Below are positions 1 through 64,000 of a DNA stretch of 64,000 nucleotides, one piece after another (position 1 is the first letter of the stretch; the number at the start of each line of letters is the position of its first letter). The notes under the pieces are model-generated. The model saw only the letters and a program-made list of their open reading frames with translations. It did no database searches and was not told the origin of the DNA. Where the stretch lies: assembly GCA_903889565.1 (NCBI GenBank), contig CAISYC010000064.1, positions 1-64,000 of the forward strand. Reading direction: 5' to 3'. The position numbers were made by a program, and so were the translations under genes. This DNA comes from an uncultured beta proteobacterium (lineage in GTDB: Bacteria; Pseudomonadota; Gammaproteobacteria; Burkholderiales; SG8-41).

Positions 1-58
1 ATCCATACAAGCCTTACTCTGTTCAACTACTCTATCCACCTAAATCATTGGGAGCGAG

Positions 59-199
59 GTAGGTTGGGCTGACGCAGGAAGCCCAACATTCGAATAGCGA
101 CCGGCGACCGGATTCGTGATTGAAACGGTTGCACAGGCTAAAGGCTGAATGGGAGATGCGACGGATTGTCGTTGGGCTTCCTGCGTCAGCCCAACCTAC
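59..199. repeat. Pair of inverted 29-bp REP-like palindromes
   Basis: Positions 59-87 and 171-199 are exact reverse complements over 29 bases. Each arm is itself a hairpin (GTTGGGCT ... AGCCCAAC with a 9-base loop). Between them lie 83 bases without a plausible gene. Paired, oppositely oriented palindromes of this kind are typical of REP/BIME elements in intergenic DNA. The stretch 1-281 holds no gene that I can support. Confidence 0.7.
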
Positions 200-226
200 G
201 CAACTGTGCGGCGCGCGAAGTAGCCG

Positions 227-266
227 CCCCTCACCCTGCCTCTCCCCGCTTTGCGCGGCGAGGGAG
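227..266. repeat. REP-like hairpin (CCCTCACCCTG type)
   Basis: A CCCCTCACCCTG lead is followed by CTCCCCGC, a short loop and GCGGCGAGGGAG, forming an imperfect hairpin just downstream of the MFS gene stop. A second element of the same general kind occurs near 30537-30575. It may also act as a transcription terminator for the leftward MFS gene, but there is no clear U-tract in the right orientation. Confidence 0.45.
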
Positions 267-281
267 TTTTACTGATGCGAT

Positions 282-1418
282 TTACTTTTTGCTACTGGGT
301 GGCCGACTCATCAGGCCGCCAATGCCCATCATCACGCCGTTCATCAGAAACACCGCGGTTAGCCCGGTCACCGCGGCGAGTGCGCCAAACAGCGCCGGCC
401 CCGCCACGCGCATGATGTTGTTGACGGTCAATCGCAAGCCCAGCGTTTCGCCGGTGCGGCCCTCGGCGCAGTGGGCGAACATCAGCATGGTGGTGAGCGG
501 CTGGCCGCAGCCCATGCCGACACCGAAGATGAACGACACCACGGACAACAGAAAAACGCTGGTCGCCAGCGGAATCAGGAAGAAGCCGACGGCGCCGAAG
601 AAAAACGAATAGGTCAGCAAACGCAGTTCGCCGAAGCGCGAGACCAGCCGCGCCATGCCGAAACGAACGCAGAACGCCGCCGAGGCAAAGGCCGCCAACA
701 CCGAACCGATGGCGCTCGCCGATAAACCCACGGCGTGCCCGTGCAACGGCATGTAAAACTGGTAGAGATCGGTGCCGAGCTGCATCAACCCGCTGGTGAA
801 CAGCATGCCGCGCATGACCGGATCGCTGAGCGTCTCGCGCACGCTGAGACTCGCCCCCTTCGTGCGATGGCCGGCCGGCAGGTGGCGCCCCCAGGCCATC
901 AGCAGGCCCAGCGCAATCAGCGACAGCGCGGCGATGCAGAGGCAGGCGATCGCATGGCCGAAATCATCGACCGCAATGCCGCCGAACAGCGGACCGAAGA
1001 AGTTGGTTGCCGCGCCGACGAGGCTGAAGTTCGAGAAATTGTGCACCCGCTGTTCCGGCGTGCTCAAGCGCCCCACCAGTGTCTGCAGATTGACGTGGTA
1101 ACAGGCCAGCGCAAAGCCGCTCATCGCCGCCGCCACGTAGAGCACCCAGACGTAATGAAAGAAGAACGGCAGCAGCAATCCGCCACCGCCGAAGAAGGTG
1201 CTCAGCAGCAAGGGCCCGCGCGGACCGATGCGGTCGGACAAGGCCCCGACCGGCCACGACAGCAAAAGCGGGAATGCGAAGAACATCGCCGCCAGCACGC
1301 CGACCTCGGAGGCCGACGCGCCCAGATGCAGCGCGAACAGCGAGAGCACGACGCGCGCGGCGGTCATGCCGGTGAAACTCAGGAAACCGACGGCGAAGGT
1401 GAGATGCAGCGGCTTCAA
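282..1418 (-). CDS. MFS transporter
   Basis: This 378-residue protein has about 12 hydrophobic segments, the usual length and layout of a major facilitator superfamily permease in the inner membrane. The loop after the second segment carries a motif A-like sequence (LSDRIGPRGPLLL). The likely start is a TTG codon 18 bases after the selD stop, with a GGGG stretch about ten bases upstream, so it is probably cotranscribed with selD. Nothing in the sequence identifies the substrate; a drug, sugar or amino acid exporter is possible. The link to selD may be only positional. Family assignment is firm, function is not. Confidence 0.8.
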   Translation of the reverse strand: MKPLHLTFAVGFLSFTGMTAARVVLSLFALHLGASASEVGVLAAMFFAFPLLLSWPVGALSDRIGPRGPLLLSTFFGGGGLLLPFFFHYVWVLYVAAAMSGFALACYHVNLQTLVGRLSTPEQRVHNFSNFSLVGAATNFFGPLFGGIAVDDFGHAIACLCIAALSLIALGLLMAWGRHLPAGHRTKGASLSVRETLSDPVMRGMLFTSGLMQLGTDLYQFYMPLHGHAVGLSASAIGSVLAAFASAAFCVRFGMARLVSRFGELRLLTYSFFFGAVGFFLIPLATSVFLLSVVSFIFGVGMGCGQPLTTMLMFAHCAEGRTGETLGLRLTVNNIMRVAGPALFGALAAVTGLTAVFLMNGVMMGIGGLMSRPPSSKK

Positions 1419-1436
1419 CGCGCGACGATCCCCCGC

Positions 1437-2495
1437 TCAGCCGACGTGAATCGCGGGTTCGCCCGCCGACAGCGTGCCGATCTCGGCCGCCTGCTTGAAG
1501 CCGCCGGCGCGAAACGTTTCGAGCACCGCCGGCACCGTCGCGCGATCGCAGGCCACCAGCAGACCGCCGGCCGTCTGCGGATCACACAGCAGTTTGCGCT
1601 GCCATTCCGGAAAGCCCTCAGGCAAAACGGTGTGCGACCCGACGCTTGCCCAGTTGCGCTCGGAGGCACCCGTAATGAAACCGGCTTGCGCCAGATGCAG
1701 GGCCGCCGAAAGCACCGGCACGTTGGCGTACTGCAGATCAGCGCGCAGTTTGGAACCGCGGCAGATCTCATGCAGATGGCCGAGCAGGCCGAAGCCGGTG
1801 ACGTCGGTCATCGCATGTACGCCAGGCATGGCGGCCAGCGCGATGCCCGGCGTATTGAGTTTGGTCGTCGCGTCGATCATCTGTTCATAGGCCTTCGCGC
1901 GCAGCTCGCCCTTCTTCAAGGCGGCACTCATGACGCCGACGCCGATGCCCTTGCCGAGGATCAATACGTCGCCGGCCTGCGCGCGGTCGTTGCGCTTGAT
2001 GCGCGACGGATGCACGAGTCCGATGGCAACCAGACCGTAGATCGGTTCCGGATTGTCGATCGAATGACCGCCGGCGATCGGAATGCCGGCTTGCGCGCAC
2101 ACCGCATTGCCGCCGGCGAGGATCTGCTGCGCCGCCTCGACCGGCAGCCTGCCCAGCGGCATGCCGAGCAGCGCGAGCGCGAAAATCGGCGTGCCGCCCA
2201 TCGCGTAGACATCCGAGATTGCATTGGTCGCGGCGATGCGGCCGAAATCGTACGGGTCATCGACGATCGGCAAAAAGAAATCCGTCGTCGCAACCAGCGC
2301 CTGTTCATCGTTCAGACGATACACCGCCGCATCGTCGCTCGACTCGGTGCCGACCAACAGATTCGGATACGCGTTCAACAACGGCGTCTTCGACAGCAAT
2401 TCCCCCAGCAACGCTGGCGGTAGTTTGCAGCCTCATCCGCCGCCGTGTGAGAATGCGGTCAGTTTGATTTTTTGCTGGTCTATTGGTTGATTCAT
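1437..2495 (-). CDS. selD: Selenophosphate synthetase SelD, selenocysteine-containing (UGA at codon 21)
   Basis: SelD makes selenophosphate from selenide and ATP, the selenium donor for Sec-tRNA and for 2-selenouridine in tRNA. The conserved body (NLLVG, DDAAVY, TTDFFLPIVDDP, GRIAATNAISD, GGHSIDNPEP, MTDVTGFGLLGH, LLCDPQTAGG) is unmistakable. Reading upstream in the same frame from ATG 2495 gives an N-terminus ending HGGG, then TGA at 2435-2433, then GCKLPP. That is exactly the SelD active-site loop G-(C/U)-G-C-K. I therefore read TGA as selenocysteine 21, giving 352 residues, the normal SelD length. Starting after the TGA (TTG 2411, 324 residues) would remove the catalytic loop. A bSECIS-like hairpin follows the TGA. 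Its start lies 12 bases from that of divergent selU. Confidence 0.93.
2405..2417 (-). promoter_or_regulatory. Candidate bSECIS hairpin in selD mRNA
   Basis: Fifteen bases after the UGA the minus strand reads CCAGC-GTT-GCTGG: five perfect base pairs closing a three-base loop that begins with G. Two more C-G pairs are possible below a G-G mismatch. Loop size, a G in the first two loop positions and a distance of about 20 bases from UGA to the loop all match the published bacterial SECIS consensus, the signal recognised by SelB. It lies within the coding sequence, as bacterial SECIS elements do. Confidence 0.65.
2433..2435 (-). other. In-frame UGA, selenocysteine codon of selD
   Basis: TGA on the minus strand sits between GGA and GGC-TGC-AAA, at the position of catalytic Cys17 of E. 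coli SelD (motif GCGCK). Coding similarity is continuous on both sides and the frame is unbroken. Recoding is a better explanation than a nonsense mutation or sequencing error. Confidence 0.9.
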
Positions 2496-2507
2496 CGAGG
2501 TTTTTCT

Positions 2508-3557
2508 TTGCGCTACAACGAACCTGTGACCGTAGCACAACTCGCCCGGTTTGACGAGATTATCGATGTGCGTTCCGAGGCGGAGTTCGCGCTCGATCAC
2601 ATCCCCGGCGCGATCAACTGCCCGGTGCTCAACAACGAAGAACGAATCCGCGTCGGCACGCTGTACACGCAGGTCTCGCCGTTCGAAGCGAAGAAAGTCG
2701 GCGCCGCGCTGGTCAGCCGCAACATCGCGCGTCATCTCGAAGAAAACCTGGCGCAGCGCCCGCGCAACTGGAAGCCGCTGATCTATTGCTGGCGCGGCGG
2801 CACGCGCAGCGCGGCAATGGCCGCGGTGCTGCAGCAAATCGGCTGGCGCGCCAACCGGCTTGAAGGCGGTTACAAGACCTATCGCAGCACGGTGCTGGCG
2901 GATCTCAAGGCGATGCCGCAACGCTTCGACTGGCGCGTCGTCTGCGGTCTCACCGGCGGCGGCAAGAGCCGCTTGTTGCGTGCGCTCGAAACACAGGGCG
3001 CGCAGGTGCTCGATCTCGAAGCGCTGGCCGCGCATCGCGGCTCGGTGCTCGGCAACCTGCCCGGCGCACCGCAGCCTTCGCAGAAAATGTTCGACAGCCG
3101 GGTGTGGGATGGCTTGAGAAAATTCGATCCACGGCGGCCGGTGTTCGTCGAATCTGAAAGCCGGAAAATCGGCGTCCTGCGCACGCCCGAAACGCTGATC
3201 GCGGCAATGTGGGAGGCGCGCTGCATCCGGCTCGAAGCGGCGGTGCCGCTGCGCGTGTCGATGCTGCTGCGCGAATATGCGCACTTTGCAATCGATACCG
3301 CCGCGCTCGGCGGTCAGCTCGACCGTCTGGTTGAACTGCACGGTCACGAGCGCATTGCTTCATGGAAGGCGATGGCGGCGGCCGGCGACGGCGACACCCT
3401 CGTGCGCGAACTGCTGGAACTGCACTACGACCCCGCCTATGCGCGCTCCATTCTCACGCACTACAAAAATCTCGCTACTGCCGCGACGCTGACGGTGATG
3501 GCGGACAGCGAAGAAGATTTCGCGCGACTGGCCACAGCCTGCATCGCGCAGGGGTAG
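2508..3557 (+). CDS. selU: tRNA 2-selenouridine synthase SelU/MnmH
   Basis: SelU replaces sulfur of 2-thiouridine at tRNA wobble position 34 by selenium, using selenophosphate from SelD and a geranylated intermediate. The protein has an N-terminal rhodanese domain (IIDVRSEAEF, HIPGAIN) with the catalytic cysteine in CWRGGTRS (about residue 94) and a C-terminal P-loop domain with GLTGGGKS (about 137-144). The family's LEALAAHRGSVLG signature follows. I chose TTG 2508 because GAGG lies seven bases upstream; an earlier TTG at 2472 would add 12 residues overlapping the selD start. With TTG 2508 the protein has 349 residues, close to E. coli YbbB. It is divergent from selD, its substrate supplier. 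Confidence 0.93.
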   Translation: MRYNEPVTVAQLARFDEIIDVRSEAEFALDHIPGAINCPVLNNEERIRVGTLYTQVSPFEAKKVGAALVSRNIARHLEENLAQRPRNWKPLIYCWRGGTRSAAMAAVLQQIGWRANRLEGGYKTYRSTVLADLKAMPQRFDWRVVCGLTGGGKSRLLRALETQGAQVLDLEALAAHRGSVLGNLPGAPQPSQKMFDSRVWDGLRKFDPRRPVFVESESRKIGVLRTPETLIAAMWEARCIRLEAAVPLRVSMLLREYAHFAIDTAALGGQLDRLVELHGHERIASWKAMAAAGDGDTLVRELLELHYDPAYARSILTHYKNLATAATLTVMADSEEDFARLATACIAQG

Positions 3558-3560
3558 TAA

Positions 3561-4310
3561 TCAATTAGCAGACTGAGAGGCGACCGGCTCGCGAGGCAAT
3601 AACCGCTTTACCGCGGCAAGGATGGCCTCGCGTATCGCCTGTTGCCGCGCCGCATCGGTGCTGCCGCAAAACGCCTCGCACCAGCCGTCAGTGGGCGCCT
3701 CAAAATCGCAATGGCTCGCCCCTTCGATCAATCGTTGCTCGACGAGCTTCGGCAATACACCGCTCCACGGTTCGGCGATGCCGTAACCATTGCAGAAAGA
3801 CGACGGGCGCCGGATCAGGATGGCCGGCGTCTGCAGCTGGCGCGCCGCCGCCAAACCGACGCCGCCCGGCCGGTCGATCGCGTCGAGTCCGACATAACCG
3901 ACCACGCCGGGGCTTGCCGCGGCCAGCAAGGTGGATAACCCGCCGGCCGAAAAGCCGACCAGCACAATGCGTTCGACCGGCGGCGCAAATGCGCCGCTGC
4001 GGATTTGCGCCACCAGTTCAGTCAACGCGCGCGCGTTATCGCGCGAGTCGGTGATATAGGGCAAGTCAGGCACCAGCACCGCATAGCCCTCGCCGGCGAG
4101 CGCCGCGGCGTGGCCCGCCATGTTGTGGCGCGAGCGCAGAAAGCCGTGCACCAGTACGACCATGCCGAAAGCCGTGTCGGCCGGTTGGTAGAGATCGGCG
4201 ATGACGCGTTGATCCGTCAGCGTCAGTTCGACAGTTACCGCATCGGCCGCACAAACCTGCGCCGCACACAGTATGGCCGCGAGCAGAACCGTCAATGCCG
4301 GGAATTTCAT
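3561..4310 (-). CDS. Exported alpha/beta hydrolase (dienelactone-hydrolase-like)
   Basis: A signal peptide (hydrophobic residues about 4-20, cleavage near VCAADA) precedes an alpha/beta hydrolase fold. HGF at about 55-57 is the oxyanion-hole region, GFSAGG places the nucleophile Ser near 121, GLDAID offers the acid, and SHCDFE near the C-terminus supplies the His. It should be a periplasmic esterase or lipase-like hydrolase of unknown substrate. ATG 4310 is preferred over GTG 4316 because GAGAAA lies at suitable spacing. Five cysteines in the mature part suggest disulfides. It converges with selU, with two bases between the stops. Confidence 0.75.
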   Translation of the reverse strand: MKFPALTVLLAAILCAAQVCAADAVTVELTLTDQRVIADLYQPADTAFGMVVLVHGFLRSRHNMAGHAAALAGEGYAVLVPDLPYITDSRDNARALTELVAQIRSGAFAPPVERIVLVGFSAGGLSTLLAAASPGVVGYVGLDAIDRPGGVGLAAARQLQTPAILIRRPSSFCNGYGIAEPWSGVLPKLVEQRLIEGASHCDFEAPTDGWCEAFCGSTDAARQQAIREAILAAVKRLLPREPVASQSAN

Positions 4311-4359
4311 GCGCACTTTTCTCGGCGTCCGCGGGCGGCCGCGGCGGACCGTGGATCGC

Positions 4360-4659
4360 TCAGGCCGCCCCGCCGCACAGCGCAGCGCTGCGCAATTTGG
4401 CGTACTGAAAATGATTGAAGGCGGCGGCGTTCATGGTTTCTTCGTCGTCGCGCGAGATGTAGGGCATTTCGCCCAGCCGGCGGTATTTATCGACCAGCTG
4501 CGCCGCCGTCATGCCGTTTTCATAGGCGCGCCCCAGCACTTCATCGACGACCTGTTTCGCCGCCGTCACCGCGTCGTCGAGTCGCGCGTAATCGCCGATG
4601 TGGCGCACCGCGCCGTCAGCGCCGGGCGCCGCCTGCAACACTGTCAACACATATTTCAT
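4360..4659 (-). CDS. Conserved-looking small protein, unknown function
   Basis: This 99-residue soluble protein begins at ATG 4659 after a strong ribosome binding site (GGAGAG). It reads as a compact alpha-helical protein with a GRAYENGMTAAQLVDKYRRLGEMPYI region and no signal peptide or membrane segment. Codon use fits the neighbours. It lies 49 bases upstream of the exported hydrolase on the same strand and could be cotranscribed with it. I do not recognise the family. Confidence 0.6.
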   Translation of the reverse strand: MKYVLTVLQAAPGADGAVRHIGDYARLDDAVTAAKQVVDEVLGRAYENGMTAAQLVDKYRRLGEMPYISRDDEETMNAAAFNHFQYAKLRSAALCGGAA

Positions 4660-4827
4660 TTTCTCTCCGGCGCGGCGGCTTCGCCGCGCAGTACAATGGC
4701 CACGCCCGGACCCGTTCAGGATTTCTTGCGGAAAATCAATCAATGCCCCGACCGCTTCGCTAAAATGATGGACCAAGCCAACACGAATTGCAAACCGGAT
4801 ATCTGACTTGAACCACCGCCTCCCATC

Positions 4828-5736
4828 GTGACGCGCGCAACCGTCAAACTGGCTGTGCTGTTCGCGGACATCAGCGGCAGCACGCGCCTGTACGAACAGA
4901 TGGGCGACACCGGCGCCTTCGGCCAGATCAAGGATTGCCTGCAGATCCTCACTCTGGTGACCGAGCAGCACAAGGGCTGGGTCGTGAAAACCATCGGCGA
5001 CGGCATCATGTGCGCCTTCCCCGACGTCGATTCGGCGGCGCTCGCGGCCTGCTCGATGCAACGCCACATCGCGCAGCGCCCGGCCGCGCGCGGCCGTGAA
5101 AAAATCTCCATCCGAGTCGGCTTTCACTTCGGCACCGTGCTGCGAGACGGCAAGGAGATCTTCGGCGACGCGGTCAACCTTGCCGCCGGCATCGCCGCGC
5201 TGGCAACCGCCAGCCATATCGCGATTACCAGCGCGGCGGCGGCGCTGCTGTCGCCGCAGCTCAATCTCAGGGTGCGCAAACTGACGGCGATGCCGGTCAA
5301 GGGCAAGCGCACGCCGATCGACGTGCACGAGATCGCATGGCAGGACGCCGGCCAGGAAACCCACGTTCCCGGTCGCATCAGCAGCCATGCGCAGCTCGTG
5401 CAGTCGCGGCTCAACATCGAATTCCGTCAGCGCAAATACGTCTTCCGCGATTCGTTCACGATCGGCCGCGACGAAACCAGCGACCTCGTGATCGACGACC
5501 CGATGGCCTCGCGGCACCACGCGCGCGTCGAAAAACGCAAGGAACAGTTCGTGCTGATCGATCAGAGCACCAACGGCAGCTATGTCACCGTCACCGGCCG
5601 CCGGGAAATTCCGCTGCACCGCGCCGAATTCATGCTCTACGGCAGCGGCCAGATCGCCTTCGGCGATTCCACCGACGTGCGCCCTGACGTCGCAATCGTG
5701 CGCTTTTTCTGCGAATCGGCGGGCGCGCCGGCTTAG
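4828..5736 (+). CDS. Class III nucleotide cyclase domain fused to FHA domain
   Basis: Residues about 5-175 form a class III adenylate/guanylate cyclase domain. The metal-binding aspartates are visible in FADISGST (D14) and TIGDGIM (D58), as is the base-recognition Lys (K54 in VVKTIGDG) and N117 in GDAVNLAAG. The usual transition-state Arg three to four residues after that Asn is Gly121. Residues about 200-295 are an FHA phosphothreonine-binding domain (FTIGRDETSDLVIDD, SRHHARVE, NGSYV). It has no membrane segment. It would sense a phosphorylated partner and make, or bind, a cyclic nucleotide. The start is GTG 4828 without an evident ribosome binding site. The arn cluster follows on the same strand. 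Confidence 0.85.
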   Translation: MTRATVKLAVLFADISGSTRLYEQMGDTGAFGQIKDCLQILTLVTEQHKGWVVKTIGDGIMCAFPDVDSAALAACSMQRHIAQRPAARGREKISIRVGFHFGTVLRDGKEIFGDAVNLAAGIAALATASHIAITSAAAALLSPQLNLRVRKLTAMPVKGKRTPIDVHEIAWQDAGQETHVPGRISSHAQLVQSRLNIEFRQRKYVFRDSFTIGRDETSDLVIDDPMASRHHARVEKRKEQFVLIDQSTNGSYVTVTGRREIPLHRAEFMLYGSGQIAFGDSTDVRPDVAIVRFFCESAGAPA

Positions 5737-5749
5737 CGCGCGAGGGGGC

Positions 5750-5758
5750 TGGTATACT
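5750..5758 (+). promoter_or_regulatory. Candidate extended -10 promoter of the arn cluster
   Basis: TGGTATACT reads as an extended -10 element (TGnTATAAT-like, five of six in the hexamer). No good -35 box is seen, as is common with extended -10 promoters. Transcription would start close to 5765, only a few bases before the assigned TTG start of arnT, implying a very short leader. Confidence 0.4.
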
Positions 5759-5768
5759 CTTCCCCCAT

Positions 5769-7445
5769 TTGAACGGTTCCCCATCAATCTCGACACTGTC
5801 GGCCGAACGCGCCCTGCGCGGCTGGTGGGTGGTACTGCTCGCCGCACTGGTGATCTGGGGCGCCAATCTCGAATACCGCAAACTCGCGCTCTCCGATGAG
5901 GGCCGCTATTCGGAAATTCCGCGCTACATGGCGCAGTCAGGCGACTGGCTGACGCCGCGGCTCAACGGCATCAAGTATTTCGAGAAGCCACCGCTGCAGT
6001 ACTGGGCCACCGCGGCCGCGTATGAGGTTTTCGGCGAACATCAATGGACAGCCCGCCTGTGGCCGGCGCTGACCGGATTCGCCGGACTGCTGCTGGTGTT
6101 TTTTGCCGGCGCGCGGATCTACGGCACGGTCGCCGGCTTTTACGCGGCATTAGTGCTCGGCAGTTCGCTCTTGTATGCGGGCATGGCGCACATCCTCACC
6201 CTCGACATGGGCAATGCGTTTTTCATGACGATGGCGCTGGCCGGCATCCTGCTCGGCTTCGATGCGCGCGCCGATGCGCTTGCGCGCAAACGCTGGCTGC
6301 AGTTCGCCGCCGCAGGTTGCGCACTGGCCATGCTGAGCAAGGGCCTGATCGGCATCGTGCTGCCCGGCGCAGTGGTGGTGCTCTACATGCTGTTGCGACG
6401 CGACTTCGGCCTCCTGCGCAAAATCCCCTTTATCAGCGGCGGCCTTATTTTTTTCGCCATCTGCGCGCCGTGGTTCATTGCCGTCTCGCTGGTCAATCCG
6501 GAATTCCCGCAGTTCTTTTTCATTCATGAACACTTCCAGCGCTACACCACGACAGTGCATCAGCGCTATCAGCCGTGGTACTACTTCATTCCGATTCTGT
6601 TGCTCGGCATCCTGCCGTGGCTGCTGCCGCTCGTTGATGCCCTGCTGTCGGCGCTGCGGCGTGCGCGCAGCCGCGAATTCGATCCGACGCTGTTCCTGCT
6701 GATCTGGAGCGGTTTCATTTTCGTCTTTTTTTCGATTTCCGACTCCAAGCTGCCGTCCTATATCCTGCCGATTTTTCCGGCGCTGGCGCTGTTGATGGGC
6801 CGGCGGCTCGCCGACATCGGCGGCCGCGCGCTGGCCTGGCAACTGCTGCCGGTCGCGCTGCTGGCGGCTGTGGGCTTCTACTTCGTGCCGTATACGGAAC
6901 GCCTTGCCTCGGCGGCGATTCCGGCCGCACTCTATCGCGCGCAGACGCCCTGGCTTTATGCCGCAGCCGGCGCGCTCCTGATCGGCAGCGTGATCGCGAT
7001 CGTGCTTGCGTGGCGTAGCAAAACCAACGGCGCAGTGGTCGCCTGCGCGTTTGCCGGCCTCGTCACGACGCAGCTGGCGGTCACCAGCGAAGACGCGCTG
7101 TCGCCCGCGCATTCGACTTATCATCTGGTCAAACAGCTTGCACCCTATTTGAAACCCGACGTGCCGTTTTACAGCGTCGGCAGCTACGAGCAGACGCTGC
7201 CGTTTTACATCAAGCGCACGGTCACGCTGGTCGATTACCAGGACGAAATGGCCTTCGGCCTCGAACACGAACCGCAGCGCTGGGTGCCGAAGATCGCGGA
7301 GTTCGAAGCGCTGTGGAACACCGCGCCCTATGCGCTGGCGGTGATGGGGCCGGAAAAATATCAGGAACTCGCCGCGGCAAACCTGCCGATGCAATTGATT
7401 GCCCGCGACACCGAGCGCGTGTTCGTGCGCACGCCGGCGCGCTAA
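5769..7445 (+). CDS. arnT: ArnT-like lipid A glycosyltransferase (GT83)
   Basis: ArnT transfers 4-amino-4-deoxy-L-arabinose from undecaprenyl phosphate to lipid A on the periplasmic face of the inner membrane. The 558-residue protein has about 12 membrane segments and, after the first, the family's catalytic periplasmic loop: SDEGRYSEIPRYM, then FEKPPLQYW. Length matches ArnT. The following genes encode other Arn steps, which supports the sugar assignment over a generic PMT-family enzyme. The start TTG 5769 has no clear ribosome binding site and lies just after a candidate promoter. The short spacing to the next gene (13 bases) indicates one operon. Confidence 0.85.
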   Translation: MNGSPSISTLSAERALRGWWVVLLAALVIWGANLEYRKLALSDEGRYSEIPRYMAQSGDWLTPRLNGIKYFEKPPLQYWATAAAYEVFGEHQWTARLWPALTGFAGLLLVFFAGARIYGTVAGFYAALVLGSSLLYAGMAHILTLDMGNAFFMTMALAGILLGFDARADALARKRWLQFAAAGCALAMLSKGLIGIVLPGAVVVLYMLLRRDFGLLRKIPFISGGLIFFAICAPWFIAVSLVNPEFPQFFFIHEHFQRYTTTVHQRYQPWYYFIPILLLGILPWLLPLVDALLSALRRARSREFDPTLFLLIWSGFIFVFFSISDSKLPSYILPIFPALALLMGRRLADIGGRALAWQLLPVALLAAVGFYFVPYTERLASAAIPAALYRAQTPWLYAAAGALLIGSVIAIVLAWRSKTNGAVVACAFAGLVTTQLAVTSEDALSPAHSTYHLVKQLAPYLKPDVPFYSVGSYEQTLPFYIKRTVTLVDYQDEMAFGLEHEPQRWVPKIAEFEALWNTAPYALAVMGPEKYQELAAANLPMQLIARDTERVFVRTPAR

Positions 7446-7458
7446 CCAGGAGCCAAAC

Positions 7459-7830
7459 ATGAACGCAATCAGCCTTGCACTGCTCATGGCCGGCGTGATG
7501 CTCAACGCCGGCGCCCAATTGCTGTTGAAGGCCGGCACCAACAGCGTCGGCGCTTTCGAATACAGCGCCGCCAATATCATTCCGGTCGGCTGGAAACTCG
7601 CCACCGAGCCGCACATCATCGGCGGCCTCAGCTGCTATGTGATCAGCGTGGTGGTGTGGATCATGGCGCTGTCGCGGGTCGAGGTCAGCATCGCCTATCC
7701 GCTGCTGTCGGTCGGCTACGTGGTCAATGCAATCGCCGCTTATTATCTGTTCGGCGAGGCGGTGACGCCGATGCGGCTCACCGGCATTGCCGTCATTATC
7801 GTCGGGGTGTGGATCGTCGCGCGCTCCTAG
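7459..7830 (+). CDS. Small multidrug-resistance-fold flippase subunit (ArnE/ArnF-like)
   Basis: This 123-residue protein has four membrane segments and the EamA/SMR fold (AQLLLKAG near the first helix, VEVSIAYPLLSVGYVVNAI in the third). In enterobacteria, ArnE and ArnF form the flippase for undecaprenyl-phosphate-aminoarabinose. Here only one such gene is present, so it may act as a homodimer. AGGAG at 7448-7452 supports ATG 7459. Position inside the arn cluster, between arnT and arnC, is the main reason for the role. Confidence 0.8.
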   Translation: MNAISLALLMAGVMLNAGAQLLLKAGTNSVGAFEYSAANIIPVGWKLATEPHIIGGLSCYVISVVVWIMALSRVEVSIAYPLLSVGYVVNAIAAYYLFGEAVTPMRLTGIAVIIVGVWIVARS

Positions 7831-7876
7831 GGTTCTCTCGCATCGGCTACAATCTCGGCTTCATTCGGATGCAATC

Positions 7877-8827
7877 ATGAGCGCACCCCAGGTTTCCGTC
7901 GTCATACCCGTTTACAACGAAGAGCAGACGCTGCCGCTGCTGTTCGCGCGTCTTTACCCGGCGCTGGACAAACTCGGCGTCACCTACGAGATCCTGTTCG
8001 TCAACGACGGCAGCCGAGACCGTTCGGTGGCGCTGCTGCGCCAGCAATACGAAAAGCGCCCCGACGTCACCCGCGTGATTCTCTTCAACGGCAACTTCGG
8101 CCAGCACATGGCGATCATGGCCGGCTTCGAGAACGTGCGCGGCAGCCGCGTGATCACGCTTGACGCCGATCTGCAGAACCCGCCCGAGGAAATCGGCAAC
8201 CTGCTCGCCGCCATGGATCGCGGCCACGACTATGTCGGCTCGATCCGCAAAAACCGCCAGGATTCGGCGTTCCGCCGCCATGCCTCGCGCGCCATGAACT
8301 GGATGCGCGAACGCATCACCAAGATACACATGACGGATCAGGGCTGCATGCTGCGCGCCTACTCGCGCCCGATCGTCGATGCGATCACCAGCAGCCGCGA
8401 AATCAATACCTTCATTCCGGCGCTCGCCTACAACTACGCGGCCGATCCGACCGAAATCGAAGTCGCGCACGAAGAGCGCGCCGCAGGCGAGTCGAAGTAT
8501 TCGCTATACAGCCTGCTGCGGCTGAATTTCGACCTCGTCACCGGCTTTTCGATCGTGCCGCTGCAGGTGTTTTCGCTGCTTGGCATGGCGGTCGCCGTGC
8601 TGTCGGTGCTGAGCTATATTGTCGTCATCATCCAGCGCTGGATCGCCGCCGGCAGCGTGACCGAAGGCCTGCTCGCGCTGTGGGATCGCGACATTCTGCA
8701 ATTCTTCCTCACCGGCCTCGTATTGTTCGGTCTCGGCCTGCTCGGTGAATACACCGGCCGCATCTACCAGCAGGTGCGCAGCCGGCCGCGCTTCCTGATT
8801 CAGGCGATTCTGGAACGCAAAGAATGA
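7877..8827 (+). CDS. arnC: ArnC-like undecaprenyl-phosphate glycosyltransferase (GT2)
   Basis: ArnC transfers 4-deoxy-4-formamido-L-arabinose from UDP to undecaprenyl phosphate. The 316-residue protein has a GT-A domain (VVIPVYNEEQTLP, FVNDGSRDRS, TLDADLQNPPEEI with the DxD) and two C-terminal membrane helices (about 225-250 and 270-290), as in ArnC and dolichol-phosphate-sugar synthases. ATG 7877 begins MSAPQVSVVIP; a longer upstream extension is not supported. The stop overlaps the ATG of the next gene in an ATGA, indicating coupled translation. A TACAAT near 7848 could be an internal -10 element. Confidence 0.85.
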   Translation: MSAPQVSVVIPVYNEEQTLPLLFARLYPALDKLGVTYEILFVNDGSRDRSVALLRQQYEKRPDVTRVILFNGNFGQHMAIMAGFENVRGSRVITLDADLQNPPEEIGNLLAAMDRGHDYVGSIRKNRQDSAFRRHASRAMNWMRERITKIHMTDQGCMLRAYSRPIVDAITSSREINTFIPALAYNYAADPTEIEVAHEERAAGESKYSLYSLLRLNFDLVTGFSIVPLQVFSLLGMAVAVLSVLSYIVVIIQRWIAAGSVTEGLLALWDRDILQFFLTGLVLFGLGLLGEYTGRIYQQVRSRPRFLIQAILERKE

Positions 8828-9756
8828 CGCGGGCGGTTGTTTTTGCCTATCACAATGTGGGTTGTGAGTGCCTGGCGGTATTGCTCAAGCACAAGATCGA
8901 CGTCGCACTGGTCCTCACGCATACCGATAACCCCTCTGAATTGATCTGGTTCGACAGCGTGGCCGCGCTGTGCAAACAGCATGGCATCGAGGCCATCACG
9001 CCGGACGATGCCAACACGCCGGAAATGCTTGAGCACCTGCGCGCACTGCAGCCGGATTTCATCTTTTCCTTTTACTACCGCAACATGCTGAAGCAGGCAG
9101 TGCTCGACACCGCCAAACACGGCGCGCTCAACATGCACGGCTCGCTGCTGCCGAAGTACCGCGGCCGCGTGCCGATCAACTGGGCAGTGATCAACGGCGA
9201 AACCGAAACCGGCGCCACCCTGCATTACATGACGGCCAAGCCCGATGCCGGTGACATCGTCGGCCAGCAGGCGGTCACGATCGGGCCGGATGAAACCGCC
9301 GCCGATGTGTTCCGCAAGGTCACCGCTGCCGCCGCTGCGGTATTGGATTGTCATCTGCCGGCTCTCGTTGCCGGCACCGCGCCGCGTATTCAACAGGATC
9401 TCGCCGCCGGCGGCTATTTTGGCGGCCGCAAGCCGGCGGACGGGCTTATCGACTGGAGCACGGCAACACGCGTGCACAACCTCGTGCGCGGCGTCGCGCC
9501 GCCCTATCCCGGCGCCTTTACGGCGCTGCCCGGCGGCACGCTGAAGGTTTATCGCACGCGGATCGAGACCACTGCACCATCCGCCGCTGCAAAGCCGGCA
9601 CTGCAGGTGCGCGACGGCGTCTGCCGCGCAGTCTGCGCCGACGGCAGTGCGCTGCAACTGCTGGAAATGGAATTTGAAGGCAAGCCTTTCACGGCACAGG
9701 ATTTTCTGTCACGTTTCGGCGATAATCCGGTATCAATGGAGACCCAGCGGCAATGA
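8824..9756 (+). CDS. arnA: UDP-4-amino-4-deoxy-L-arabinose formyltransferase (separate ArnA N-domain)
   Basis: This 310-residue protein corresponds to the N-terminal half of enterobacterial ArnA, which N-formylates UDP-4-amino-4-deoxy-L-arabinose using 10-formyl-tetrahydrofolate. The formyltransferase signature NMHGSLLPKYRGRVP carries the catalytic Asn and His, and D in AKPDAGDIVG completes the site; a C-terminal OB-like part follows. It starts within the arnC stop (ATGA) and its own stop overlaps the next ATG the same way. In E. coli the two ArnA activities are one polypeptide; here they are two genes in the same order. Confidence 0.88.
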   Translation: MTRAVVFAYHNVGCECLAVLLKHKIDVALVLTHTDNPSELIWFDSVAALCKQHGIEAITPDDANTPEMLEHLRALQPDFIFSFYYRNMLKQAVLDTAKHGALNMHGSLLPKYRGRVPINWAVINGETETGATLHYMTAKPDAGDIVGQQAVTIGPDETAADVFRKVTAAAAAVLDCHLPALVAGTAPRIQQDLAAGGYFGGRKPADGLIDWSTATRVHNLVRGVAPPYPGAFTALPGGTLKVYRTRIETTAPSAAAKPALQVRDGVCRAVCADGSALQLLEMEFEGKPFTAQDFLSRFGDNPVSMETQRQ

Positions 9757-10796
9757 AACGCATACTTATTCTCGGCGTCAACGGCTTTATCGGCCACCAC
9801 CTTTCCCAGCGCATCATCAAGACCACCGACTGGGAGGTCTACGGCATGGACATGCAGACCGAACGCATCACGGATCTGCTGCGCCACCCGCGCTTTCACT
9901 TTTTTGAAGGCGACATCACGATCAACAAGGAGTGGATCGAATACCACATCCGCAAATGCGACACCGTGCTGCCACTGGTGGCGATCGCCACGCCGGCCAC
10001 CTACGTCAAGCAGCCGCTGAAGGTGTTCGAGCTCGATTTCGAGGCCAACCTGCCGATCGTGCGCCACTGCGTCAAATACAAGAAGCGCGTAGTCTTCCCG
10101 TCGACCTCCGAGGTCTACGGCATGTGCGACGACGCCGAATTCGATCCGGAAATGTCGAACATGATCCTAGGCCCGATCAACAAGCCGCGCTGGATCTACT
10201 CCTGCTCGAAACAGCTGATGGACCGCGTGATCCACGCCTACGGCATGCAGGAAGGCCTGCAGTACACGCTGTTCCGCCCCTTCAACTGGATCGGCGCCGG
10301 CCTCGACAGCATCCATACGCCAAAAGAAGGCAGCTCGCGCGTGATCACCCAGTTCCTCGGCCACATCGTCCGCGGAGAGAACATCCAGCTGGTGGACGGC
10401 GGCACGCAGAAACGCGCCTTCACCTACATCAGCGACGGCATCGACGCGCTGATGAAAATCATCGACAACCCGCGCGGCATCGCCAGCGGCAAGATCTACA
10501 ACATCGGCAATCCGACCAATAATTATTCGGTCAAGGATCTGGCGCAGATGATGCTGAAGCTCGCGCTGACCTACCCCGAGTACGAGGCGAGCGCGAAGAA
10601 GGTCAAGCTGATCAAGACCACCTCGGCGCTGTATTACGGCAAGGGTTATCAGGACGTGCAGAACCGCGTGCCGAAGATCGCCAACACCAAAACCGACCTC
10701 AAGTGGAAACCGCAGGTCGACATGAAGACCGCGCTGAAAAACATTTTCGACGCCTACCGCACGCACGTGCCGGAAGCGCGGCGTTTGATGGATTGA
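9753..10796 (+). CDS. arnA: UDP-glucuronate oxidative decarboxylase (separate ArnA C-domain)
   Basis: This protein converts UDP-glucuronate to UDP-4-keto-pentose with NAD+, the first step of aminoarabinose synthesis. It is an extended SDR with the Rossmann motif GVNGFIGHH at the N-terminus. Strongly ArnA-like blocks follow: FEGDITINKEWIEYH, LPLVAIATPATYV, PSTSEVYGMC, KPRWIYSCSKQLMDR (catalytic Tyr and Lys), RPFNWIG and YYGKGYQDVQNR. The 347 residues match the ArnA C-terminal domain. Its ATG overlaps the formyltransferase stop. A repeat-bearing gap separates it from arnD. Confidence 0.9.
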   Translation: MKRILILGVNGFIGHHLSQRIIKTTDWEVYGMDMQTERITDLLRHPRFHFFEGDITINKEWIEYHIRKCDTVLPLVAIATPATYVKQPLKVFELDFEANLPIVRHCVKYKKRVVFPSTSEVYGMCDDAEFDPEMSNMILGPINKPRWIYSCSKQLMDRVIHAYGMQEGLQYTLFRPFNWIGAGLDSIHTPKEGSSRVITQFLGHIVRGENIQLVDGGTQKRAFTYISDGIDALMKIIDNPRGIASGKIYNIGNPTNNYSVKDLAQMMLKLALTYPEYEASAKKVKLIKTTSALYYGKGYQDVQNRVPKIANTKTDLKWKPQVDMKTALKNIFDAYRTHVPEARRLMD

Positions 10797-10811
10797 AGTA
10801 CTGCAAAATCA

Positions 10812-10936
10812 GCCACAGAGATCACAGAGAAAGCGCCTCAAGGGGTACAGCACCGCAGATTTTCAACGACTGCGATACCGGTATGCGGAAGTTGAGTGGA
10901 TTTTCTTTTCTCTGTGATCTCCGTGTCCTCTGTGGC
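10812..10936. repeat. Imperfect inverted-repeat element (CCACAGAG/CTCTGTGG type)
   Basis: GCCACAGAGATCACAGAGAAA at the left end is matched in reverse by TTTCTCTGTGATCTC...CTCTGTGGC at the right end (10906-10936), the right arm carrying about ten extra bases. The 125-base unit has no ORF and separates the two halves of the arn cluster. It looks like a small non-autonomous mobile element (MITE) or REP relative. Confidence 0.6.
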
Positions 10937-10948
10937 CAATCGATTTAA

Positions 10949-11881
10949 ATGAAGATTGCCTTAAAGATAGACGTCGATACCTATCGCGGCACCCGCGAAG
11001 GCGTGCCGCGACTGGTCGAAATCCTCAAGCGCCACAACGCCGGCGCGACCTTTCTGTTCAGTCTCGGCCCCGATCACACCGGCCGCGCGATCAAGCGCGC
11101 CTTCCGCCCCGGTTTCATGAAGAAAGTTTCGCGCACTTCGGTGCTCGAGCACTACGGCCTCTTGACCCTGCTCTACGGCACGCTGCTGCCCGGCCCCGAC
11201 ATCGGCGTGCGCTGCGCCAACATTCTGCGTAGTGTGCGCGACGCCGGCTTTGAAACCGGCATCCACACATGGGATCACGTCAAATGGCAGGACGGTGTGA
11301 CCACCGCCGACGCCAAATGGACCGAACGGCAGATGCGGCTCGCACGCCAGCGCTACGAAAACGTTTTCGGCGAACGCGCGCAGGTGCACGGCGCAGCCGG
11401 CTGGCAGATGAACCGCCACAGCTACCGGCTGACCCAGCAGCTGGGCTTCAGTTACTGCTCGGACACCCGCGGCGAGCATCCCTTCATCCCGGTCATCAAC
11501 GCCGAGATCATCGCCTGCCCGCAGCTGCCGACCACGCTGCCGACGCTCGACGAGCTGATCGGCGTGGACGGCCTCACGGTGGGCAACGTCGCCGATCACA
11601 TCCTCAAGCTGTCGGCGGATGCGCGGCCCAGTGGCCACGTCTACACCCTGCACGCCGAACTCGAAGGCATGAAACTCGCGCCCGTATTCGAACGCCTGCT
11701 CGAGGGCTGGCGCGCGGCCGGTCACGAGCTGGTTTCATTGCGCGATTACTGCGCCACGCTGAAGGCCGCCGACCTGCCGCGCCACGTCGTCGCTGATGGC
11801 GAGATCGCCGGCCGCTCCGGCACGCTCTCGCTGCAGCAGGACGAATTTCTGGCCGAGGCCGCCCCCGGCATACTGGCATGA
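10949..11881 (+). CDS. arnD: ArnD-like deformylase (polysaccharide deacetylase family)
   Basis: ArnD removes the formyl group from undecaprenyl-phosphate 4-deoxy-4-formamido-L-arabinose, committing the lipid to export. The 310-residue protein starts with KIALKIDVDTYRGTREGVP, the ArnD version of the NodB metal-binding aspartate motif, followed by HTWDHVKWQ with the histidine ligands. It continues with AAGWQMN and a C-terminal YTLHAELEG block. It has no signal peptide, in keeping with cytoplasmic-face action. It follows the decarboxylase gene after the inverted-repeat element, so it may have a separate promoter. With it, every Arn step except the ArnB transamination is encoded here. Confidence 0.88.
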   Translation: MKIALKIDVDTYRGTREGVPRLVEILKRHNAGATFLFSLGPDHTGRAIKRAFRPGFMKKVSRTSVLEHYGLLTLLYGTLLPGPDIGVRCANILRSVRDAGFETGIHTWDHVKWQDGVTTADAKWTERQMRLARQRYENVFGERAQVHGAAGWQMNRHSYRLTQQLGFSYCSDTRGEHPFIPVINAEIIACPQLPTTLPTLDELIGVDGLTVGNVADHILKLSADARPSGHVYTLHAELEGMKLAPVFERLLEGWRAAGHELVSLRDYCATLKAADLPRHVVADGEIAGRSGTLSLQQDEFLAEAAPGILA

Positions 11882-11986
11882 CAATTTGATGAAAGCGGTT
11901 GCCGCGACGGCGCTTGCCTCGTTCACTTATTTGCTCCACAATGAAGTTTGAAGATCAGGCGCCGCATACACATACCTACCGTATCC

Positions 11987-12454
11987 ATGCCCAAGAAAAC
12001 GTTTCCTGATTTCGCACTACCCGGCACTTCCGGCATCACCTTCAAGCTTTCCGCGCAGCGCGGCCACCCGGTCGTGATCTACTTCTACCCCAAGGACAAC
12101 ACCCCGGGTTGCACCACCGAGGGGCAGAATTTCCGCGACCTTTATCCGCAGTTCCAGAAACTGAAATGCGCGGTATTCGGCGTCTCGCGCGACAGCCTGA
12201 AGTCGCACGAAAATTTCAAAGCCAAGATGACGTTTCCGTTCGAATTGCTGTCGGACACCGAGGAAACCGCGTGCAAGCAGTTTGGCGTAATCAAGATGAA
12301 GAACATGTACGGCCGCCAGGTGCGCGGCATCGAGCGCAGCACCTTCGTTTTCAACGCGGCCGGCGAACTGGCGCGCGAGTGGCGCGGCCTCAAGGTGCCC
12401 GGCCACGTGCAGGAAGTCCTCGACTTCGTCAAGACTTTGGGAACCGCGAATTGA
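11987..12454 (+). CDS. bcp: Peroxiredoxin, Bcp/PrxQ type
   Basis: This 155-residue thiol peroxidase has the PrxQ motif YFYPKDNTPGCTTE containing the peroxidatic Cys. The residue five positions later, where E. coli Bcp has its resolving Cys, is Gln, and the alternative helix-3 resolving position (SHENFKAK) is Lys. Other cysteines occur in KLKCAVFG and TACKQFG and might serve, or the enzyme may work as a 1-Cys form. ATG 11987 (MPKKTFPDF) is the likely start; upstream in-frame residues look non-native. Confidence 0.88.
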   Translation: MPKKTFPDFALPGTSGITFKLSAQRGHPVVIYFYPKDNTPGCTTEGQNFRDLYPQFQKLKCAVFGVSRDSLKSHENFKAKMTFPFELLSDTEETACKQFGVIKMKNMYGRQVRGIERSTFVFNAAGELAREWRGLKVPGHVQEVLDFVKTLGTAN

Positions 12455-12532
12455 TCAAACACGCTTTCATGCGTGTCACCGGTTCAGCGGCTCCGCCGCA
12501 GCTTCTTCTTCCCCGCCACCCCCTGGAGCGAC

Positions 12533-13963
12533 ATGTCACCGCGTAAACCCGCCTCGACGACCACCGTTACTCGCCTCCACCCCAGCATCAAGCTCTTCGT
12601 GCTTGATACCAACGTGCTGATGCACGATCCCACCTGTCTGTTCCGCTTCCAGGAACACGACATCTACATACCGATGGCTACCCTCGAGGAACTCGACGCC
12701 AACAAGAAAGGCGTCTCCGAGGTTGCGCGCAATGCGCGTCAGGCCAGCCGCTTTCTCGACGAAATCGTCAGCCCGACGGAACATGACATCGAAGGCGGCA
12801 TCGATCTGAGGTCGCATAACGGCGGCGAGGCGACCGGCCGGTTGTTCCTGCAGACGCAGGCCATCATCAGCGAACTGCCCGCCCGGCTCGCCAGTGGCAA
12901 GGCCGACAACCAGATCATCGGCGTGGTCAAGCATCTGCAGGACACCATGCCGAAGCGCCAGGTCATCCTCGTCAGCAAGGACATCAACATGCGCATCAAG
13001 GCGCGTGCGCTGGGTCTGGCGACCGAGGATTATTTCAACGACAAGGTGCTCGAAGACACCGACCTCCTGTACGCCGGCACGCGCGCGCTCGACGCCGATT
13101 TCTGGGATCAGCACGCCCGCGGCATGGAATCGTGGCAACAGGGCGGACTCACCTATTACCGCATCAGCGGCCCGCTGGTGGCGCAGTTGATGGTCAACGA
13201 ATTCGTCTACCAGGAATCGGAGCGCCCGCTGTACGCGCGCGTCAAAGAGATCACAGGCAAGCAGGCGGTGCTGGAGACCGTCGTCGATTACACCCATCAG
13301 CGCCACAGCGTGTGGGGCATCACCGCGCGCAACCGCGAGCAGAATTTTGCAATGAATGCGCTGATGAATCCCGATATCGATTTCGTCACCCTGCTCGGCC
13401 AGGCCGGCACCGGCAAGACCCTGCTGACGCTGGCCGCAGGCCTCATGCACACGCTCGAGCACAAGACCTATTCGGAAATCATCATGACGCGCGTGACCGT
13501 GCCGGTCGGCGAGGACATCGGCTTCCTGCCCGGCACCGAAGAAGAAAAAATGAATCCGTGGATGGGTGCGCTCGAAGACAACCTCGATGTGCTCAACACC
13601 ACCGACGACGAGGCCGGCGAATGGGGTCGTGCCGCCACCCGCGATCTGGTGCGTTCACGGATCAAGGTCAAGTCGCTCAACTTCATGCGCGGCCGCACCT
13701 TCCTCAAGAAATACCTGATCATCGACGAGGCGCAGAACCTGACCCCGAAGCAGATGAAAACGCTGATCACGCGCGCCGGCCCCGGCACCAAGGTTGTCGT
13801 GCTCGGCAACATCTCACAGATCGACACGCCCTACCTCACCGAAGGCAGTTCAGGCCTGACCTACGTTGTCGATCGCTTCAAGGGCTGGGCGCACAGCGGG
13901 CACATCACGCTGCAGCGCGGTGAACGCTCGCGGCTGGCGGATCACGCGGCGGAAGTGTTGTAA
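12533..13963 (+). CDS. PhoH family ATPase with N-terminal PIN domain
   Basis: The first 150 residues form a PIN ribonuclease-like domain (FVLDTNVLMHDP with the first acidic residues, ATLEELD, VSKDINMRIKARALG). The C-terminal half is a PhoH/RecA-like NTPase with Walker A GQAGTGKTLL and Walker B YLIIDEAQNLTP, then GNISQIDTPYL. The pairing is the PhoH2-type toxin/RNA helicase-RNase architecture. The 476-residue length is normal. GGAG at 12524-12527 supports ATG 12533. It follows the peroxiredoxin on the same strand, as seen in several betaproteobacteria, and should act on RNA in the cytoplasm. Confidence 0.88.
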   Translation: MSPRKPASTTTVTRLHPSIKLFVLDTNVLMHDPTCLFRFQEHDIYIPMATLEELDANKKGVSEVARNARQASRFLDEIVSPTEHDIEGGIDLRSHNGGEATGRLFLQTQAIISELPARLASGKADNQIIGVVKHLQDTMPKRQVILVSKDINMRIKARALGLATEDYFNDKVLEDTDLLYAGTRALDADFWDQHARGMESWQQGGLTYYRISGPLVAQLMVNEFVYQESERPLYARVKEITGKQAVLETVVDYTHQRHSVWGITARNREQNFAMNALMNPDIDFVTLLGQAGTGKTLLTLAAGLMHTLEHKTYSEIIMTRVTVPVGEDIGFLPGTEEEKMNPWMGALEDNLDVLNTTDDEAGEWGRAATRDLVRSRIKVKSLNFMRGRTFLKKYLIIDEAQNLTPKQMKTLITRAGPGTKVVVLGNISQIDTPYLTEGSSGLTYVVDRFKGWAHSGHITLQRGERSRLADHAAEVL

Positions 13964-13967
13964 GGGC

Positions 13968-14094
13968 ATTCGCAGGACGGAAAAGCGCAGCGCCTTCCGC
14001 CGAATGGTTTTTTAAATTCTCCATCCGGCGATAACGCTTCGCTCATCCGCCCTACACTCCGCAGGATGGGTTGAGCGCAACGATACCCATCCTA
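13968..14094. repeat. Two adjacent REP-like palindromes
   Basis: The gap between convergent genes contains GGACGG...CCTTCCGCC followed by CGATAACGCTTCGCTCATCCGCCCTAC, and then a hairpin GGATGGG-(ttgagcgcaacgata)-CCCATCC at 14064-14093. The second hairpin runs into the stop codon of the membrane protein gene. These are typical intergenic REP sequences and may terminate both converging transcripts. Confidence 0.55.
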
Positions 14095-15405
14095 CGGCGC
14101 GACCACGAGCTCGTAGATCTGCAACACGATCACGCTCAGCACCAGCATCTGAAAACTGTAAAGCCGGTTACGGTTGAGCAGTTCGCGCGTCGGCACCTGG
14201 TAGCGCGCGTGGATCGCCAGAATGGTGTTGCCAAGCGGACAGGCCGTGAGGCCGAATGCCCACGGCATCAACAGCGACATCGCCAGCAGATTCGGGTCAG
14301 GATCGAGCTGCGCCAGCCACGGCCCGATCACCATGCCGAGAATCACCGGGTGAAAGCCGACCCATGCGGCGAGCGTCATCGCGGTGGCCGTGATCGCCGC
14401 TTCGATGGCGCCGAAATGCGCAAACGGCAGACCGATCTGGAAGGCCGCGACCACCCCGGCCATCCCCGCCGACAGCACGCCTGCCGACATGAAGAGCGCC
14501 ATCTCGCCGCCCATCTCGGGCAGGCGCACGTCGATCACGCGCCGCAACGCGGCCCCGGTCAGATTGCCGTCGCGCAACAGCAGCGTCAACGCGGTCACCG
14601 CTGGCGCGCTCAACGTGATGATCGCCAGCACCGGCCACGCCGGCTGCCATTCGTGCACGCCGAGCACCAGCACCACCAGCACGAACGGCACCCATAGGGC
14701 TTCAAGATGCAAAGGGTAACCGGCGAATTCGCGCGCGTAACCATGACGCGCCGACGACAGCGTAAACCAGCTCAGCGCTAGCCCTGCCAGCGCCAGCGGC
14801 AATCCGATGCACATCAGCCGCGTCAGGCTCGCGCCGGGCGCAAAGGTCAGCGCCACCGCCATCGCACCATAAAACGGCGACCACACCGCGCCGATGATGA
14901 AGGCCTGCGACAACGCGGTGGCCTGATCAAGCGTCAGCCGCGTGCGCGCGCTTAGGCGGTCGGCAAAAATGGCAACAGCGGAATAATTGATCACGGCGCC
15001 GAACAGATGCACACCGATCAGCGTACGGAACAGCGCGCCGCGACCGGTCGAGAGCCGCTCCTCGGGCGCGCCCGGTCGCGTGCCGATCAGTTGCAGGAAC
15101 GACACTGCGATCAGCATGCCGACCAGCGGCAGGTTCTGCGTCAGCGCGCGATCGATGAAGCCGTGATGGCCATACAGTGTGCCGACGGCGACGCCGGTGC
15201 CGCCAAACAACAGCAGCAGGAGAACGACGCGGCGCTGCAGCGGTTTGACGCGGTGCCACAGCATCAGGCAGGCGCACCAGCCGATCACGCCGGTCAGCCA
15301 GTCGGGCCAAGCCGGCACCAGCTGGCCGGCCACCGCCAGCACGCTGACCGAGGCGAGCAGCCAGGCGGCGATCCGGTCGCTCGCCGCGCGTGCCGGTTGC
15401 GGCAC
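14092..15405 (-). CDS. Multi-pass membrane protein, transporter-like, unknown
   Basis: This 437-residue protein has about 12 hydrophobic segments, with a central stretch (FGAVINYSAVAIFADRL, LSQAFIIGAVWSPFYGAMAVALTFAPG) resembling ion-transporter superfamily carriers with two inverted halves. A second such stretch is AWVGFHPVILGMVIGPWLAQL. I do not recognise a named family and cannot assign a substrate. The GTG start at 15405 shares one base with the stop of the SDR gene (TAGTG), so the two are translationally coupled. Confidence 0.7.
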   Translation of the reverse strand: MPQPARAASDRIAAWLLASVSVLAVAGQLVPAWPDWLTGVIGWCACLMLWHRVKPLQRRVVLLLLLFGGTGVAVGTLYGHHGFIDRALTQNLPLVGMLIAVSFLQLIGTRPGAPEERLSTGRGALFRTLIGVHLFGAVINYSAVAIFADRLSARTRLTLDQATALSQAFIIGAVWSPFYGAMAVALTFAPGASLTRLMCIGLPLALAGLALSWFTLSSARHGYAREFAGYPLHLEALWVPFVLVVLVLGVHEWQPAWPVLAIITLSAPAVTALTLLLRDGNLTGAALRRVIDVRLPEMGGEMALFMSAGVLSAGMAGVVAAFQIGLPFAHFGAIEAAITATAMTLAAWVGFHPVILGMVIGPWLAQLDPDPNLLAMSLLMPWAFGLTACPLGNTILAIHARYQVPTRELLNRNRLYSFQMLVLSVIVLQIYELVVAP

Positions 15406-16178
15406 TACAAGACGCCGGACAGGCCGCCGTCTACATTGATGCAGGTACCGGTCACATAGCTCGCGGCATCGGAAGCGAGAAAGGCGATCACATTGGCCAC
15501 TTCTTCAGACTCGCCGACGCGCCCCATCGGGATAGTCTTGCCGGTTTTTGCATAGTGCTCCTCGGCGCTGAGGCCGGCGCGCGCGGCGCCGCGCGCCTGT
15601 TGCGCCGATTTGATCTTGCCGACCGCCACCACGTTGACCAGAATATTGTGCGGCGCCAGTTCCTTCGACAGCCCCTTCGCCAGCGCGAGGCCGGCGGCGC
15701 GGCTCACGGTGGTCGGAAACTGCGCAGCGCCCGGCTGCTTGGCCGATACCATGTTGAGGTTGATGATGCGGCCGCCGCCCTGCTTCTTCATGTGCGGCAC
15801 CACTTCGCGCGTCGTATAGATATGCGCCATCACCTTGACGTCGATGTCCTTGTGCCAGGCGGCATCGTCTACAGTGTCGAAGGCGGCCTGTCCGGTCGCG
15901 CCGGCATTGTTGACCATGATGTCGATGCGACCGAATTGCCTGACCGTTTCGGCGACGAAGCGTGCCATGTCTTCCGGTTTGGTGGCGTCGGCGACGCAGG
16001 TCATGACGGTGCCGCCGGCGGCGCGGATTTCCGCGCCGAATTTCTCCAGCACGTCGGCGCGGCGCGCGCAGAGCGCGACGCTGGCGCCGAGACCGGCGAG
16101 ACGCAGCGCGGTGGCGCGTCCGATGCCTTCGCTGCCGCCGGTTATGGCGGCGACCTTGCCTTTGAGGTTCAGATTCAT
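15405..16178 (-). CDS. Short-chain dehydrogenase-like protein lacking the catalytic Tyr/Lys
   Basis: This 257-residue Rossmann protein has the SDR cofactor motif TGGSEGIG (13-20), the NNAG motif (90-93) and the C-terminal NVDGGLSG. The catalytic region is abnormal. Where YxxxK is expected it reads T156-T-V-S-R160, and the Ser expected about 13 residues earlier falls on Met143 within NLNMVS. It can still bind NAD(P), but a normal SDR reaction is unlikely unless nearby residues substitute. GGAGGAAACC supports ATG 16178. It is coupled to the downstream membrane protein gene by a one-base overlap. Confidence 0.8.
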   Translation of the reverse strand: MNLNLKGKVAAITGGSEGIGRATALRLAGLGASVALCARRADVLEKFGAEIRAAGGTVMTCVADATKPEDMARFVAETVRQFGRIDIMVNNAGATGQAAFDTVDDAAWHKDIDVKVMAHIYTTREVVPHMKKQGGGRIINLNMVSAKQPGAAQFPTTVSRAAGLALAKGLSKELAPHNILVNVVAVGKIKSAQQARGAARAGLSAEEHYAKTGKTIPMGRVGESEEVANVIAFLASDAASYVTGTCINVDGGLSGVL

Positions 16179-16275
16179 GGTTTCCTCCGGTTGGAATGCG
16201 CCGGATTTTCGCATATCGGTCGCTGCGGCGCTGCCGCGTTGGCGCTAAAATGTCACCCTACTGACAAGGTGGATC

Positions 16276-16518
16276 ATGCAGACATTGTTCGACGAAGAAA
16301 TGCACGCTGCACTCCAGCAACTGATGGATGAAACCATCGAGGCGCTGCAACTGGCGAAGGTCAGCCCGGATATCGACGACCTCGGCGCAACTTTTGCGGT
16401 GGCGCTGCTGAAACTCGGCCTCGCCACCTCGTTCGTCGATGGCAAACACCGCGGCTTCGCCAGGGAAGTCGAAGCCAAACGCCAGCGCGTGCTGGCGGCC
16501 CTGATGCCGCGTCACTGA
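16276..16518 (+). CDS. Small acidic helical protein, unknown
   Basis: This 80-residue protein begins at ATG 16276 with a good ribosome binding site (AAGGTGG at 16264-16270) and a plausible -10 (TAAAAT near 16244). The sequence is alpha-helical, rich in Glu, Leu and Ala, with no membrane segment. It ends 8 bases before the cysteine desulfurase gene and is almost certainly cotranscribed with it. Family not recognised; an accessory to the desulfurase is only a guess from position. Confidence 0.65.
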   Translation: MQTLFDEEMHAALQQLMDETIEALQLAKVSPDIDDLGATFAVALLKLGLATSFVDGKHRGFAREVEAKRQRVLAALMPRH

Positions 16519-16526
16519 ACGCTGCC

Positions 16527-17684
16527 ATGCCAAACCTACCCGTCTATCTCGACAATTCGGCGACCACGCCGGTCGATCCGCGCGTGGTCGAGAAGATGCT
16601 GCCGTGGCTGACCAACCGCTTCGGCAATCCGGCCAGCAGCTCGCATGCCTTCGGCCGCGAAGCGCGCGCGGCAGTCGAGGCAGCGCGCGGACAGGTCGCG
16701 CAACTTGTCAACGCCGGCGCACAGGAAATCATCTGGACCTCCGGCGCTACCGAATCGAACAATCTCGCGCTGAAAGGGGCGGCGTACGCCAATGCGGCGC
16801 GCGGCCGCCATCTGGTTTCGGTGCAGACCGAACACCATGCGGTGCTCGATACCCTGCACGAGCTCGAAAAAAACGGCTTTGCGGTGACCCTGCTCGCGCC
16901 GGCCGAAAACGGTCTGCTCGATCCCGCCCGCTTCGAAGCGGCATTGCGTGCGGATACCACGCTGGCTTCCGTAATGATGGTCAACAACGAAATCGGCGTT
17001 ATCCAGGACATCGCCGCCATCGGCGCGATCTGCCGCGCGCGCGGCATTCTGTTGCACGTCGATGCTGCGCAGGCGACCGGCAAGGTCGCCATCGACGTGA
17101 AGTCGCTGCCAGTCGATCTGATGTCGCTGACCGCGCACAAGACCTACGGCCCCAAAGGCATCGGCGCGCTCTATGTGCGCAAAGGCACGCCGGCGCCGGC
17201 GCCGCAGATGCATGGCGGCGGGCATGAACGCGGCCTGCGCTCGGGCACGCTGGCAACCCATCAGATCGTCGGCATGGGCGAATGTTTCCGCATAGCCGGC
17301 GCGGAGATGGCCGCTGAAGTGCCGCGACTGCGCGGGTTGCGCGACAAACTCCGGCACGGCCTCGCGGCGCTGGATTGCGTGCGCATCAATGGCGACATGG
17401 AACGGCGCATCGCCAACAATCTCAATATCAGCGTGATGCTGCCGGACTGCGAGCAGATGATTTCGATGCTGACCGATGTTGCGGTTTCGTCGGCTTCGGC
17501 CTGCATGGGCGGCGGCACCTCGCATGTGCTGCAGGCTCTGCATGGCGGCAAATCGGCGCCAAATGCGCTGCGCATCACCGTCGGCCGCTTCAACACGGGT
17601 GAAGAAATCGACTTCGCGCTCGATTATCTGACGCGCAAAATCAGCGAGTGTCAGGCGCGCAAACCCGCTGCGGCGAGCGTCTAA
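16527..17684 (+). CDS. Cysteine desulfurase (NifS/IscS family)
   Basis: This PLP enzyme releases sulfur (or selenium) from cysteine (selenocysteine) as an enzyme-bound persulfide for Fe-S clusters, thiolation or selenium delivery. YLDNSATTP, TSGATESNN, the TEHHAV histidine (103-104), HVDAAQATGK and PLP Lys205 in LTAHKTYGPKG are all visible. The catalytic loop SSASACMGG has Cys326. The 385 residues match class I NifS/IscS enzymes. No iscU or iscR follows, so it is not a classical isc operon. A role in supplying selenium to SelD is possible but unproven. Confidence 0.9.
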   Translation: MPNLPVYLDNSATTPVDPRVVEKMLPWLTNRFGNPASSSHAFGREARAAVEAARGQVAQLVNAGAQEIIWTSGATESNNLALKGAAYANAARGRHLVSVQTEHHAVLDTLHELEKNGFAVTLLAPAENGLLDPARFEAALRADTTLASVMMVNNEIGVIQDIAAIGAICRARGILLHVDAAQATGKVAIDVKSLPVDLMSLTAHKTYGPKGIGALYVRKGTPAPAPQMHGGGHERGLRSGTLATHQIVGMGECFRIAGAEMAAEVPRLRGLRDKLRHGLAALDCVRINGDMERRIANNLNISVMLPDCEQMISMLTDVAVSSASACMGGGTSHVLQALHGGKSAPNALRITVGRFNTGEEIDFALDYLTRKISECQARKPAAASV

Positions 17685-17691
17685 CCGACGC

Positions 17692-18408
17692 TCACTTTGC
17701 CGGCGGCGTCGTCACCAGCAGCCGGTTGAGGTCGGCCGCCGAGACCATGCCATTCATCGGCGCGCCGTCCGGAAAAATCACCGTCGGCGTGACATCGATC
17801 GACAGCCGCGTGCCGATCCTGTCGATTTCCTCGATCGGCGTCGGACAACTGCCCTTGGCCGCCGGCTTCACGCCGCTCAGCATCCATTCGTCCCACGCCC
17901 TGGCGCGATCGGGCGCGCACCAGATCGCCTTCGCCAGTTCGGTGCTGCCGGGAAAGCGTTTTTCGACCGGATACAAAAAAAGGCGGATGGTGACGTTGTT
18001 CAGCTTGGCGAATTCCTGTTCGATGCGGCGGCAGTACGGGCACATCGGATCCGAAAACACGATCAGCTGGCGGCTGCCGTCACCCTTGACGCGCGTGATC
18101 GCCATCTCGGCGGGCGGCAGTTGCTTGAGATTGAGCGCCGTCAGTTTGCGGAAGCGCTGCTCGGTGACGTTGAGCGAAGTCCTGGTGTCGATCAGCTCGC
18201 CGATGATAAAAAAGGTCATCTTCTCGTCGGTGTAATGAATGCGCCCGTCCATGTAGACCTCGTAGAGTCCGCCATAGGGGGTCTTCACCACGCTGTCGAT
18301 TCTGGCCTGCGGAAATTTGGCCTGCGTCAACCGCTTGACCGCCGCTTCATCCGCCGCGGCAAACGCTGCATACAGCATCAACACGCTCAACAGTACTGCT
18401 CGCAACAT
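17692..18408 (-). CDS. dsbC: Thiol:disulfide interchange protein DsbC
   Basis: DsbC isomerises wrong disulfides in the periplasm. The 238-residue precursor has a signal peptide (1-19), an N-terminal dimerisation domain with IHYTDEKMTFFIIGELID, and a thioredoxin domain with active site CPYC (123-126) and the cis-Pro loop TPTVIF. The extra disulfide may involve Cys residues in IWCAPD and GSCPTP. GGGAGGC upstream supports ATG 18408. It converges with the cysteine desulfurase, with seven bases between. Several exported neighbours in this window are Cys-rich, fitting a need for the isomerase. Confidence 0.92.
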   Translation of the reverse strand: MLRAVLLSVLMLYAAFAAADEAAVKRLTQAKFPQARIDSVVKTPYGGLYEVYMDGRIHYTDEKMTFFIIGELIDTRTSLNVTEQRFRKLTALNLKQLPPAEMAITRVKGDGSRQLIVFSDPMCPYCRRIEQEFAKLNNVTIRLFLYPVEKRFPGSTELAKAIWCAPDRARAWDEWMLSGVKPAAKGSCPTPIEEIDRIGTRLSIDVTPTVIFPDGAPMNGMVSAADLNRLLVTTPPAK

Positions 18409-18508
18409 CACGCCTCCCGGACGCGCCAATCAACAGGTGGAATTGTATGACAACGGCGGCGGCGGTTTCGCGCCGCTCGTCCAGCCGCGACTACCGGTGG
18501 TCGGCGCT

Positions 18509-19051
18509 CTAGCGCGAGTGCGCGGCTTCCTGCACGCCGACGAAACTGTGATCGCAGAAGCCCGGCTCCATGCTGGCCTTGATCTTTTCGTAGACCGCAT
18601 CCGGATCCTGCAGCACCAGCGGATCGAACACGCGCGCATGCGACGCGCCGTAAGTCACGCAGATGCCGCGCCGGTCATCGTAATCGAGGCAGTTATGAAT
18701 GGTGGTCAGAAGGTACATGCCGCCGACGTTGTCGATAAAGTGGATGGCCTTGGCGGTATGCCGCACGACCACATCGCGCTGGCCGGCCATGCGCGTGTAA
18801 ATCGCATGCGCGCTGCCGTGCGCGTCATCGATGCCCTGAAAATGCATCAAGGCGATGCCGCGGCCCTCGACCATGATCGGGTCGCCGGTCGCCGGATCGG
18901 TGTCGTAGTTCTTGTAGAACGCGCAATGCACGTAGCGCGAATGCGCGAGGTTGTTGAAATCCGCGTAGTCGGCGGCAACGGCAGGCAAAACGGCGCCGGC
19001 GGTGGCGAACGCCAGCGGCAGCAGACGCAGCACACTCCGCAATCCCGGCAC
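18509..19051 (-). CDS. Exported protein of unknown function
   Basis: GTG 19051 is preceded by AAGGAA at good spacing and starts a clear signal peptide (hydrophobic LLPLAFATAGAVLPAVAA), giving a 180-residue precursor. A longer reading from TTG 19129 puts a non-signal extension in front and is less likely. The mature part is His- and Asp-rich (HSRYVHCAFYKNYD, TTIHNCLDYDDRRG) with four cysteines. I recognise no family. It lies 100 bases upstream of dsbC on the same strand; its Cys content makes it a possible DsbC substrate, which is inference only. Confidence 0.6.
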   Translation of the reverse strand: MPGLRSVLRLLPLAFATAGAVLPAVAADYADFNNLAHSRYVHCAFYKNYDTDPATGDPIMVEGRGIALMHFQGIDDAHGSAHAIYTRMAGQRDVVVRHTAKAIHFIDNVGGMYLLTTIHNCLDYDDRRGICVTYGASHARVFDPLVLQDPDAVYEKIKASMEPGFCDHSFVGVQEAAHSR

Positions 19052-19192
19052 CGACCGTTCCTTCCACGCACGCCACAGGGCAATGGGCAAAGTGTGCCCG
19101 TTTGACCGCGTGCTGTCCAATCCGCGCAATACCCGGGCGCAACACCCTGCAAGCCTGCGGCGTCATTTGATTCAACAGGTTAGAATCGCGCC

Positions 19193-20467
19193 ATGGGAAT
19201 GACTGCGGTCGAAAAGGTGCTCGCGCGCACCGCCGGAAAAGCCGTCGTGCGGGCCGGCGATGTGGTCTATCCGGACCCCGACTTCATCATGATTCACGAC
19301 GGGCTGGTGCGCGGCGTGCGGCGCGAACTCGACGCGCTGGGCATCGACCGCCTGGCCAGCCCCGACAAGGTGATGATGGTGACCGACCACGAGGTCATCT
19401 ACGGCAGCGCGCGCGCCGCCGAATTCGGCGTCATCAACCGCAACGCCGCCAAAGCCTGGGGCATCAAAAACTTCTACGACGTCGGCCGCGGCGGCCACGG
19501 CCATATCTTTCCGATGGAGTCTGGCCTCTTGCTGCCGGGCATGTTCTATTTCGACAACGACCGGCATGCCACCAACGCCGGCGCCATCGGCGCCTTCGGC
19601 TTCCGCGTCGGCGCCGAAATCAGCCGCGTACTGGCGACGGGCACCAACTGGGTGATGGCGCCGAAAACCGTCCAGCTCAAGCTGCGCGGCAGCTTGAAGC
19701 CCGGCGTACATGCGCGCGACATCGGTTTTCGCATCGCGCGCCTGCTGCATGAAGGCGCGCTGGATTTCGAACTCGATTACCGCGTGCTCGAATTTGCCGG
19801 CGATCTCGACGGACTCGATCTCGCGGCGCGCGCGGCGCTGTGCAATTCGCCGACCGAGATGCGCGCCTACGGCGTGTTCTTCCCGCCGTCCGTAGCCATA
19901 CTCGAACGCGCGAAAAAACACGCGCAGCGTCCGTTCACGCCCGTATTCGCCGATGCCGACGCCGACTATGAAAGCAGCGCCACACTCGACATCGGCGCGC
20001 TCGAACCACAGGTCGCGCCGCCCGGCGGCATTCACAAATCGATCGATATCGGCGAGGCCGCCGGCCGGAAGATCGACCACGCCTTCATCGGCGCCTGCGG
20101 CTCCGGCATGTACGAGGATTTCGTGCTCGCGGCGCAATTCCTGCACGGCCGCCGGCTCGCGCCCGGCGTGCGCATGTTCATCGCACCGGGCTCGGAACAA
20201 TCGACGCGGCGCCTGCTCGCCGACGGCCTGATGCAGATCTTCATGGAAGCCGGCGTCATTCCGCTGCCGGCCGGTTGCGGCCCCTGCAACGACGCGGTGG
20301 TCGGCCCGCTGCACACGGGCGAAGTGTCGATCTCGACGGCGTCGAACAGCAACGCCGGCCGCTTCGGCGCCAAAGACGCGCAACTGTTTCTCGGCAGCCC
20401 CGCCACCGTCGCCGCCTCGGCGGTCGCCGGCGTCATTACCGATCCGCGCACATTGACGCAACACTGA
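19193..20467 (+). CDS. Aconitase/3-isopropylmalate dehydratase-like large subunit
   Basis: This 424-residue protein has the LeuC/aconitase fold. It shows VTDHEV, GGHGHIFPMESG (histidine region), the three predicted [4Fe-4S] cysteines C302 (GACGSG), C362 and C365 (AGCGPC), and a C-terminal NAGRFGAKDAQLFLGSP block like the NRNFEGR loop. The motifs are divergent from LeuC (GSCTNSR and GCSMC there), so the hydro-lyase substrate may differ from isopropylmalate, citrate or homoaconitate. The stop overlaps the ATG of the small subunit (TGATG). No other leucine gene is nearby. Cytoplasmic hydratase/isomerase of a hydroxy-di- or tricarboxylate is the best description. Confidence 0.82.
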   Translation: MGMTAVEKVLARTAGKAVVRAGDVVYPDPDFIMIHDGLVRGVRRELDALGIDRLASPDKVMMVTDHEVIYGSARAAEFGVINRNAAKAWGIKNFYDVGRGGHGHIFPMESGLLLPGMFYFDNDRHATNAGAIGAFGFRVGAEISRVLATGTNWVMAPKTVQLKLRGSLKPGVHARDIGFRIARLLHEGALDFELDYRVLEFAGDLDGLDLAARAALCNSPTEMRAYGVFFPPSVAILERAKKHAQRPFTPVFADADADYESSATLDIGALEPQVAPPGGIHKSIDIGEAAGRKIDHAFIGACGSGMYEDFVLAAQFLHGRRLAPGVRMFIAPGSEQSTRRLLADGLMQIFMEAGVIPLPAGCGPCNDAVVGPLHTGEVSISTASNSNAGRFGAKDAQLFLGSPATVAASAVAGVITDPRTLTQH

Positions 20468-21012
20468 TGACCTCCGAAATCGACCGCTACAACTGGCATC
20501 TCAAGGGCCGCTGCTACAAGCTCGGGCACGATGTTCCGCATGCGGGCGGCGTGATACCTGCGAGCATGATCACCGCGCGGGAATTCGATCCGCAGAAACT
20601 GATTCCGCATCTGTTTGAGGAAACCGATCCGGGTTTTCATACTCGCGTCAATGCCGGCGACATCATCGTCACCGGGCGCAATTTCGGCATGGGGCCGAAG
20701 ATGAACGGTTATATCGCGATGCAGGCGCTGGGCCTTGGTCTCGTCTGCGAATCGATGCCCTTTCTCGCCTACCGCGCCGCGGTTGGTTGCGGCGTGCCGG
20801 TGCTGACCGACTGCATCAATGTCACCGAATTGTGCGACAGCGGCGACGAACTCGAAATCGATTTTCGCTCCGGGATGTTTTTCAACCACACGCGCGACAT
20901 TCAAAAGGAATATCCGCCGCTGCCCGAAGCGCTGCAGGAAATCATCGCGCTCGGCGGCAATACCGGCTGGCTGAAACGCTGGTGGCAACAGCAACAGGCC
21001 GGCCAACAATAG
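20467..21012 (+). CDS. Aconitase/3-isopropylmalate dehydratase-like small subunit
   Basis: This 181-residue swivel-domain protein pairs with the preceding large subunit. It keeps GRCYKLGHDVPHAGGVIPA, FEETDPGF, VTGRNFGMG and the VGCGVPVLT block of the LeuD family. The active-site loop, normally GCGSSREHA in LeuD, reads GMGPKMNGYIA, so the Ser-Ser-Arg that binds substrate is missing. That supports a distinct substrate. It is coupled to the large subunit by a one-base stop/start overlap. Confidence 0.8.
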   Translation: MTSEIDRYNWHLKGRCYKLGHDVPHAGGVIPASMITAREFDPQKLIPHLFEETDPGFHTRVNAGDIIVTGRNFGMGPKMNGYIAMQALGLGLVCESMPFLAYRAAVGCGVPVLTDCINVTELCDSGDELEIDFRSGMFFNHTRDIQKEYPPLPEALQEIIALGGNTGWLKRWWQQQQAGQQ

Positions 21013-21022
21013 GTCATCGGTC

Positions 21023-21397
21023 ATGACAATCAAGCGCTCAAAACGCATACACCTGGTCACGCTCGGCACCGTGATCCTCGGCGCCTGCTCCGACGCCGAT
21101 TTGCCGAAAGACCGCTACGTTTACAAATCGCAACCCGAATGCGTGCAGGACTGGGGCGATACGAATTGCCAGAACGCGCCATCCGGCAGCGGTTATGCCT
21201 TCGGTCCGCGTTTCAATGCGATCGTGCCGATGCCCGACGGCCGCCACATCTGGAGCGGCAATGCGGAGATGCCGGCGATTAATCCGGTCAGCGGACAGCA
21301 AATGCACTCCGCAATCAACATCAGCGCGCCGCATGTTGACGCAGCCCGCGGCGGTTTCGGCCGCACTGCACTGTCGTTCTTCTCCGGCGGCGGCTGA
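21023..21397 (+). CDS. YgiB-like lipoprotein (DUF1190)
   Basis: A short signal with lipobox LGAC (Cys near 22) marks this 124-residue protein as a lipoprotein. The body has RYVYKSQPECVQDWGDTNCQNAP, matching the repeated CV.(E/D)(F/W)G...CQ pattern of E. coli YgiB (DUF1190). The C-terminus is Gly/Ser-rich (GGFGRTALSFFSGGG). The next gene is a YgiC homologue, the same order as ygiBC in E. coli, which confirms the family. Function is unknown; the module is associated with the envelope. Confidence 0.78.
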   Translation: MTIKRSKRIHLVTLGTVILGACSDADLPKDRYVYKSQPECVQDWGDTNCQNAPSGSGYAFGPRFNAIVPMPDGRHIWSGNAEMPAINPVSGQQMHSAINISAPHVDAARGGFGRTALSFFSGGG

Positions 21398-21399
21398 GC

Positions 21400-22521
21400 G
21401 TGCAGCGACTGCGCATCGAACCGCGCGCCGACTGGCGGCAAAAATTCGAAGCCTTCGGCTTTTCATTCCATTCCGCCGACGGCGGCTACTGGAACGAATC
21501 GGCTTGCTATCGATTCAGCGCAGCGGAGGTCGATATGCTCGAAGCCGCTGCAGAGGAACTGCACCGCCTCGCACTGGCGGCGGCCAAACACGTCATCGAA
21601 CACCATCGCGAAAGCGAGTTGCAGGTGACGTCAACACAGGCGGCGCTGATCGAACAATCCTGGCGCGCCGACGAACCGACCCTCTACGGCCGCTTCGATC
21701 TCGCCTACGACGGCGTCAATCCGCCCAAGCTGCTCGAATACAACGCCGACACACCGACTTCGGTGCTCGAAGCCGCGGTCGCACAATGGCACTGGCTCGA
21801 AGAAACCGGCCGCCCCGATCAATTCAATTCTCTGCACGAGCGGCTGATCAAACGCTGGGCACAGATTTTTCACACGCTGCCGGCCGGCACCACGCTGCAT
21901 TTCTCCTGCGTCAAAGACAACGAAGAAGACCGCGTCACTGTCGAGTATATGCGCGACACCGCAATGCAGGCCGGGCTCGCCACCACCTTTCTGCATGTCG
22001 AGGACATCGGCTGGGACGGCAACAGTTTTGTCGATCTCGACGGCCGACCGATCCGCGCGTGGTTCAAACTCTATCCATGGGAATGGCTGATCCGCGACGA
22101 TTTCGCGCCCCACCTCGCGCGCAGCGGCCTGCATCTGATCGAGCCGGCATGGAAAGCGCTGCTGTCGAACAAGGGCATGCTGGCGATCCTGTGGGAACTG
22201 TTTCCGGATCATCCGAATCTGCTGCCGGCCTACTTTACGCCGGATTATCTGGGCGCGCGCTTCGTCAGCAAGCCGTTCTTTTCGCGCGAAGGCGCCAACA
22301 TCGCCTTCATCGACCGCGAGCATCCGATATCGACTGCGGGCCCGTATGCGAGCGCGCCACGCGTCTATCAGGCGCGCGCCGACATGCCCTGCTTCGACGG
22401 CCGCTATCCGGTGATCGGTGCGTGGATCGTCGGCGACGAAGCCGCCGGCATGGGTATCAGAGAAGACGCCACGCCGATCACCACCAACGCAAGCCGTTTC
22501 ATCCCCCATTACTTCGAATAA
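21400..22521 (+). CDS. YgiC-like ATP-grasp ligase (glutathionylspermidine synthase family)
   Basis: This 373-residue protein corresponds to the synthetase domain of glutathionylspermidine synthase without the amidase domain. Characteristic blocks are GGYWNESACYRFS, YGRFDLAYDG, LLEYNADTPTSVLEA, WFKLYPWEW and SKPFFSREGANI (ATP-grasp). It probably forms an amide bond between a carboxylate and an amine using ATP; the true substrates of YgiC/YjfC are unsettled. The GTG start at 21400 is two bases after the ygiB-like stop, indicating translational coupling. Confidence 0.85.
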   Translation: MQRLRIEPRADWRQKFEAFGFSFHSADGGYWNESACYRFSAAEVDMLEAAAEELHRLALAAAKHVIEHHRESELQVTSTQAALIEQSWRADEPTLYGRFDLAYDGVNPPKLLEYNADTPTSVLEAAVAQWHWLEETGRPDQFNSLHERLIKRWAQIFHTLPAGTTLHFSCVKDNEEDRVTVEYMRDTAMQAGLATTFLHVEDIGWDGNSFVDLDGRPIRAWFKLYPWEWLIRDDFAPHLARSGLHLIEPAWKALLSNKGMLAILWELFPDHPNLLPAYFTPDYLGARFVSKPFFSREGANIAFIDREHPISTAGPYASAPRVYQARADMPCFDGRYPVIGAWIVGDEAAGMGIREDATPITTNASRFIPHYFE

Positions 22522-22532
22522 CGGAGCAGCCC

Positions 22533-22946
22533 ATGGAAATCTGGCTCAGCGAACTCGGCAGCGGCGTCGGCGCACATCTCATTTACTTCGCGCTATCGAT
22601 CCTGCTGGTCGTGCTGTTTATCGCCATCTACACCGCGATCACGCCCTATCGCGAAATCAGCCTGATTCGTCACGGCAACAGTGCGGCCGCGGTGTCGCTG
22701 GGCGGCGCAGTGCTCGGTTACGCGCTGCCGCTGGCCAATGCCGTCGCACAGAGCGGGAATATAGTTGACATGCTGGTGTGGAGTCTCGTCGGGCTCGTCG
22801 CGCAGTTGCTGGCCTATGCCGTCACCCGCCTGCTGCTGCCGCACCTGCCGGCGGACGTCAATGAGGGTAAACTCGCGCCTGCGATATTTCTCGCGGCTCT
22901 CTCCATTGCCATCGGCGTGCTCAACGCCGCCGCAATGACCGACTGA
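22533..22946 (+). CDS. DUF350 (YjfL-like) membrane protein
   Basis: This 137-residue protein has four membrane segments with the DUF350 pattern [39 protein letters not shown] upstream supports ATG 22533. In E. coli the yjfIJKLMC operon also combines DUF1190, DUF350 and a GSP-synthase-like ligase, so this is the third partner of the same module. Its last base overlaps the ATG of the next gene. Confidence 0.85.
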
Positions 22947-25075
22947 TGACTGAACCGCAGCCGCCGAAACCGATCAACGGCTACCGCAAGTTCTGGGCAC
23001 AACGCTTCGGCATTTCGACATTTTTGCCGACCACGCGCGCCGAGATGGAAGCGCGCGGCTGGGATGCCTGCGACGTCATCATTGTCACCGGTGATGCCTA
23101 TATCGATCATCCGAGTTTCGGCATGGCGCTGGTCGGCCGGCTGCTCGAAGCGCAGGGCTTTCGCGTCGGCATCATCAGCCAGCCGGACTGGCATTCGGCC
23201 GAGGATTTCCGCCGCCTCGGCAAACCGAACCTGTATTTCGGCGTTACCGCCGGCAACATGGATTCGATGGTCAACCGCTACACCGCGGATCGCAAACTGC
23301 GTTCCGACGATGCCTATACGCCGGACGCGCAGCCCAACAAGCGCCCCGATCGCGCCGTTACCGTCTACAGCCAGCGCTGCCGCGAAGCCTTTCCGGATGC
23401 AACGATCGTGATCGGCAGCATCGAGGCCAGCCTGCGCCGCATCGCGCATTTCGATTACTGGTCGGAAACCGTGCGCCGCTCGGTGCTGCCGGATTCGAAA
23501 GCCGACCTGCTGCTGTTCGGCAATGCCGAACGCGCCATCGTCGAACTGACCCACCGCCTCGCCAAAGGCGAAGCGATCGCAGAGATACGCGATCTGCGCG
23601 GCAGCGCCTTCATGGTGACCAGGGGCTGGCGCCCCGAAGGCTGGAGCGAAGCCGATTCGACGACCGTCGATACACCGGGGGCGATTCATCCGCATCCCGA
23701 TCCGTACGAGATGAAGGAAAAAAATCCGGCTGCACCACCCAAGGCTGCTGCCGCGACCGGCGTGCAAACCATCCAATTCGTCGATCGCGCATCAAAGCTC
23801 GCGGCAAAAATGGAAGCGCGCGCGCATACCGTGATCCGCCTGCCGTCGTACGAACAGGTCAAGGCCGACCCGGTGCTGTATGCGCATGCTTCGCGCACCT
23901 TCCATCTCGAATCGAATCCGGGCAACGCGCGCGCACTGGTGCAGGCGCATGGTGACCGAGATGTCTGGCTGAATCCGCCGCCCATACCGCTGTCGATGGC
24001 GGAGATGGATTTCGTCTACGACCTGCCCTACGCGCGCGCGCCGCATCCGTCGTATGGCAACGCCAAGATACCGGCGTGGGAAATGATCCGCTTTTCGGTC
24101 AACATCATGCGCGGCTGTTTCGGCGGCTGCACCTTCTGTTCGATCACCGAACACGAAGGCCGCATCATCCAGAGCCGCTCGGAGAAATCGATTCTGCGCG
24201 AGATCGAAGAAATCCGCGACAAGACACCGGGCTTTACCGGCGTGATTTCGGATGTCGGCGGGCCGACTGCCAACATGTACCGGATGGCGTGCAAGGACCC
24301 GAAGATCGAGGCGTCCTGCCGGCGTCCATCCTGCGTGTTTCCGGACGTCTGCGAAAACCTCAACACCGATCACGCGCCGCTGATCAGCCTCTATCGCAAG
24401 GCGCGCGCCCTGCCCGGCATCAAGAAAATTTTCGTCGCCTCCGGCCTGCGCTACGACCTCGCCGTGAAGTCCCCTGAATACATCAAGGAACTCGCGACCC
24501 ATCACGTCGGCGGTTACCTGAAGATCGCGCCCGAGCATATTTCGGAAGGGCCGCTGTCGAAAATGATGAAGCCCGGCATCGGCAGCTACGATCGCTTCAA
24601 GGAAATGTTCGATCGTTTCTCAAAAGAAGCCGGCAAGGAACAGTACCTGATCCCCTACTTCATCGCGGCGCATCCGGGCACCACCGACAACGATATGCTC
24701 GAACTGGCGCTGTGGCTGAAGAAGAACGGCTTCCGTCTCGACCAAGTGCAGACCTTTCTGCCGACGCCGCTCGCCACCGCAACGGCGATGTACCACACCG
24801 GCAAGAACCCGCTGCGCAAAGTTACCAAAACGTCCGAGACCGTCGGTATCGTCAAGGGCGCGCGCCAGCGCCGCCTGCACAAAGCCTTCCTGCGTTATCA
24901 CGATGCCGAGAACTGGCCGATGCTGCGGCAGGCATTGAAAGACATGGGCCGCGCCGATCTCATCGGCCCGGGCAAGCATCAACTGGTGCCGGCGTTCCAG
25001 CCAATTGGTACTGGCTACGCGGCCAATGCGCGGCGGCGGCCTGCTGCGCCAAGACGGCAAGCGCGATTGCGCTGA
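22946..25075 (+). CDS. ygiQ: YgiQ family radical SAM protein
   Basis: This 709-residue protein carries an N-terminal B12-binding-like region ([36 protein letters not shown]). The radical SAM cluster motif is C-x3-C-x2-C in [17 protein letters not shown]. The C-terminal region ([28 protein letters not shown]) and full length match E. coli YgiQ. The reaction is not known. It follows the DUF350 gene with a one-base overlap, so the four genes from the ygiB-like gene form one transcription unit. Residues around 255-275 form a loose Ala/Lys-rich linker. Confidence 0.9.
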
Positions 25076-25084
25076 ATAAAGTCG

Positions 25085-26098
25085 CTACCGCGCACGATAA
25101 CGCTTGCGCGCCGTCTCGACGATGCGCGGAATCAGGTGTTTGTATTCGATGCCGACGAAACAGAGGTTGGTGCCCAGCGTGTGCGGCGTCAGATCGGAAT
25201 TCGGATTGGCTTCAATGAACACCAGCCGACCTTCGTCGGTCAACCGGTAATCGATGCGCCCGTAGTCGCGCATTTTCAGCGCATGAAACGCTGCACGGCT
25301 GTAGTCGAGCACCTGCCGTTTGACGCGCGCCGGTAAAGTGGCCAAACGATAGGTCACGCGCCATTTCGTGCGATAAGCGCCGTCATTTTTCAGGCGATAC
25401 GTCGCGAAGGTCGGCGCCGCCGGCTTGCGGCTGCCGACCACCATCTCGGTCGCCTGCAGCACGCGCGGCTCGTTGCCGATCAGACCGACGTAGATGTCGC
25501 GGCCGGAAATGTATTCTTCACAGATCAGCGGTTCCTTGAGCCGCGACCAGATCGCGCGCGCGCGGATCTTCAATTCACGCTCGGAGCGCACCAGCGACAC
25601 CTTGCCGATTTCGTCAGAGCCGTCGCCGAACTGCGGTTTGACGATCAATGGATACGGCAGACCCGGATTACGCAGCGGCTGACCACGCAGCAGCGTGAAA
25701 TGGCGCGGCACATCGACGCCGGCCGCCGCAACCAGTTCCTTCGAGCCGGCCTTGTCGCGCGCGAGCTGCAGACCGGCCGGCCCGGTTCCGGTGTATTTGA
25801 ATTTCATCATGTCGAGCAGCGCGGCGATCGCGAAATCCTGCGTGCGATCGCTGTTCACCCACTCGGTCAGATTGAACACGATACGCGGTTTCAGTTCGCG
25901 CAGCCGCACCATGGTCGCCGGAATATCGGGACCGAACGGCACGACAATGACGTTGCGGTAACGCGCGGTCAGCGCCTTGTAGACGTGGCGCTCCATGGTG
26001 CCGCCGTCGAGCACGAAGCGACCGGCGTTATTGGCCTCCCCCATCTCGACGTCCACCAGCATGACGACGTCGCAGCGTTTGTTGTTTTTATGCGGCAT
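25085..26098 (-). CDS. ATP-grasp ligase, D-Ala-D-Ala ligase-like
   Basis: This 337-residue cytoplasmic protein has an ATP-grasp fold: YPLIVKPQFGDGSDEIG (ATP lysine), EPLICEEYISGRDIYVGL and the metal-binding ADP loop YGRIDYRLTDEGRLVFIEANPNSDL. The pattern resembles D-alanine-D-alanine ligases, but no mur genes are near. Uncharacterised ATP-grasp proteins of this type may join amino acids or modify peptides. It converges with ygiQ with nine bases between stops. Substrate unknown. Confidence 0.78.
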   Translation of the reverse strand: MPHKNNKRCDVVMLVDVEMGEANNAGRFVLDGGTMERHVYKALTARYRNVIVVPFGPDIPATMVRLRELKPRIVFNLTEWVNSDRTQDFAIAALLDMMKFKYTGTGPAGLQLARDKAGSKELVAAAGVDVPRHFTLLRGQPLRNPGLPYPLIVKPQFGDGSDEIGKVSLVRSERELKIRARAIWSRLKEPLICEEYISGRDIYVGLIGNEPRVLQATEMVVGSRKPAAPTFATYRLKNDGAYRTKWRVTYRLATLPARVKRQVLDYSRAAFHALKMRDYGRIDYRLTDEGRLVFIEANPNSDLTPHTLGTNLCFVGIEYKHLIPRIVETARKRYRAR

Positions 26099-26204
26099 GC
26101 GCGGATTTTACCCGCGCTGCCGCAGCGTTGCATTTGCCTGGGCACGCTGCTATCGTCTGCGGCCTTGAGACGGCGAACGAGCCCGTCGTATGGAGGAAGC
26201 CATC

Positions 26205-27173
26205 ATGAATCAGCAACTGTTCCGTACGTTGTCCGAAGTCGCCGCCGCGATCATTTGCGTGCTTGCAGCCGGCGCCGCGCAGGCGCAACCCTGCCCCGAA
26301 AAAAACATCATCTACTGGCAGGCATTTCCCGCCGGCGGCGAATCGGATATCGCCGGCCGTCACCAGCAGGTGCTGCTGAAGAAGCGCTGCCCGAAAATCG
26401 AAATGGTCATGCAGTACAAGCCCGGTGCCGGCGGCGGATTGCTGTGGGGCCAGCTGAACGGGCTGCCCGGCGACGGCTACAACATCGCCGGCGTCAATCT
26501 GCCGCACATCTTCCTGCAGCCGCTCGAAGGCGATGTGCAATACAAGACCGAGGACATCACGCCGGTCTACTGGTTTCACTACACGCCGGACGCGATCATC
26601 GTCGCCAACGACAGCCCGATCAAAACCTTTCAGGATCTGATCCGCATGGCCAAGGCACAGCCGGGCAAGCTGACGCTGGCGGGTTCCGGGCTTAATTCGG
26701 CCAACCATGTTGCCCACGAAAAACTCGACGGCCTGGCCGGCATCCAGACCACCTATGTGCCGTTCAAGGGCACCGGCGACCTCACCACCGCGGTGATCGG
26801 CCAGCATGTCACCGGCGCAATGTCCTACTCGGCCTTTGCCATCAACACCAAAGAGAAAGTGCGCGCGCTGGCGGTGGCGCTGGACAAGCGCCATCCGCTG
26901 CTGCCCGATGTGCCGACCTTCAAGGAACTCGGCTTCGACTGGGTCGATGGCGCCTATCGCGGCATCGGCGTGCCGAAATCGACGCCGCCCGAGGTCAAAA
27001 AGCGTCTCTCCGACCTGTGGGCTGCGCTCAACGCCGATCCGGAAATGAAGGAACTCGCATTCAAGAGCGGCTTTGAACTGGTCAATATCGGTACCGACAA
27101 AATGGACGCGTTCATGAAGGAACGGCAGGCCGCCTACATGGTGTCCGCCAAGCGCCTTGGCCTGATCAAATAG
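26205..27173 (+). CDS. Bug/TctC-type tricarboxylate-binding receptor
   Basis: This is a periplasmic solute receptor of the Bug (TctC) family, which captures carboxylates for the TctAB-type tripartite transporter or serves in sensing. It has a signal peptide ending near AAQAQ, then IIYWQAFPAGGESDIAGR, the YVPFKGTGDLTTAVIGQHV block and DVPTFKELGFDWVDG. It is divergent from the other six Bug proteins here (QYKPGAGGG and GDGYNIAG in place of ENRPGAGG and PDGYTL). GGAGGAAG at 26192-26199 supports ATG 26205 (322 residues). It is the only gene on the plus strand in the central region and ends at a strong terminator. Confidence 0.85.
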   Translation: MNQQLFRTLSEVAAAIICVLAAGAAQAQPCPEKNIIYWQAFPAGGESDIAGRHQQVLLKKRCPKIEMVMQYKPGAGGGLLWGQLNGLPGDGYNIAGVNLPHIFLQPLEGDVQYKTEDITPVYWFHYTPDAIIVANDSPIKTFQDLIRMAKAQPGKLTLAGSGLNSANHVAHEKLDGLAGIQTTYVPFKGTGDLTTAVIGQHVTGAMSYSAFAINTKEKVRALAVALDKRHPLLPDVPTFKELGFDWVDGAYRGIGVPKSTPPEVKKRLSDLWAALNADPEMKELAFKSGFELVNIGTDKMDAFMKERQAAYMVSAKRLGLIK

Positions 27174-27190
27174 GCTGATCGACCGGCATG

Positions 27191-27220
27191 AAAAACGGGG
27201 CCTCGCGGCCCCGTTTTTTT
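27191..27220. terminator. Bidirectional intrinsic terminator
   Basis: AAAAACGGGGCC and GGCCCCGTTTTT form a perfect 12-bp stem around a TCGC loop, with a T-run on the right and an A-run on the left. It ends the rightward Bug gene and can equally stop the leftward propeller gene transcript that terminates at 27250. Confidence 0.92.
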
Positions 27221-27249
27221 CGCCTGCAACGCGCGGAAGCCGCGTCCAC

Positions 27250-28902
27250 TCAATCGAGCGGCTCGACCTTGACGATGGAGGCGCCGTGGTTGCTGCCCAC
27301 CCACAGCGTGCCCGGTGTCGTCGATTCGTCGATAAACACGCGGCGGATGTTGGTCGGGCGCGGCAACATGTATTCGGTGTATTGGCCGCTTTTGACGTCG
27401 AGGCGCGCCACGCGATCGGTCAGCATCGAACCGGTCCACGCCTCGCCGTTGCGACCGGCCACCGCATCGTACGGCGCGCTCCATGGCGTCGGCACTTTCC
27501 ATTCCGTAATCCGTTCGGTCTTCGGATCGAACATGCCGATGGCGTCGCCCTGATATTCGCCGAACCATAAACGGCCTTGCTCATCGACGCGCCCGCGCCG
27601 CGGGCGCGAATTCGGTGTCGGCGTTTCGTAGACCACGGCATTGCGGGTTTTCGCGTCAATCTTCACGATGTTGCCGGCGGCGAAGTCGAGCAGATAGGCG
27701 TTGTTCTGCGCGTCCGAATGTATGCCGTAGGTGCCGATGCGTTTGCCGGTGCGCGGGTCCTTGAAATTGCCGAGATTCTCGAACTGGTTGGAAAGCAGAT
27801 CGAGCCGGTAGATATTGCCGACGTCTGAATTCTTGATCCACGCCTTGCTGTCGACCGGCGTGCCGGTAAGCGCCAGATGGCCGAGCTGGCCGCCGTCGCT
27901 GTCCCACTCCTTGGGTGTCTGCCAGATCTGGAATTTTTCGGTCTTTTTGTCGAATTTCGCAATCGCGCTTTGATACATCACGCCGACCCAGGGGTTGTCG
28001 TCGCGGTCGAATTCAAGATCGAGCGTGCCTTCCGGCCAGCCGGGCTTGACCACCGGAATCGGATACTGCGTCACCTTGCCGGTCTTCGGGTCCATCCTGC
28101 CGAGGAACATCTGGCCGAAGTCGGAATACCAGACATTGCCGGCACGGTCGAGCACGACATCGTGCGGCTGAATAATTTGATTCGGCAGGTCGTATTCCGT
28201 GATGATGACGCGCGTCGATTTGCCCTTCAGCCGCGGCAGGGTCTGCAAGGGAAACGACCAGGTCTGCTGCTGGCTCAGATTGACGCTTGCCAGCCATTCC
28301 GCGGTCTTTCTGCCGTCGCCGCCGCGCTGAACGTCGCGAATCGCGCTGCCGGACAGGCGTTGCGGCTTGAGCGGCGTGCTGCCCGGATAATATCCGGCCA
28401 TGCGCTGGAAGATTTGCATGAAACCGTCGGCATCATAGGTCGATTTCATGATGCGCTCGAGGGTATGGCAGGTATTGCAGTTGAGCAGGAAACGTTTCTG
28501 CTCGACCGTGCCCGGCATGCTCAGCATCCATTCCGCATTGGTCAGGCTGGCGGAGAGATTTCTGACCTTCTTGAGTTTGATGTTGGCAGACGCCTCACCG
28601 CCCGCGACCACGTCCGCAGCACTCGAGCCGTCGAGTTCATAACCGGCGGCGCGCGCCTTCAGTGTGTAATGGCCGGGTTCAAGCCGTGCTGCCGGAAATG
28701 CATAGCGCCCGGTTGCGTCGGTCACCACGCTGACGCTGATCGTGGAGCCGTCCTTTTTGGCGCTGACGACGACGCCTTCCATTTTGCCTTCCTCGGTGGA
28801 ACTGACCTCGCCGCTCAAGGCGCGGGCTGGCTGCGCCTGCGCCGTCGTCAGGCAATAACAGATAACAGCCAAGCCTGTGATGCAGCGGATGACATTATTC
28901 AT
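27250..28902 (-). CDS. Exported virginiamycin-B-lyase-like beta-propeller with CxxCH motif
   Basis: ATG 28902 follows GGAGGA and opens a signal peptide (cleavage near TTAQAQ), 550 residues in all. Residues about 30-110 look like a carboxypeptidase-regulatory or CnaB-like beta-sandwich (GRYAFPAARLEPGHYTLKARAAGYEL). C142-N-T-C145-H146 is a possible haem c or metal site. From about 195 on, repeated blades (NVWYSDFG, FLGRMDPKTGKVTQYPI, RLWFGEYQGDAIGMFDPKTERITEW) match Vgb/streptogramin-lyase-type six- or seven-bladed propellers. It is probably periplasmic. A true antibiotic lyase role is unlikely; a lactonase- or dehydrogenase-like enzyme fits as well. Confidence 0.8.
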   Translation of the reverse strand: MNNVIRCITGLAVICYCLTTAQAQPARALSGEVSSTEEGKMEGVVVSAKKDGSTISVSVVTDATGRYAFPAARLEPGHYTLKARAAGYELDGSSAADVVAGGEASANIKLKKVRNLSASLTNAEWMLSMPGTVEQKRFLLNCNTCHTLERIMKSTYDADGFMQIFQRMAGYYPGSTPLKPQRLSGSAIRDVQRGGDGRKTAEWLASVNLSQQQTWSFPLQTLPRLKGKSTRVIITEYDLPNQIIQPHDVVLDRAGNVWYSDFGQMFLGRMDPKTGKVTQYPIPVVKPGWPEGTLDLEFDRDDNPWVGVMYQSAIAKFDKKTEKFQIWQTPKEWDSDGGQLGHLALTGTPVDSKAWIKNSDVGNIYRLDLLSNQFENLGNFKDPRTGKRIGTYGIHSDAQNNAYLLDFAAGNIVKIDAKTRNAVVYETPTPNSRPRRGRVDEQGRLWFGEYQGDAIGMFDPKTERITEWKVPTPWSAPYDAVAGRNGEAWTGSMLTDRVARLDVKSGQYTEYMLPRPTNIRRVFIDESTTPGTLWVGSNHGASIVKVEPLD

Positions 28903-28989
28903 ACCGTTCCTCCGATGGTTAGCCGGCAACGCCCGCGGCTGCCTGCACGTCTGTTTTTGCAATGCGCCGGCGTCCATCCGACGACAACG

Positions 28990-30447
28990 CTATTTGAAAT
29001 TCGCGAGTTTGCGCGCCGCCCCGGTCGGTTCGAGGATGTGCAGGCCGGTGTTGTTGCGATCGACGATGTAGACGTAGCCGCGGTCATCGACCTCGACGGC
29101 GTTGGTGACGATGGCAACCTTGCAGTTTTCCTCCTTGTGCCCGGCAATCACGCCTCGTTCGCCGCCGGGGCAGCTCGGCACCGTGTTCTTGTTGGTGGCC
29201 GGGATGTAGTAGCCAACTTCACGAATTGCATACGGGTCGCGCACATCGAGCACGCGCAGGCCGGCGTTGAACCAGGCCACAAAGACCAGCCGCTTGTGGT
29301 AGATCGGCGTCAGGTTCATCTGCGCCTGATGCGGCCCGAAGCGCGCGCCGCGGGTGCAGAAATTGCCGAGTTTTTCCGGCACGCGGAAATTGGCCACGCC
29401 GAGCGGTTCCTTTTCATGCGTAACATCCACCACGTAGAGCATCTGCGGCTCTTCCTTGCATTCGTTTTCGATCGCCTCCGGCATCACGAGCACGAAATCG
29501 CGTTTGCTGCCCTTGCTGTATTTCGCGAACTCCGGAATGTCCATGCCGATCAGCGGATAGACGGCGTGCACGGCCTGCGAACGGCCGATGCGCATGAACG
29601 AGATCTGCGGATACAGCAGGTTCTCCGGCGTCGGCTCCGGCGGCCCTTCGAGCAGTTTCTTGCGATCGACGATCTGCAAGGCGCCGTCGCCGAGATTGCC
29701 GTAGCCGAAATAGAGGCGGTTACCCTGCACGCCGGTCGAAAACGCGCCGTGACCGTCGTGGAAACGCGGATTCTCCGGCTTCGGCGCCGTCGGCTCCTGA
29801 CCGGGCAGACCGAAGTTGCGGATGAATTTCGGATTGGCCGGATCGGAGAGGTCGTAGACCTGGGTCATGCGCCGCACACGCCAGTCGGGCACGCCGGAAA
29901 CGATATAGGCGATGCCGGTGTCGCATTCCCAGAACTGTTCGTGCGTGGTGCGCAGCTTGTCCGACACCGTGGCGATACGCAGCGGGTTTTCCGGATCGCT
30001 GACGTCCCACATTTCATGAATGCTCGAACCGGCAGCGCGCAGCATGTAGAACTTGTTGGGGTCGCCTTTCGGCAGATCGCGGCCGGCGCAGACCTTGACC
30101 ATCTGCGCGCCGCTGCCCGCGCCTTCCGCCACCAGCGAACGCGATTCCGACGGGATGTGATACAGATATTTTGGTTTATGCGGATCGGTCACATCCAGAA
30201 TCGAAGTGCCGTTCGCCTCTTTCTGCCCGGTCAGCGCATTCACGCTCTCGCCGCCGAAATGGCCGATATAGGCAATCCAGCGCTTGCCCTGTTGCGTAAT
30301 CGCGATCTCGAAGCCGGTGCGTCCCTGCAGATCGCTGGCGCCGACGAGTCGCATGTTGCTTGCGGACGCGCCATGGCCGGCGGGCTGGGCCGCCGCTGCC
30401 AAAACCTGCATCGCCGAAAGAATGATCGTGGCTATAAGTCGTTTCAT
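28990..30447 (-). CDS. LVIVD-repeat secreted protein (1 of 3)
   Basis: This 485-residue precursor begins with a Sec signal peptide (cleavage near AAAAQ). The mature part consists of LVIVD-type propeller repeats (TSILDVTDPHKPKYLYHI, EMWDVSDPENPLRI, TQVYDLSDPANPKFIRN, LRVLDVRDPYAIREVGYY). The motif FCTRGARFGPH is shared with the two other family members here. The closest relative is the next gene upstream (30641-32089), with continuous similarity over its whole length, so the pair arose by tandem duplication. ATG 30447 after GGGAAC is favoured over ATG 30459. Function is unknown; extracytoplasmic binding or catalysis is likely. Confidence 0.75.
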   Translation of the reverse strand: MKRLIATIILSAMQVLAAAAQPAGHGASASNMRLVGASDLQGRTGFEIAITQQGKRWIAYIGHFGGESVNALTGQKEANGTSILDVTDPHKPKYLYHIPSESRSLVAEGAGSGAQMVKVCAGRDLPKGDPNKFYMLRAAGSSIHEMWDVSDPENPLRIATVSDKLRTTHEQFWECDTGIAYIVSGVPDWRVRRMTQVYDLSDPANPKFIRNFGLPGQEPTAPKPENPRFHDGHGAFSTGVQGNRLYFGYGNLGDGALQIVDRKKLLEGPPEPTPENLLYPQISFMRIGRSQAVHAVYPLIGMDIPEFAKYSKGSKRDFVLVMPEAIENECKEEPQMLYVVDVTHEKEPLGVANFRVPEKLGNFCTRGARFGPHQAQMNLTPIYHKRLVFVAWFNAGLRVLDVRDPYAIREVGYYIPATNKNTVPSCPGGERGVIAGHKEENCKVAIVTNAVEVDDRGYVYIVDRNNTGLHILEPTGAARKLANFK

Positions 30448-30489
30448 CGGTGTTCCCATTCGAACAGTATTCCTGAGCAGCTGATCCCT

Positions 30490-30575
30490 TACCCCTTGAG
30501 GGGGGATGAACAGGATGAGGGTGATTGCGGCTGCTTACCCCTGACCCTGCCCCTCTCCCTCAGGCGAAGAGGGAA
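30490..30575. repeat. REP-like hairpins between the two LVIVD genes
   Basis: CCCCTTGAGGGG at 30493-30504 forms a small hairpin. ACCCCTGACCCTGCCCCTCTCCC followed by GAAGAGGGAAC (30537-30575) resembles the element at 227-266. The region 30448-30640 has no coding potential that I can support. Confidence 0.45.
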
Positions 30576-30640
30576 CCTTCCAGGTGGCTTTTAACTATGC
30601 AGTAAAGATGGCGCGGCGCCCCCACGAGACCATGCATTCC

Positions 30641-32089
30641 CTACTTCGCCGGATAACTCGCCAACGCACGCGCGCTGCCGGTCAGATCGAGAATATGCAA
30701 ACCGGTGTCGGAACGATCGGTGATGTAGATATACCCGCGATCATCGACCTCGACATTATTGGTCTGGATCGGCGCCTTGCAGGTGGCCGGATTACGCCGC
30801 CGCACACAGGTCGGATCCGGTTTGGTATCCGGGGTCACCGCCGGAATGTAATAAGCGACTTCCTTCGGCTGGTAGGGATTGCGGATGTCGAGCACGCGCA
30901 GGCCGGCGCTGAACCACGACACAAAAATCAGCTTCTTGTAGAAAATCGGCGTCATGTTCTCGTTCGAGGCATGCGCGCCGAAACGCGCGCCGCGGTCGCA
31001 GAAATTGCCGCTCGCCTCCCTGACCGTCCAGTTGGAAACACCGAAGGGTTTGGTTTCCTGCGTGATGTCGATAAACCACACCTGCTGGTTGGCCTCGCGG
31101 CATTCGTCGTTGATCGATTCATCGACGGCGACGATGAAATTGCGCTTGCTGTCGCGGTTCTTTTTGAAATCCTCGATCTCCATATCGAGCAGCGGAAACA
31201 CCGTGTGCGCGCCGATGTTGGTCGGAAATTCAAGCCGGCTTACCTGCGGGTAATCGAGATTCTCGCGCGTGACTTCCTTCGGCCCGTTAAGCAGCTTGTC
31301 GCGATCGACGATCTGCAGGATGCCGAACTTGTTGTTGCCATGCCCCATGTAGATGCGGTTGCGCTGCGGTCCGGTCGAAATCATGCCGTGCAATTCGAAC
31401 GGCGGCTGGCCGGTCGCGCCCGGCTGCTGGCCGTCGAGGCCGTAATCGCGGATGAATACCGGCTTGGCCGGATCGGACAGATCGTAGACCTTGGTCATGC
31501 GGCGCACGCGCCAGTCCTTCGGTCCCGCAACGAGGTAGGCGATGCCGGTGTCGCATTCCCACCAGCTCTTGTGCGTGCTGCGCAGGTTGCCGACGATGAC
31601 GCTCATGCGCTGCGGTTTTTCCGGCACCGTTACGTCCCACATTTCATGCGCCTGGTCGCCGAACACGCGCAGCATGTAAAACTTTGCCGGATCACCCTTC
31701 GGCAACTGCTTGCCGGAACAAATGCGCACCATCTGCGCGCCGCCGGCCTCGCCTTCGCCGAGTTCGCCCGGAATATGCACGAGGTATTTCGGCGCCTTCG
31801 GATCGGTCACGTCGAGAATAGAGGTGCCGTTGTTTTCCAGCAGGCCGGTCTGCGGATTGACGCGCTGGCCGCCGTGGTGTCCGATGTAGGCGATCCAGCG
31901 GCCGTTCTGCTCGACGATGACCGGCTGATAGGCGCTGCGCGCCTGCAGATTGTTGAAACCGACCAGCCGCATGTTGTAGGCCTCGGCCTGCGTATCCGGA
32001 CGATCCGGATTCACCACCGGCGTACTTTGACAGCCGGCCAGCCACGCCAGCACCACTGCCGCAACGGCGGCGCGCAAACCCTTCGACAT
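30641..32089 (-). CDS. LVIVD-repeat lipoprotein (2 of 3)
   Basis: ATG 32089, preceded by GGGGGA, opens a lipoprotein signal with lipobox LAGC (Cys near 20), so the 482-residue protein is membrane-anchored, unlike its soluble paralogue. Repeats such as TSILDVTDPKAPKYLVHI, EMWDVTVPEKPQRM, TKVYDLSDPAKPVFIRD and LRVLDIRNPYQPKEVAYY form a beta-propeller. FCDRGARFGAH carries the shared Cys/His motif, and ECDTGIAYLV, ICSGKQLPKGDP and CVRRRNPATCKA supply further cysteines. The full-length match to the neighbouring copy shows tandem duplication. The adjacent molybdenum hydroxylase genes lie upstream on the same strand. Confidence 0.75.
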   Translation of the reverse strand: MSKGLRAAVAAVVLAWLAGCQSTPVVNPDRPDTQAEAYNMRLVGFNNLQARSAYQPVIVEQNGRWIAYIGHHGGQRVNPQTGLLENNGTSILDVTDPKAPKYLVHIPGELGEGEAGGAQMVRICSGKQLPKGDPAKFYMLRVFGDQAHEMWDVTVPEKPQRMSVIVGNLRSTHKSWWECDTGIAYLVAGPKDWRVRRMTKVYDLSDPAKPVFIRDYGLDGQQPGATGQPPFELHGMISTGPQRNRIYMGHGNNKFGILQIVDRDKLLNGPKEVTRENLDYPQVSRLEFPTNIGAHTVFPLLDMEIEDFKKNRDSKRNFIVAVDESINDECREANQQVWFIDITQETKPFGVSNWTVREASGNFCDRGARFGAHASNENMTPIFYKKLIFVSWFSAGLRVLDIRNPYQPKEVAYYIPAVTPDTKPDPTCVRRRNPATCKAPIQTNNVEVDDRGYIYITDRSDTGLHILDLTGSARALASYPAK

Positions 32090-32149
32090 GACGCTCCCCC
32101 TGGTTGAAATGAAGCTGCACGTCGCCGCGCGCATGCTCCGGTATTGCGT

Positions 32150-34399
32150 TTACACCGTGCGTTCCGCCCGCGCTTTCATTGCAAGCGTGACCCGCGCGGG
32201 CAGCATCGGCAACTCACGTAGGCGCACGCCGGTCAGCCGGTATACCGCATTTGCGATCGCCGGCGCCACCGGCGCCACGCCGATCTGCCCTGCGCCCGAG
32301 ACATGACCGTGCGCGCCTTCGACAAGTCGAATATCGATATCCGGAATCTCGTCGATACGCGGCACCGGATAATCGTAAAAATTCGACTGCTGCACCTCGC
32401 CGCCCTTGATCGCGATCTGCTCGCGCAAGCCGGCCGAGAGACCCCAGATGATGCCGGTTTCAAGCTGCTGGCGCAGATGTTTCGGCTGGATCGCGGTACC
32501 AGGGTCTGCCACCGCCCAGATTTTATGCACCTTGATCGCGCCGCTGACGCGATCGACCGAGACCTCGACCGCCTCGGCAATCTGGCAGTTCCACGCGCCG
32601 CCGTGGTTGTAGGCCACACCCAAGGCGCGATCCGGCGTGCGCCTGCCGTCCCAATCGCACGCCTTGCGCAGGGTCTCGAGCACCTGCCGTCCGCGCGGGT
32701 CGGTCATCAGGTCGATACGCAGTTGCAGCGGATCCCTGCCCGTTTTCGCCGCCACTTCGTCCATGAACGACTCGACGGCAAAAATCGTAAAACCGTTGCC
32801 GACCGCGTTCCAGTAACCGACGGGCACGCCGCCCAGTTGATGCACGTATTCGTGATGCTTGTTGGGCACGCCGTAGGGCTGCAGCATGCCGACCGCCACC
32901 GAACCATCGAGTCCGGGATTCTGGTCCCACACCACCTTGCGCGCACGCACCAGCACGGAATCGGCGACGAGGCGATGGCTCCAGCCGGTGACCTTGCCGT
33001 CGGCGGCGATGGCAGCATCCATTCGCTGCGCGGTCAGCGGCCGGTAGACGCCGTGTTTGACGTCGTCTTCGCGGCTCCACATGACCTTGACCGGCTTGTT
33101 CATCATTTTCGACAGCGTCACCGCCTCGGCCGTCATCAACTGCTCGGTCTTGGCGCCATAGCCGCCGCCGACAAATGTCGTATTGATGCGGATATCGTCG
33201 GCCGGCACGCCGGTGATTTTCGCGCATACCTGCTGCGCCCACGTTTGCCCCTGCGTCGGCACCCACACATCGACTTCGCTGCCGCGCACCCATGCCGTCG
33301 CATTGAACGGCTCCATGCAGGCATGATGCACATGATCGGTCAGATATTCGGCCGACAGCGTCTGTTTTGCCTGTGTGAATGCAGTCGCGAACTCGCCGGT
33401 GTTGCCGACGGTGCGCCCGCCCTTGCTGCGGTCGCGCGCCAGCGCCGCCCATTCGATTTTTTTCGACTCGCTGTCGTATTTCGATGCCAGTTCGCCGCGG
33501 CGCCACTCGACCTTCAGCACGCGCTTGGCCTTGACCGTCGCCCAGTAATCGGTGCCGAGCACCGCCACCGCGTGATCGAGTTGCACGACCTTGACCACAC
33601 CCTGAATCTTCATCGCCTCGCTGTCGTCGAACGAGAGCGGTCCGTTCTCGGCACCGGTTCCGTACAGCGGATGCGGCGTGTTGGCGATCGGCGAACGCGC
33701 CAGCGACGCGTAGAGCATGCCCGGAATCTGCACATCGATTCCATACTGCGCGCTGCCGTTGACCTTGGCCGGCACATCGACGCGCCGCACGTCGCGGCCG
33801 ATCAGGCGCCACTGCTCGCGCGGCTTCAAATCCTTTTCCGTCACCACCGGCGGATTGTTGACCACTTCGCTGAAGACCGAGATTTCGCCGTAGCTCAATT
33901 CGCGTTTCGACGCCGCATGCACGACCCTGCTCGCCGCCGTCGTGCATTCGGCCACGGGCACGCCCCAGTACTGCGCGGCATTGTGAATCAGAATCTTGCG
34001 CGCCTGCGCGCCTGCAAGACGCATGATCATCCAGTACCCGCGCGTCGAATTGCTGCCGCCCACGCCCTGCACGCCGAAATAACCGGGATTGATGTAGTCC
34101 TTTGCCGCCGGCGCCTGATCGACCTCGACCATCGCCCAGTCGGCATCGAGTTCCTCGGCCAGCATCAGCGGCAGCGAGGTCATGATGCCCTGTCCCATCT
34201 CGGTGGTCGGACACATGATGCCGATCGTGTTGTCAGGCCGGATGTGCACCCACGCGTTCATGATGAGGCCGTCTTCGCAGGCGCGCGCATCGACCACGCG
34301 AAACAGCAGATCGGGACCGAGCGTGACGGCGAGCGCGAGGCCGCCGCCCTTGCGCAAAAATTCACGGCGCGGCAACGGTTCCCGGACAACGGCGCGCAC
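32150..34399 (-). CDS. Molybdenum hydroxylase large subunit (IorB/xanthine dehydrogenase family)
   Basis: This 749-residue protein is the molybdopterin-binding subunit of an isoquinoline/aldehyde/nicotinate oxidoreductase type enzyme. It starts with a Tat-like signal (PLPRREFLRKGGGLALAVTLG), so the holoenzyme is probably exported folded. TTEMGQGIMTSLP, NPGYFGVQGVGGSNSTRGY, EPFNATAWV, GGGYGAKTEQ and the C-terminal GAGQIGVAPVAPAIANAV with its near-terminal active-site region are visible. It hydroxylates an aromatic or aldehyde substrate with water-derived oxygen. The small [2Fe-2S] subunit gene ends one base before its start. No cytochrome c subunit or FAD subunit is present. Confidence 0.9.
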   Translation of the reverse strand: MRAVVREPLPRREFLRKGGGLALAVTLGPDLLFRVVDARACEDGLIMNAWVHIRPDNTIGIMCPTTEMGQGIMTSLPLMLAEELDADWAMVEVDQAPAAKDYINPGYFGVQGVGGSNSTRGYWMIMRLAGAQARKILIHNAAQYWGVPVAECTTAASRVVHAASKRELSYGEISVFSEVVNNPPVVTEKDLKPREQWRLIGRDVRRVDVPAKVNGSAQYGIDVQIPGMLYASLARSPIANTPHPLYGTGAENGPLSFDDSEAMKIQGVVKVVQLDHAVAVLGTDYWATVKAKRVLKVEWRRGELASKYDSESKKIEWAALARDRSKGGRTVGNTGEFATAFTQAKQTLSAEYLTDHVHHACMEPFNATAWVRGSEVDVWVPTQGQTWAQQVCAKITGVPADDIRINTTFVGGGYGAKTEQLMTAEAVTLSKMMNKPVKVMWSREDDVKHGVYRPLTAQRMDAAIAADGKVTGWSHRLVADSVLVRARKVVWDQNPGLDGSVAVGMLQPYGVPNKHHEYVHQLGGVPVGYWNAVGNGFTIFAVESFMDEVAAKTGRDPLQLRIDLMTDPRGRQVLETLRKACDWDGRRTPDRALGVAYNHGGAWNCQIAEAVEVSVDRVSGAIKVHKIWAVADPGTAIQPKHLRQQLETGIIWGLSAGLREQIAIKGGEVQQSNFYDYPVPRIDEIPDIDIRLVEGAHGHVSGAGQIGVAPVAPAIANAVYRLTGVRLRELPMLPARVTLAMKARAERTV

Positions 34400-34400
34400 G

Positions 34401-34868
34401 CTAGGCTCCGCTCGCCGCGCGCTCGATGGCGGCGATGATGCGGCGGTACGAACCGCAGCGGCAGATATTGGGCTTCATATGCGCGATGATCTGCTCGCGC
34501 GTCGGATGCGGGTTGTCTTTCAGCAACGCCGCCGCGCGCATGATCTGCCCCGACTGGCAGTAACCGCACTGCGGCGTTTCCTCGGCGATCCAGGCTTTCT
34601 GCAGCGGATGATCGCTGCTGTTCGAAAGGCCCTCGATCGTCGTCACGCGTGCGCTGCCTAGACTCGCGATCGGGCGCAGACAGGAAAACTCGGCCTTGCC
34701 GTCGATATGCACGGTGCAGGCGCCGCATTGACCGACGCCGCAACCGTATTTGGTGCCCGTGATCTTGAGGTGTTCGCGCAGCACCCACAAAAGCGGCGTG
34801 TCCGGATGCGCGACGACGGTCTGGCGCTTGCCGTTGACCGTGAGCGTAAAGGACGTCATTTGTGCCAT
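34401..34868 (-). CDS. Molybdenum hydroxylase [2Fe-2S] subunit (IorA/CoxS-like)
   Basis: This 155-residue protein has two [2Fe-2S] clusters. The plant-ferredoxin motif is CGVGQCGACTVHIDGKAEFSC, and the second cluster motif is CGYCQSGQIM ... NICRCGSY. It transfers electrons from the molybdenum centre of the following subunit. It has no Tat signal and would ride on that of the large subunit. Gene order small-large with one base between them is typical of Ior/Nic two-subunit enzymes. Confidence 0.93.
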   Translation of the reverse strand: MAQMTSFTLTVNGKRQTVVAHPDTPLLWVLREHLKITGTKYGCGVGQCGACTVHIDGKAEFSCLRPIASLGSARVTTIEGLSNSSDHPLQKAWIAEETPQCGYCQSGQIMRAAALLKDNPHPTREQIIAHMKPNICRCGSYRRIIAAIERAASGA

Positions 34869-34945
34869 AAAACCTCCGGGCCCGCCCTGCGCCGGGGCCT
34901 TCTTCTATTGTATGCCGAGTTCAGGCGGTGCGGGCGGCGCCAGAT

Positions 34946-36163
34946 TCAATCGCCGCCGTGAAACGGCGGAACCTTGCGCTGATAGCCGGCGAGCGCCTCG
35001 GTCAGTTTGAAGCGCGTCGGATACGGGAACGAAACATGTTTCTGCACGTGCGCATCGCGCACGTATTTCTCGATCGGCATGCCCTGAATCACGCCGGCGC
35101 CGCCGAACAGTTCCAGTGCCTGTTCGGTGATCCGCTGTACTGCAGTGCCGGTAAAAGCGGTGGCCATATGCTCATATGGCAGATTCTCCACGCTGCCATC
35201 GGCGACCGCTTCCGGATGATCCTTGACCCACGCCGCCGTCCAGATCAACCGCCGTGCGGCCTGCAGATTGGTTGCCATATCGGCAATGGCGAGGCCCACC
35301 GCCTGATGCTGAATGAGCGGCTTGCCGCCGGACACGCGCTCCTGCACATACTTGAACGTTTCTTCGTAGGCCGCGCGGCCGAGACCCAGCGTAAGCGCGG
35401 CGATCGTCGGGTGCGTGCCCATGTCGGTGCGCCCCTTGGGTGACGGCGGCAAAATGCGCCCCGGCGGCAGGCGCACGTTGTCGAACACCATTTCGGCTGC
35501 GTTATCGCCAACGCGGCGGCCGAACTTCGACAACGGCCGCCGCGCCAGTCCCGGCGTGTCGCCTTCGACCAGAAACGACTGCACGCGGCCGTCGGGCGTC
35601 TGCGCGCGCAGCACAATCAGCTTCGCAAGGTAGCCGACCGTCTGATAGGCTTTGGTGCCGTTGATCAGCCACGAGCCGTCCGGCTGTTCGACCGCCTGCG
35701 TGCGCAGTTTCACCCCAAGCGGTGTTTCGGTGAAATAATCAAAACCGAAATCCGTCTCCGGTTCGTGAATCGCCACTGTCGTGAAATAAAGATCGTCGCT
35801 GACGAATTTCGGCAAAAAACAGGCACGCTGCTCCGGCGTCATGCGCAGTTCGAACCAGTCGCGCGCGCGGCGCGCCGTCAGCATGAAGTAATACGCGGTG
35901 CCCAGTTCGCCCGCGGCAAGTTCCTCGGCGACCAGACAGGAAGTGATATGGTCCGCCATGCCGGCGCCGCCGTGCTCCTCCTGCAGTACAAAGGTGCGAA
36001 AACCGAGCCGCGAACCCTCCTTCAGCAAATCCCACGGCACGCGCTTTTCCCAGTCGGTCTCGAGGTCGAGTTTCATCGCCCGGGGTTTGATTTCCTGCTG
36101 CGCGAAGCTGCGGGCGAGGTCGCGGAACTCGATTTGCTCGCGGGACAAACGGATATCGAACAC
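34946..36163 (-). CDS. Acyl-CoA dehydrogenase family flavoprotein
   Basis: This 405-residue protein has the three-part ACAD fold: N-terminal helices (LSREQIEFRDLARSFAQQEIKPRA), a beta domain (INGTKAYQTVGYLAKLIVLRAQ) and a C-terminal four-helix domain (YVQERVSGGKPLIQHQAVGLAIADMATNL, ALELFGGAGVIQGMPIEKYVRDA). GAGGTGGAG supports GTG 36163. The flavin would be FAD, with electrons passed to ETF. The catalytic Glu cannot be placed with confidence. Context suggests oxidation of a CoA thioester made in the same pathway. Confidence 0.85.
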   Translation of the reverse strand: MFDIRLSREQIEFRDLARSFAQQEIKPRAMKLDLETDWEKRVPWDLLKEGSRLGFRTFVLQEEHGGAGMADHITSCLVAEELAAGELGTAYYFMLTARRARDWFELRMTPEQRACFLPKFVSDDLYFTTVAIHEPETDFGFDYFTETPLGVKLRTQAVEQPDGSWLINGTKAYQTVGYLAKLIVLRAQTPDGRVQSFLVEGDTPGLARRPLSKFGRRVGDNAAEMVFDNVRLPPGRILPPSPKGRTDMGTHPTIAALTLGLGRAAYEETFKYVQERVSGGKPLIQHQAVGLAIADMATNLQAARRLIWTAAWVKDHPEAVADGSVENLPYEHMATAFTGTAVQRITEQALELFGGAGVIQGMPIEKYVRDAHVQKHVSFPYPTRFKLTEALAGYQRKVPPFHGGD

Positions 36164-36281
36164 GCTCCACCTCTACATCGATTGATTAACGCAAAATGGT
36201 AGCACGGGCATCGTTCGCGGCCGGACCGCTCCATCATCACAAAGGAAAAACGGCTTTGGCGAAATCAGCGCCGCGCCTGCT

Positions 36282-37469
36282 TCAGGTGATTCGTAACAGC
36301 TGCCGTTCGGCGCGGTGCATCCGTTCGAAGCCGGATTTTGTCACGCGAATCATCTCGCCGACCTGCACGCCCGCCCGTTTGGCGTCGTCCGTCCCGGCGG
36401 TGGTGACATTCGGCTGCACCACCACGGTCATATTCTCTTCAAGCACCATGTCCGGCAACTTGCCGGCAGGCCGGCTGCGGCTGCCGATAATGGGTTGAAA
36501 GTAACCGCCGCCGAAGCCGTGCAGCAGATCGTCGCAAATCGTGAAGCCGCGTGCCTCGACCAGACCCGAGGCATCGATAATTTCCTGCATGGTGGTACCG
36601 TGACGGATCACCGCAGTCACGGCGTCGAATGTATCTTCGGCGGTGCGATATAAATCGCGATATAAGGGCGTGGCCTCGGCACCGACGGCGAAAGTGCGCA
36701 GCACCTGTCCGGCGTAATCCCACCAGAACGCCGACAACTCGCAGAACACGACATCACCGTTGGCGACTTTGCGCGGCGATGGATACTGGCGCGGCACATA
36801 AAGGTGCGGCGCCGCCATCGAGGTAACGCCGATGTAGTGAATCATGGTGGTGCCGCCGTGACTGATGTAGGCGCTTTCGACCAGCGCGGACAACTCGCGT
36901 TCGTCAAGGCCAACCCGGGTGCCGGCGAGCAATGCGGCAAGCCCCGCATCGCTCAAGGCGGCGCCGATGCGCAGCCAGTCGAGCTCTTCCTCCGACTTGA
37001 TCATGCGCAGCCGCGTGTACGCGGCGTCGAGGCTGTGCACCGCGAAGTGCTGTTCGAGCTGGCCGTATTTCATATGCGGCAAGGGCCCGATCACGCCAAT
37101 GCGTTTGGCGCCGCGGCGTTTCAATTCGGCGATCGCTCGCACAATCCCCTCGTGCCCGCCCCATTGAACATCGACCTCGGGGGCGATGATTTTCGCCAGC
37201 GGGTAGTGGTTGTACCACTCCATGTACATGGTCATCTGCACGCCGGGCTTGAAGATGGTCAGCGCTTCGACGGTGCCCGGCCAGCCGGTCACCCATTGCG
37301 TTGCGTTGCCGGCGCGGTTGCTGGTGACGATCAGCAGGTGATCGACACCGGCCTTGTCCATTACCGTCGCCAATTGCCGATGGCGGCGCGCGTACTCCTC
37401 TGCCGAGAAACGCGGGTATTCCTGCGCCATCACTGCCTGCAGGCGCGGCTCGAGATTCAGTGCTGCCAT
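36282..37469 (-). CDS. M24 'pita-bread' protein with most metal ligands replaced (creatinase-like)
   Basis: This 395-residue protein has a creatinase N-terminal domain (1-160) and an M24 fold (160-395). The five dinuclear metal ligands of aminopeptidase P fall on Glu244, Gln255, His317, Gln352 and Gly371, so only the His is retained. Creatinase itself uses this fold without metal through a histidine. A metal-independent amidohydrolase or related activity is therefore more likely than a peptidase. It is cytoplasmic (no signal peptide). ATG 37469 lies three bases after the stop of the FMN dehydrogenase gene, so the genes are cotranscribed. Confidence 0.8.
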   Translation of the reverse strand: MAALNLEPRLQAVMAQEYPRFSAEEYARRHRQLATVMDKAGVDHLLIVTSNRAGNATQWVTGWPGTVEALTIFKPGVQMTMYMEWYNHYPLAKIIAPEVDVQWGGHEGIVRAIAELKRRGAKRIGVIGPLPHMKYGQLEQHFAVHSLDAAYTRLRMIKSEEELDWLRIGAALSDAGLAALLAGTRVGLDERELSALVESAYISHGGTTMIHYIGVTSMAAPHLYVPRQYPSPRKVANGDVVFCELSAFWWDYAGQVLRTFAVGAEATPLYRDLYRTAEDTFDAVTAVIRHGTTMQEIIDASGLVEARGFTICDDLLHGFGGGYFQPIIGSRSRPAGKLPDMVLEENMTVVVQPNVTTAGTDDAKRAGVQVGEMIRVTKSGFERMHRAERQLLRIT

Positions 37470-37472
37470 GAA

Positions 37473-38639
37473 TTAAGGCAGTGCCTTGCGGCGCAGCGCC
37501 GTTTCGAAATAAGGGTACTGGCTCATCGCATCGCTGCCGCTGACCGGCACTGCCCCCCGCAGCCAGCTCGGATCCAATTGCTTGATCGAGGTCAGCCCCA
37601 TCAGCCCGAGCATGGTCTTGATTTCGAACTCCATGATTTCGAGCATGCGCGCGATACCGGCCTCGCCCGCCGCGGCGAGTGCGAGTCCCTGCAACTTGCC
37701 GACACCGACCGCGCTCGCGCCCAGTGCCAGCGCCTTGATCACATCGGTGCCGCGCATGATGCCGCCGTCCATCAACACCTCGGCGCGACCGTCAACGGCC
37801 TCGATGACTTCCGGCAACACTTCGATGCTGCCCTGGGCGTGATCGAGCTGGCGCCCGCCGTGGTTGGACACGTAGACGCACTCGACGCCGTGCTCGACTG
37901 CCATGCGCGCGTCGTCGCCCGTCGCGATGCCCTTCAGAATCATCGGCAATCCGGTGCACTCCTTCATCCACTCCAGATCGTCCCAGCACAAACTGGCCTG
38001 ATAGCGCGGATCGCCACCCGATTCGCGCATCAGAAAACGGTTGTTGATATCGCGTTCGCGCCGGCTGTAGTAGGCGCGGTCGACCGTAATGCAGATCGCG
38101 CGATAACCGACCGCCTTGGCGCGCTGCAGGATGTCCTTGACCCAGGCCTTGTCGCTGCGCACATACAACTGGAACAGCAAGGGCTTGCCCGCCGCCTGCG
38201 CCACTTCCTCGATGCTGGGCTTGGCCGCGGTGCTGATGAAAGCGGTGGTGCCGCGCGAGATCGCACCTTTGGCGACGGCGATGGCGCCGCGCGGGTCGGC
38301 GAGTTGCAGAAAATTGCCGACCGGCGCGATGAACACCGGCAGCTTCAGTTTTTGGCCAAGTAAGGTGGTTGAAATGTCGATGTCGGCGACGTTGACGAGC
38401 ACGCGCTGGCGCAGCGCCAGACAGTCGAGCGCATGCCGGTTGCGCCGCAGCGTGGTTTCCGAATCCGAACCGCCGCACAGCGTATCCCACAAGAGCTGCG
38501 ACAGATTGCGCCGCGCCGCCATCGCAATCTCCTGCATGGTGTGCATGTCCTTGGCCAGTTCCTCGCGCTCGGATTTGCGTTCGAGCACCAGCGGTGCCGA
38601 TGATTTTTTTGCGACCGCCTTTTTCTTTTTGGTTGCCAT
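37473..38639 (-). CDS. FMN-dependent 2-hydroxyacid dehydrogenase (LldD/glycolate oxidase family)
   Basis: This 388-residue TIM-barrel protein has a Lys/Ala-rich N-terminal tail (MATKKKKAVAKKSS) and the family core: FIAPVGNFLQLADPRGAIAVAKGA, FQLYVRSDKAW, MILKGIATGDDA (catalytic Lys region), VSNHGGRQLDHAQGS (catalytic His and Arg) and MDGGIMRGTDVIKALALGA (FMN phosphate site). It oxidises an L-2-hydroxyacid to the 2-oxoacid. AAAGG upstream supports ATG 38639. It leads a run of minus-strand genes including the M24 protein and the acyl-CoA dehydrogenase. A role in producing a 2-oxoacid for the E1/E2 complex is an inference. Confidence 0.9.
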   Translation of the reverse strand: MATKKKKAVAKKSSAPLVLERKSEREELAKDMHTMQEIAMAARRNLSQLLWDTLCGGSDSETTLRRNRHALDCLALRQRVLVNVADIDISTTLLGQKLKLPVFIAPVGNFLQLADPRGAIAVAKGAISRGTTAFISTAAKPSIEEVAQAAGKPLLFQLYVRSDKAWVKDILQRAKAVGYRAICITVDRAYYSRRERDINNRFLMRESGGDPRYQASLCWDDLEWMKECTGLPMILKGIATGDDARMAVEHGVECVYVSNHGGRQLDHAQGSIEVLPEVIEAVDGRAEVLMDGGIMRGTDVIKALALGASAVGVGKLQGLALAAAGEAGIARMLEIMEFEIKTMLGLMGLTSIKQLDPSWLRGAVPVSGSDAMSQYPYFETALRRKALP

Positions 38640-38675
38640 TGCTGCCTTTCGAATACAGATCAACGTTTAATCGAA

Positions 38676-38745
38676 TTTTTGTAGCCAGGAAGGAACAACG
38701 CGCCTTCCGGAATACGATGCGCTCCGTCCGGGCTACGGCTGCCCG
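38676..38745. repeat. REP-like palindrome
   Basis: TTTGTAGCCAGGAAGGAACAACGCG...CGTCCGGGCTACGG contains complementary ends (GTAGCC/GGGCTAC) and an internal CCTTCCGG match. It is an intergenic REP-type sequence between two minus-strand genes; it may end the upstream Bug transcript. Confidence 0.4.
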
Positions 38746-38749
38746 AATT

Positions 38750-39718
38750 TTATTCGGGTTTGATGCCGGCCGCCTTCACCAGCGTTGCGTTCTTCGTCAC
38801 TTCGCTCTTCAGAAACTGGGCGAACCACTCGGGGGTGCTGCCGACGATATCGGAACCCTCGCCCGCCGCATAGTCTTTGAATTCCGGTGTGACGATTACT
38901 TTGAGCACCGCCGCATGCAGCCGCTTGACGATGTCGACCGGCGTTCCCGCGGGCACCAGCAGGCCCTGCCAGCCGCCGTAGTCGTAACCCATGATGGTTT
39001 CTGCAATCGCCGGCACTTCGGGCAGAGTGGGGATCCGTGCAGCGCTCGACACCCCGAGCAGGCGCAGCTTGCCGCTTTTCGCATGCGGCACCGCAGTCGA
39101 GACCGGCGAAAACATCACCTGCCCTTCGCCGCTGATGACCGCAATCACCATCTGACCGCCGCCTTTGTAGGGAACATGCAGCAGCCTCGTGCCGGTCATG
39201 CTCTGAAACAGCTCGGCGGCCAGATGGCTGGTCGAACCGGCGCCGGCCGAGGCCACCACCAATTCGCCCGGGCGCGCCTTGGCGATCGCAATCAGGTCGC
39301 GCACCGATTTCGCCGGCACCGAGGGGTGCACCGACAGCGCATTGTAAAACCGCGTGATCAACGACACCGGCGCGAAATCGCGCACCGCGTCGTAACCCAC
39401 CTTCGGGTAAATCACCGGACTGATCGCCATCGACACCGAACCGCCGATGTACAGCGTGTAGCCGTCGGGCGCCGCCCGCGCTGCCGCCTCCGTGCCCATG
39501 GTGGCGCCGGCGCCGCCGCGGTTTTCGACCACCACCTGCACGCCCAGATTCTCGCCGAGCTTCTGCGCGATCATGCGCGCCATCAAATCGGTACCGCTGG
39601 CCGCAGCCCAGGGCACGATCAGGCGCAGCGGCTTGGCCGGATAGTTTTGCGCAGAGCTTGCGCCGGCGAACAAACCGGGCATCAGCGCTACGCCGGCACC
39701 AATCAATCGAACATTCAT
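38750..39718 (-). CDS. Bug/TctC-type receptor
   Basis: This 322-residue periplasmic receptor has a signal peptide (cleavage near ASSAQ). The Bug motifs are LRLIVPWAAASGTDLMARMIAQKLG, ENRGGAGATMG, APDGYTL, GELVVASAGAGSTSHLAAELF and HVPYKGGGQMV. Its ATG overlaps the stop of the preceding Bug gene (ATGA). No TctA or TctB membrane gene accompanies it. Ligand likely a small carboxylate; identity cannot be read from sequence. Confidence 0.92.
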   Translation of the reverse strand: MNVRLIGAGVALMPGLFAGASSAQNYPAKPLRLIVPWAAASGTDLMARMIAQKLGENLGVQVVVENRGGAGATMGTEAAARAAPDGYTLYIGGSVSMAISPVIYPKVGYDAVRDFAPVSLITRFYNALSVHPSVPAKSVRDLIAIAKARPGELVVASAGAGSTSHLAAELFQSMTGTRLLHVPYKGGGQMVIAVISGEGQVMFSPVSTAVPHAKSGKLRLLGVSSAARIPTLPEVPAIAETIMGYDYGGWQGLLVPAGTPVDIVKRLHAAVLKVIVTPEFKDYAAGEGSDIVGSTPEWFAQFLKSEVTKNATLVKAAGIKPE

Positions 39719-40719
39719 TCCGGCCTCACGCCCGCGGCCTTGACCACCTGCGCCACCCGCGTGAACTCATCCGCGAAAAAACGCGCGAATGCCTCAGGGC
39801 TTGCGCTGCCAAGCGGAAACAAACCCTGACTGCCGAACTGCTGTCGCACTTCGGGATCGACGACCGCCTGCTGGATCGCCGCATGCAGTTTGCCGAGGAT
39901 GGCGCGCGGTGTGCCGCGCGGCGCAAACATTGCGTTCCAGCTGGTGTAGACATAGCCGGGCACACCGGCCTCATCGATGGTCGGCAGCGCCGGCATCAGC
40001 GGTGAACGCTGTTGGGAGGTAATGGCGAGTGCGCGCAGACGACCCGCCTTGATCGGCCCCGCCACCGACGCTGCCGGCGCGATCAGCCATTGCGCTTCGC
40101 CGCCGACCACTGCCGCGGCCATCGGCCCGCCGCCTTTGTACGGCACGTGCACGCTGTCGATACCGGCGAGATGGGTGAACATCACGCCGGCCAAATGACT
40201 CGACGAACCGATGCCGGCCGAGGCCATGTTGAGTCGGCCCGGCTGCGCCTTCGCCAGTGCGATCAGTTCGCGCACGGTTTTCGCTGGCACCGCAGGATGC
40301 ACTGCCAGCACGCCTTCCGCATTGACGATCGTCGAGATCGGCGCGAAATCATGCCGTGGGTCAAAAGGCAGCGAACGGTAGGTGAAGGCGGATATGATCA
40401 TCGAACTCGGCGCGCCGACCACCAGCGTGTAACCGTCGGGCTGCGCCTTCGCGCCCAGTTCGATACCGATGATGCCGGCCGCACCGCCGCGATTATCGAT
40501 GACGATCGGCTGACCCAGCGTCGCGGCCATTCTGCCGGTAATGATGCGCGTGATCGTGTCCATCGACGAGCCCGCGGACTGGGCGACGATGACGCGGACC
40601 GGCTTGTCCGGATACGCCTGCGCGCAGGCATCGCTGCCGGCGATGCAAACGCCCGCGATCAGCGCGCTGCCGCCGCGCCACACACGGCCAATATCCGGCG
40701 TCGCACGCGCAGAAATCAT
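39715..40719 (-). CDS. Bug/TctC-type receptor
   Basis: This 334-residue receptor begins at ATG 40719, four bases after the aldo/keto reductase stop. The signal region is long (SALIAGVCIAGSDACAQA). Motifs are VRVIVAQSAGSSMDTITRIITGRMA, DNRGGAAGIIG, QPDGYTLVVG, NMASAGIGSSSHLAGVMF and HVPYKGGGPMAAAV. It forms a tandem pair with the next Bug gene, with a four-base overlap. The usual FSPGSASD loop is QSAGSSMD here, so its ligand may differ from that of its neighbour. Confidence 0.9.
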   Translation of the reverse strand: MISARATPDIGRVWRGGSALIAGVCIAGSDACAQAYPDKPVRVIVAQSAGSSMDTITRIITGRMAATLGQPIVIDNRGGAAGIIGIELGAKAQPDGYTLVVGAPSSMIISAFTYRSLPFDPRHDFAPISTIVNAEGVLAVHPAVPAKTVRELIALAKAQPGRLNMASAGIGSSSHLAGVMFTHLAGIDSVHVPYKGGGPMAAAVVGGEAQWLIAPAASVAGPIKAGRLRALAITSQQRSPLMPALPTIDEAGVPGYVYTSWNAMFAPRGTPRAILGKLHAAIQQAVVDPEVRQQFGSQGLFPLGSASPEAFARFFADEFTRVAQVVKAAGVRPE

Positions 40720-40723
40720 GCGA

Positions 40724-41707
40724 CTACAACCACACGCCCTTGAGCGCGCCGGGCGTGTATCGCGCGCCGGCACCCGCGCCCGGCGCGAAGATATTGCCAA
40801 GCTGTTTGACTTCGGCCGGCGTCAATACAACGTCGACCGCCGCCACGTTCTGCTCGAGATTGGCCGCATGATTGGTCCCGGGAATCGGAATCACGTCGTC
40901 GCCCTGCGCCAGCAGCCAGGCCAGCGCGAGCTGGGCGCTGCTGATGCCCCTTGCCTTCGCCATCGCATCAAGCTGCGCGACAAGTTCGACGTTGCGCGCC
41001 AGATTCTCCGGTGCAAAGCGCGGATGACGCCGGCGCCGGTCGTTCGGCGGCAGATCATCCGGCGTGCGGATGCGGCCGGTCAGCAGTCCGCGACCGAGTG
41101 GCGCATAGCCGACGTAAGCGATGCCGAGTTCGCGGCACAGCGGCAGGATTTCCTGTTCGCAATCGCGGAACCACAGCGAATATTCCGTCTGCAGAACCGA
41201 AACCGGATAGGTTTTGTGCGCGCGCCGCAGCGTCGCCGGCGACACTTCGCAGACGCCGATATGGCGCACCTTGCCCTGCTCGATGAGGCGCGCCATCGCG
41301 CCGATGGTGTCTTCGATCGGCGTGGCCGGATCGACGCGATGCAGATAATAGAGATCGATCACATCGACGCCGAGCCGCTGGAGGCTCGCTTCGCAGCATT
41401 CGACGACAAACGCCGGCTGCGCGTTCGGCGCCTTGGTGCCGTCGGGCAATTCGATATTGCCGAACTTGGTCGCAACCATGATGTTGTCGCGACGGCCCTT
41501 GATCGCGCGCCCGAGCAGCACTTCGTGCCGGGTGCCCCAGTAGGCGTCGGAACTGTCGAACAGGGTGACGCCGAGATCGATTGCGCGCTGGATCGTTGAA
41601 TTGAATTCCCGCTCAAGCGGACTGTCGAATTGCACCGGCTGGCTGCCGCGGCCCATGCCGATCGCCGATACCATCGGACCGTTGCTGCCCAGACGCCGCT
41701 GCTTCAT
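40724..41707 (-). CDS. Aldo/keto reductase
   Basis: This 327-residue TIM-barrel NADPH enzyme has the catalytic tetrad in FDSSDAYWG (Asp, Tyr), VATKFGN (Lys) and YYLHRVD (His). Cofactor-binding residues lie near IPIPGTNHAANLEQN. It resembles AKR11/13-type bacterial oxidoreductases that reduce aldehydes or ketones. GGAACGG supports ATG 41707. The gene is flanked by Bug receptors on both sides, all on the same strand with small gaps. Confidence 0.9.
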   Translation of the reverse strand: MKQRRLGSNGPMVSAIGMGRGSQPVQFDSPLEREFNSTIQRAIDLGVTLFDSSDAYWGTRHEVLLGRAIKGRRDNIMVATKFGNIELPDGTKAPNAQPAFVVECCEASLQRLGVDVIDLYYLHRVDPATPIEDTIGAMARLIEQGKVRHIGVCEVSPATLRRAHKTYPVSVLQTEYSLWFRDCEQEILPLCRELGIAYVGYAPLGRGLLTGRIRTPDDLPPNDRRRRHPRFAPENLARNVELVAQLDAMAKARGISSAQLALAWLLAQGDDVIPIPGTNHAANLEQNVAAVDVVLTPAEVKQLGNIFAPGAGAGARYTPGALKGVWL

Positions 41708-41748
41708 GCCGTTCCCCGTCAGTCCGTTTTCACCCGTCGCAGCCGAGG

Positions 41749-42711
41749 CTATTGCGGTTTGATGCCGGCCGCCTTGACGATGCGCGTGTAATCCTCAATT
41801 TCGCCGCGCACAAATTTGTCGAACGCGGCGGGCGTCATATTCAACGCATCGCTGCCGAGCTTCGCCAGTTGTTCGCGCACCTCCGGCGCCGCCAGCGCGC
41901 GGCCAATGTCGTTCGACAATCGATCGACCAGTTTTGCCGGCATTTTGGCCGGCCCCCAGACGCCGAACCACAACGCAAAATCGGCACCGCGCACCCCGGA
42001 CTCGGCAACCGTCGGCACGTTCGGCAACTGGGCGGAACGCTTCGCCGTGCTCACCGCCACCGCGCGCAACCTGCCGCCGTTCACGAAGGGCAGCGCAGCG
42101 GCGATCGGCGCGAAATAGCCGTCGATGCGGCCGCCGATCAGATCGGTTGCCACCTCCGGCGTGCCCTTGTACGGGACATGCGCGAGATTGATGCCCGCGG
42201 CGAGCTTGAATTTCTCCAGATTGAGGTGGGTGCCGCTGCCGGTGCCGGCTGAGCCGAAATTCAGTTGACCCGGCTTTGCCTTGGCTGCGGCAATCAAGTC
42301 GGCCACGGTCCTGATGCTCGAGTTCGGTCCGACCACCAGCACGTTCGGCTGTTCGGCCACCGGCGATATCGGCGTGAAATCCTTGAGCGTGTCGTACGGC
42401 AAATTGGCGAACAGCGCCGGATTCACCGCCTGCGCCGACGAGTTGAACAGCAGCGTGTAGCCGTCGGGCGCGGCTTTGGCAACAATGCCGGCAGCAATCG
42501 TGCTGCCCGCGCCGGGGCGGTTTTCCGCGACCACGTTCTGCCCCCAGCCGTCGCCAAGTTTCTGCCCGAGCACGCGGGCGACGATGTCGGTCGCGGTGCC
42601 CGGTGTGAAGCCGATGAGCATGCGCACCGGACGATCCGGATATTTCTGCGCGCTTGCGCAGCCTGCAGCGCACAGCATCAATACGGCAATGCATCCAAGC
42701 GAATTCTGCAT
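41749..42711 (-). CDS. Bug/TctC-type receptor
   Basis: This 320-residue receptor has signal peptide cleavage near GCASAQ; a lipobox-like AAGC occurs in the signal, so lipid anchoring is possible. Motifs are VRMLIGFTPGTATDIVARVLGQKLG, ENRPGAGSTIAAG, APDGYTLLF, LNFGSAGTGSGTHLNLEKF and HVPYKGTPEVATDLIGG. ATG 42711 is internal to a longer open frame whose upstream part is antisense to the dehydrogenase gene and not coding. It is probably cotranscribed with the dehydrogenase upstream. Confidence 0.92.
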   Translation of the reverse strand: MQNSLGCIAVLMLCAAGCASAQKYPDRPVRMLIGFTPGTATDIVARVLGQKLGDGWGQNVVAENRPGAGSTIAAGIVAKAAPDGYTLLFNSSAQAVNPALFANLPYDTLKDFTPISPVAEQPNVLVVGPNSSIRTVADLIAAAKAKPGQLNFGSAGTGSGTHLNLEKFKLAAGINLAHVPYKGTPEVATDLIGGRIDGYFAPIAAALPFVNGGRLRAVAVSTAKRSAQLPNVPTVAESGVRGADFALWFGVWGPAKMPAKLVDRLSNDIGRALAAPEVREQLAKLGSDALNMTPAAFDKFVRGEIEDYTRIVKAAGIKPQ

Positions 42712-42734
42712 GACCCGAGCGCCGGCAGCCACGC

Positions 42735-43661
42735 TCACAGCCCGTCGCCGATATCGACGTTTTCGGACTTCAGTTCGATACCCGAGGCCTTCGCCTGCAA
42801 CAGCAGCAGTTGCGAGAAGTCCTGATCGTAGCCGTTGCCGATCAGCGTCTGCACCTGATCGCGCGTGACCGAAGTGGTCGGCATCGGCACGCCGTACTGG
42901 CGGCCGGCGCTCAACCCGAGATCGATGTCCTTGCGCAGCAATTCCGGCGTGAAGGTGACGTGAAAATCCAGATTCGAAAGGGCCGGCGTTTTGTATCCGG
43001 TGAACATCGAACCCATCACGCTCTTGTTCAGAAAATCGAGAAACGCGTGGCGCTGCATGCCGGCCTTTTCGGCGAGCACGGTGATTTCGCACAGGTTCTG
43101 AATGACCACGCCGAGCATGACGTTGTGGCAGATCTTTGCAATGCGCGACAGTTCGCCGTCGCCGACGTAGCTGACGCCGCGGCCGATCGCGTCGAGATAC
43201 GGCGCCACCGCCTCGAATGCATTCTTCGGCCCGGAAGCGACCACGGTCAGCTTGCCGGCCTTGATCACCTTCGCGTTGCCGGACACCGGCGCGGCAAGAA
43301 ACTGCACGCCCTTCTCCGCCAGCTTGGCGCGGATTTCAGCGGACTCTTCCAGCGAGATCGAGGTGCTGTCGACGACGATTTTCGGCTTGCCGCCTTTCGA
43401 CATCACACCGTTGGCGCCGAACAGCACTTCCTTGACGTCCTTGCCGGTGGAAACCATCGTGAAGATGATGTCGCAGCCCGCCAGATCCGGCAGCGTATCG
43501 ACCACCTTCGCGCCCGACTTGGCGAGCGGCTCGGCTTTCGATTTGGTGCGGTTCCACACCGCGATATCGCAGCCCGATTTGGCCAGTCGCTCGGCCATTG
43601 CGTAACCCATGCGGCCAATGCCGATCCAGCCCAGTTTGTGCTGCTTCATGTTCGTTGCCAT
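42735..43661 (-). CDS. Beta-hydroxyacid dehydrogenase (3-hydroxyisobutyrate dehydrogenase family)
   Basis: This 308-residue protein has an N-terminal Rossmann domain (GWIGIGRMGYAMAERLAKSG) with substrate-binding PVSGNAKVIKAGKLTVVASG and the catalytic Lys in ARIAKICHNVMLG-like ELSRIAKICHNV. The C-terminal helical domain follows. After the Rossmann glycine motif it has WNRTKSKAEPL, and the Asn-Arg favours NADP. It oxidises a 3-hydroxyacid or reduces a semialdehyde such as tartronate semialdehyde. AAAGG supports ATG 43661. Neighbouring hydrolase and Bug genes suggest a shared catabolic route. Confidence 0.9.
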   Translation of the reverse strand: MATNMKQHKLGWIGIGRMGYAMAERLAKSGCDIAVWNRTKSKAEPLAKSGAKVVDTLPDLAGCDIIFTMVSTGKDVKEVLFGANGVMSKGGKPKIVVDSTSISLEESAEIRAKLAEKGVQFLAAPVSGNAKVIKAGKLTVVASGPKNAFEAVAPYLDAIGRGVSYVGDGELSRIAKICHNVMLGVVIQNLCEITVLAEKAGMQRHAFLDFLNKSVMGSMFTGYKTPALSNLDFHVTFTPELLRKDIDLGLSAGRQYGVPMPTTSVTRDQVQTLIGNGYDQDFSQLLLLQAKASGIELKSENVDIGDGL

Positions 43662-43694
43662 GATTACCTTTCGTTTGAAACGCTGTTATGCAGA

Positions 43695-44927
43695 TTATTT
43701 TTGCGCCGGTGCAGCGAGCTTGCGCTCGATCCACGGCATCACCACTTCATCGAGCACGCGGCGCTGCGGCCATTTCTCGGAGCGCCCCATGTGACCGCCG
43801 TCGGGATTGACCCAGGCGTCCTTCGGGTCGCCGTGTTTCATCATCAGATACAGATCGGCGATCGGCTGCTGCGTGTCCTTCTCGCCGTTGACCAGCAGCA
43901 TCGGCGCCGACGGTTTATCCAGCCAGCCCTGGGTCAGCAGCGACATGCGCGGCCCGTAACTCAGGAATTCGTCGAGCGTCTTGACTTCGAAAATCGCAGA
44001 GCGCGCCGGAAACAGATCGAACAGATATTCGCGCGTCAGCAGACCGGTGCGCTGAAACTCGGGCTGGAAATAGCCGTGAATACCGACCCCGTGCACCACC
44101 GCGCCGCGCAGACGGTCGCGCTCGGTGTAGGCCAGAATCGCCGCCCAGTAGCCGCTCCAGCTCTGACCGCGCACGACGATGCGTTTGGCGTCGATTTCGC
44201 TGCGCGTCTGCAGATAATCGAGCGCCTTCGAATACATGCGCTCGGCGCCGACATCGACCTTGATCGGCGCCTGACCGGTGCCCGGCATGTCGAGCGCGAA
44301 CACGGCGATGCCGCGGCGCATGAAACCGTCGCTGGCGGAGGCGACATCCTCTTTGCGCGTATCCAGTCCGCTGATGCCCAGCATCAGGGGCGCCGGACGC
44401 ACATTGGCCGGTAGCCGAAGATAACCGACGATCTCTTTGCCTTCGAAGGGAATTCGCACCACTTCGATCGGCGGCTCGATCAGCCGGCCATAGGCGGCAA
44501 AGGCCTCGAGCGCTTTGGCATAGGCGACCTTCTTGCCATGGGAATTTTCAGTTGGCCAGCGCGCGGTATTATAAATTTCCCACGCATGCCGGTAGTCTTC
44601 CGCGGCTTCTTTCGGAGACGAGGACTGTTTTGCCTTCGCGTGATCGACGTAACGGTCGCCGATACGCACGAAAGCCGCCGCCCAGCTGTCAGGCTGCAGG
44701 TCGTTGATGTTGGTCAGCGCTTCGCGCATGTCTTCCGGCTTGATGCCGCCGACCGGCGGCAGGTTGCGGTCGGCGCGCAGCTGCGCCTCCAGCTTCAATT
44801 CGGCGAGGTCGCGCGGGCCGGTGCTTTGCGCAAGCGCTGCGCCGGAAAAACCCGCAACCAGCGCTACAGCAAGAAACGTCGAAACGAGCTTCGTTGCCCC
44901 ACTCCTCTCCACTGACGCCTCACGCAT
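43695..44927 (-). CDS. Exported alpha/beta hydrolase (FrsA/DUF1100-like)
   Basis: This 410-residue precursor has a signal peptide (LAVALVAGFSGAALAQ), a helical cap region (about 70-160) and an alpha/beta hydrolase core. IPFEGKEIVGYLRLP opens the core, GLDTRKED is the oxyanion region, RGQSWSG holds the nucleophile Ser, NGEKDTQQPI the Asp, and NPDGGHMGR the His. It is related to the hydrolase at 57657-58727, which lacks a signal peptide. This subfamily includes C-C bond and ester hydrolases acting on ring-opened products. Its start overlaps the E2 gene stop by eight bases. Confidence 0.82.
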   Translation of the reverse strand: MREASVERSGATKLVSTFLAVALVAGFSGAALAQSTGPRDLAELKLEAQLRADRNLPPVGGIKPEDMREALTNINDLQPDSWAAAFVRIGDRYVDHAKAKQSSSPKEAAEDYRHAWEIYNTARWPTENSHGKKVAYAKALEAFAAYGRLIEPPIEVVRIPFEGKEIVGYLRLPANVRPAPLMLGISGLDTRKEDVASASDGFMRRGIAVFALDMPGTGQAPIKVDVGAERMYSKALDYLQTRSEIDAKRIVVRGQSWSGYWAAILAYTERDRLRGAVVHGVGIHGYFQPEFQRTGLLTREYLFDLFPARSAIFEVKTLDEFLSYGPRMSLLTQGWLDKPSAPMLLVNGEKDTQQPIADLYLMMKHGDPKDAWVNPDGGHMGRSEKWPQRRVLDEVVMPWIERKLAAPAQK

Positions 44928-46161
44928 TCAGCGCCTGCAGCCAGTCGCGCGTTTCGAGGATGGTTTTGACTTCGCGCAGGAACGCCGCCGAATAAGCGCC
45001 ATCGAGCGCGCGATGATCGAAGGTCTGCGCGAGGATGCCGACCGGACGGATGGCGATGCTGTCGCCGGTTTCGCTCTCGATCACCACCGGTTTCTTTTTG
45101 ACGCCGTCGGTGGAAAGTATCGCCACCTGCGGCTGGTTGATGATGGGCGCGGTGATGAGTGTGCCGAATACGCCGGAGTTCGACAGCGTGTAGGTGCCGC
45201 CGGTCATGTCATCGGGCTTCAACTGATTGGCGCGCGCGCGTTTGGCCAGATCGTTGATCTCGCGCGCGATCTGCGGCAGCGATTTGTTCGGCACGTCTTT
45301 CACCACCGGCACCACCAGCCCGTCGAAGCCGAGGTCGACCGCGATGCCGATGTTGATGCGGCCGTGCAGCACCAGATCGTCGCCATCGAGACTGGAATTG
45401 AGCAGCGGAAATTTCGCCAGCGCGACCGACACGGCGCGCGCGATAAACGGCAGATAGGTCAGACTGAAACCCTCACGCGCCTTCCACGCCGCACCTGCAA
45501 TCGCGCGGGCCTGATCGACCTTGAAATAATCGACCTCGGTCGCCTGCAGCACATGCGGCGCGGTCTGCCACGATTTTTGCAGATGCTGGGCGGTGCGCTT
45601 GCGCACGCTGTTCAGCGGCTTGCGGGTATCTCCAGCGCCCATCACGATCGGCCCCGGCGCGTATGCCTGTTGCACCGGGCGCGCGGTGGCGCTGCCGCTC
45701 GCAATGAAGGCGAGCACATCTTCGCGCGTGATACGGCCGTCGCGGCCGCTGCCGGCAATCGATGCCGGATTCAACTGGTGTTCGGCGATCAAGCGGCGCA
45801 CCACCGGCGACAGGCGATCCGCTGCCGAAGCTTTGCCGTACTGCACCGCTGCCGGTGCAGCGACGGCAGCGGCTGCAACCGGTGCCGCTACGGCAACCTT
45901 CGAAGCTGCAGGAGCGGTAGCTGCTGTGCCCGCTTCGCGAATGACCGCCAGCCGCGTGCCGACCTTGGCAGTGACGCCTTCCTGGACCAGGATTTCGGCA
46001 ATCACGCCGTCAGCCTGCGCCGGAATTTCGGTGCTGACCTTGTCGGTTTCGACATCAAACAGCGTGTCGTCGGCTTTGACCCTGTCGCCGACTTTCTTGT
46101 ACCACTTCGTTACAACGCCCTCGGCAACCGTTTCGCCGAGCTGCGGCATGATGACATCCAT
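44920..46161 (-). CDS. 2-Oxoacid/acetoin dehydrogenase E2 (dihydrolipoyl acyltransferase)
   Basis: This 413-residue E2 has a lipoyl domain with the lipoylated Lys41 in VETDKVSTEI and an Ala-rich linker (about 80-110). A peripheral-subunit-binding domain follows (SPVVRRLIAEHQLNPASIAGSGRDGRITREDV), then a catalytic acyltransferase domain ending in TFDHRALDGAYSAAFL (active-site His and Asp). It works with the E1 subunits encoded at 49601-51588, although two amidohydrolase genes lie between. The acyl group (acetyl, branched or other) cannot be told. No E3 gene is in the window, so the general cellular E3 would be used. Confidence 0.92.
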   Translation of the reverse strand: MDVIMPQLGETVAEGVVTKWYKKVGDRVKADDTLFDVETDKVSTEIPAQADGVIAEILVQEGVTAKVGTRLAVIREAGTAATAPAASKVAVAAPVAAAAVAAPAAVQYGKASAADRLSPVVRRLIAEHQLNPASIAGSGRDGRITREDVLAFIASGSATARPVQQAYAPGPIVMGAGDTRKPLNSVRKRTAQHLQKSWQTAPHVLQATEVDYFKVDQARAIAGAAWKAREGFSLTYLPFIARAVSVALAKFPLLNSSLDGDDLVLHGRINIGIAVDLGFDGLVVPVVKDVPNKSLPQIAREINDLAKRARANQLKPDDMTGGTYTLSNSGVFGTLITAPIINQPQVAILSTDGVKKKPVVIESETGDSIAIRPVGILAQTFDHRALDGAYSAAFLREVKTILETRDWLQALNA

Positions 46162-46178
46162 CGACTTCTCCTGACCTG

Positions 46179-47894
46179 TTATTTCTGTTTGGCCGCCTCG
46201 TACACGACCTTGCCGTTGACCATTGTCAGCAACGGCTTGATGTCCTTGATCTGATCCGCCCGCACCGTCATGTAATCGCGGTCGAGCACCAGCAGATCGG
46301 CATATTTGCCCGCTTGCAGCGAGCCGATACGGTCTTCGCGAAAGGCGAAGGCTGCATTCGAGCGCGTATGCGCAATCAGCGCCTCTTCGCGCGTGATCGT
46401 CTGCCGGATGACTTTGAAACCGCCAATCATGCGCCCGCTAACCGCCCAGCCCAGCGTGTAGAACGGATTCGACGGCGTCACCGCGGTCGCATCCGACCCG
46501 AGGCCCCAATGCAGGCCGCTGTCCTGCACCATTTTCAGCGGCGGCATGTCGTAGGCCTTGTCGCCATAGACATTGTGGAACAGCACGCCCTGAATCGTCG
46601 GCCGGCTGTGCAACTGCACGCGCATGCCGAGCGCGCGCAAGCGCGCGATGTCCTGCGGCTCAAGTTGATCGACATGCGAAAACGTCCAGCCGAGGCCCTT
46701 GACCGGGTGCGTCTTGTTGACTTCTTCGATCGCCGTAAGGAAGCTTTCGATCGAACCGCGCAGCTGCGCATGGATGTTGAGCGTCATGTTCTTGTCGGCG
46801 ACCGCCTGCGCAATGCGTTTCCATTGCACCATTGCCTCAATCGACGGTTGGGTCTTTTCGACCAGCGTATTGTCATGCAGCGGGAAATACAGCGTTTCGC
46901 CATAGCCGAGATTGTCGAACCAGTCGTCTCCCTGGAACGGCTTCATGCCCTTGATCGTGGTCAGCACGCCGTCCACATCCTTCGGCGATTCCGGCTCCAG
47001 CCACAAGTGGTAATAGACGCGCATGGTCAACTCGCCATTTTGCGCAAGCGCGCGCACGGGCTCGAAATATTTCGGATGGAAGGAACGACCGCCCATGTCG
47101 ATATAGGACGTCATGCCCATGCGGTTGAGGTCCGCATACATGAGTTTCGCGTTGTCGGTCATCTTGGCCATCGGTACTTCGCCGAGGCGCGCCAGCGTCC
47201 AGCGCACCGCGCCGCCGCCGTTGAGTATGCCGGTGGGCTGTCCTTGCGCATCGCGCACGATCACGCCGCCTGGCATGTTGGCCGTCTTGTCGTCGATACC
47301 GAGTGCTTTCAATCCCGGCGTGTTCGCATAAATGCGGAAGTAAATGAGTTGCAGCACGACCGGGTTGTCCGGTGCTGCGCGATCGAGTTCTTCCTTGGTA
47401 AAGCCCCGGCGGCCGTCTTCGAACTGTTCGATTGCCCAGCCGCCCAGCACCAGCACCCATTCGCCCGGCTTCGACGCTTTCGCCTTGGCCGCGATCATTT
47501 CGAGCGCCTTCGCGCGCGAGGTCACGCCATCGAGACGCACTTCGCGGTCCCAGTATTCGGCCGCGCGCATGAAGTGAGCATGGTTGTCGATCAGGCCCGG
47601 TATCACCGTCTTGCCCTTGAGGTCGATCCGGCGCGTCTGCGCGCCGGCGAGTTTGGCGATCGCGGCATTGCTGCCGGTTGCCAACACGCGATCGCCCTTC
47701 ACCGCCACCGCCTGCGTAACCGTAAAACGGTCATCGACCGTCAGCACCTTGCCGTTTTCAAAAATGACATCAGCCTCCGCTGCATGCGCAGGCATCAGGT
47801 GCACGCAGAACACGGCAAGCGCCAGCAGCGGCAAGGCGGCGAACCAGCGCATGGCGCAATTGTCTTGGTTTTGCATAATCGCGGCCGCCATCAT
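46179..47894 (-). CDS. Exported amidohydrolase, YtcJ-like (copy 2 of a tandem pair)
   Basis: This 571-residue protein has a signal peptide (FAALPLLALAVFCVHLMPAHA) and an amidohydrolase-3 domain. N-terminal VIFENGKVLTVDD and VIPGLIDNHAHFMRA (metal His pair) are followed by HIDQ-like FSHVDQLEPQD and WGLGSDATAV (metal Asp). C-terminal KYADLLVLDRDYMTV completes the composite domain. ATG 47894 overlaps the stop of the first copy (ATGA), indicating coupled translation; an internal ATG 47852 directly precedes the signal peptide. It hydrolyses an amide, imide or lactam-like bond outside the cytoplasm. Confidence 0.88.
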   Translation of the reverse strand: MMAAAIMQNQDNCAMRWFAALPLLALAVFCVHLMPAHAAEADVIFENGKVLTVDDRFTVTQAVAVKGDRVLATGSNAAIAKLAGAQTRRIDLKGKTVIPGLIDNHAHFMRAAEYWDREVRLDGVTSRAKALEMIAAKAKASKPGEWVLVLGGWAIEQFEDGRRGFTKEELDRAAPDNPVVLQLIYFRIYANTPGLKALGIDDKTANMPGGVIVRDAQGQPTGILNGGGAVRWTLARLGEVPMAKMTDNAKLMYADLNRMGMTSYIDMGGRSFHPKYFEPVRALAQNGELTMRVYYHLWLEPESPKDVDGVLTTIKGMKPFQGDDWFDNLGYGETLYFPLHDNTLVEKTQPSIEAMVQWKRIAQAVADKNMTLNIHAQLRGSIESFLTAIEEVNKTHPVKGLGWTFSHVDQLEPQDIARLRALGMRVQLHSRPTIQGVLFHNVYGDKAYDMPPLKMVQDSGLHWGLGSDATAVTPSNPFYTLGWAVSGRMIGGFKVIRQTITREEALIAHTRSNAAFAFREDRIGSLQAGKYADLLVLDRDYMTVRADQIKDIKPLLTMVNGKVVYEAAKQK

Positions 47895-49591
47895 TTCTTC
47901 TCGTAGACCACGCGACCACCGACCATGGTCATCACCGGCTTGATGTCCTTGATCTGGTCCGCCGGCACGGTCAGGTAATCGCGGTCGAGCACCAGCAGAT
48001 CGGCGTATTTGCCGTTTTGGATCGAACCGAGATTGCTGTCCTGAAACAGGATCGCCGCATTGCTGCGGGTGTGCGCGATCAGTGCTTCTTCGCGCGTAAT
48101 GCTTTGGCGGTTGACCTTGCGGCCCCCGATCATTTTGCCGGTAACGGCAAACGCCAGCGTGTAAAACGGGTTGGAGGTCGTCACCGCGGTGGCGTCGGAG
48201 CCGAGCCCCCAGCGGATGCCGCTGTCCTGCACGCGACGGAACGGCGGCATGTCCCAGGCACGGTCGCCGTGCACCTTGTGCATCAGCGCGCCCTGGATCA
48301 GCGGCCGGCTGTGGATCAGCGCCGACATGCCGAGTTTCTTCATGCGCTCCAGTTGCGCTTCATCGACCTGATCGAGGTGGGAAAACGACCAGCGAAATCC
48401 CTTGAACGGCACGTTTTTCGAAACGTCCTCGTACTGGTCGAGAAAGGCGTCGATCACCGGCGTCATTTCGACGTGAGTGTTGTAATACAGCCCCTTTTCG
48501 GCCAGCGCCTGCACGATGCGGTGGAACTGAAACAGGTCTTCCGGATTTGTATTGCCGCCGACACGCAGCAACTGCGTGGTCAGACGCGAGTAACCGGATT
48601 CGCCCCAGCCGATATTGTCGAAATAATCGTTGCCCTGAAAAGGCTTTTGCCGGGCGATCACCGTCAATACTTTGTCCACCTGCTCCGGCGTGGTCGGTTG
48701 CTGGATAGTAGTCCAGAACGCGCGAATATTCAGTTCGCCGCGCTCGGCCAGATATTTGAATGGTTCGTAATGCTTCGCCCCCATGCCGCGTCCGCCGGCG
48801 TCGAGCCAGGCGGTGACGCCCATCGAATTCAACTCGCTCACGAGCTTGCGCGTGTTGGCCAGCCATTCGTCGTGTTCGGGCAGCGGAATCTTCGCCGCCA
48901 CGAAGGCGACACCGCCGGCGCCGCGCACGACACCGGTCAATTTGCCTGAAGCATCCTTCTCAATCCTGCCGTTCTGCGGATCGGGCGCGTTTTCGTCGAT
49001 TTGCGCCGCCTTCAGCGCCGCAGTATTCAGATAGCTGTGGTTATAGACCGACTGGATGACCACCGGGTTGTCCGGCGCCAGACGGTCGAGCTCATCGCGC
49101 GGGAAACCGCGCGGGTCATCGGTGAACTGCTCTTCCGACCAGCCGCCGAGGGTGGCGATCCAAACACCGGCCTTGGCGCCGCGCAAGCGCTCGGTCAACA
49201 GCTTGACCGCCTGCTTGCGCGTGGTTACGCCATCGAAGCGCAATTCGTCGTGCTCGGCAGCACGGATCCAATGGGCGTGATTGTCGATCAGGCCGGGAAT
49301 TACCGTGCGACCCATGAGATCGATCACTTTCGCTCCGGCCGCGGCTTCCCTGCGCACATCGGCGGTCCTGCCCACCGCGACGATACGCACACCCTTAATC
49401 GCCACTGCCTGCGCGATGCGGAACTGATCATCGACGGTGACGATCTTGCCGTTGATCAACAGGAGATCGGCCTCGCCCGCAATGGCCGGCAACCCCGCCG
49501 CCGCGATAGACGCCGTCAACACTGCAGCGGCGAATTTTGCGTACAAGGCACGCCGCATCGGGCCGGTTAGAGTTTTATTTTTTTGAGGCAC
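47891..49591 (-). CDS. Exported amidohydrolase, YtcJ-like (copy 1 of a tandem pair)
   Basis: This 566-residue paralogue of the following gene has a signal peptide (FAAAVLTASIAAAGLPAIAG). The same signature set is present: LLLINGKIVTVDD, VIPGLIDNHAHWIRA, FSHLDQVDEAQ, RWGLGSDATAVTTSNPFYTL and KYADLLVLDRDYLTV. Similarity runs along the full length with many differences, so the duplication is not recent. GTG 49591 follows a GAGGG nine to ten bases upstream; ATG 49558 just before the signal core is an alternative. It sits nine bases after the E1-beta stop, inside the E1-E2 operon. Confidence 0.88.
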   Translation of the reverse strand: MPQKNKTLTGPMRRALYAKFAAAVLTASIAAAGLPAIAGEADLLLINGKIVTVDDQFRIAQAVAIKGVRIVAVGRTADVRREAAAGAKVIDLMGRTVIPGLIDNHAHWIRAAEHDELRFDGVTTRKQAVKLLTERLRGAKAGVWIATLGGWSEEQFTDDPRGFPRDELDRLAPDNPVVIQSVYNHSYLNTAALKAAQIDENAPDPQNGRIEKDASGKLTGVVRGAGGVAFVAAKIPLPEHDEWLANTRKLVSELNSMGVTAWLDAGGRGMGAKHYEPFKYLAERGELNIRAFWTTIQQPTTPEQVDKVLTVIARQKPFQGNDYFDNIGWGESGYSRLTTQLLRVGGNTNPEDLFQFHRIVQALAEKGLYYNTHVEMTPVIDAFLDQYEDVSKNVPFKGFRWSFSHLDQVDEAQLERMKKLGMSALIHSRPLIQGALMHKVHGDRAWDMPPFRRVQDSGIRWGLGSDATAVTTSNPFYTLAFAVTGKMIGGRKVNRQSITREEALIAHTRSNAAILFQDSNLGSIQNGKYADLLVLDRDYLTVPADQIKDIKPVMTMVGGRVVYEKK

Positions 49592-49600
49592 CCGCTGCCC

Positions 49601-50578
49601 TCAATCCATTTTTTCGCGGATTTCGCGCACGATGCGCTCGATCGACGGAATCGTGTTGTCCTCGAGCAGATCGGCTGCCGGTAGCGGGATATGCGGCGTG
49701 GTGATACGCAGAATCGGCCCGTCGAGGCTCCAGAAACATTCGTCGGCGACGATTGATGCGATCTCGGCGCCCCAGCCGCACAGCCGCGGGTTTTCCTCGA
49801 CCGTAAACAAGCGGCCGGTCTTCGCCACCTCGCCAAGAATTGTCTGTGTATCAAGCGGCACCAGCGAACGCACATCGACCACGGTGGCGGAAATGCCGTG
49901 CTCTTTTTCAAGTATCGCCGCCGCATCGAGCGAACGATGCACCATCGAAGCCAGTGCAACGATCGTGCAATCCTTGCCGTGGCGCAGCACCTTGGCCTTG
50001 CCCAGCTCGTCGACGTATTCGCCGTCGGGCACTTCGCCCTTCATCGGATAAAGCGACTTCTGCTCGAAGAACAAGACCGGATTGGGATCGCGGACCGCCG
50101 CCGCCAGCAGGCCTTTGACGTCGGCCGGAAACGCCGGCGCGACCACCTTGAGACCGGGGATCATCATTGCCCAGTTTTCCAGCGCCTGCGAATGCTGCGC
50201 ACCGAAACGCGAACCGGAGCCATTGGCGGTGCGAATCACCACCGGCATCGTCACCTGGCCGTCCGTCATGTAACGCATTTTCGCCATTTCATTGGCGACG
50301 ATGTCCCAGCACACCGCGAGAAAATCCGAGAACATGATTTCGGCAATCGGTTTTAAACCGGTCATCGCCGCGCCCATCGCCGCGCCGAGTATCGCCTGCT
50401 CCGAGATCGGGCAGTCGCGCACGCGCAGCGGTCCGAATTTGTCGAGCAGGCCGACCGTCGCCTTGAACACGCCGCCCGCCGCCGCGACGTCTTCACCGAG
50501 AAACACCACGCTTTCGTCGCGCGCCATCTCCTGCGCGATACCCGCTGCGACTGCGTCGCGATAGGTCAGTTCCGCCAT
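49601..50578 (-). CDS. 2-Oxoacid/acetoin dehydrogenase E1 beta subunit
   Basis: This 325-residue TPP-enzyme subunit matches PdhB/AcoB. It has LTYRDAVAAGIAQEMARDESVVFLGEDV, RVRDCPISEQAILGAAMGAA, IMFSDFLAVCWDIVANEMAKMRYM, RFGAQHSQ, VVDVRSLVPLDTQTI and VTTPHIPLP-like ITTPHIPLPAA. GGGAG upstream supports ATG 50578, which overlaps the E1-alpha end by 13 bases. It decarboxylates a 2-oxoacid (or cleaves acetoin) with E1 alpha and passes the acyl group to E2. Confidence 0.93.
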   Translation of the reverse strand: MAELTYRDAVAAGIAQEMARDESVVFLGEDVAAAGGVFKATVGLLDKFGPLRVRDCPISEQAILGAAMGAAMTGLKPIAEIMFSDFLAVCWDIVANEMAKMRYMTDGQVTMPVVIRTANGSGSRFGAQHSQALENWAMMIPGLKVVAPAFPADVKGLLAAAVRDPNPVLFFEQKSLYPMKGEVPDGEYVDELGKAKVLRHGKDCTIVALASMVHRSLDAAAILEKEHGISATVVDVRSLVPLDTQTILGEVAKTGRLFTVEENPRLCGWGAEIASIVADECFWSLDGPILRITTPHIPLPAADLLEDNTIPSIERIVREIREKMD

Positions 50579-51588
50579 GCTGCACTCCCGTCCGCCCACA
50601 CGTTCTTTTCAATATCGGCGATCAACGGCAGCGCCGAGGCTTTTGCCGTCGCCGTCGCCGCATCGACCTTGCGATGCACTTCGGTTTCGATGTCCTTCAA
50701 CGTCGGATCGTTGAAGCCGAGTTTGAGCAGGCGCTCGCGGTAAGTCACCACCGGATCACGTTTGAGCCATTGCTCCAGTTCGCCCTCCGGCCGGTATTTC
50801 GCCGGGTCGGCGCGCGAGTGGCCGCTGTGACGGTAGGTGCGCGCCTCGATCAGCGAAGGCCCGCCGCCGTCGCGCGCTTTTTCGATCGCCGCCATCGCCG
50901 TCAGATACATTTCATCGGCATCGTTGCCGTCAACGTCGATCGCCGGCAATCCATAAGCAGCGGCACGATCGGCGGCCGGACGCGGAACTGCCGTCACCGC
51001 ACTGATCGGCGTGTATTCCATATAGAGATTGTTTTCGCACACGAACACCACCGGCAGCTTCCACACCACCGAGAAATTCAGCGCTTCGTGGAACGCACCA
51101 ATGTTCGTCGTGCCATCACCGAAGAAGCACACCGCAACCTGCTTGGTGCCGCGATACTGCGCCGACCACGCCGCGCCGGCAGCGATCGGCAGATGCGCGC
51201 CAATGATCGCGTACGAACCCATCGCGCCCTTGGCGACATCGGTCAGATGCATCGAGCCGCCCTTGCCGCCCAAGAGGCCGCATTGGCGGCCCATCAGCTC
51301 GCCCAACACGCCTTCCATCGAGGCGCCGCGCGCCAGCGTGTGCGCATGGCCGCGGTAGGTGCAAAACGTCCAGTCATCGGGACGCATCGCCACGCCAAAG
51401 GCGGCGGCGATCGCCTCCTGCCCCAGCGACAGGTGACTGGTGCCCTTGATCAGGTTCTGCAGGAACAGGTCGTAAGCGCGCTTCTCGCAATAACGCAGTT
51501 CCAGTTGCAGCCGGTAGAGTTCGAGCCGCGTTTCGCGCCCGATGTCCGGTTCCGGCGATGCTTTTTTTGCTTTTGACGATATGGCCAT
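50566..51588 (-). CDS. 2-Oxoacid/acetoin dehydrogenase E1 alpha subunit
   Basis: This 340-residue subunit has the TPP motif GDGTTNIGAFHEALN...CENN, plus GTSHLSLGQEAIAAAFG, TYRGHAHTLARG, GGKGGSMHLTD and YRHSGHSRADPAKYR (phosphorylation-loop-like region). It begins at ATG 51588 after GGAGAACC; a longer frame from 51657 lacks support. The size and motifs fit the acetoin dehydrogenase or branched-chain/pyruvate heterotetrameric E1 group; the substrate cannot be decided. Confidence 0.93.
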   Translation of the reverse strand: MAISSKAKKASPEPDIGRETRLELYRLQLELRYCEKRAYDLFLQNLIKGTSHLSLGQEAIAAAFGVAMRPDDWTFCTYRGHAHTLARGASMEGVLGELMGRQCGLLGGKGGSMHLTDVAKGAMGSYAIIGAHLPIAAGAAWSAQYRGTKQVAVCFFGDGTTNIGAFHEALNFSVVWKLPVVFVCENNLYMEYTPISAVTAVPRPAADRAAAYGLPAIDVDGNDADEMYLTAMAAIEKARDGGGPSLIEARTYRHSGHSRADPAKYRPEGELEQWLKRDPVVTYRERLLKLGFNDPTLKDIETEVHRKVDAATATAKASALPLIADIEKNVWADGSAAWRN

Positions 51589-51677
51589 TGGTTCTCCGTA
51601 AAGCGTTGGACGCAAACAAAACCGCGCGGGGCTGGCGCATCCAGCCCCGCCATTCACGTCATTCGCAGCTGCGTATG

Positions 51678-53036
51678 CTAATACTTATTCGCGATCGGCA
51701 ATTCCTGCGCCGGAAACAGCGTGATGATCTTGGCGCCCTGGGGAGTAAGAACGACTTCTTCCTCGATGCGGGCCGCTGATACGCCATCCTTGGCCGGACA
51801 AAAGGTTTCGACCGCGAATACCATGCCCGCCTTCAATTCGTAGGGATCCTTCAGCGAATTGAGGCGCGAGATCAGCGGCCGCTCGTGCAACCCCAGCCCG
51901 AGACCATGGCAGAAATTGAGGCCGAACGCCGACATTTCGGTTTCGAAACCGATTTCGGTTGATTTGGGGAACATGCGCGCGACCTGATCGGTGCTGACAC
52001 CGGGGCGCAGCATCGCGATCGCGCTGTCCATCCAGTGGCGCGCCTTCTTGTAGGCATCGTGCTGGGCCTTGGTCGCGCTGCCGACGGTAAAGGTCCGGTA
52101 ATAGCAGGTTTTGTAACCCATGTACGACTGGATGAGATCGAAATAGGCCTGATCCCCCGGACGGATCAGGCGATCGGTGAAGTTGTGCGGATGCGGGCTG
52201 CAACGTTCGCCGGCAATCGCGTTGACGGCCTCGACGCAATCCGAACCCATTTCGTAAAAACGCTTGGTTGCCATGGCGACGATTTCGTTTTCGCGCACGC
52301 CGGGTTTAAGCGCCTCGAAAATATCCTGATAAACGCCGTCTCCCATGGCCGCGGCCATGTTGAGCAGCGTGATTTCGTCGTAGTTCTTGATCTCGCGCGC
52401 TTCCAGCATGACCTGCTGGCCGTCCATCACCTTGATACCGAGTTTTTGCAATGCGAACAGGAACGGCGGCTCAACCACATCGATGCCAAGCGGCATGTCG
52501 GCCACACCTTCGGCGACCAGAATGTCCTTGATCTCCTGCGCCGCCTCCTCGAACAAACCGACGCGCGGATTGATCGCGCCGCGCAGACCGACGTTGCCGG
52601 CCAGCGCGTGATTCTTCGGCAGCCACGGCGCATAGAGCTTGTGATGGCGCGCAGCGGAACCAAAGTCCCAGACGTACGGCTCGCCGTTGCCGGTGAGCAG
52701 ACACCAGCGCGTCAGTTTGTCGCGCGCCCACTCGCCGATCACAGTGCTCGAGATGTAGCGCATGTTGATCTGGTCGAACACCAGGATCGCACCGAGTTTG
52801 GATTTGGCCAGCGCGTTCTTGGTACGCGCCAGCCGGTACTCGTGCAACCGGCGAAAATCGACGCGCTCCTCGAAATCCACCTGCATGCGGCCCGGCGCCT
52901 GCAAGGGGCGCTCCCAGCGGTGGCCGGGATTAGCCGGATCATAAAGACCGTCGGGCGCGCTGCTGACGCGCTTATTGCGGTCGATAGCCGCACCCTTGAC
53001 GATTTTCGGTTCGACGCGCTTGCGTTTGCTGGCCAT
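51678..53036 (-). CDS. M24 family peptidase-like protein (Xaa-Pro/creatinase type)
   Basis: This 452-residue protein has an extended N-terminus (1-70), a creatinase N-domain and an M24 C-domain. Four metal-ligand positions are conserved (Asp in AYFDLIQ, His in FCHGLGLG, Glu in FAVETF, Glu in RIEEEV). The second Asp is replaced by Cys in KTCYYRTF. It may bind metal in an altered way. It resembles the other M24 protein (36282-37469) only at fold level. It has no signal peptide. It lies upstream of the E1-alpha gene on the same strand, 89 bases away. Confidence 0.85.
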   Translation of the reverse strand: MASKRKRVEPKIVKGAAIDRNKRVSSAPDGLYDPANPGHRWERPLQAPGRMQVDFEERVDFRRLHEYRLARTKNALAKSKLGAILVFDQINMRYISSTVIGEWARDKLTRWCLLTGNGEPYVWDFGSAARHHKLYAPWLPKNHALAGNVGLRGAINPRVGLFEEAAQEIKDILVAEGVADMPLGIDVVEPPFLFALQKLGIKVMDGQQVMLEAREIKNYDEITLLNMAAAMGDGVYQDIFEALKPGVRENEIVAMATKRFYEMGSDCVEAVNAIAGERCSPHPHNFTDRLIRPGDQAYFDLIQSYMGYKTCYYRTFTVGSATKAQHDAYKKARHWMDSAIAMLRPGVSTDQVARMFPKSTEIGFETEMSAFGLNFCHGLGLGLHERPLISRLNSLKDPYELKAGMVFAVETFCPAKDGVSAARIEEEVVLTPQGAKIITLFPAQELPIANKY

Positions 53037-53065
53037 GCTTTTCTCCTGATAAATCCTGTTGCCGG

Positions 53066-54619
53066 TCAGGCATGACCGGCGTTAAGTCCCGGCAGATTCC
53101 ATTCCTTGACCGGCATCGGTTCGAGCACCGGTTTGCCAAGCAGCGGCGAGGTCACGCAATACAGACCGGTGCCGGTCCCGGCCCACATCAGATTGCGGTC
53201 CCATTCGACGAACACTGCGCCGGTATCGCGCGGATAACTCAGATAGTCGTCGAGGTCGCCCGGCTGCGGCGGAATGAAATAGCCGCTGTTGCGCGGCTTC
53301 GCCGGATTGGTGATGTCGTAGAACTGGATACCCGCGTTGAAATACGCATAAACCGTGAAATTCGCATGCGCCTTGCCCGGCGCTTTCTGGTGCGGCGGAT
53401 TGTGCGAGCCAAAGCGGCCGCGCTTGTCGCAGAAGGTGCGATACGGCGCGTCGGCCGGCGGCACCGGTGTCGGCAACTGCGCGAGCGGCCGCGGTTTGGT
53501 GAGATCCTTGATGTCGAGTACCCACAGCGGCTGCAGCGGCTCGTTGCAATCCGGGTTGAGCACCTCGGGATTGGTGATGACGAAACCGCGGTTGAGCCGC
53601 GATACATCGATGGTATGAAACGGCAATGAACCCTTCTCCATCTGCGGATGAAACTGGCCGATCAGTTTCGGATTGCGGATATCCGACAGATCGTGAATCA
53701 GCATGCCGAAAGCGCCCCATGCGCTGTAGCCGATTTTGCCGCCATCCTCAACCTTGGTCGGCACGTACATCGGGCCGTGCAGCGTGGTCCACGATTCCTT
53801 GTCGCCGTATTCACGCCATTTCTTGTACGCCTCTTCCTCGCCTTCGCGCTGCCCCGGGATCCACCAGTTGGTGACAAACTTCGGGCTTGCCGGATTGGAA
53901 ACGTCGATGATCTGCAGACAGTTGCAGTAATAACGCACCGAACTTTCCATGCGGATGAAGCTGTTGTCGGGCGCGGTATCGAGGTAGGCGTACTGGCCGC
54001 CGTCATAGAAACTGCGGTGAGTGCCGGAGCCGGTTTGCACTTCGCGCTTGGGATCGCCCTGATCGCAGCTCCACTCGGAAATCAGCACGAGCTTGGCCGG
54101 ATCGCTGGCATCGTAAAAACGCACGCCGCGCAATCCCTTCTGGTTGATGTTCTGCTGGATCATCGACGGATCGTCGTATTTGCCGCGCGGCGCCTTCGGC
54201 GTCGAGAAGGTGCCCGCAATGCCCGCGCCCGTCATCAAAATCCATTTGCCGAGCTTGCGGTTGTAGGCGAGATTGAGCTGGTTGCCGACAAAGGCCCTCG
54301 AATTGAACATTTTCGGCCGCACCGGATCGGTGATATCGATGACGTCGCCGCGCATGAACATGAAGCGCCGCGCCCCGATTGCCATCATCTGCATCTTGGC
54401 TTCGCGCTCGCCGCCAGGGTCGAAGATCGAAATGCAATCCGAGTTCCTGCGATACATGTTGCGATCGAGATACTTGAGGCTGGTCGGCCGCGGATGCGGA
54501 TGGCGGTTGGCCCACGCCGGCACGATCAACTCCGGCGCAGCCGCGGCAAATCCGCCCGCCGCTGCGGCGACCTTGATGAATTCGCGCCGCTTCATGCCCT
54601 TGCCGTCGTGCTCAGCCAT
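53066..54619 (-). CDS. Tat-exported LVIVD-type protein (3 of 3)
   Basis: This 517-residue precursor starts at ATG 54619 with GGGGG upstream. It has a twin-arginine signal (KRREFIKVAAAAGGFAAAA), so it is exported folded, probably with a cofactor or metal. The mature part has weak LVIVD-type repeats (DVIDITDPVRPKMFNSR, LQIIDVSNPASPKFVTN, MLIHDLSDIRNPKLIG, IQFYDITNPAKPRNSG). FCDKRGRFGSH corresponds to the FC-RFG-H motif in the two other copies. The N-terminal region RRNSDCISIFDPGGE and YYCNC add cysteines. Function unknown; its position between the M24 gene and three Bug genes ties it to the catabolic set. Confidence 0.75.
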   Translation of the reverse strand: MAEHDGKGMKRREFIKVAAAAGGFAAAAPELIVPAWANRHPHPRPTSLKYLDRNMYRRNSDCISIFDPGGEREAKMQMMAIGARRFMFMRGDVIDITDPVRPKMFNSRAFVGNQLNLAYNRKLGKWILMTGAGIAGTFSTPKAPRGKYDDPSMIQQNINQKGLRGVRFYDASDPAKLVLISEWSCDQGDPKREVQTGSGTHRSFYDGGQYAYLDTAPDNSFIRMESSVRYYCNCLQIIDVSNPASPKFVTNWWIPGQREGEEEAYKKWREYGDKESWTTLHGPMYVPTKVEDGGKIGYSAWGAFGMLIHDLSDIRNPKLIGQFHPQMEKGSLPFHTIDVSRLNRGFVITNPEVLNPDCNEPLQPLWVLDIKDLTKPRPLAQLPTPVPPADAPYRTFCDKRGRFGSHNPPHQKAPGKAHANFTVYAYFNAGIQFYDITNPAKPRNSGYFIPPQPGDLDDYLSYPRDTGAVFVEWDRNLMWAGTGTGLYCVTSPLLGKPVLEPMPVKEWNLPGLNAGHA

Positions 54620-54677
54620 GATTGATTCCCCCTGTGGATGCGCCTGGTCTTTTTTTTGCAATTTTGCGTCCACGCAC

Positions 54678-55646
54678 CTAATCGGCGCGCGCGCCCGATG
54701 CCTTGACCACCTTCGCCAGTCGCTCGACTTCGCTCCTGATGAACGCATCGAATTCCGCCGGCGACATGCTGTGCGGCGTTGCGCCCTGCACCAACATGCG
54801 GTCCTTCATCTCCTGCTGGGAAAGGATGCGCGCAACCTCCGCGGAAACCTTGTCCTTGATCGCTTTCGGCATGCGCGCCGGTCCGACCAGTCCGGTCCAC
54901 AGATTGAAGTCGAAGCCGGCGATGCCGACCTCGGCCGCCCCCGGCAGATCCGGCAGCACCGGCGAACGGTTGCGCGTGGTCACCGCCAGCGCCGTCACCT
55001 TGCCACCCTTGACCAGCGGCACCGCCGCGGTGATCGGCGCGAAGAAATACTGCACGCTGCCCGAAATCGTATTCGTAATCGCTTCGGGCGTTCCCTTGAA
55101 CGGCACGTGCACGACATTGATGCCGGTGGCGAGTTTGAACTGCTCGCCGTTCATGTGCGTGCCGCTGCCGACGCCGGCGGAACCGTAGTTGAGCTGTCCC
55201 GGTTTCGATTTGGCGAGCTCGACCAGATCCCTGACCGACTTGAGGCCGAGCGCCGGCGTCGCCACCAGCACGTTGGGCACATCAGCCACCAGCGTGACGC
55301 CGGCGAAATCCTTGACCGTATCGTAGGGCAGCTTCGAATAAAGCGAAGCGTTCACGGCATGACCGATCGACACCATCATCAGCGAATAGCCGTCGGGCAC
55401 TCCGCTCAGCAACAGTTCCGACGCGATCACGCCGCCGGCGCTGGGCCGGTTATCCACCACTACCTGCTGGCCCCAGTTCTCCGACAGCTTCTGGCCGACC
55501 GTGCGGGCGAAAAAATCGGTTGCGCTGCCGGCTGAAAACGGCACCAGCATGCGGATCGGCTTGGACGGAAATTTATCTTCAGCCGACACCGGCACCGCTG
55601 CCAGCAGCAGCGCGGCAGTCGCAAAAATCGTAGATTTGCAATTCAT
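54678..55646 (-). CDS. Bug/TctC-type receptor
   Basis: This 322-residue receptor has a signal peptide (FATAALLLAAVPVSA) and motifs IRMLVPFSAGSATDFFARTVGQKLS, DNRPSAGGVIASELL, PDGYSLMM, LNYGSAGVGSGTHMNGEQF and HVPFKGTPEAITNTISG. It is most like the receptor at 41749-42711 (same SGTH and KGTPE blocks), so the two are probably duplicates within the region. It is the last of a three-Bug tandem array (54678-57637). Confidence 0.92.
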   Translation of the reverse strand: MNCKSTIFATAALLLAAVPVSAEDKFPSKPIRMLVPFSAGSATDFFARTVGQKLSENWGQQVVVDNRPSAGGVIASELLLSGVPDGYSLMMVSIGHAVNASLYSKLPYDTVKDFAGVTLVADVPNVLVATPALGLKSVRDLVELAKSKPGQLNYGSAGVGSGTHMNGEQFKLATGINVVHVPFKGTPEAITNTISGSVQYFFAPITAAVPLVKGGKVTALAVTTRNRSPVLPDLPGAAEVGIAGFDFNLWTGLVGPARMPKAIKDKVSAEVARILSQQEMKDRMLVQGATPHSMSPAEFDAFIRSEVERLAKVVKASGARAD

Positions 55647-55666
55647 GACCTGCCCTCGTGAATGGA

Positions 55667-56626
55667 TTACAGAGTCGAAATTCCTGCTTCCCTGACCAGC
55701 TTTTGAAACTTCGCGAATTCGGCCTGCATCATTTTCTGGAATTCCTCGGGGGTGGTGACCACCGCATCGGCGCCCTGACGCAGAAAGCGCTCTTTGGTAT
55801 CGCTCTGCTGGAGGATGCCTACAATATCCTTCTGCAGCTGCATGACCATCGCGCGCGGCAGTTTTGCCGGCCCCACCACGCCAAACCAGCTCTGGCTTTG
55901 AAAGCCCGGCAAACCCGATTCGGCGATGGTCGGCACACCCGGCAATGCCGGCACTTTTTGCAGCGTGCCCACCGCCAGTACGTGCAGTTTGCCGTCCTTC
56001 AGCATCGGCATCGCTGCGGGCAGGGGAAACATGTAAAGATGCACACGGCCGGCCACCATCTCGGTGAAAATATCGCCGACGTTTTTGAACGGCACATGCG
56101 CGATATTGATGCCGGCGGCGGCCTTGAATGCCTCGCCGGCGATATGCGAAGACGCACCGATGCCGAGCGAACCGAAGTTCAGTTCTCCGGGCCTGGCTTT
56201 GGCCAGTGCGATGAGGTCGGCGGTGGTCTTGACCGGCAGCGTGGGCGCGACCACCAGCACATTGGGCAGCGCGGCAACCTGGGCGACCGGGGCGATATCC
56301 TCGAGCGCGCGATACGGCGCATCTTTTTGCAAAATGGCATTGATCAAATGCGGCTGCCCGATCATGCCCACCGTATAGCCGTCCGGCGCCGCCTTGACCA
56401 ACAGCGTGCTGCCGATGACGCCGCCGGCGCCGGCGCGATTGTCAATCACGATTTGCTGCGCATACAGTTCGTTGAGCTTCTGGCCGAGCGTGCGCGCCAG
56501 AAAATCGCTCGCCGACCCCGGCGAAAACGGCACGATCATGCGAATCGGCTTATCGGGATATTTGGTCTGGGCCAGCGCAATTCCGGGCGCGACCAAACAC
56601 AATGCGGCGGTGATCAGTATCTTCAT
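55667..56626 (-). CDS. Bug/TctC-type receptor
   Basis: This roughly 319-residue receptor has a signal peptide (ITAALCLVAPGIALAQ) and motifs IRMIVPFSPGSASDFLARTLGQKLN, DNRAGAGGVIGSTLL, APDGYTVGM, LNFGSLGIGASSHIAGEAF and HVPFKNVGDIFTEMVAG. I prefer ATG 56626 (GGAA upstream, direct signal start) to ATG 56638. It is closely similar to the next upstream gene (56660-57637), indicating tandem duplication. Confidence 0.9.
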   Translation of the reverse strand: MKILITAALCLVAPGIALAQTKYPDKPIRMIVPFSPGSASDFLARTLGQKLNELYAQQIVIDNRAGAGGVIGSTLLVKAAPDGYTVGMIGQPHLINAILQKDAPYRALEDIAPVAQVAALPNVLVVAPTLPVKTTADLIALAKARPGELNFGSLGIGASSHIAGEAFKAAAGINIAHVPFKNVGDIFTEMVAGRVHLYMFPLPAAMPMLKDGKLHVLAVGTLQKVPALPGVPTIAESGLPGFQSQSWFGVVGPAKLPRAMVMQLQKDIVGILQQSDTKERFLRQGADAVVTTPEEFQKMMQAEFAKFQKLVREAGISTL

Positions 56627-56659
56627 GCGATTTTCCATCGGTTGCGGGCGGTTAAACGG

Positions 56660-57637
56660 CTATTGGGCTTTGATGCCGGCGGCCTTGACGACATCGCGGT
56701 AGCGCGCGAATTCTTCTTTCATCATTTTCTCAAACGCGGCCGGCGTCGTATACACCGGTTCGGCGCCCTGACGCTGGAAACGCTCGCGGGTATCAGGCTG
56801 CCTGAGGACGGCGACAATGTCCGCGTTCAACCGGTTGACCAGTGCCCGCGGCATGGCGGCTGGGCCGACCACGCCGAACCAGCCGTCGATGCGGAATCCG
56901 GGCAGCCCGGCCTCCGCCATGGTGGGCACCTCGGGCATTTGCTCGATCCGCTTGTCCACGGTCACCGCCAGCGCTTTCAGCCGCCCCTCTTTCAGCAGCG
57001 GCATGCCGGCCGTAATGGGAATCACGTAGTACTGGACGCGCTGCGAAACCATTTCGGTCACCGCATCGCCGAGCGAGCGAAACGGCACATGCACGGTATT
57101 GATACCCGCCGCCAGCTTGAACAATTCGCCCGCGATGTGCGACTGGCTGCCGATACCGCCGGAGGCAAAGTTAAGCTGGCCCGGTCGCTGCCGGGCCTGC
57201 GCGATCAAATCCTGCAGGGAATTGACACCGGGGCCGGCGAGCACAAAATTCGGCAGCGAGGCCAGTTCGGCGATTGGCGTGAAATCCTCGAGCGGACGAT
57301 ATTGCGGCTCCTCCGCGATCAGCGGATTGACCAGATGCGGCACGCCGACGGTTGCCAGCGTGTAACCATCCGGTGCCGCGCGCGCCACCAGCACCGAGCC
57401 GATCACGCCGCCGCCGCCCGGCCGGTTATCGACGATAATCTGCCGGCCGTATAGCTCGGATAATTTCTGGCTGACCGTGCGCGCCAGAAAATCGCTCGCA
57501 AACCCGGTCGGAAACGGAACTACCATGCGAACCGGTTTCTGCGGAAACGGGGCGACTCCATCGGCAGCGCCCGCCGCCGCCGGGAAAAACGCTGCGCACA
57601 GCAAAGCGCCCGCCATCATCTTTATGCGATTCAGCAT
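56660..57637 (-). CDS. Bug/TctC-type receptor
   Basis: This 325-residue receptor has a signal peptide (GALLCAAFFPAAAGAA) and motifs VRMVVPFPTGFASDFLARTVSQKLS, DNRPGGGGVIGSVLV, APDGYTLATVG, LNFASGGIGSQSHIAGELF and HVPFRSLGDAVTEMVSQ. It heads a tandem array of three receptors. ATG 57637 is chosen because an earlier frame extension overlaps the hydrolase gene. The array is downstream of the alpha/beta hydrolase at 57657-58727 by 19 bases and probably cotranscribed. Confidence 0.92.
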   Translation of the reverse strand: MLNRIKMMAGALLCAAFFPAAAGAADGVAPFPQKPVRMVVPFPTGFASDFLARTVSQKLSELYGRQIIVDNRPGGGGVIGSVLVARAAPDGYTLATVGVPHLVNPLIAEEPQYRPLEDFTPIAELASLPNFVLAGPGVNSLQDLIAQARQRPGQLNFASGGIGSQSHIAGELFKLAAGINTVHVPFRSLGDAVTEMVSQRVQYYVIPITAGMPLLKEGRLKALAVTVDKRIEQMPEVPTMAEAGLPGFRIDGWFGVVGPAAMPRALVNRLNADIVAVLRQPDTRERFQRQGAEPVYTTPAAFEKMMKEEFARYRDVVKAAGIKAQ

Positions 57638-57656
57638 GAGCTTTCCCCTTCGTTGA

Positions 57657-58727
57657 TCAGACGCGCGGCAGGCCGAGTTGACGCGCCATCCAGTCGGCCG
57701 ACTGCGTGCGATATTTATAAACGCGGTTATTGGCCACATGGTTGCCATCGTCGATCACCACCAGTTCGACCGGTCCTTTTGCCTCGCGCGCCAGGCGTTC
57801 CGCATCCTGCCATGGCACGATGCGATCGAGCGTTCCGGCAACCAGATACAGCGGACAGCGGATATTGCCGGCAACGCCTTTGAGCGACAGCGTCCTGCCG
57901 ATGCGCAGGGCATCGTCCACCGTGCCCGCATGCGCGCGCACCCGAAAGGTTTCGCGCGTCAGCTCCGGCAATTTCGGCCACACCTCCGCCCAGTCGTAAG
58001 GCCCCGACAGCGCAATGCAGGCCTTGACGCGCGATTCAAACGCGGCCGCGCGCGGCGCATAGTAGCCGCCAAGACTGACGCCCCACAGTCCGACTCTGGC
58101 CGCATCGAGATCGCCGCGCTGCCCGATCCAGTCGACCACCGCCTTCACCGCCGTCTCATAATCGCCGCGGATCGGAATCTCGTATTCCGACTCGCCCTGC
58201 CCCGGACCGTCAAACGTCAGCGTCGCCATGCCGCGGGCGAGAAACAGTGATTCGTAGCTGTCCATCTCCTCTTTCGCCGAGTCGAGCCCCATGCACATCA
58301 CCACCACCGGCGCGAGCGCAACGCCCGGCGGCCGGCGCAGGATCGCGGCGAAACTGTTGCCCTCGAAGGGAATGCGCAGGTACTCACCGGCCGGCCGCAG
58401 GTGAGGCAGCGCGAGTCTGCGGCATTCGACCGCCTTCATGTGCGCCGCGCGCATTTGCGCGACGTCGGTGACAAACACGAATTTCGCGAAGTGGTAACAC
58501 ACCGCGGCCGTGGTGAGATGTTGGGCCGCCGACAGATTGAAGCCGTCGGCCAGTGCGCTGCGGCCGATGCCTTCGTGCAACGCGGCGCGGGCGGACCACG
58601 CCGCGCACCATTCATCCCAGCGTTCAAGCCGCGCGGTCACCTCCTCGAAATCGGTGAGCGGCACGCCGTTTGAAACAAAGCGCGGCGCCCAATGATGGAT
58701 GGCCGATTGCACAAGTGCGTCAGGCAT
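57657..58727 (-). CDS. Alpha/beta hydrolase (FrsA/DUF1100, pseudooxynicotine-hydrolase-like)
   Basis: This 356-residue cytoplasmic protein has an N-terminal helical region (1-115) and an alpha/beta hydrolase core. IPFEGNSFAAILRRP and MGLDSAKEEM (oxyanion hole) are followed by LWGVSLGG (Ser nucleophile), AGTLDRIVPW (Asp) and DDGNHVANN (His). The architecture matches 2,6-dihydroxypseudooxynicotine hydrolase and FrsA-like C-C or ester hydrolases. It is related to the exported hydrolase at 43695-44927. It lies first in a set with three Bug receptors, suggesting a transported and then hydrolysed substrate. Confidence 0.85.
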   Translation of the reverse strand: MPDALVQSAIHHWAPRFVSNGVPLTDFEEVTARLERWDEWCAAWSARAALHEGIGRSALADGFNLSAAQHLTTAAVCYHFAKFVFVTDVAQMRAAHMKAVECRRLALPHLRPAGEYLRIPFEGNSFAAILRRPPGVALAPVVVMCMGLDSAKEEMDSYESLFLARGMATLTFDGPGQGESEYEIPIRGDYETAVKAVVDWIGQRGDLDAARVGLWGVSLGGYYAPRAAAFESRVKACIALSGPYDWAEVWPKLPELTRETFRVRAHAGTVDDALRIGRTLSLKGVAGNIRCPLYLVAGTLDRIVPWQDAERLAREAKGPVELVVIDDGNHVANNRVYKYRTQSADWMARQLGLPRV

Positions 58728-58801
58728 TGCCTCTCCCGTCGTTGTGGTTGCCGGCGCGTTCGCCGGCGCTCATTGTGTTTGCCCGGTATCCGGCACGCGG
58801 T

Positions 58802-59695
58802 TTATTCGGCCAGCGCGCGTCGCAGGTAGGACAGATCGAGATATTTCTCCGGCGCGGCTCGCGCACCGGGATAGCGTTCGGCGTCCCACACCACTTCGAT
58901 CACCTCGCGCATGCCCTGCGCGGTGATGCAGGGCAGCGGATGCTCTGCATATTCATCGAAGGCCTTTGCCGCCAGCCGTTCGTCCATATCAAGGCGCGCC
59001 GGCAACACCCCGATGGCGTCGGCCTTGTTGGACCTGTCCTTGAGCCAGTTGCACGCTTCACGCATCGCGCCGGCAAAAGCTTCCAGTGCGCCGCCGTTTT
59101 GCGCGACCCAGCGCCGGCTGGTCGCGCCGATCGGCCCCGGGTAATCCGGAAAAAAGTCACGCGTGCCGCCCAGGCTGCAAAAGCCTTTCTCCAGCAACCG
59201 CTGGTCGAACGGTGGATTGAGCAGAGTGGCCACCCCGCGTCCGGCGAGCATGGCCTCGAAGCGCTCCTGCGATCCGCCGAATTCCTGCATGCGGTAGTCG
59301 GCGTCGGCGAGCCCGTTTTGATTCAGCAATTTGCGCAACAGCAGGGCGTAACCGGTTCGCGCGCCATCGACAACGATGATTTGGCCGCGCAGATCCGCCA
59401 GCGTCCGCACTGAGGGCGCCACCATAAGCGACAGCTCAGGCGCGTGCGCGAAGGCCATGAAGGCAAACAGATCGGCACCGCTTTCGACTGCGCGCACCAC
59501 ATGATCGGACTGCTGAAAACCGATGTCATAACCGCCAGCGATCAATTGTTCGAGTTGTTTGACCGAGGAACCCGTGACCGTCATTTCGACGTCAATGCCG
59601 GCGCGCGAAAACAACCCGCGCGCGGCCGCGACATAAAGCGGCCAGGAGCTGGTACCTTCGGAAATCACCGCGAGCCGGATACGGGTTGCACTCAC
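58802..59695 (-). CDS. ABC-type substrate-binding protein (NMT1/THI5 family)
   Basis: This protein has a periplasmic binding protein type 2 fold of the NMT1/SsuA/TauA class. Blocks are IRLAVISEGTSSWPLYVAAARGLFSRAGIDVEM, TGSSVKQLEQLIAGGYDIGFQQSDHVV, ADLRGQIIVVDGARTGYALLLRKLL and FGGSQERFEAMLAGRGVATLLNPP. No signal peptide is found with the GTG 59695 start, nor with TTG 59737. A cytoplasmic ligand-binding or THI5-like role, or a missed upstream start, are possible. No ABC permease or ATPase gene is near. Product about 297 residues. Confidence 0.75.
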   Translation of the reverse strand: MSATRIRLAVISEGTSSWPLYVAAARGLFSRAGIDVEMTVTGSSVKQLEQLIAGGYDIGFQQSDHVVRAVESGADLFAFMAFAHAPELSLMVAPSVRTLADLRGQIIVVDGARTGYALLLRKLLNQNGLADADYRMQEFGGSQERFEAMLAGRGVATLLNPPFDQRLLEKGFCSLGGTRDFFPDYPGPIGATSRRWVAQNGGALEAFAGAMREACNWLKDRSNKADAIGVLPARLDMDERLAAKAFDEYAEHPLPCITAQGMREVIEVVWDAERYPGARAAPEKYLDLSYLRRALAE

Positions 59696-59737
59696 GCGTC
59701 GGCGCCATCCTGAGGGCAGGCAGTATTCCGCCAGCAA

Positions 59738-60038
59738 AACAAGGCCGTCACCTGCTGCGCCGGTCGGTGTTTAATCGGATTTCCAAAAACAATACGACTC
59801 ATCAGTTGTTAAGTGCTCAATTTCGGCGTCTGCAGGGCACGTCGCCGGCATAGCAGCGTCTTGACGACCATCGGATCGCCCGCAGTCGCAGCGCACCCGC
59901 AGCCCGTGCCCGATGCTAGAAAATGATGCCGCTACTGTCAATACGATGCCATGCTTCTGAAATATTCCTCTTGCGCATTTTTCGACATGCCGCCCGACCC
60001 AACCACACCGCGCGAATGCATCGCGCCGGCGCAATACG
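59738..60038. other. Intergenic region, no gene seen
   Basis: About 300 bases separate two minus-strand genes. A short minus-strand frame (59771-60034) has atypical Cys/Arg-rich composition and no ribosome binding site, so I do not call it. The sequence is locally less GC-rich near 59760-59820 (ATTTCCAAAAACAATACGAC) and may hold the promoter of the substrate-binding-protein gene. Confidence 0.5.
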
Positions 60039-62045
60039 CTACTTCAAGACCCGCAACAGGTTGTTGAAATCATCGGTCCAGACGCGAAATCCGGCCGGGA
60101 TTCTGATTTCAGTCGCCACACTGCGGATTTTTTCGGAATCGAGCAGCGCGCGATTCGATGTCACGATTACCTGATCGGTATTGGAGGTCCAGTAATCGGG
60201 ACCGTCCTCGGCATCGGAAGTATCGCTGACCAGCACGGCCGACAGCCCGAATTCGTTGGCGAGGCTGGCGACGATGGGCGCGATGTTGAGAAAACGGTTG
60301 GTGGCCTGAAACAGCAGCACGCCGCCGGGCTTGAGATGGCGCAGATAAATCTGCATTGCCTCGCGGGTCAACAGATGCATCGGAATCGAGTCGCCGGAAA
60401 ATGCATCCATTGCCAGCACGTCGAACTGCTGGCTGGCCTCGCGCTCGAGGCTGAGCCGGCCGTCGCCGAGCACGACCTCGATCGTCGCCGGCGTATCCTT
60501 CATGAAGGTGAATTCGCTGTGCGCGACCTCGACCACCTGCGGGTTGATCTCGTAAAAACGGAAGGTGTCGCCCTTGCGCGCATAGGCGATCACCGAACCG
60601 GCGCCGAGACCAATCACGCCGACCTTGCGCGGCGTATCCGGCAGGCTGGAGAACATCCGTCCGTAGCCGCTGTTGATGCCGAAATAGCTGCTCGGCCGCA
60701 GGCGGTACTGTGGATCCATCAACTCGCCGCCATGCATGATGCCGCCGTGAACCAGCGAACGAAACGGCGTCGGCTCCTCGGTCTGGCGCGTTTTAATCAC
60801 GCTGTAAAAATTGCGCATCATGACGCGCGAGTTGGCAATCTGATTTTTGATCGCCTCGCCGGCGCCGTAAGCGGTGGCAACGAACACCGCCACTGCGGCC
60901 AGCATCGCCCACCACGCCATGCGCCAGGTGCGCCCGAACAGCAGCAAGGCGCAGGCGCCGAGTCCGATGCCGAGTTCGAAATAACCGTTGAGCAGGTACG
61001 GCGCGCCGAAGCCGACCAGCAGCCCCCCCACCGCGCCGCCGAGCGAAATCATCAGGTAGTAGCGCGTCAGGTGCCGCGGCGCCGGCTTCAACTGCGAAAG
61101 TTCGCCGTGACAGAACATGCAACAAACGAACAAGCCGAAGAGATACATCGGAATCACCAGCTTCAGCTTGAGCGAATCCGAATACCACGCCATCAGCGGC
61201 AGCATGATCGCAACCAGAACCAGAAACACTTCGCGGCGGTACCAGCGCGAATGATCGAAACAAAGAATGAACGTCGCCAGATACAACGACAACGGCAGTA
61301 TCCACAGGAAAGGCAGCGAGGCGACGTTTTGCGTGATATGCGTGGTCACCGCCAGCAACAGAAAGGTCGCCATCGCCGCCAGCGTCAACCAGATCAACTG
61401 ACGGGCCAGCGCCGGGGGCGCTTCGACCGCGGCCTCGGCGTCGGCCGGCGCCAGGTCGTTGTCTGCACTGCGCGCACTGGAGATCGCGGCATAAGCGCAA
61501 AGGCAGACGAACAGTGCATAACCGGCCGACCATGCCCATGACTGAATGACGGTCGTCACCCAGGGCTCGATCAGAACCGGGTAGGCCAGCAAGGCAAGCA
61601 GTGAAGCCAGATTCGACAGCGCGAACAGTCGATACGGAATCGCGTGATGAAAGCGCCGCGCAAACCACGACTGCAGCAGCGGGCTGGTGGTGGACAAAAT
61701 AAAATACGGCAGCCCGATCGTAAACGTCAGCAGCCCCAGAATGCGCCAACTCGGATTTTCTTCGCCTCCCGGTTTCCACGACACATCGGGCGTGATCGGC
61801 AGTACCAGCAGGCTGATGACCAACAACGCAACATGCAATGCGACTTGCCGTCTCGGCGTCAAATGCCTGGTGGTGAAATCGGCGTAGGCATAGCCGGCCA
61901 GCAAAGCGAGCTGAAAGAACACCATGCAGGTCGCCCACACCGCGGCGGAGCCGCCGAACCACGGCAGGATCTGCTTGGCGATAATGGGTTGAACCAGAAA
62001 CAGCAGAAAGGCGCCAAGAAATATGGCCGAGGCGTACAGAATCAT
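60039..62045 (-). CDS. Membrane-fused spermidine-synthase-like protein
   Basis: This 668-residue protein has about 12 membrane segments (1-400) followed by a soluble AdoMet-binding domain. The latter shows VGVIGLGAGSVIAYARKGDTFRFYEINP, LGDGRLSLE and DVLAMDAFSGDSIPMHLLTREAM, as in polyamine synthases. It is the widespread 'fused MFS/spermidine synthase' class. The soluble part may transfer aminopropyl groups or be a methyltransferase-like domain; the transported or modified molecule is unknown. ATG 62045 is the likely start. Confidence 0.85.
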   Translation of the reverse strand: MILYASAIFLGAFLLFLVQPIIAKQILPWFGGSAAVWATCMVFFQLALLAGYAYADFTTRHLTPRRQVALHVALLVISLLVLPITPDVSWKPGGEENPSWRILGLLTFTIGLPYFILSTTSPLLQSWFARRFHHAIPYRLFALSNLASLLALLAYPVLIEPWVTTVIQSWAWSAGYALFVCLCAYAAISSARSADNDLAPADAEAAVEAPPALARQLIWLTLAAMATFLLLAVTTHITQNVASLPFLWILPLSLYLATFILCFDHSRWYRREVFLVLVAIMLPLMAWYSDSLKLKLVIPMYLFGLFVCCMFCHGELSQLKPAPRHLTRYYLMISLGGAVGGLLVGFGAPYLLNGYFELGIGLGACALLLFGRTWRMAWWAMLAAVAVFVATAYGAGEAIKNQIANSRVMMRNFYSVIKTRQTEEPTPFRSLVHGGIMHGGELMDPQYRLRPSSYFGINSGYGRMFSSLPDTPRKVGVIGLGAGSVIAYARKGDTFRFYEINPQVVEVAHSEFTFMKDTPATIEVVLGDGRLSLEREASQQFDVLAMDAFSGDSIPMHLLTREAMQIYLRHLKPGGVLLFQATNRFLNIAPIVASLANEFGLSAVLVSDTSDAEDGPDYWTSNTDQVIVTSNRALLDSEKIRSVATEIRIPAGFRVWTDDFNNLLRVLK

Positions 62046-62155
62046 TTCGAGAATCCGAGCAAATTTTGCAAAGGCGCGATTCTAACAGGCTTGCCCTGTG
62101 CCGCGCCCCGGTGGCGATGCGCGAAAAGCCGGTTTTCGCGCCTTACTCCCCCACC

Positions 62156-63121
62156 TTACAAATAAGCCGCCACCGCCCTCAAATCAACGTTACCGCCGCT
62201 GACGATGATGCCGATGCGTTTTCCGCGCGCGTCGATTTTGCCCTCGAGCAGCGCCGCGATACCAAGCGCACCGGTCGGTTCGACGAGAATTTTCATGCGC
62301 TCCCACACAAAAAACATCGCCCGCAGCAATTCCTCGTCCGTCACCGTGGTCATTGCGTGAACGTGGTGCAGGATCAATGGAAAAGTCACCGCGCCCGCCG
62401 ATGCCGTGCGCGCGCCGTCGGCGATGGTGTCGGGATTGTGCACGGACTGCAATGTGCCGCTGGCAAACGAGCGGGTGACATCGTCGCCCGCCGCCGGCTC
62501 GACGCCGATCACCTTGACGCCCGGCGACAGATGATTGGCGGCAATCGCGCAGCCTGAGATCAGTCCGCCGCCGCCGCAAGGAACCAGCAGGTAATCGAGC
62601 GGACCGGCGTCCTCGATCAGTTCCTGCGCAGCCGTGCCCTGCCCGGCAACGATATCCGGATGGTCAAACGGCGGGATCACCGTCAGCCCTTGCCGGTTGG
62701 CAAGATCGCGCGCGATCTGTTCGCGATTTTCCGTACGCGGATCGTAGGTCACCACCGTCGCGCCATAGCCGCGGGTCGCTTCCAGCTTCACTGCCGGCGC
62801 ACTCGACGGCATGACGATGGTGGCGCCGATGCCGAGCAGGCGCCCCGCCAGCGCCACCGCCTGCGCATGATTACCGGATGAAAACGCGACCACGCCGGCA
62901 CGCCGCTGTCCGGCATCCAGCCTTGACAACGCGTTATACGCGCCGCGGAACTTGAATGCGCCCACGCGCTGAAAATTCTCGCACTTGAAAAACACGCGGG
63001 CGCCACAGCGTGCGTCGACCGTTGTCGAGGTCAAAACCGGCGTGCGATGTGCAACGCCGGCCAGGCAGCGCGCCGCATCAGCCACGTTTGCGTAGACCAC
63101 CGGCTCGACCGGCCCGCTCAC
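62156..63121 (-). CDS. Threonine dehydratase/serine racemase-family PLP enzyme
   Basis: This 321-residue fold-type II PLP enzyme has the Schiff-base Lys58 in AFKFRGAYNAL, SSGNHAQAVALAG (substrate Ser/Asn), PCGGGGLISG (phosphate loop) and the C-terminal IIVSGGNVDL. It lacks the regulatory ACT domain of IlvA, so it is of the catabolic TdcB or serine racemase/hydroxyaspartate dehydratase type. GGAG lies upstream of GTG 63121, which overlaps the stop of a small upstream ORF as GTGA. Confidence 0.9.
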   Translation of the reverse strand: MSGPVEPVVYANVADAARCLAGVAHRTPVLTSTTVDARCGARVFFKCENFQRVGAFKFRGAYNALSRLDAGQRRAGVVAFSSGNHAQAVALAGRLLGIGATIVMPSSAPAVKLEATRGYGATVVTYDPRTENREQIARDLANRQGLTVIPPFDHPDIVAGQGTAAQELIEDAGPLDYLLVPCGGGGLISGCAIAANHLSPGVKVIGVEPAAGDDVTRSFASGTLQSVHNPDTIADGARTASAGAVTFPLILHHVHAMTTVTDEELLRAMFFVWERMKILVEPTGALGIAALLEGKIDARGKRIGIIVSGGNVDLRAVAAYL

Positions 63122-63273
63122 GGCCGGCTCCAGTCGAACACGGCCGCAAGCACGCCGACTGTAGCCAGAGTCGGCGCCCTGTCTTGAAATCGGCAGTGTT
63201 TGCGGTCCGGCGCGACTGCAGAAGCACCAGCACCAAGTGCGCTCAAAACATTTATTCTTTTAATAAACATCAT
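63118..63273 (-). CDS. Possible 51-residue signal-peptide-like small ORF
   Basis: ATG 63273 (double ATG) is preceded by AAGGGA at six bases, an excellent ribosome binding site, and an AT-rich upstream region. The 51-residue product begins MMFIKRINVLSALGAGASA, like a short signal peptide, and stops in a TGA that overlaps the GTG start of the dehydratase gene (GTGA). It could be a small exported or leader peptide coupled to the dehydratase, or a gene remnant. There is no family evidence. Confidence 0.35.
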   Translation of the reverse strand: MMFIKRINVLSALGAGASAVAPDRKHCRFQDRAPTLATVGVLAAVFDWSRP

Positions 63274-63381
63274 GTTATTCCCTTAATTTAAAACGTGACC
63301 GAGCCCGGACATCGGCTGGCCTGCAAATTGCGGATATCCCTGCAGACGGTGACGCAGCCGGACCAATGCAGGGAGCTTGAA

Positions 63382-63630
63382 ATGCTGATTTACCTCGATG
63401 ATTACCGGCAGGCAAGGGCGGGCACGGCGGACCTGATCAGGCCCGCAAGCAGGCTCAAGAACGGCACCGATGGCGCCGATGTAATGAACACGGTCTGCAG
63501 TCGGGCCACATTGCACACCCTGCACACGCCTGCGCAGAACACTTTGAGCCCCGACTTACCGGACGACCTGTCGACGATCGATATCGATTCATTCATGAAC
63601 AGAATCTACGCGCTCGCCTCGCAAGTGTAG
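63382..63630 (+). CDS. Small hypothetical protein
   Basis: ATG 63382 with GGGAG seven bases upstream opens an 82-residue ORF, starting MLIYLDDYRQARAG and ending in an amphipathic IDIDSFMNRIYALASQV. The acidic tail and the start pattern look like a real small cytoplasmic protein rather than chance, but I do not recognise a named family. The gap 63274-63381 contains an AT-rich stretch that could serve as a divergent promoter for this gene and the ORF at 63118-63273. Confidence 0.5.
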   Translation: MLIYLDDYRQARAGTADLIRPASRLKNGTDGADVMNTVCSRATLHTLHTPAQNTLSPDLPDDLSTIDIDSFMNRIYALASQV

Positions 63631-63759
63631 ACGAACGCGTAAGACCCCAGGCGCTGTCCTTTGCGGCAGCGGCGGCAACTCCGGGCTCCCCTCCTCCCCC
63701 GGTGTTGCCGTAATTTTTTCAGGCCGGCGAATCACAGCAGGTTGCGGCGCGCGCCGGTG

Positions 63760-64000
63760 TCAAGCGAGAAGCAGCTTCAGCTTTTCCGGAGTGAACGGCA
63801 AATCGCGCGCGCGGCGCCCCGTCGCATGGGCAACTGCATTCGCAATGGCTGCCACGGTCGGCCCCTGCGAGCCTTCCCCGGTGCCCAGCGATTTCTCGTC
63901 GGGCCGGTCGAGCAACACGATATCGACGGCTGGCACTTCCGGAAACGTCAGTATCGGATACTCCGACCAGCTGCGCGTCAGCACCTTCTGCCGGTCGTAG
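63760..64000 (-). CDS. Molybdenum hydroxylase large subunit, C-terminal end (partial)
   Basis: The frame is open to the right edge of the window, so the gene is truncated by the window and not broken. The visible 80 residues contain SEYPILTFPEVPAVDIVLLDRP, the catalytic-region GTGEGSQGPTVAAIANAV (with the Glu that activates water in xanthine dehydrogenase-type enzymes) and a C-terminal DLPFTPEKL. It is a second molybdopterin-binding subunit, distinct from that at 32150-34399. Its GEGSQGP loop corresponds to GAGQIGVAP there, so it retains the Glu while the other has Ala/Gln. No upstream sequence is available here. Confidence 0.85.
   Translation of the reverse strand, partial: YDRQKVLTRSWSEYPILTFPEVPAVDIVLLDRPDEKSLGTGEGSQGPTVAAIANAVAHATGRRARDLPFTPEKLKLLLA

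Follow-up and report, generated by a model that had tools for sequence, protein, structure and literature searches.

Does the TGA at codon 21 of a betaproteobacterial selD specify selenocysteine (Sec), or does it end or disable the gene? The question arises from a gene for selenophosphate synthetase (SelD, selenide, water dikinase) near one end of the window, by which we mean the whole 64,000-nucleotide stretch analysed here (contig CAISYC010000064.1 of an uncultured beta proteobacterium, assembly GCA_903889565.1). A preliminary description had proposed that this SelD is a selenoprotein, with an in-frame UGA in place of the catalytic Cys and a hairpin resembling a bacterial SECIS element (bSECIS) behind it. 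We examined the frame, the hairpin, the genes for Sec synthesis and insertion in the same genome, and related SelD genes. The features are collected in Table 1.

Table 1. Features of the selD region and of the Sec-related genes. Positions without a prefix are those of the window; prefixed positions lie elsewhere in its genome (G000).
Feature	Position	Strand	Remarks
MFS transporter gene	285-1418	-	immediately follows selD, in frame with it; all matches fall below curated cut-offs
selD, selenophosphate synthetase (selenide, water dikinase)	1437..2495	-	352 residues, Sec at residue 21; translated with TGA = U
selD terminal stop TGA	1439-1437	-	end of the 352-residue frame
bSECIS-type stem-loop	2405..2417	-	CCAGC 2417-2413, loop GUU 2412-2410, GCUGG 2409-2405
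In-frame UGA read as Sec codon	2433..2435	-	codon 21, active-site loop HGGG-U-GCK
selD start codon ATG	2493..2495	-	most upstream in-frame ATG before the TGA
mnmH (selU, ybbB), tRNA 2-selenouridine synthase	2526..3557	+	NF008752, 500.2 bits, cut-off 266
UGSC gene with in-frame UGA	G000:C59:31586-32110 (in L047)		PF24696, 81.4 bits, cut-off 25; about 3 kb from selC
tRNA-Sec (selC)	C59:35128-35218		75.5 bits
Thioredoxin-reductase-like flavoprotein gene	L047:8272-9177	-	Pyr_redox_2, 135.7 bits; between selB and selC
selB	C59:36321-38207		432 bits
selA	C59:38959-40314		599.5 bits
Formate dehydrogenase alpha subunit with in-frame TGA	L161, G000:C36:54859-55635		context RVUHGPT, hairpin GGCCA-GTC-TGGCC

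The selD frame runs through an in-frame UGA

Translation through TGA 2435-2433 joined HGGG to GCKLPP and thereby confirmed the frame given in the preliminary description. The product of the frame from ATG 2495, which had been said to have the normal length of the family, matched the NCBIfam SelD equivalogs NF002098 (517.6 bits, cut-off 299) and TIGR00476 (429.6 bits, cut-off 125) over their full length, and the Pfam domains AIRS and AIRS_C both exceeded their cut-offs. PDB entry 3u0o, presumably E. coli SelD, aligned with residues 7-319 (E 2.6e-95) and placed the TGA-coded residue in the column of the first Cys of its HGAGCGCK motif. The product thus has the full-length match over curated cut-offs and the loop Cys or Sec followed by G-C-K (here HGGG-U-GCK) that define a SelD. 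The list of open reading frames, in which UGA counts as a stop, opened this frame at TTG 2411, just where an ordinary gene caller had been predicted to begin; annotation of this kind would lose the catalytic loop of SelD, which the corrected frame restores.

We take ATG 2495 to be a sound choice of start, since in 39 of the 54 Sec genes described below the same choice, the most upstream in-frame ATG among the 34 codons scanned before the TGA, likewise places Sec at residue 21. A search within 2300-3000 found no sigma-70-type promoter. The terminal TGA was also considered as a second Sec codon and rejected: no hairpin conforming to the bSECIS rules (see below) lies behind it, its position is the usual end of the family, and the second in-frame stop is TAA in genomes G007, G019 and G026.

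Related SelD genes carry either TGA or a Cys codon at the same place

We took 130 SelD loci and read the codon-21 place in 129 of them, L147 being excluded as the motif filter gave no reading; the SelD of G046, which is in two fragments, was left out. In this sample, which includes the best 80 of at least 572 confirmed loci and leans to close relatives, the codon was TGA in 54 genes and Cys (TGC or TGT) in 75, with no third residue. The place of the window's TGA is thus one where relatives can have Cys, and the sequence is conserved on both sides, as expected of a selenoprotein gene. PMC4561486 reports Sec in 19% of the SelD genes found in its prokaryotic reference set, with the position identical in every case. 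Sec-containing SelD proteins (SPS/SEPHS2) of bacteria and eukaryotes resemble that of the window in family, in the position of Sec in the loop and in having a stem-loop behind it, the window's differing only in its lineage and in the exact hairpin, which in this lineage has a GUU or GGU loop on CAGC or CGGC paired with GCUG. Cys-SelD (3u0o and the 75 genes above) has its motifs in common with the window's protein but TGC or TGT instead of TGA, and does not maintain the hairpin.

The TGA could instead be a sequencing or assembly error, or a nonsense mutation in a pseudogene whose truncated product begins at TTG 2411. Although the draft assembly comprises 74 contigs and the mechanical open reading frame from TTG 2411 is long, the same TGA recurs in 54 of the 129 genes, from many assemblies, among them 35 of the sample's 36 genomes from the window's family, which answers the concern about sequencing error. 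Moreover, the residues on either side are conserved, the codons behind are unusually constrained when the gene has TGA but not when it has Cys, and a protein begun at TTG 2411 would be deprived of the loop with Sec21, Cys23 and Lys24. We consider an error or a pseudogene extremely improbable.

In a tree of 121 SelD proteins with the Sec column masked, for which no root was inferred, the distribution of Sec and Cys needed two changes; the tree was made by a quick method and leaves 32 of its 118 inner branches open, and either Sec or Cys may be the ancestral state. The selD of L056 stood beside that of G019, a member of the window's family. L056 and L066 are titled Bordetella parapertussis though they are metagenome bins, and this name looks wrong.

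Sec genes maintain the hairpin behind the UGA, Cys genes do not

The bSECIS consensus has a loop of 3-9 nt with a G in its first two positions, a stem of 4-16 bp, a spacing of 16-37 nt between UGA and loop, and an MFE of at most -7.5 (Fig. 2 legend, PMC13188914). Folding of the mRNA behind the UGA did yield a stem-loop, at the coordinates and with the 15-nt spacing from UGA to stem that had been proposed; its loop of 3 nt begins with G and lies 20 nt from the UGA, and its stem has 5 bp. The claim that it obeys the bSECIS rules holds for the extended stem, in which two outer C-G pairs prolong the helix to 2420-2402 across a G-G mismatch (-11.0 kcal/mol), and fails for the bare 5-bp stem-loop, which at -5.5 kcal/mol misses the energy limit. 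The 61-nt fold had z = -1.14. Rule-conforming stem-loops were found behind 233 of the 1779 TGA triplets on both strands of the window at -7.5 or below, and behind 543 at -5 or below. As such hairpins are this common, the selD hairpin taken alone is weak evidence and proves little, and the preliminary description gave it more weight than it can bear by itself. A search of Rfam found nothing in the window at gathering scores, nor in 2330-2520 when E values up to 5 were admitted; the hairpin is thus not represented by a curated family.

Because the folding was unconvincing and hairpins were common, we relied on the comparison of Sec with Cys genes. Since the two genome collections overlap, genes that repeated another over 300 nt were removed, eight of the 129 in all (7 Sec and 1 Cys), which left 47 Sec and 74 Cys genes. 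The four inner pairs of the hairpin were present in all 47 Sec genes, compared to 9 of the 74 Cys genes, and all five pairs in 15 Sec genes and no Cys gene. The loop of the Sec genes was GUU in 41 and GGU in 6. Codon 28 was always GCG and codon 30 always CTG, while codon 29 was TTG in 41 and GTG in 6; Leu29 was thus TTG in 41 of 41 cases, though these genes use CTG and CTC more often for Leu. When synonymous diversity was measured per window of four codons, the five hairpin windows were the lowest of all 306 in the Sec rows (ranks 1 to 5), against ranks 33, 37, 83, 86 and 210 of 313 in the Cys rows, indicating that the RNA sequence itself is constrained in genes with UGA at this place but not in those with Cys. 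Pair changes among the Sec genes were few (A-U to G-U in one inner pair, with a variable outermost pair), and covariation proper is small, a weak signal.

These data bear on the possibility that the hairpin is a by-product of the codons for P-A-L-L rather than a SelB site, Sec being inserted through another signal. The similar stem-loops at or below -5 kcal/mol behind 543 of the window's TGA triplets, and the inner pairs that also form in 9 Cys genes, would fit this explanation. It is nevertheless very unlikely, given that synonymous choice at the hairpin is frozen in Sec genes but free of this constraint in Cys genes, that Leu29 is invariably TTG despite the commoner alternatives, and that hairpins of the same design stand in UGSC and FdhA genes elsewhere in this genome (see below). 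The pairing of Sec with a hairpin and of Cys without one, in related genes, provides a clean natural control for bSECIS.

The genome encodes the Sec machinery

The genes for selA, selB and selC, which the preliminary description had left to be looked up, are all present in the window's genome, as expected for a genome with selenoprotein genes, and are clustered within about 5 kb, away from selD (Table 1). Their presence argues against the UGA being read as another amino acid, through a Trp or Cys code variant or suppression. Read-through would give an intact frame whatever the residue inserted, but selD itself terminates at a TGA without a rule-conforming hairpin behind it, and the relatives read had only TGA or Cys at this place; a residue other than Sec is therefore hardly credible.

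Among the 60 genomes of our sample, Sec-SelD was found in 37, namely 35 of the 36 in the window's family plus G040 and G047; no SelD was found in the thirty-sixth family genome, G035, which is 73% complete. Within these 37, selA and selB each exceeded their cut-offs in 33 and tRNA-Sec exceeded 70 bits in 33; at least one of the three was present in 36 genomes and all three in 29. The search for tRNA-Sec across the sample was run with stricter filters, and we set the 70-bit divide ourselves, where scores drop from 70.7 to 49.7 between tRNA-Sec and other tRNAs. Several of the missing genes fall at contig edges (e.g. in G002, G008, G026 and G029). In G012, which has Sec-SelD and is 91% complete, none of the three was found. 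A single missing locus would explain this absence, given the clustering in the window's genome; unless the bin misses that one locus, the result counts against the Sec reading. In the 12 sample genomes read as Cys-SelD, tRNA-Sec exceeded 70 bits in 5 and selB its cut-off in 4; Cys-SelD can thus apparently serve the Sec pathway too.

The gene for a thioredoxin-reductase-like flavoprotein lies between selB and selC in the window's genome, and gaps of at least 1 kb between these genes in many family members and in G040 suggest an insert there too; selB and selC are adjacent in G042, G044, G047, G049, G058 and G037. The last of these, a 97% complete assembly from the same order, has one UGSC match and exceeds the cut-offs for selA, selB and tRNA-Sec, but no SelD was found in it.

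mnmH adjoins selD

The gene mnmH is oriented head-to-head with selD, at a distance of 30 bp if its start is GTG 2526; this start, used here, is uncertain, the frame being open from TTG 2472. Among the Sec loci whose flank exceeded 1.1 kb, 42 of 45 had mnmH upstream and divergent, compared to 22 of 60 Cys loci, most of which had longer flanks. Given this arrangement, selenophosphate from the window's SelD is likely used for both Sec and selenouridine. The MFS gene on the other side adjoined selD at just 6 of the 43 Sec loci whose flank was long enough, and we set it aside.

UGSC genes with in-frame UGA are numerous in the window's genome and in a sister genome

A UGSC gene with an in-frame UGA lies near selC. 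Its family had 22 matches in the window's genome, 21 of them with one TGA, and 58 in the sister genome G003 (98% complete, 2% contamination), 54 of them with TGA and 3 of these also with TAG or TAA; these counts are domain matches in draft assemblies, and two adjoining G003 matches on C7 look like one gene. In the window's genome the UGA stood in a U-G-x-C motif in 20 of the 21 cases, the remaining one having U-G-T-S. Behind 20 of the 21, L156/L194 being the exception, lay a hairpin that obeyed the rules at -7.5 or below. We read 15 of the 58 places in G003, the other 43 being known from the match table alone, and all 15 had both U-G-x-C and a hairpin conforming to the rules at -7.5 or below. 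Over both genomes, 35 of the 36 places read had the hairpin, and 19 shared an identical perfect stem, GTCGTGGA/TCCACGAC, with GTG or GTA as the loop. With SelD and a formate dehydrogenase alpha subunit that also has an in-frame TGA and a hairpin, the 21 UGSC genes bring the predicted selenoprotein genes seen in the window's genome to 23 in this partial survey of its selenoproteome.

UGSC matches were found in 28 of the 41 genomes searched: all 25 members of the window's family in the set, G040, G047 and G037. All 27 Sec-SelD genomes searched had them, and none was found in the five Cys-SelD genomes searched (G042, G043, G044, G045 and G049). Since few lineages were sampled, this link between UGSC and Sec-SelD may reflect shared descent. 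PMC13188914 gives 57 and 63 genes for the largest bacterial selenoproteomes and describes the most enriched organisms as predominantly anaerobic; G003, with its 54 TGA-containing UGSC matches, comes close to those numbers. The window's betaproteobacterium appears unusually rich in selenoproteins, and we found no paper in the open-licence literature naming a UGSC expansion in betaproteobacteria.

A probably self-dependent SelD

The frame, the conserved UGA, the hairpin with its conservation confined to Sec genes, and selA, selB, selC and mnmH are all directly seen. We infer from them Sec insertion, SelD catalysis and a feedback loop, and conclude with a probability of roughly 0.97 that the window's selD is a true selenoprotein gene whose UGA at codon 21 would be decoded through SelB and the downstream stem-loop. 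On meeting this UGA, the ribosome would be served by SelB with GTP and Sec-tRNA(Sec), bound to the stem-loop that starts 15 nt downstream and whose GUU loop begins with G; delivery of Sec would give full-length SelD with Sec in the active-site loop. This enzyme is predicted to make selenophosphate from selenide and ATP. SelA would use the selenophosphate to charge tRNA-Sec for SelD itself, the Sec formate dehydrogenase and the many UGSC-family proteins, and MnmH would use it to form selenouridine in tRNA.

No second SelD was found in the window's genome, its other two matches being partial and 27-29% identical. SelD therefore seems to be needed for its own synthesis, and the positive-feedback dependence put forward in the preliminary description is a sound inference. 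The idea is already in print: PMC1794560 states that Sec decoding may be retained for the sake of SelD, an enzyme that supports both itself and the synthesis of selenouridine.

Sec-SelD is itself of a well-known kind, and the genomic context, with its UGSC expansion, is the less ordinary part. We see about even odds that this environmental betaproteobacterial family has a selenoproteome dominated by the UGSC expansion, with a demand for Sec that would leave the cell reliant on a self-dependent Sec-SelD. In such cells, dozens of paralogues of an uncharacterised family would, it seems, take Sec, all of them fed by one SelD that itself depends on Sec.
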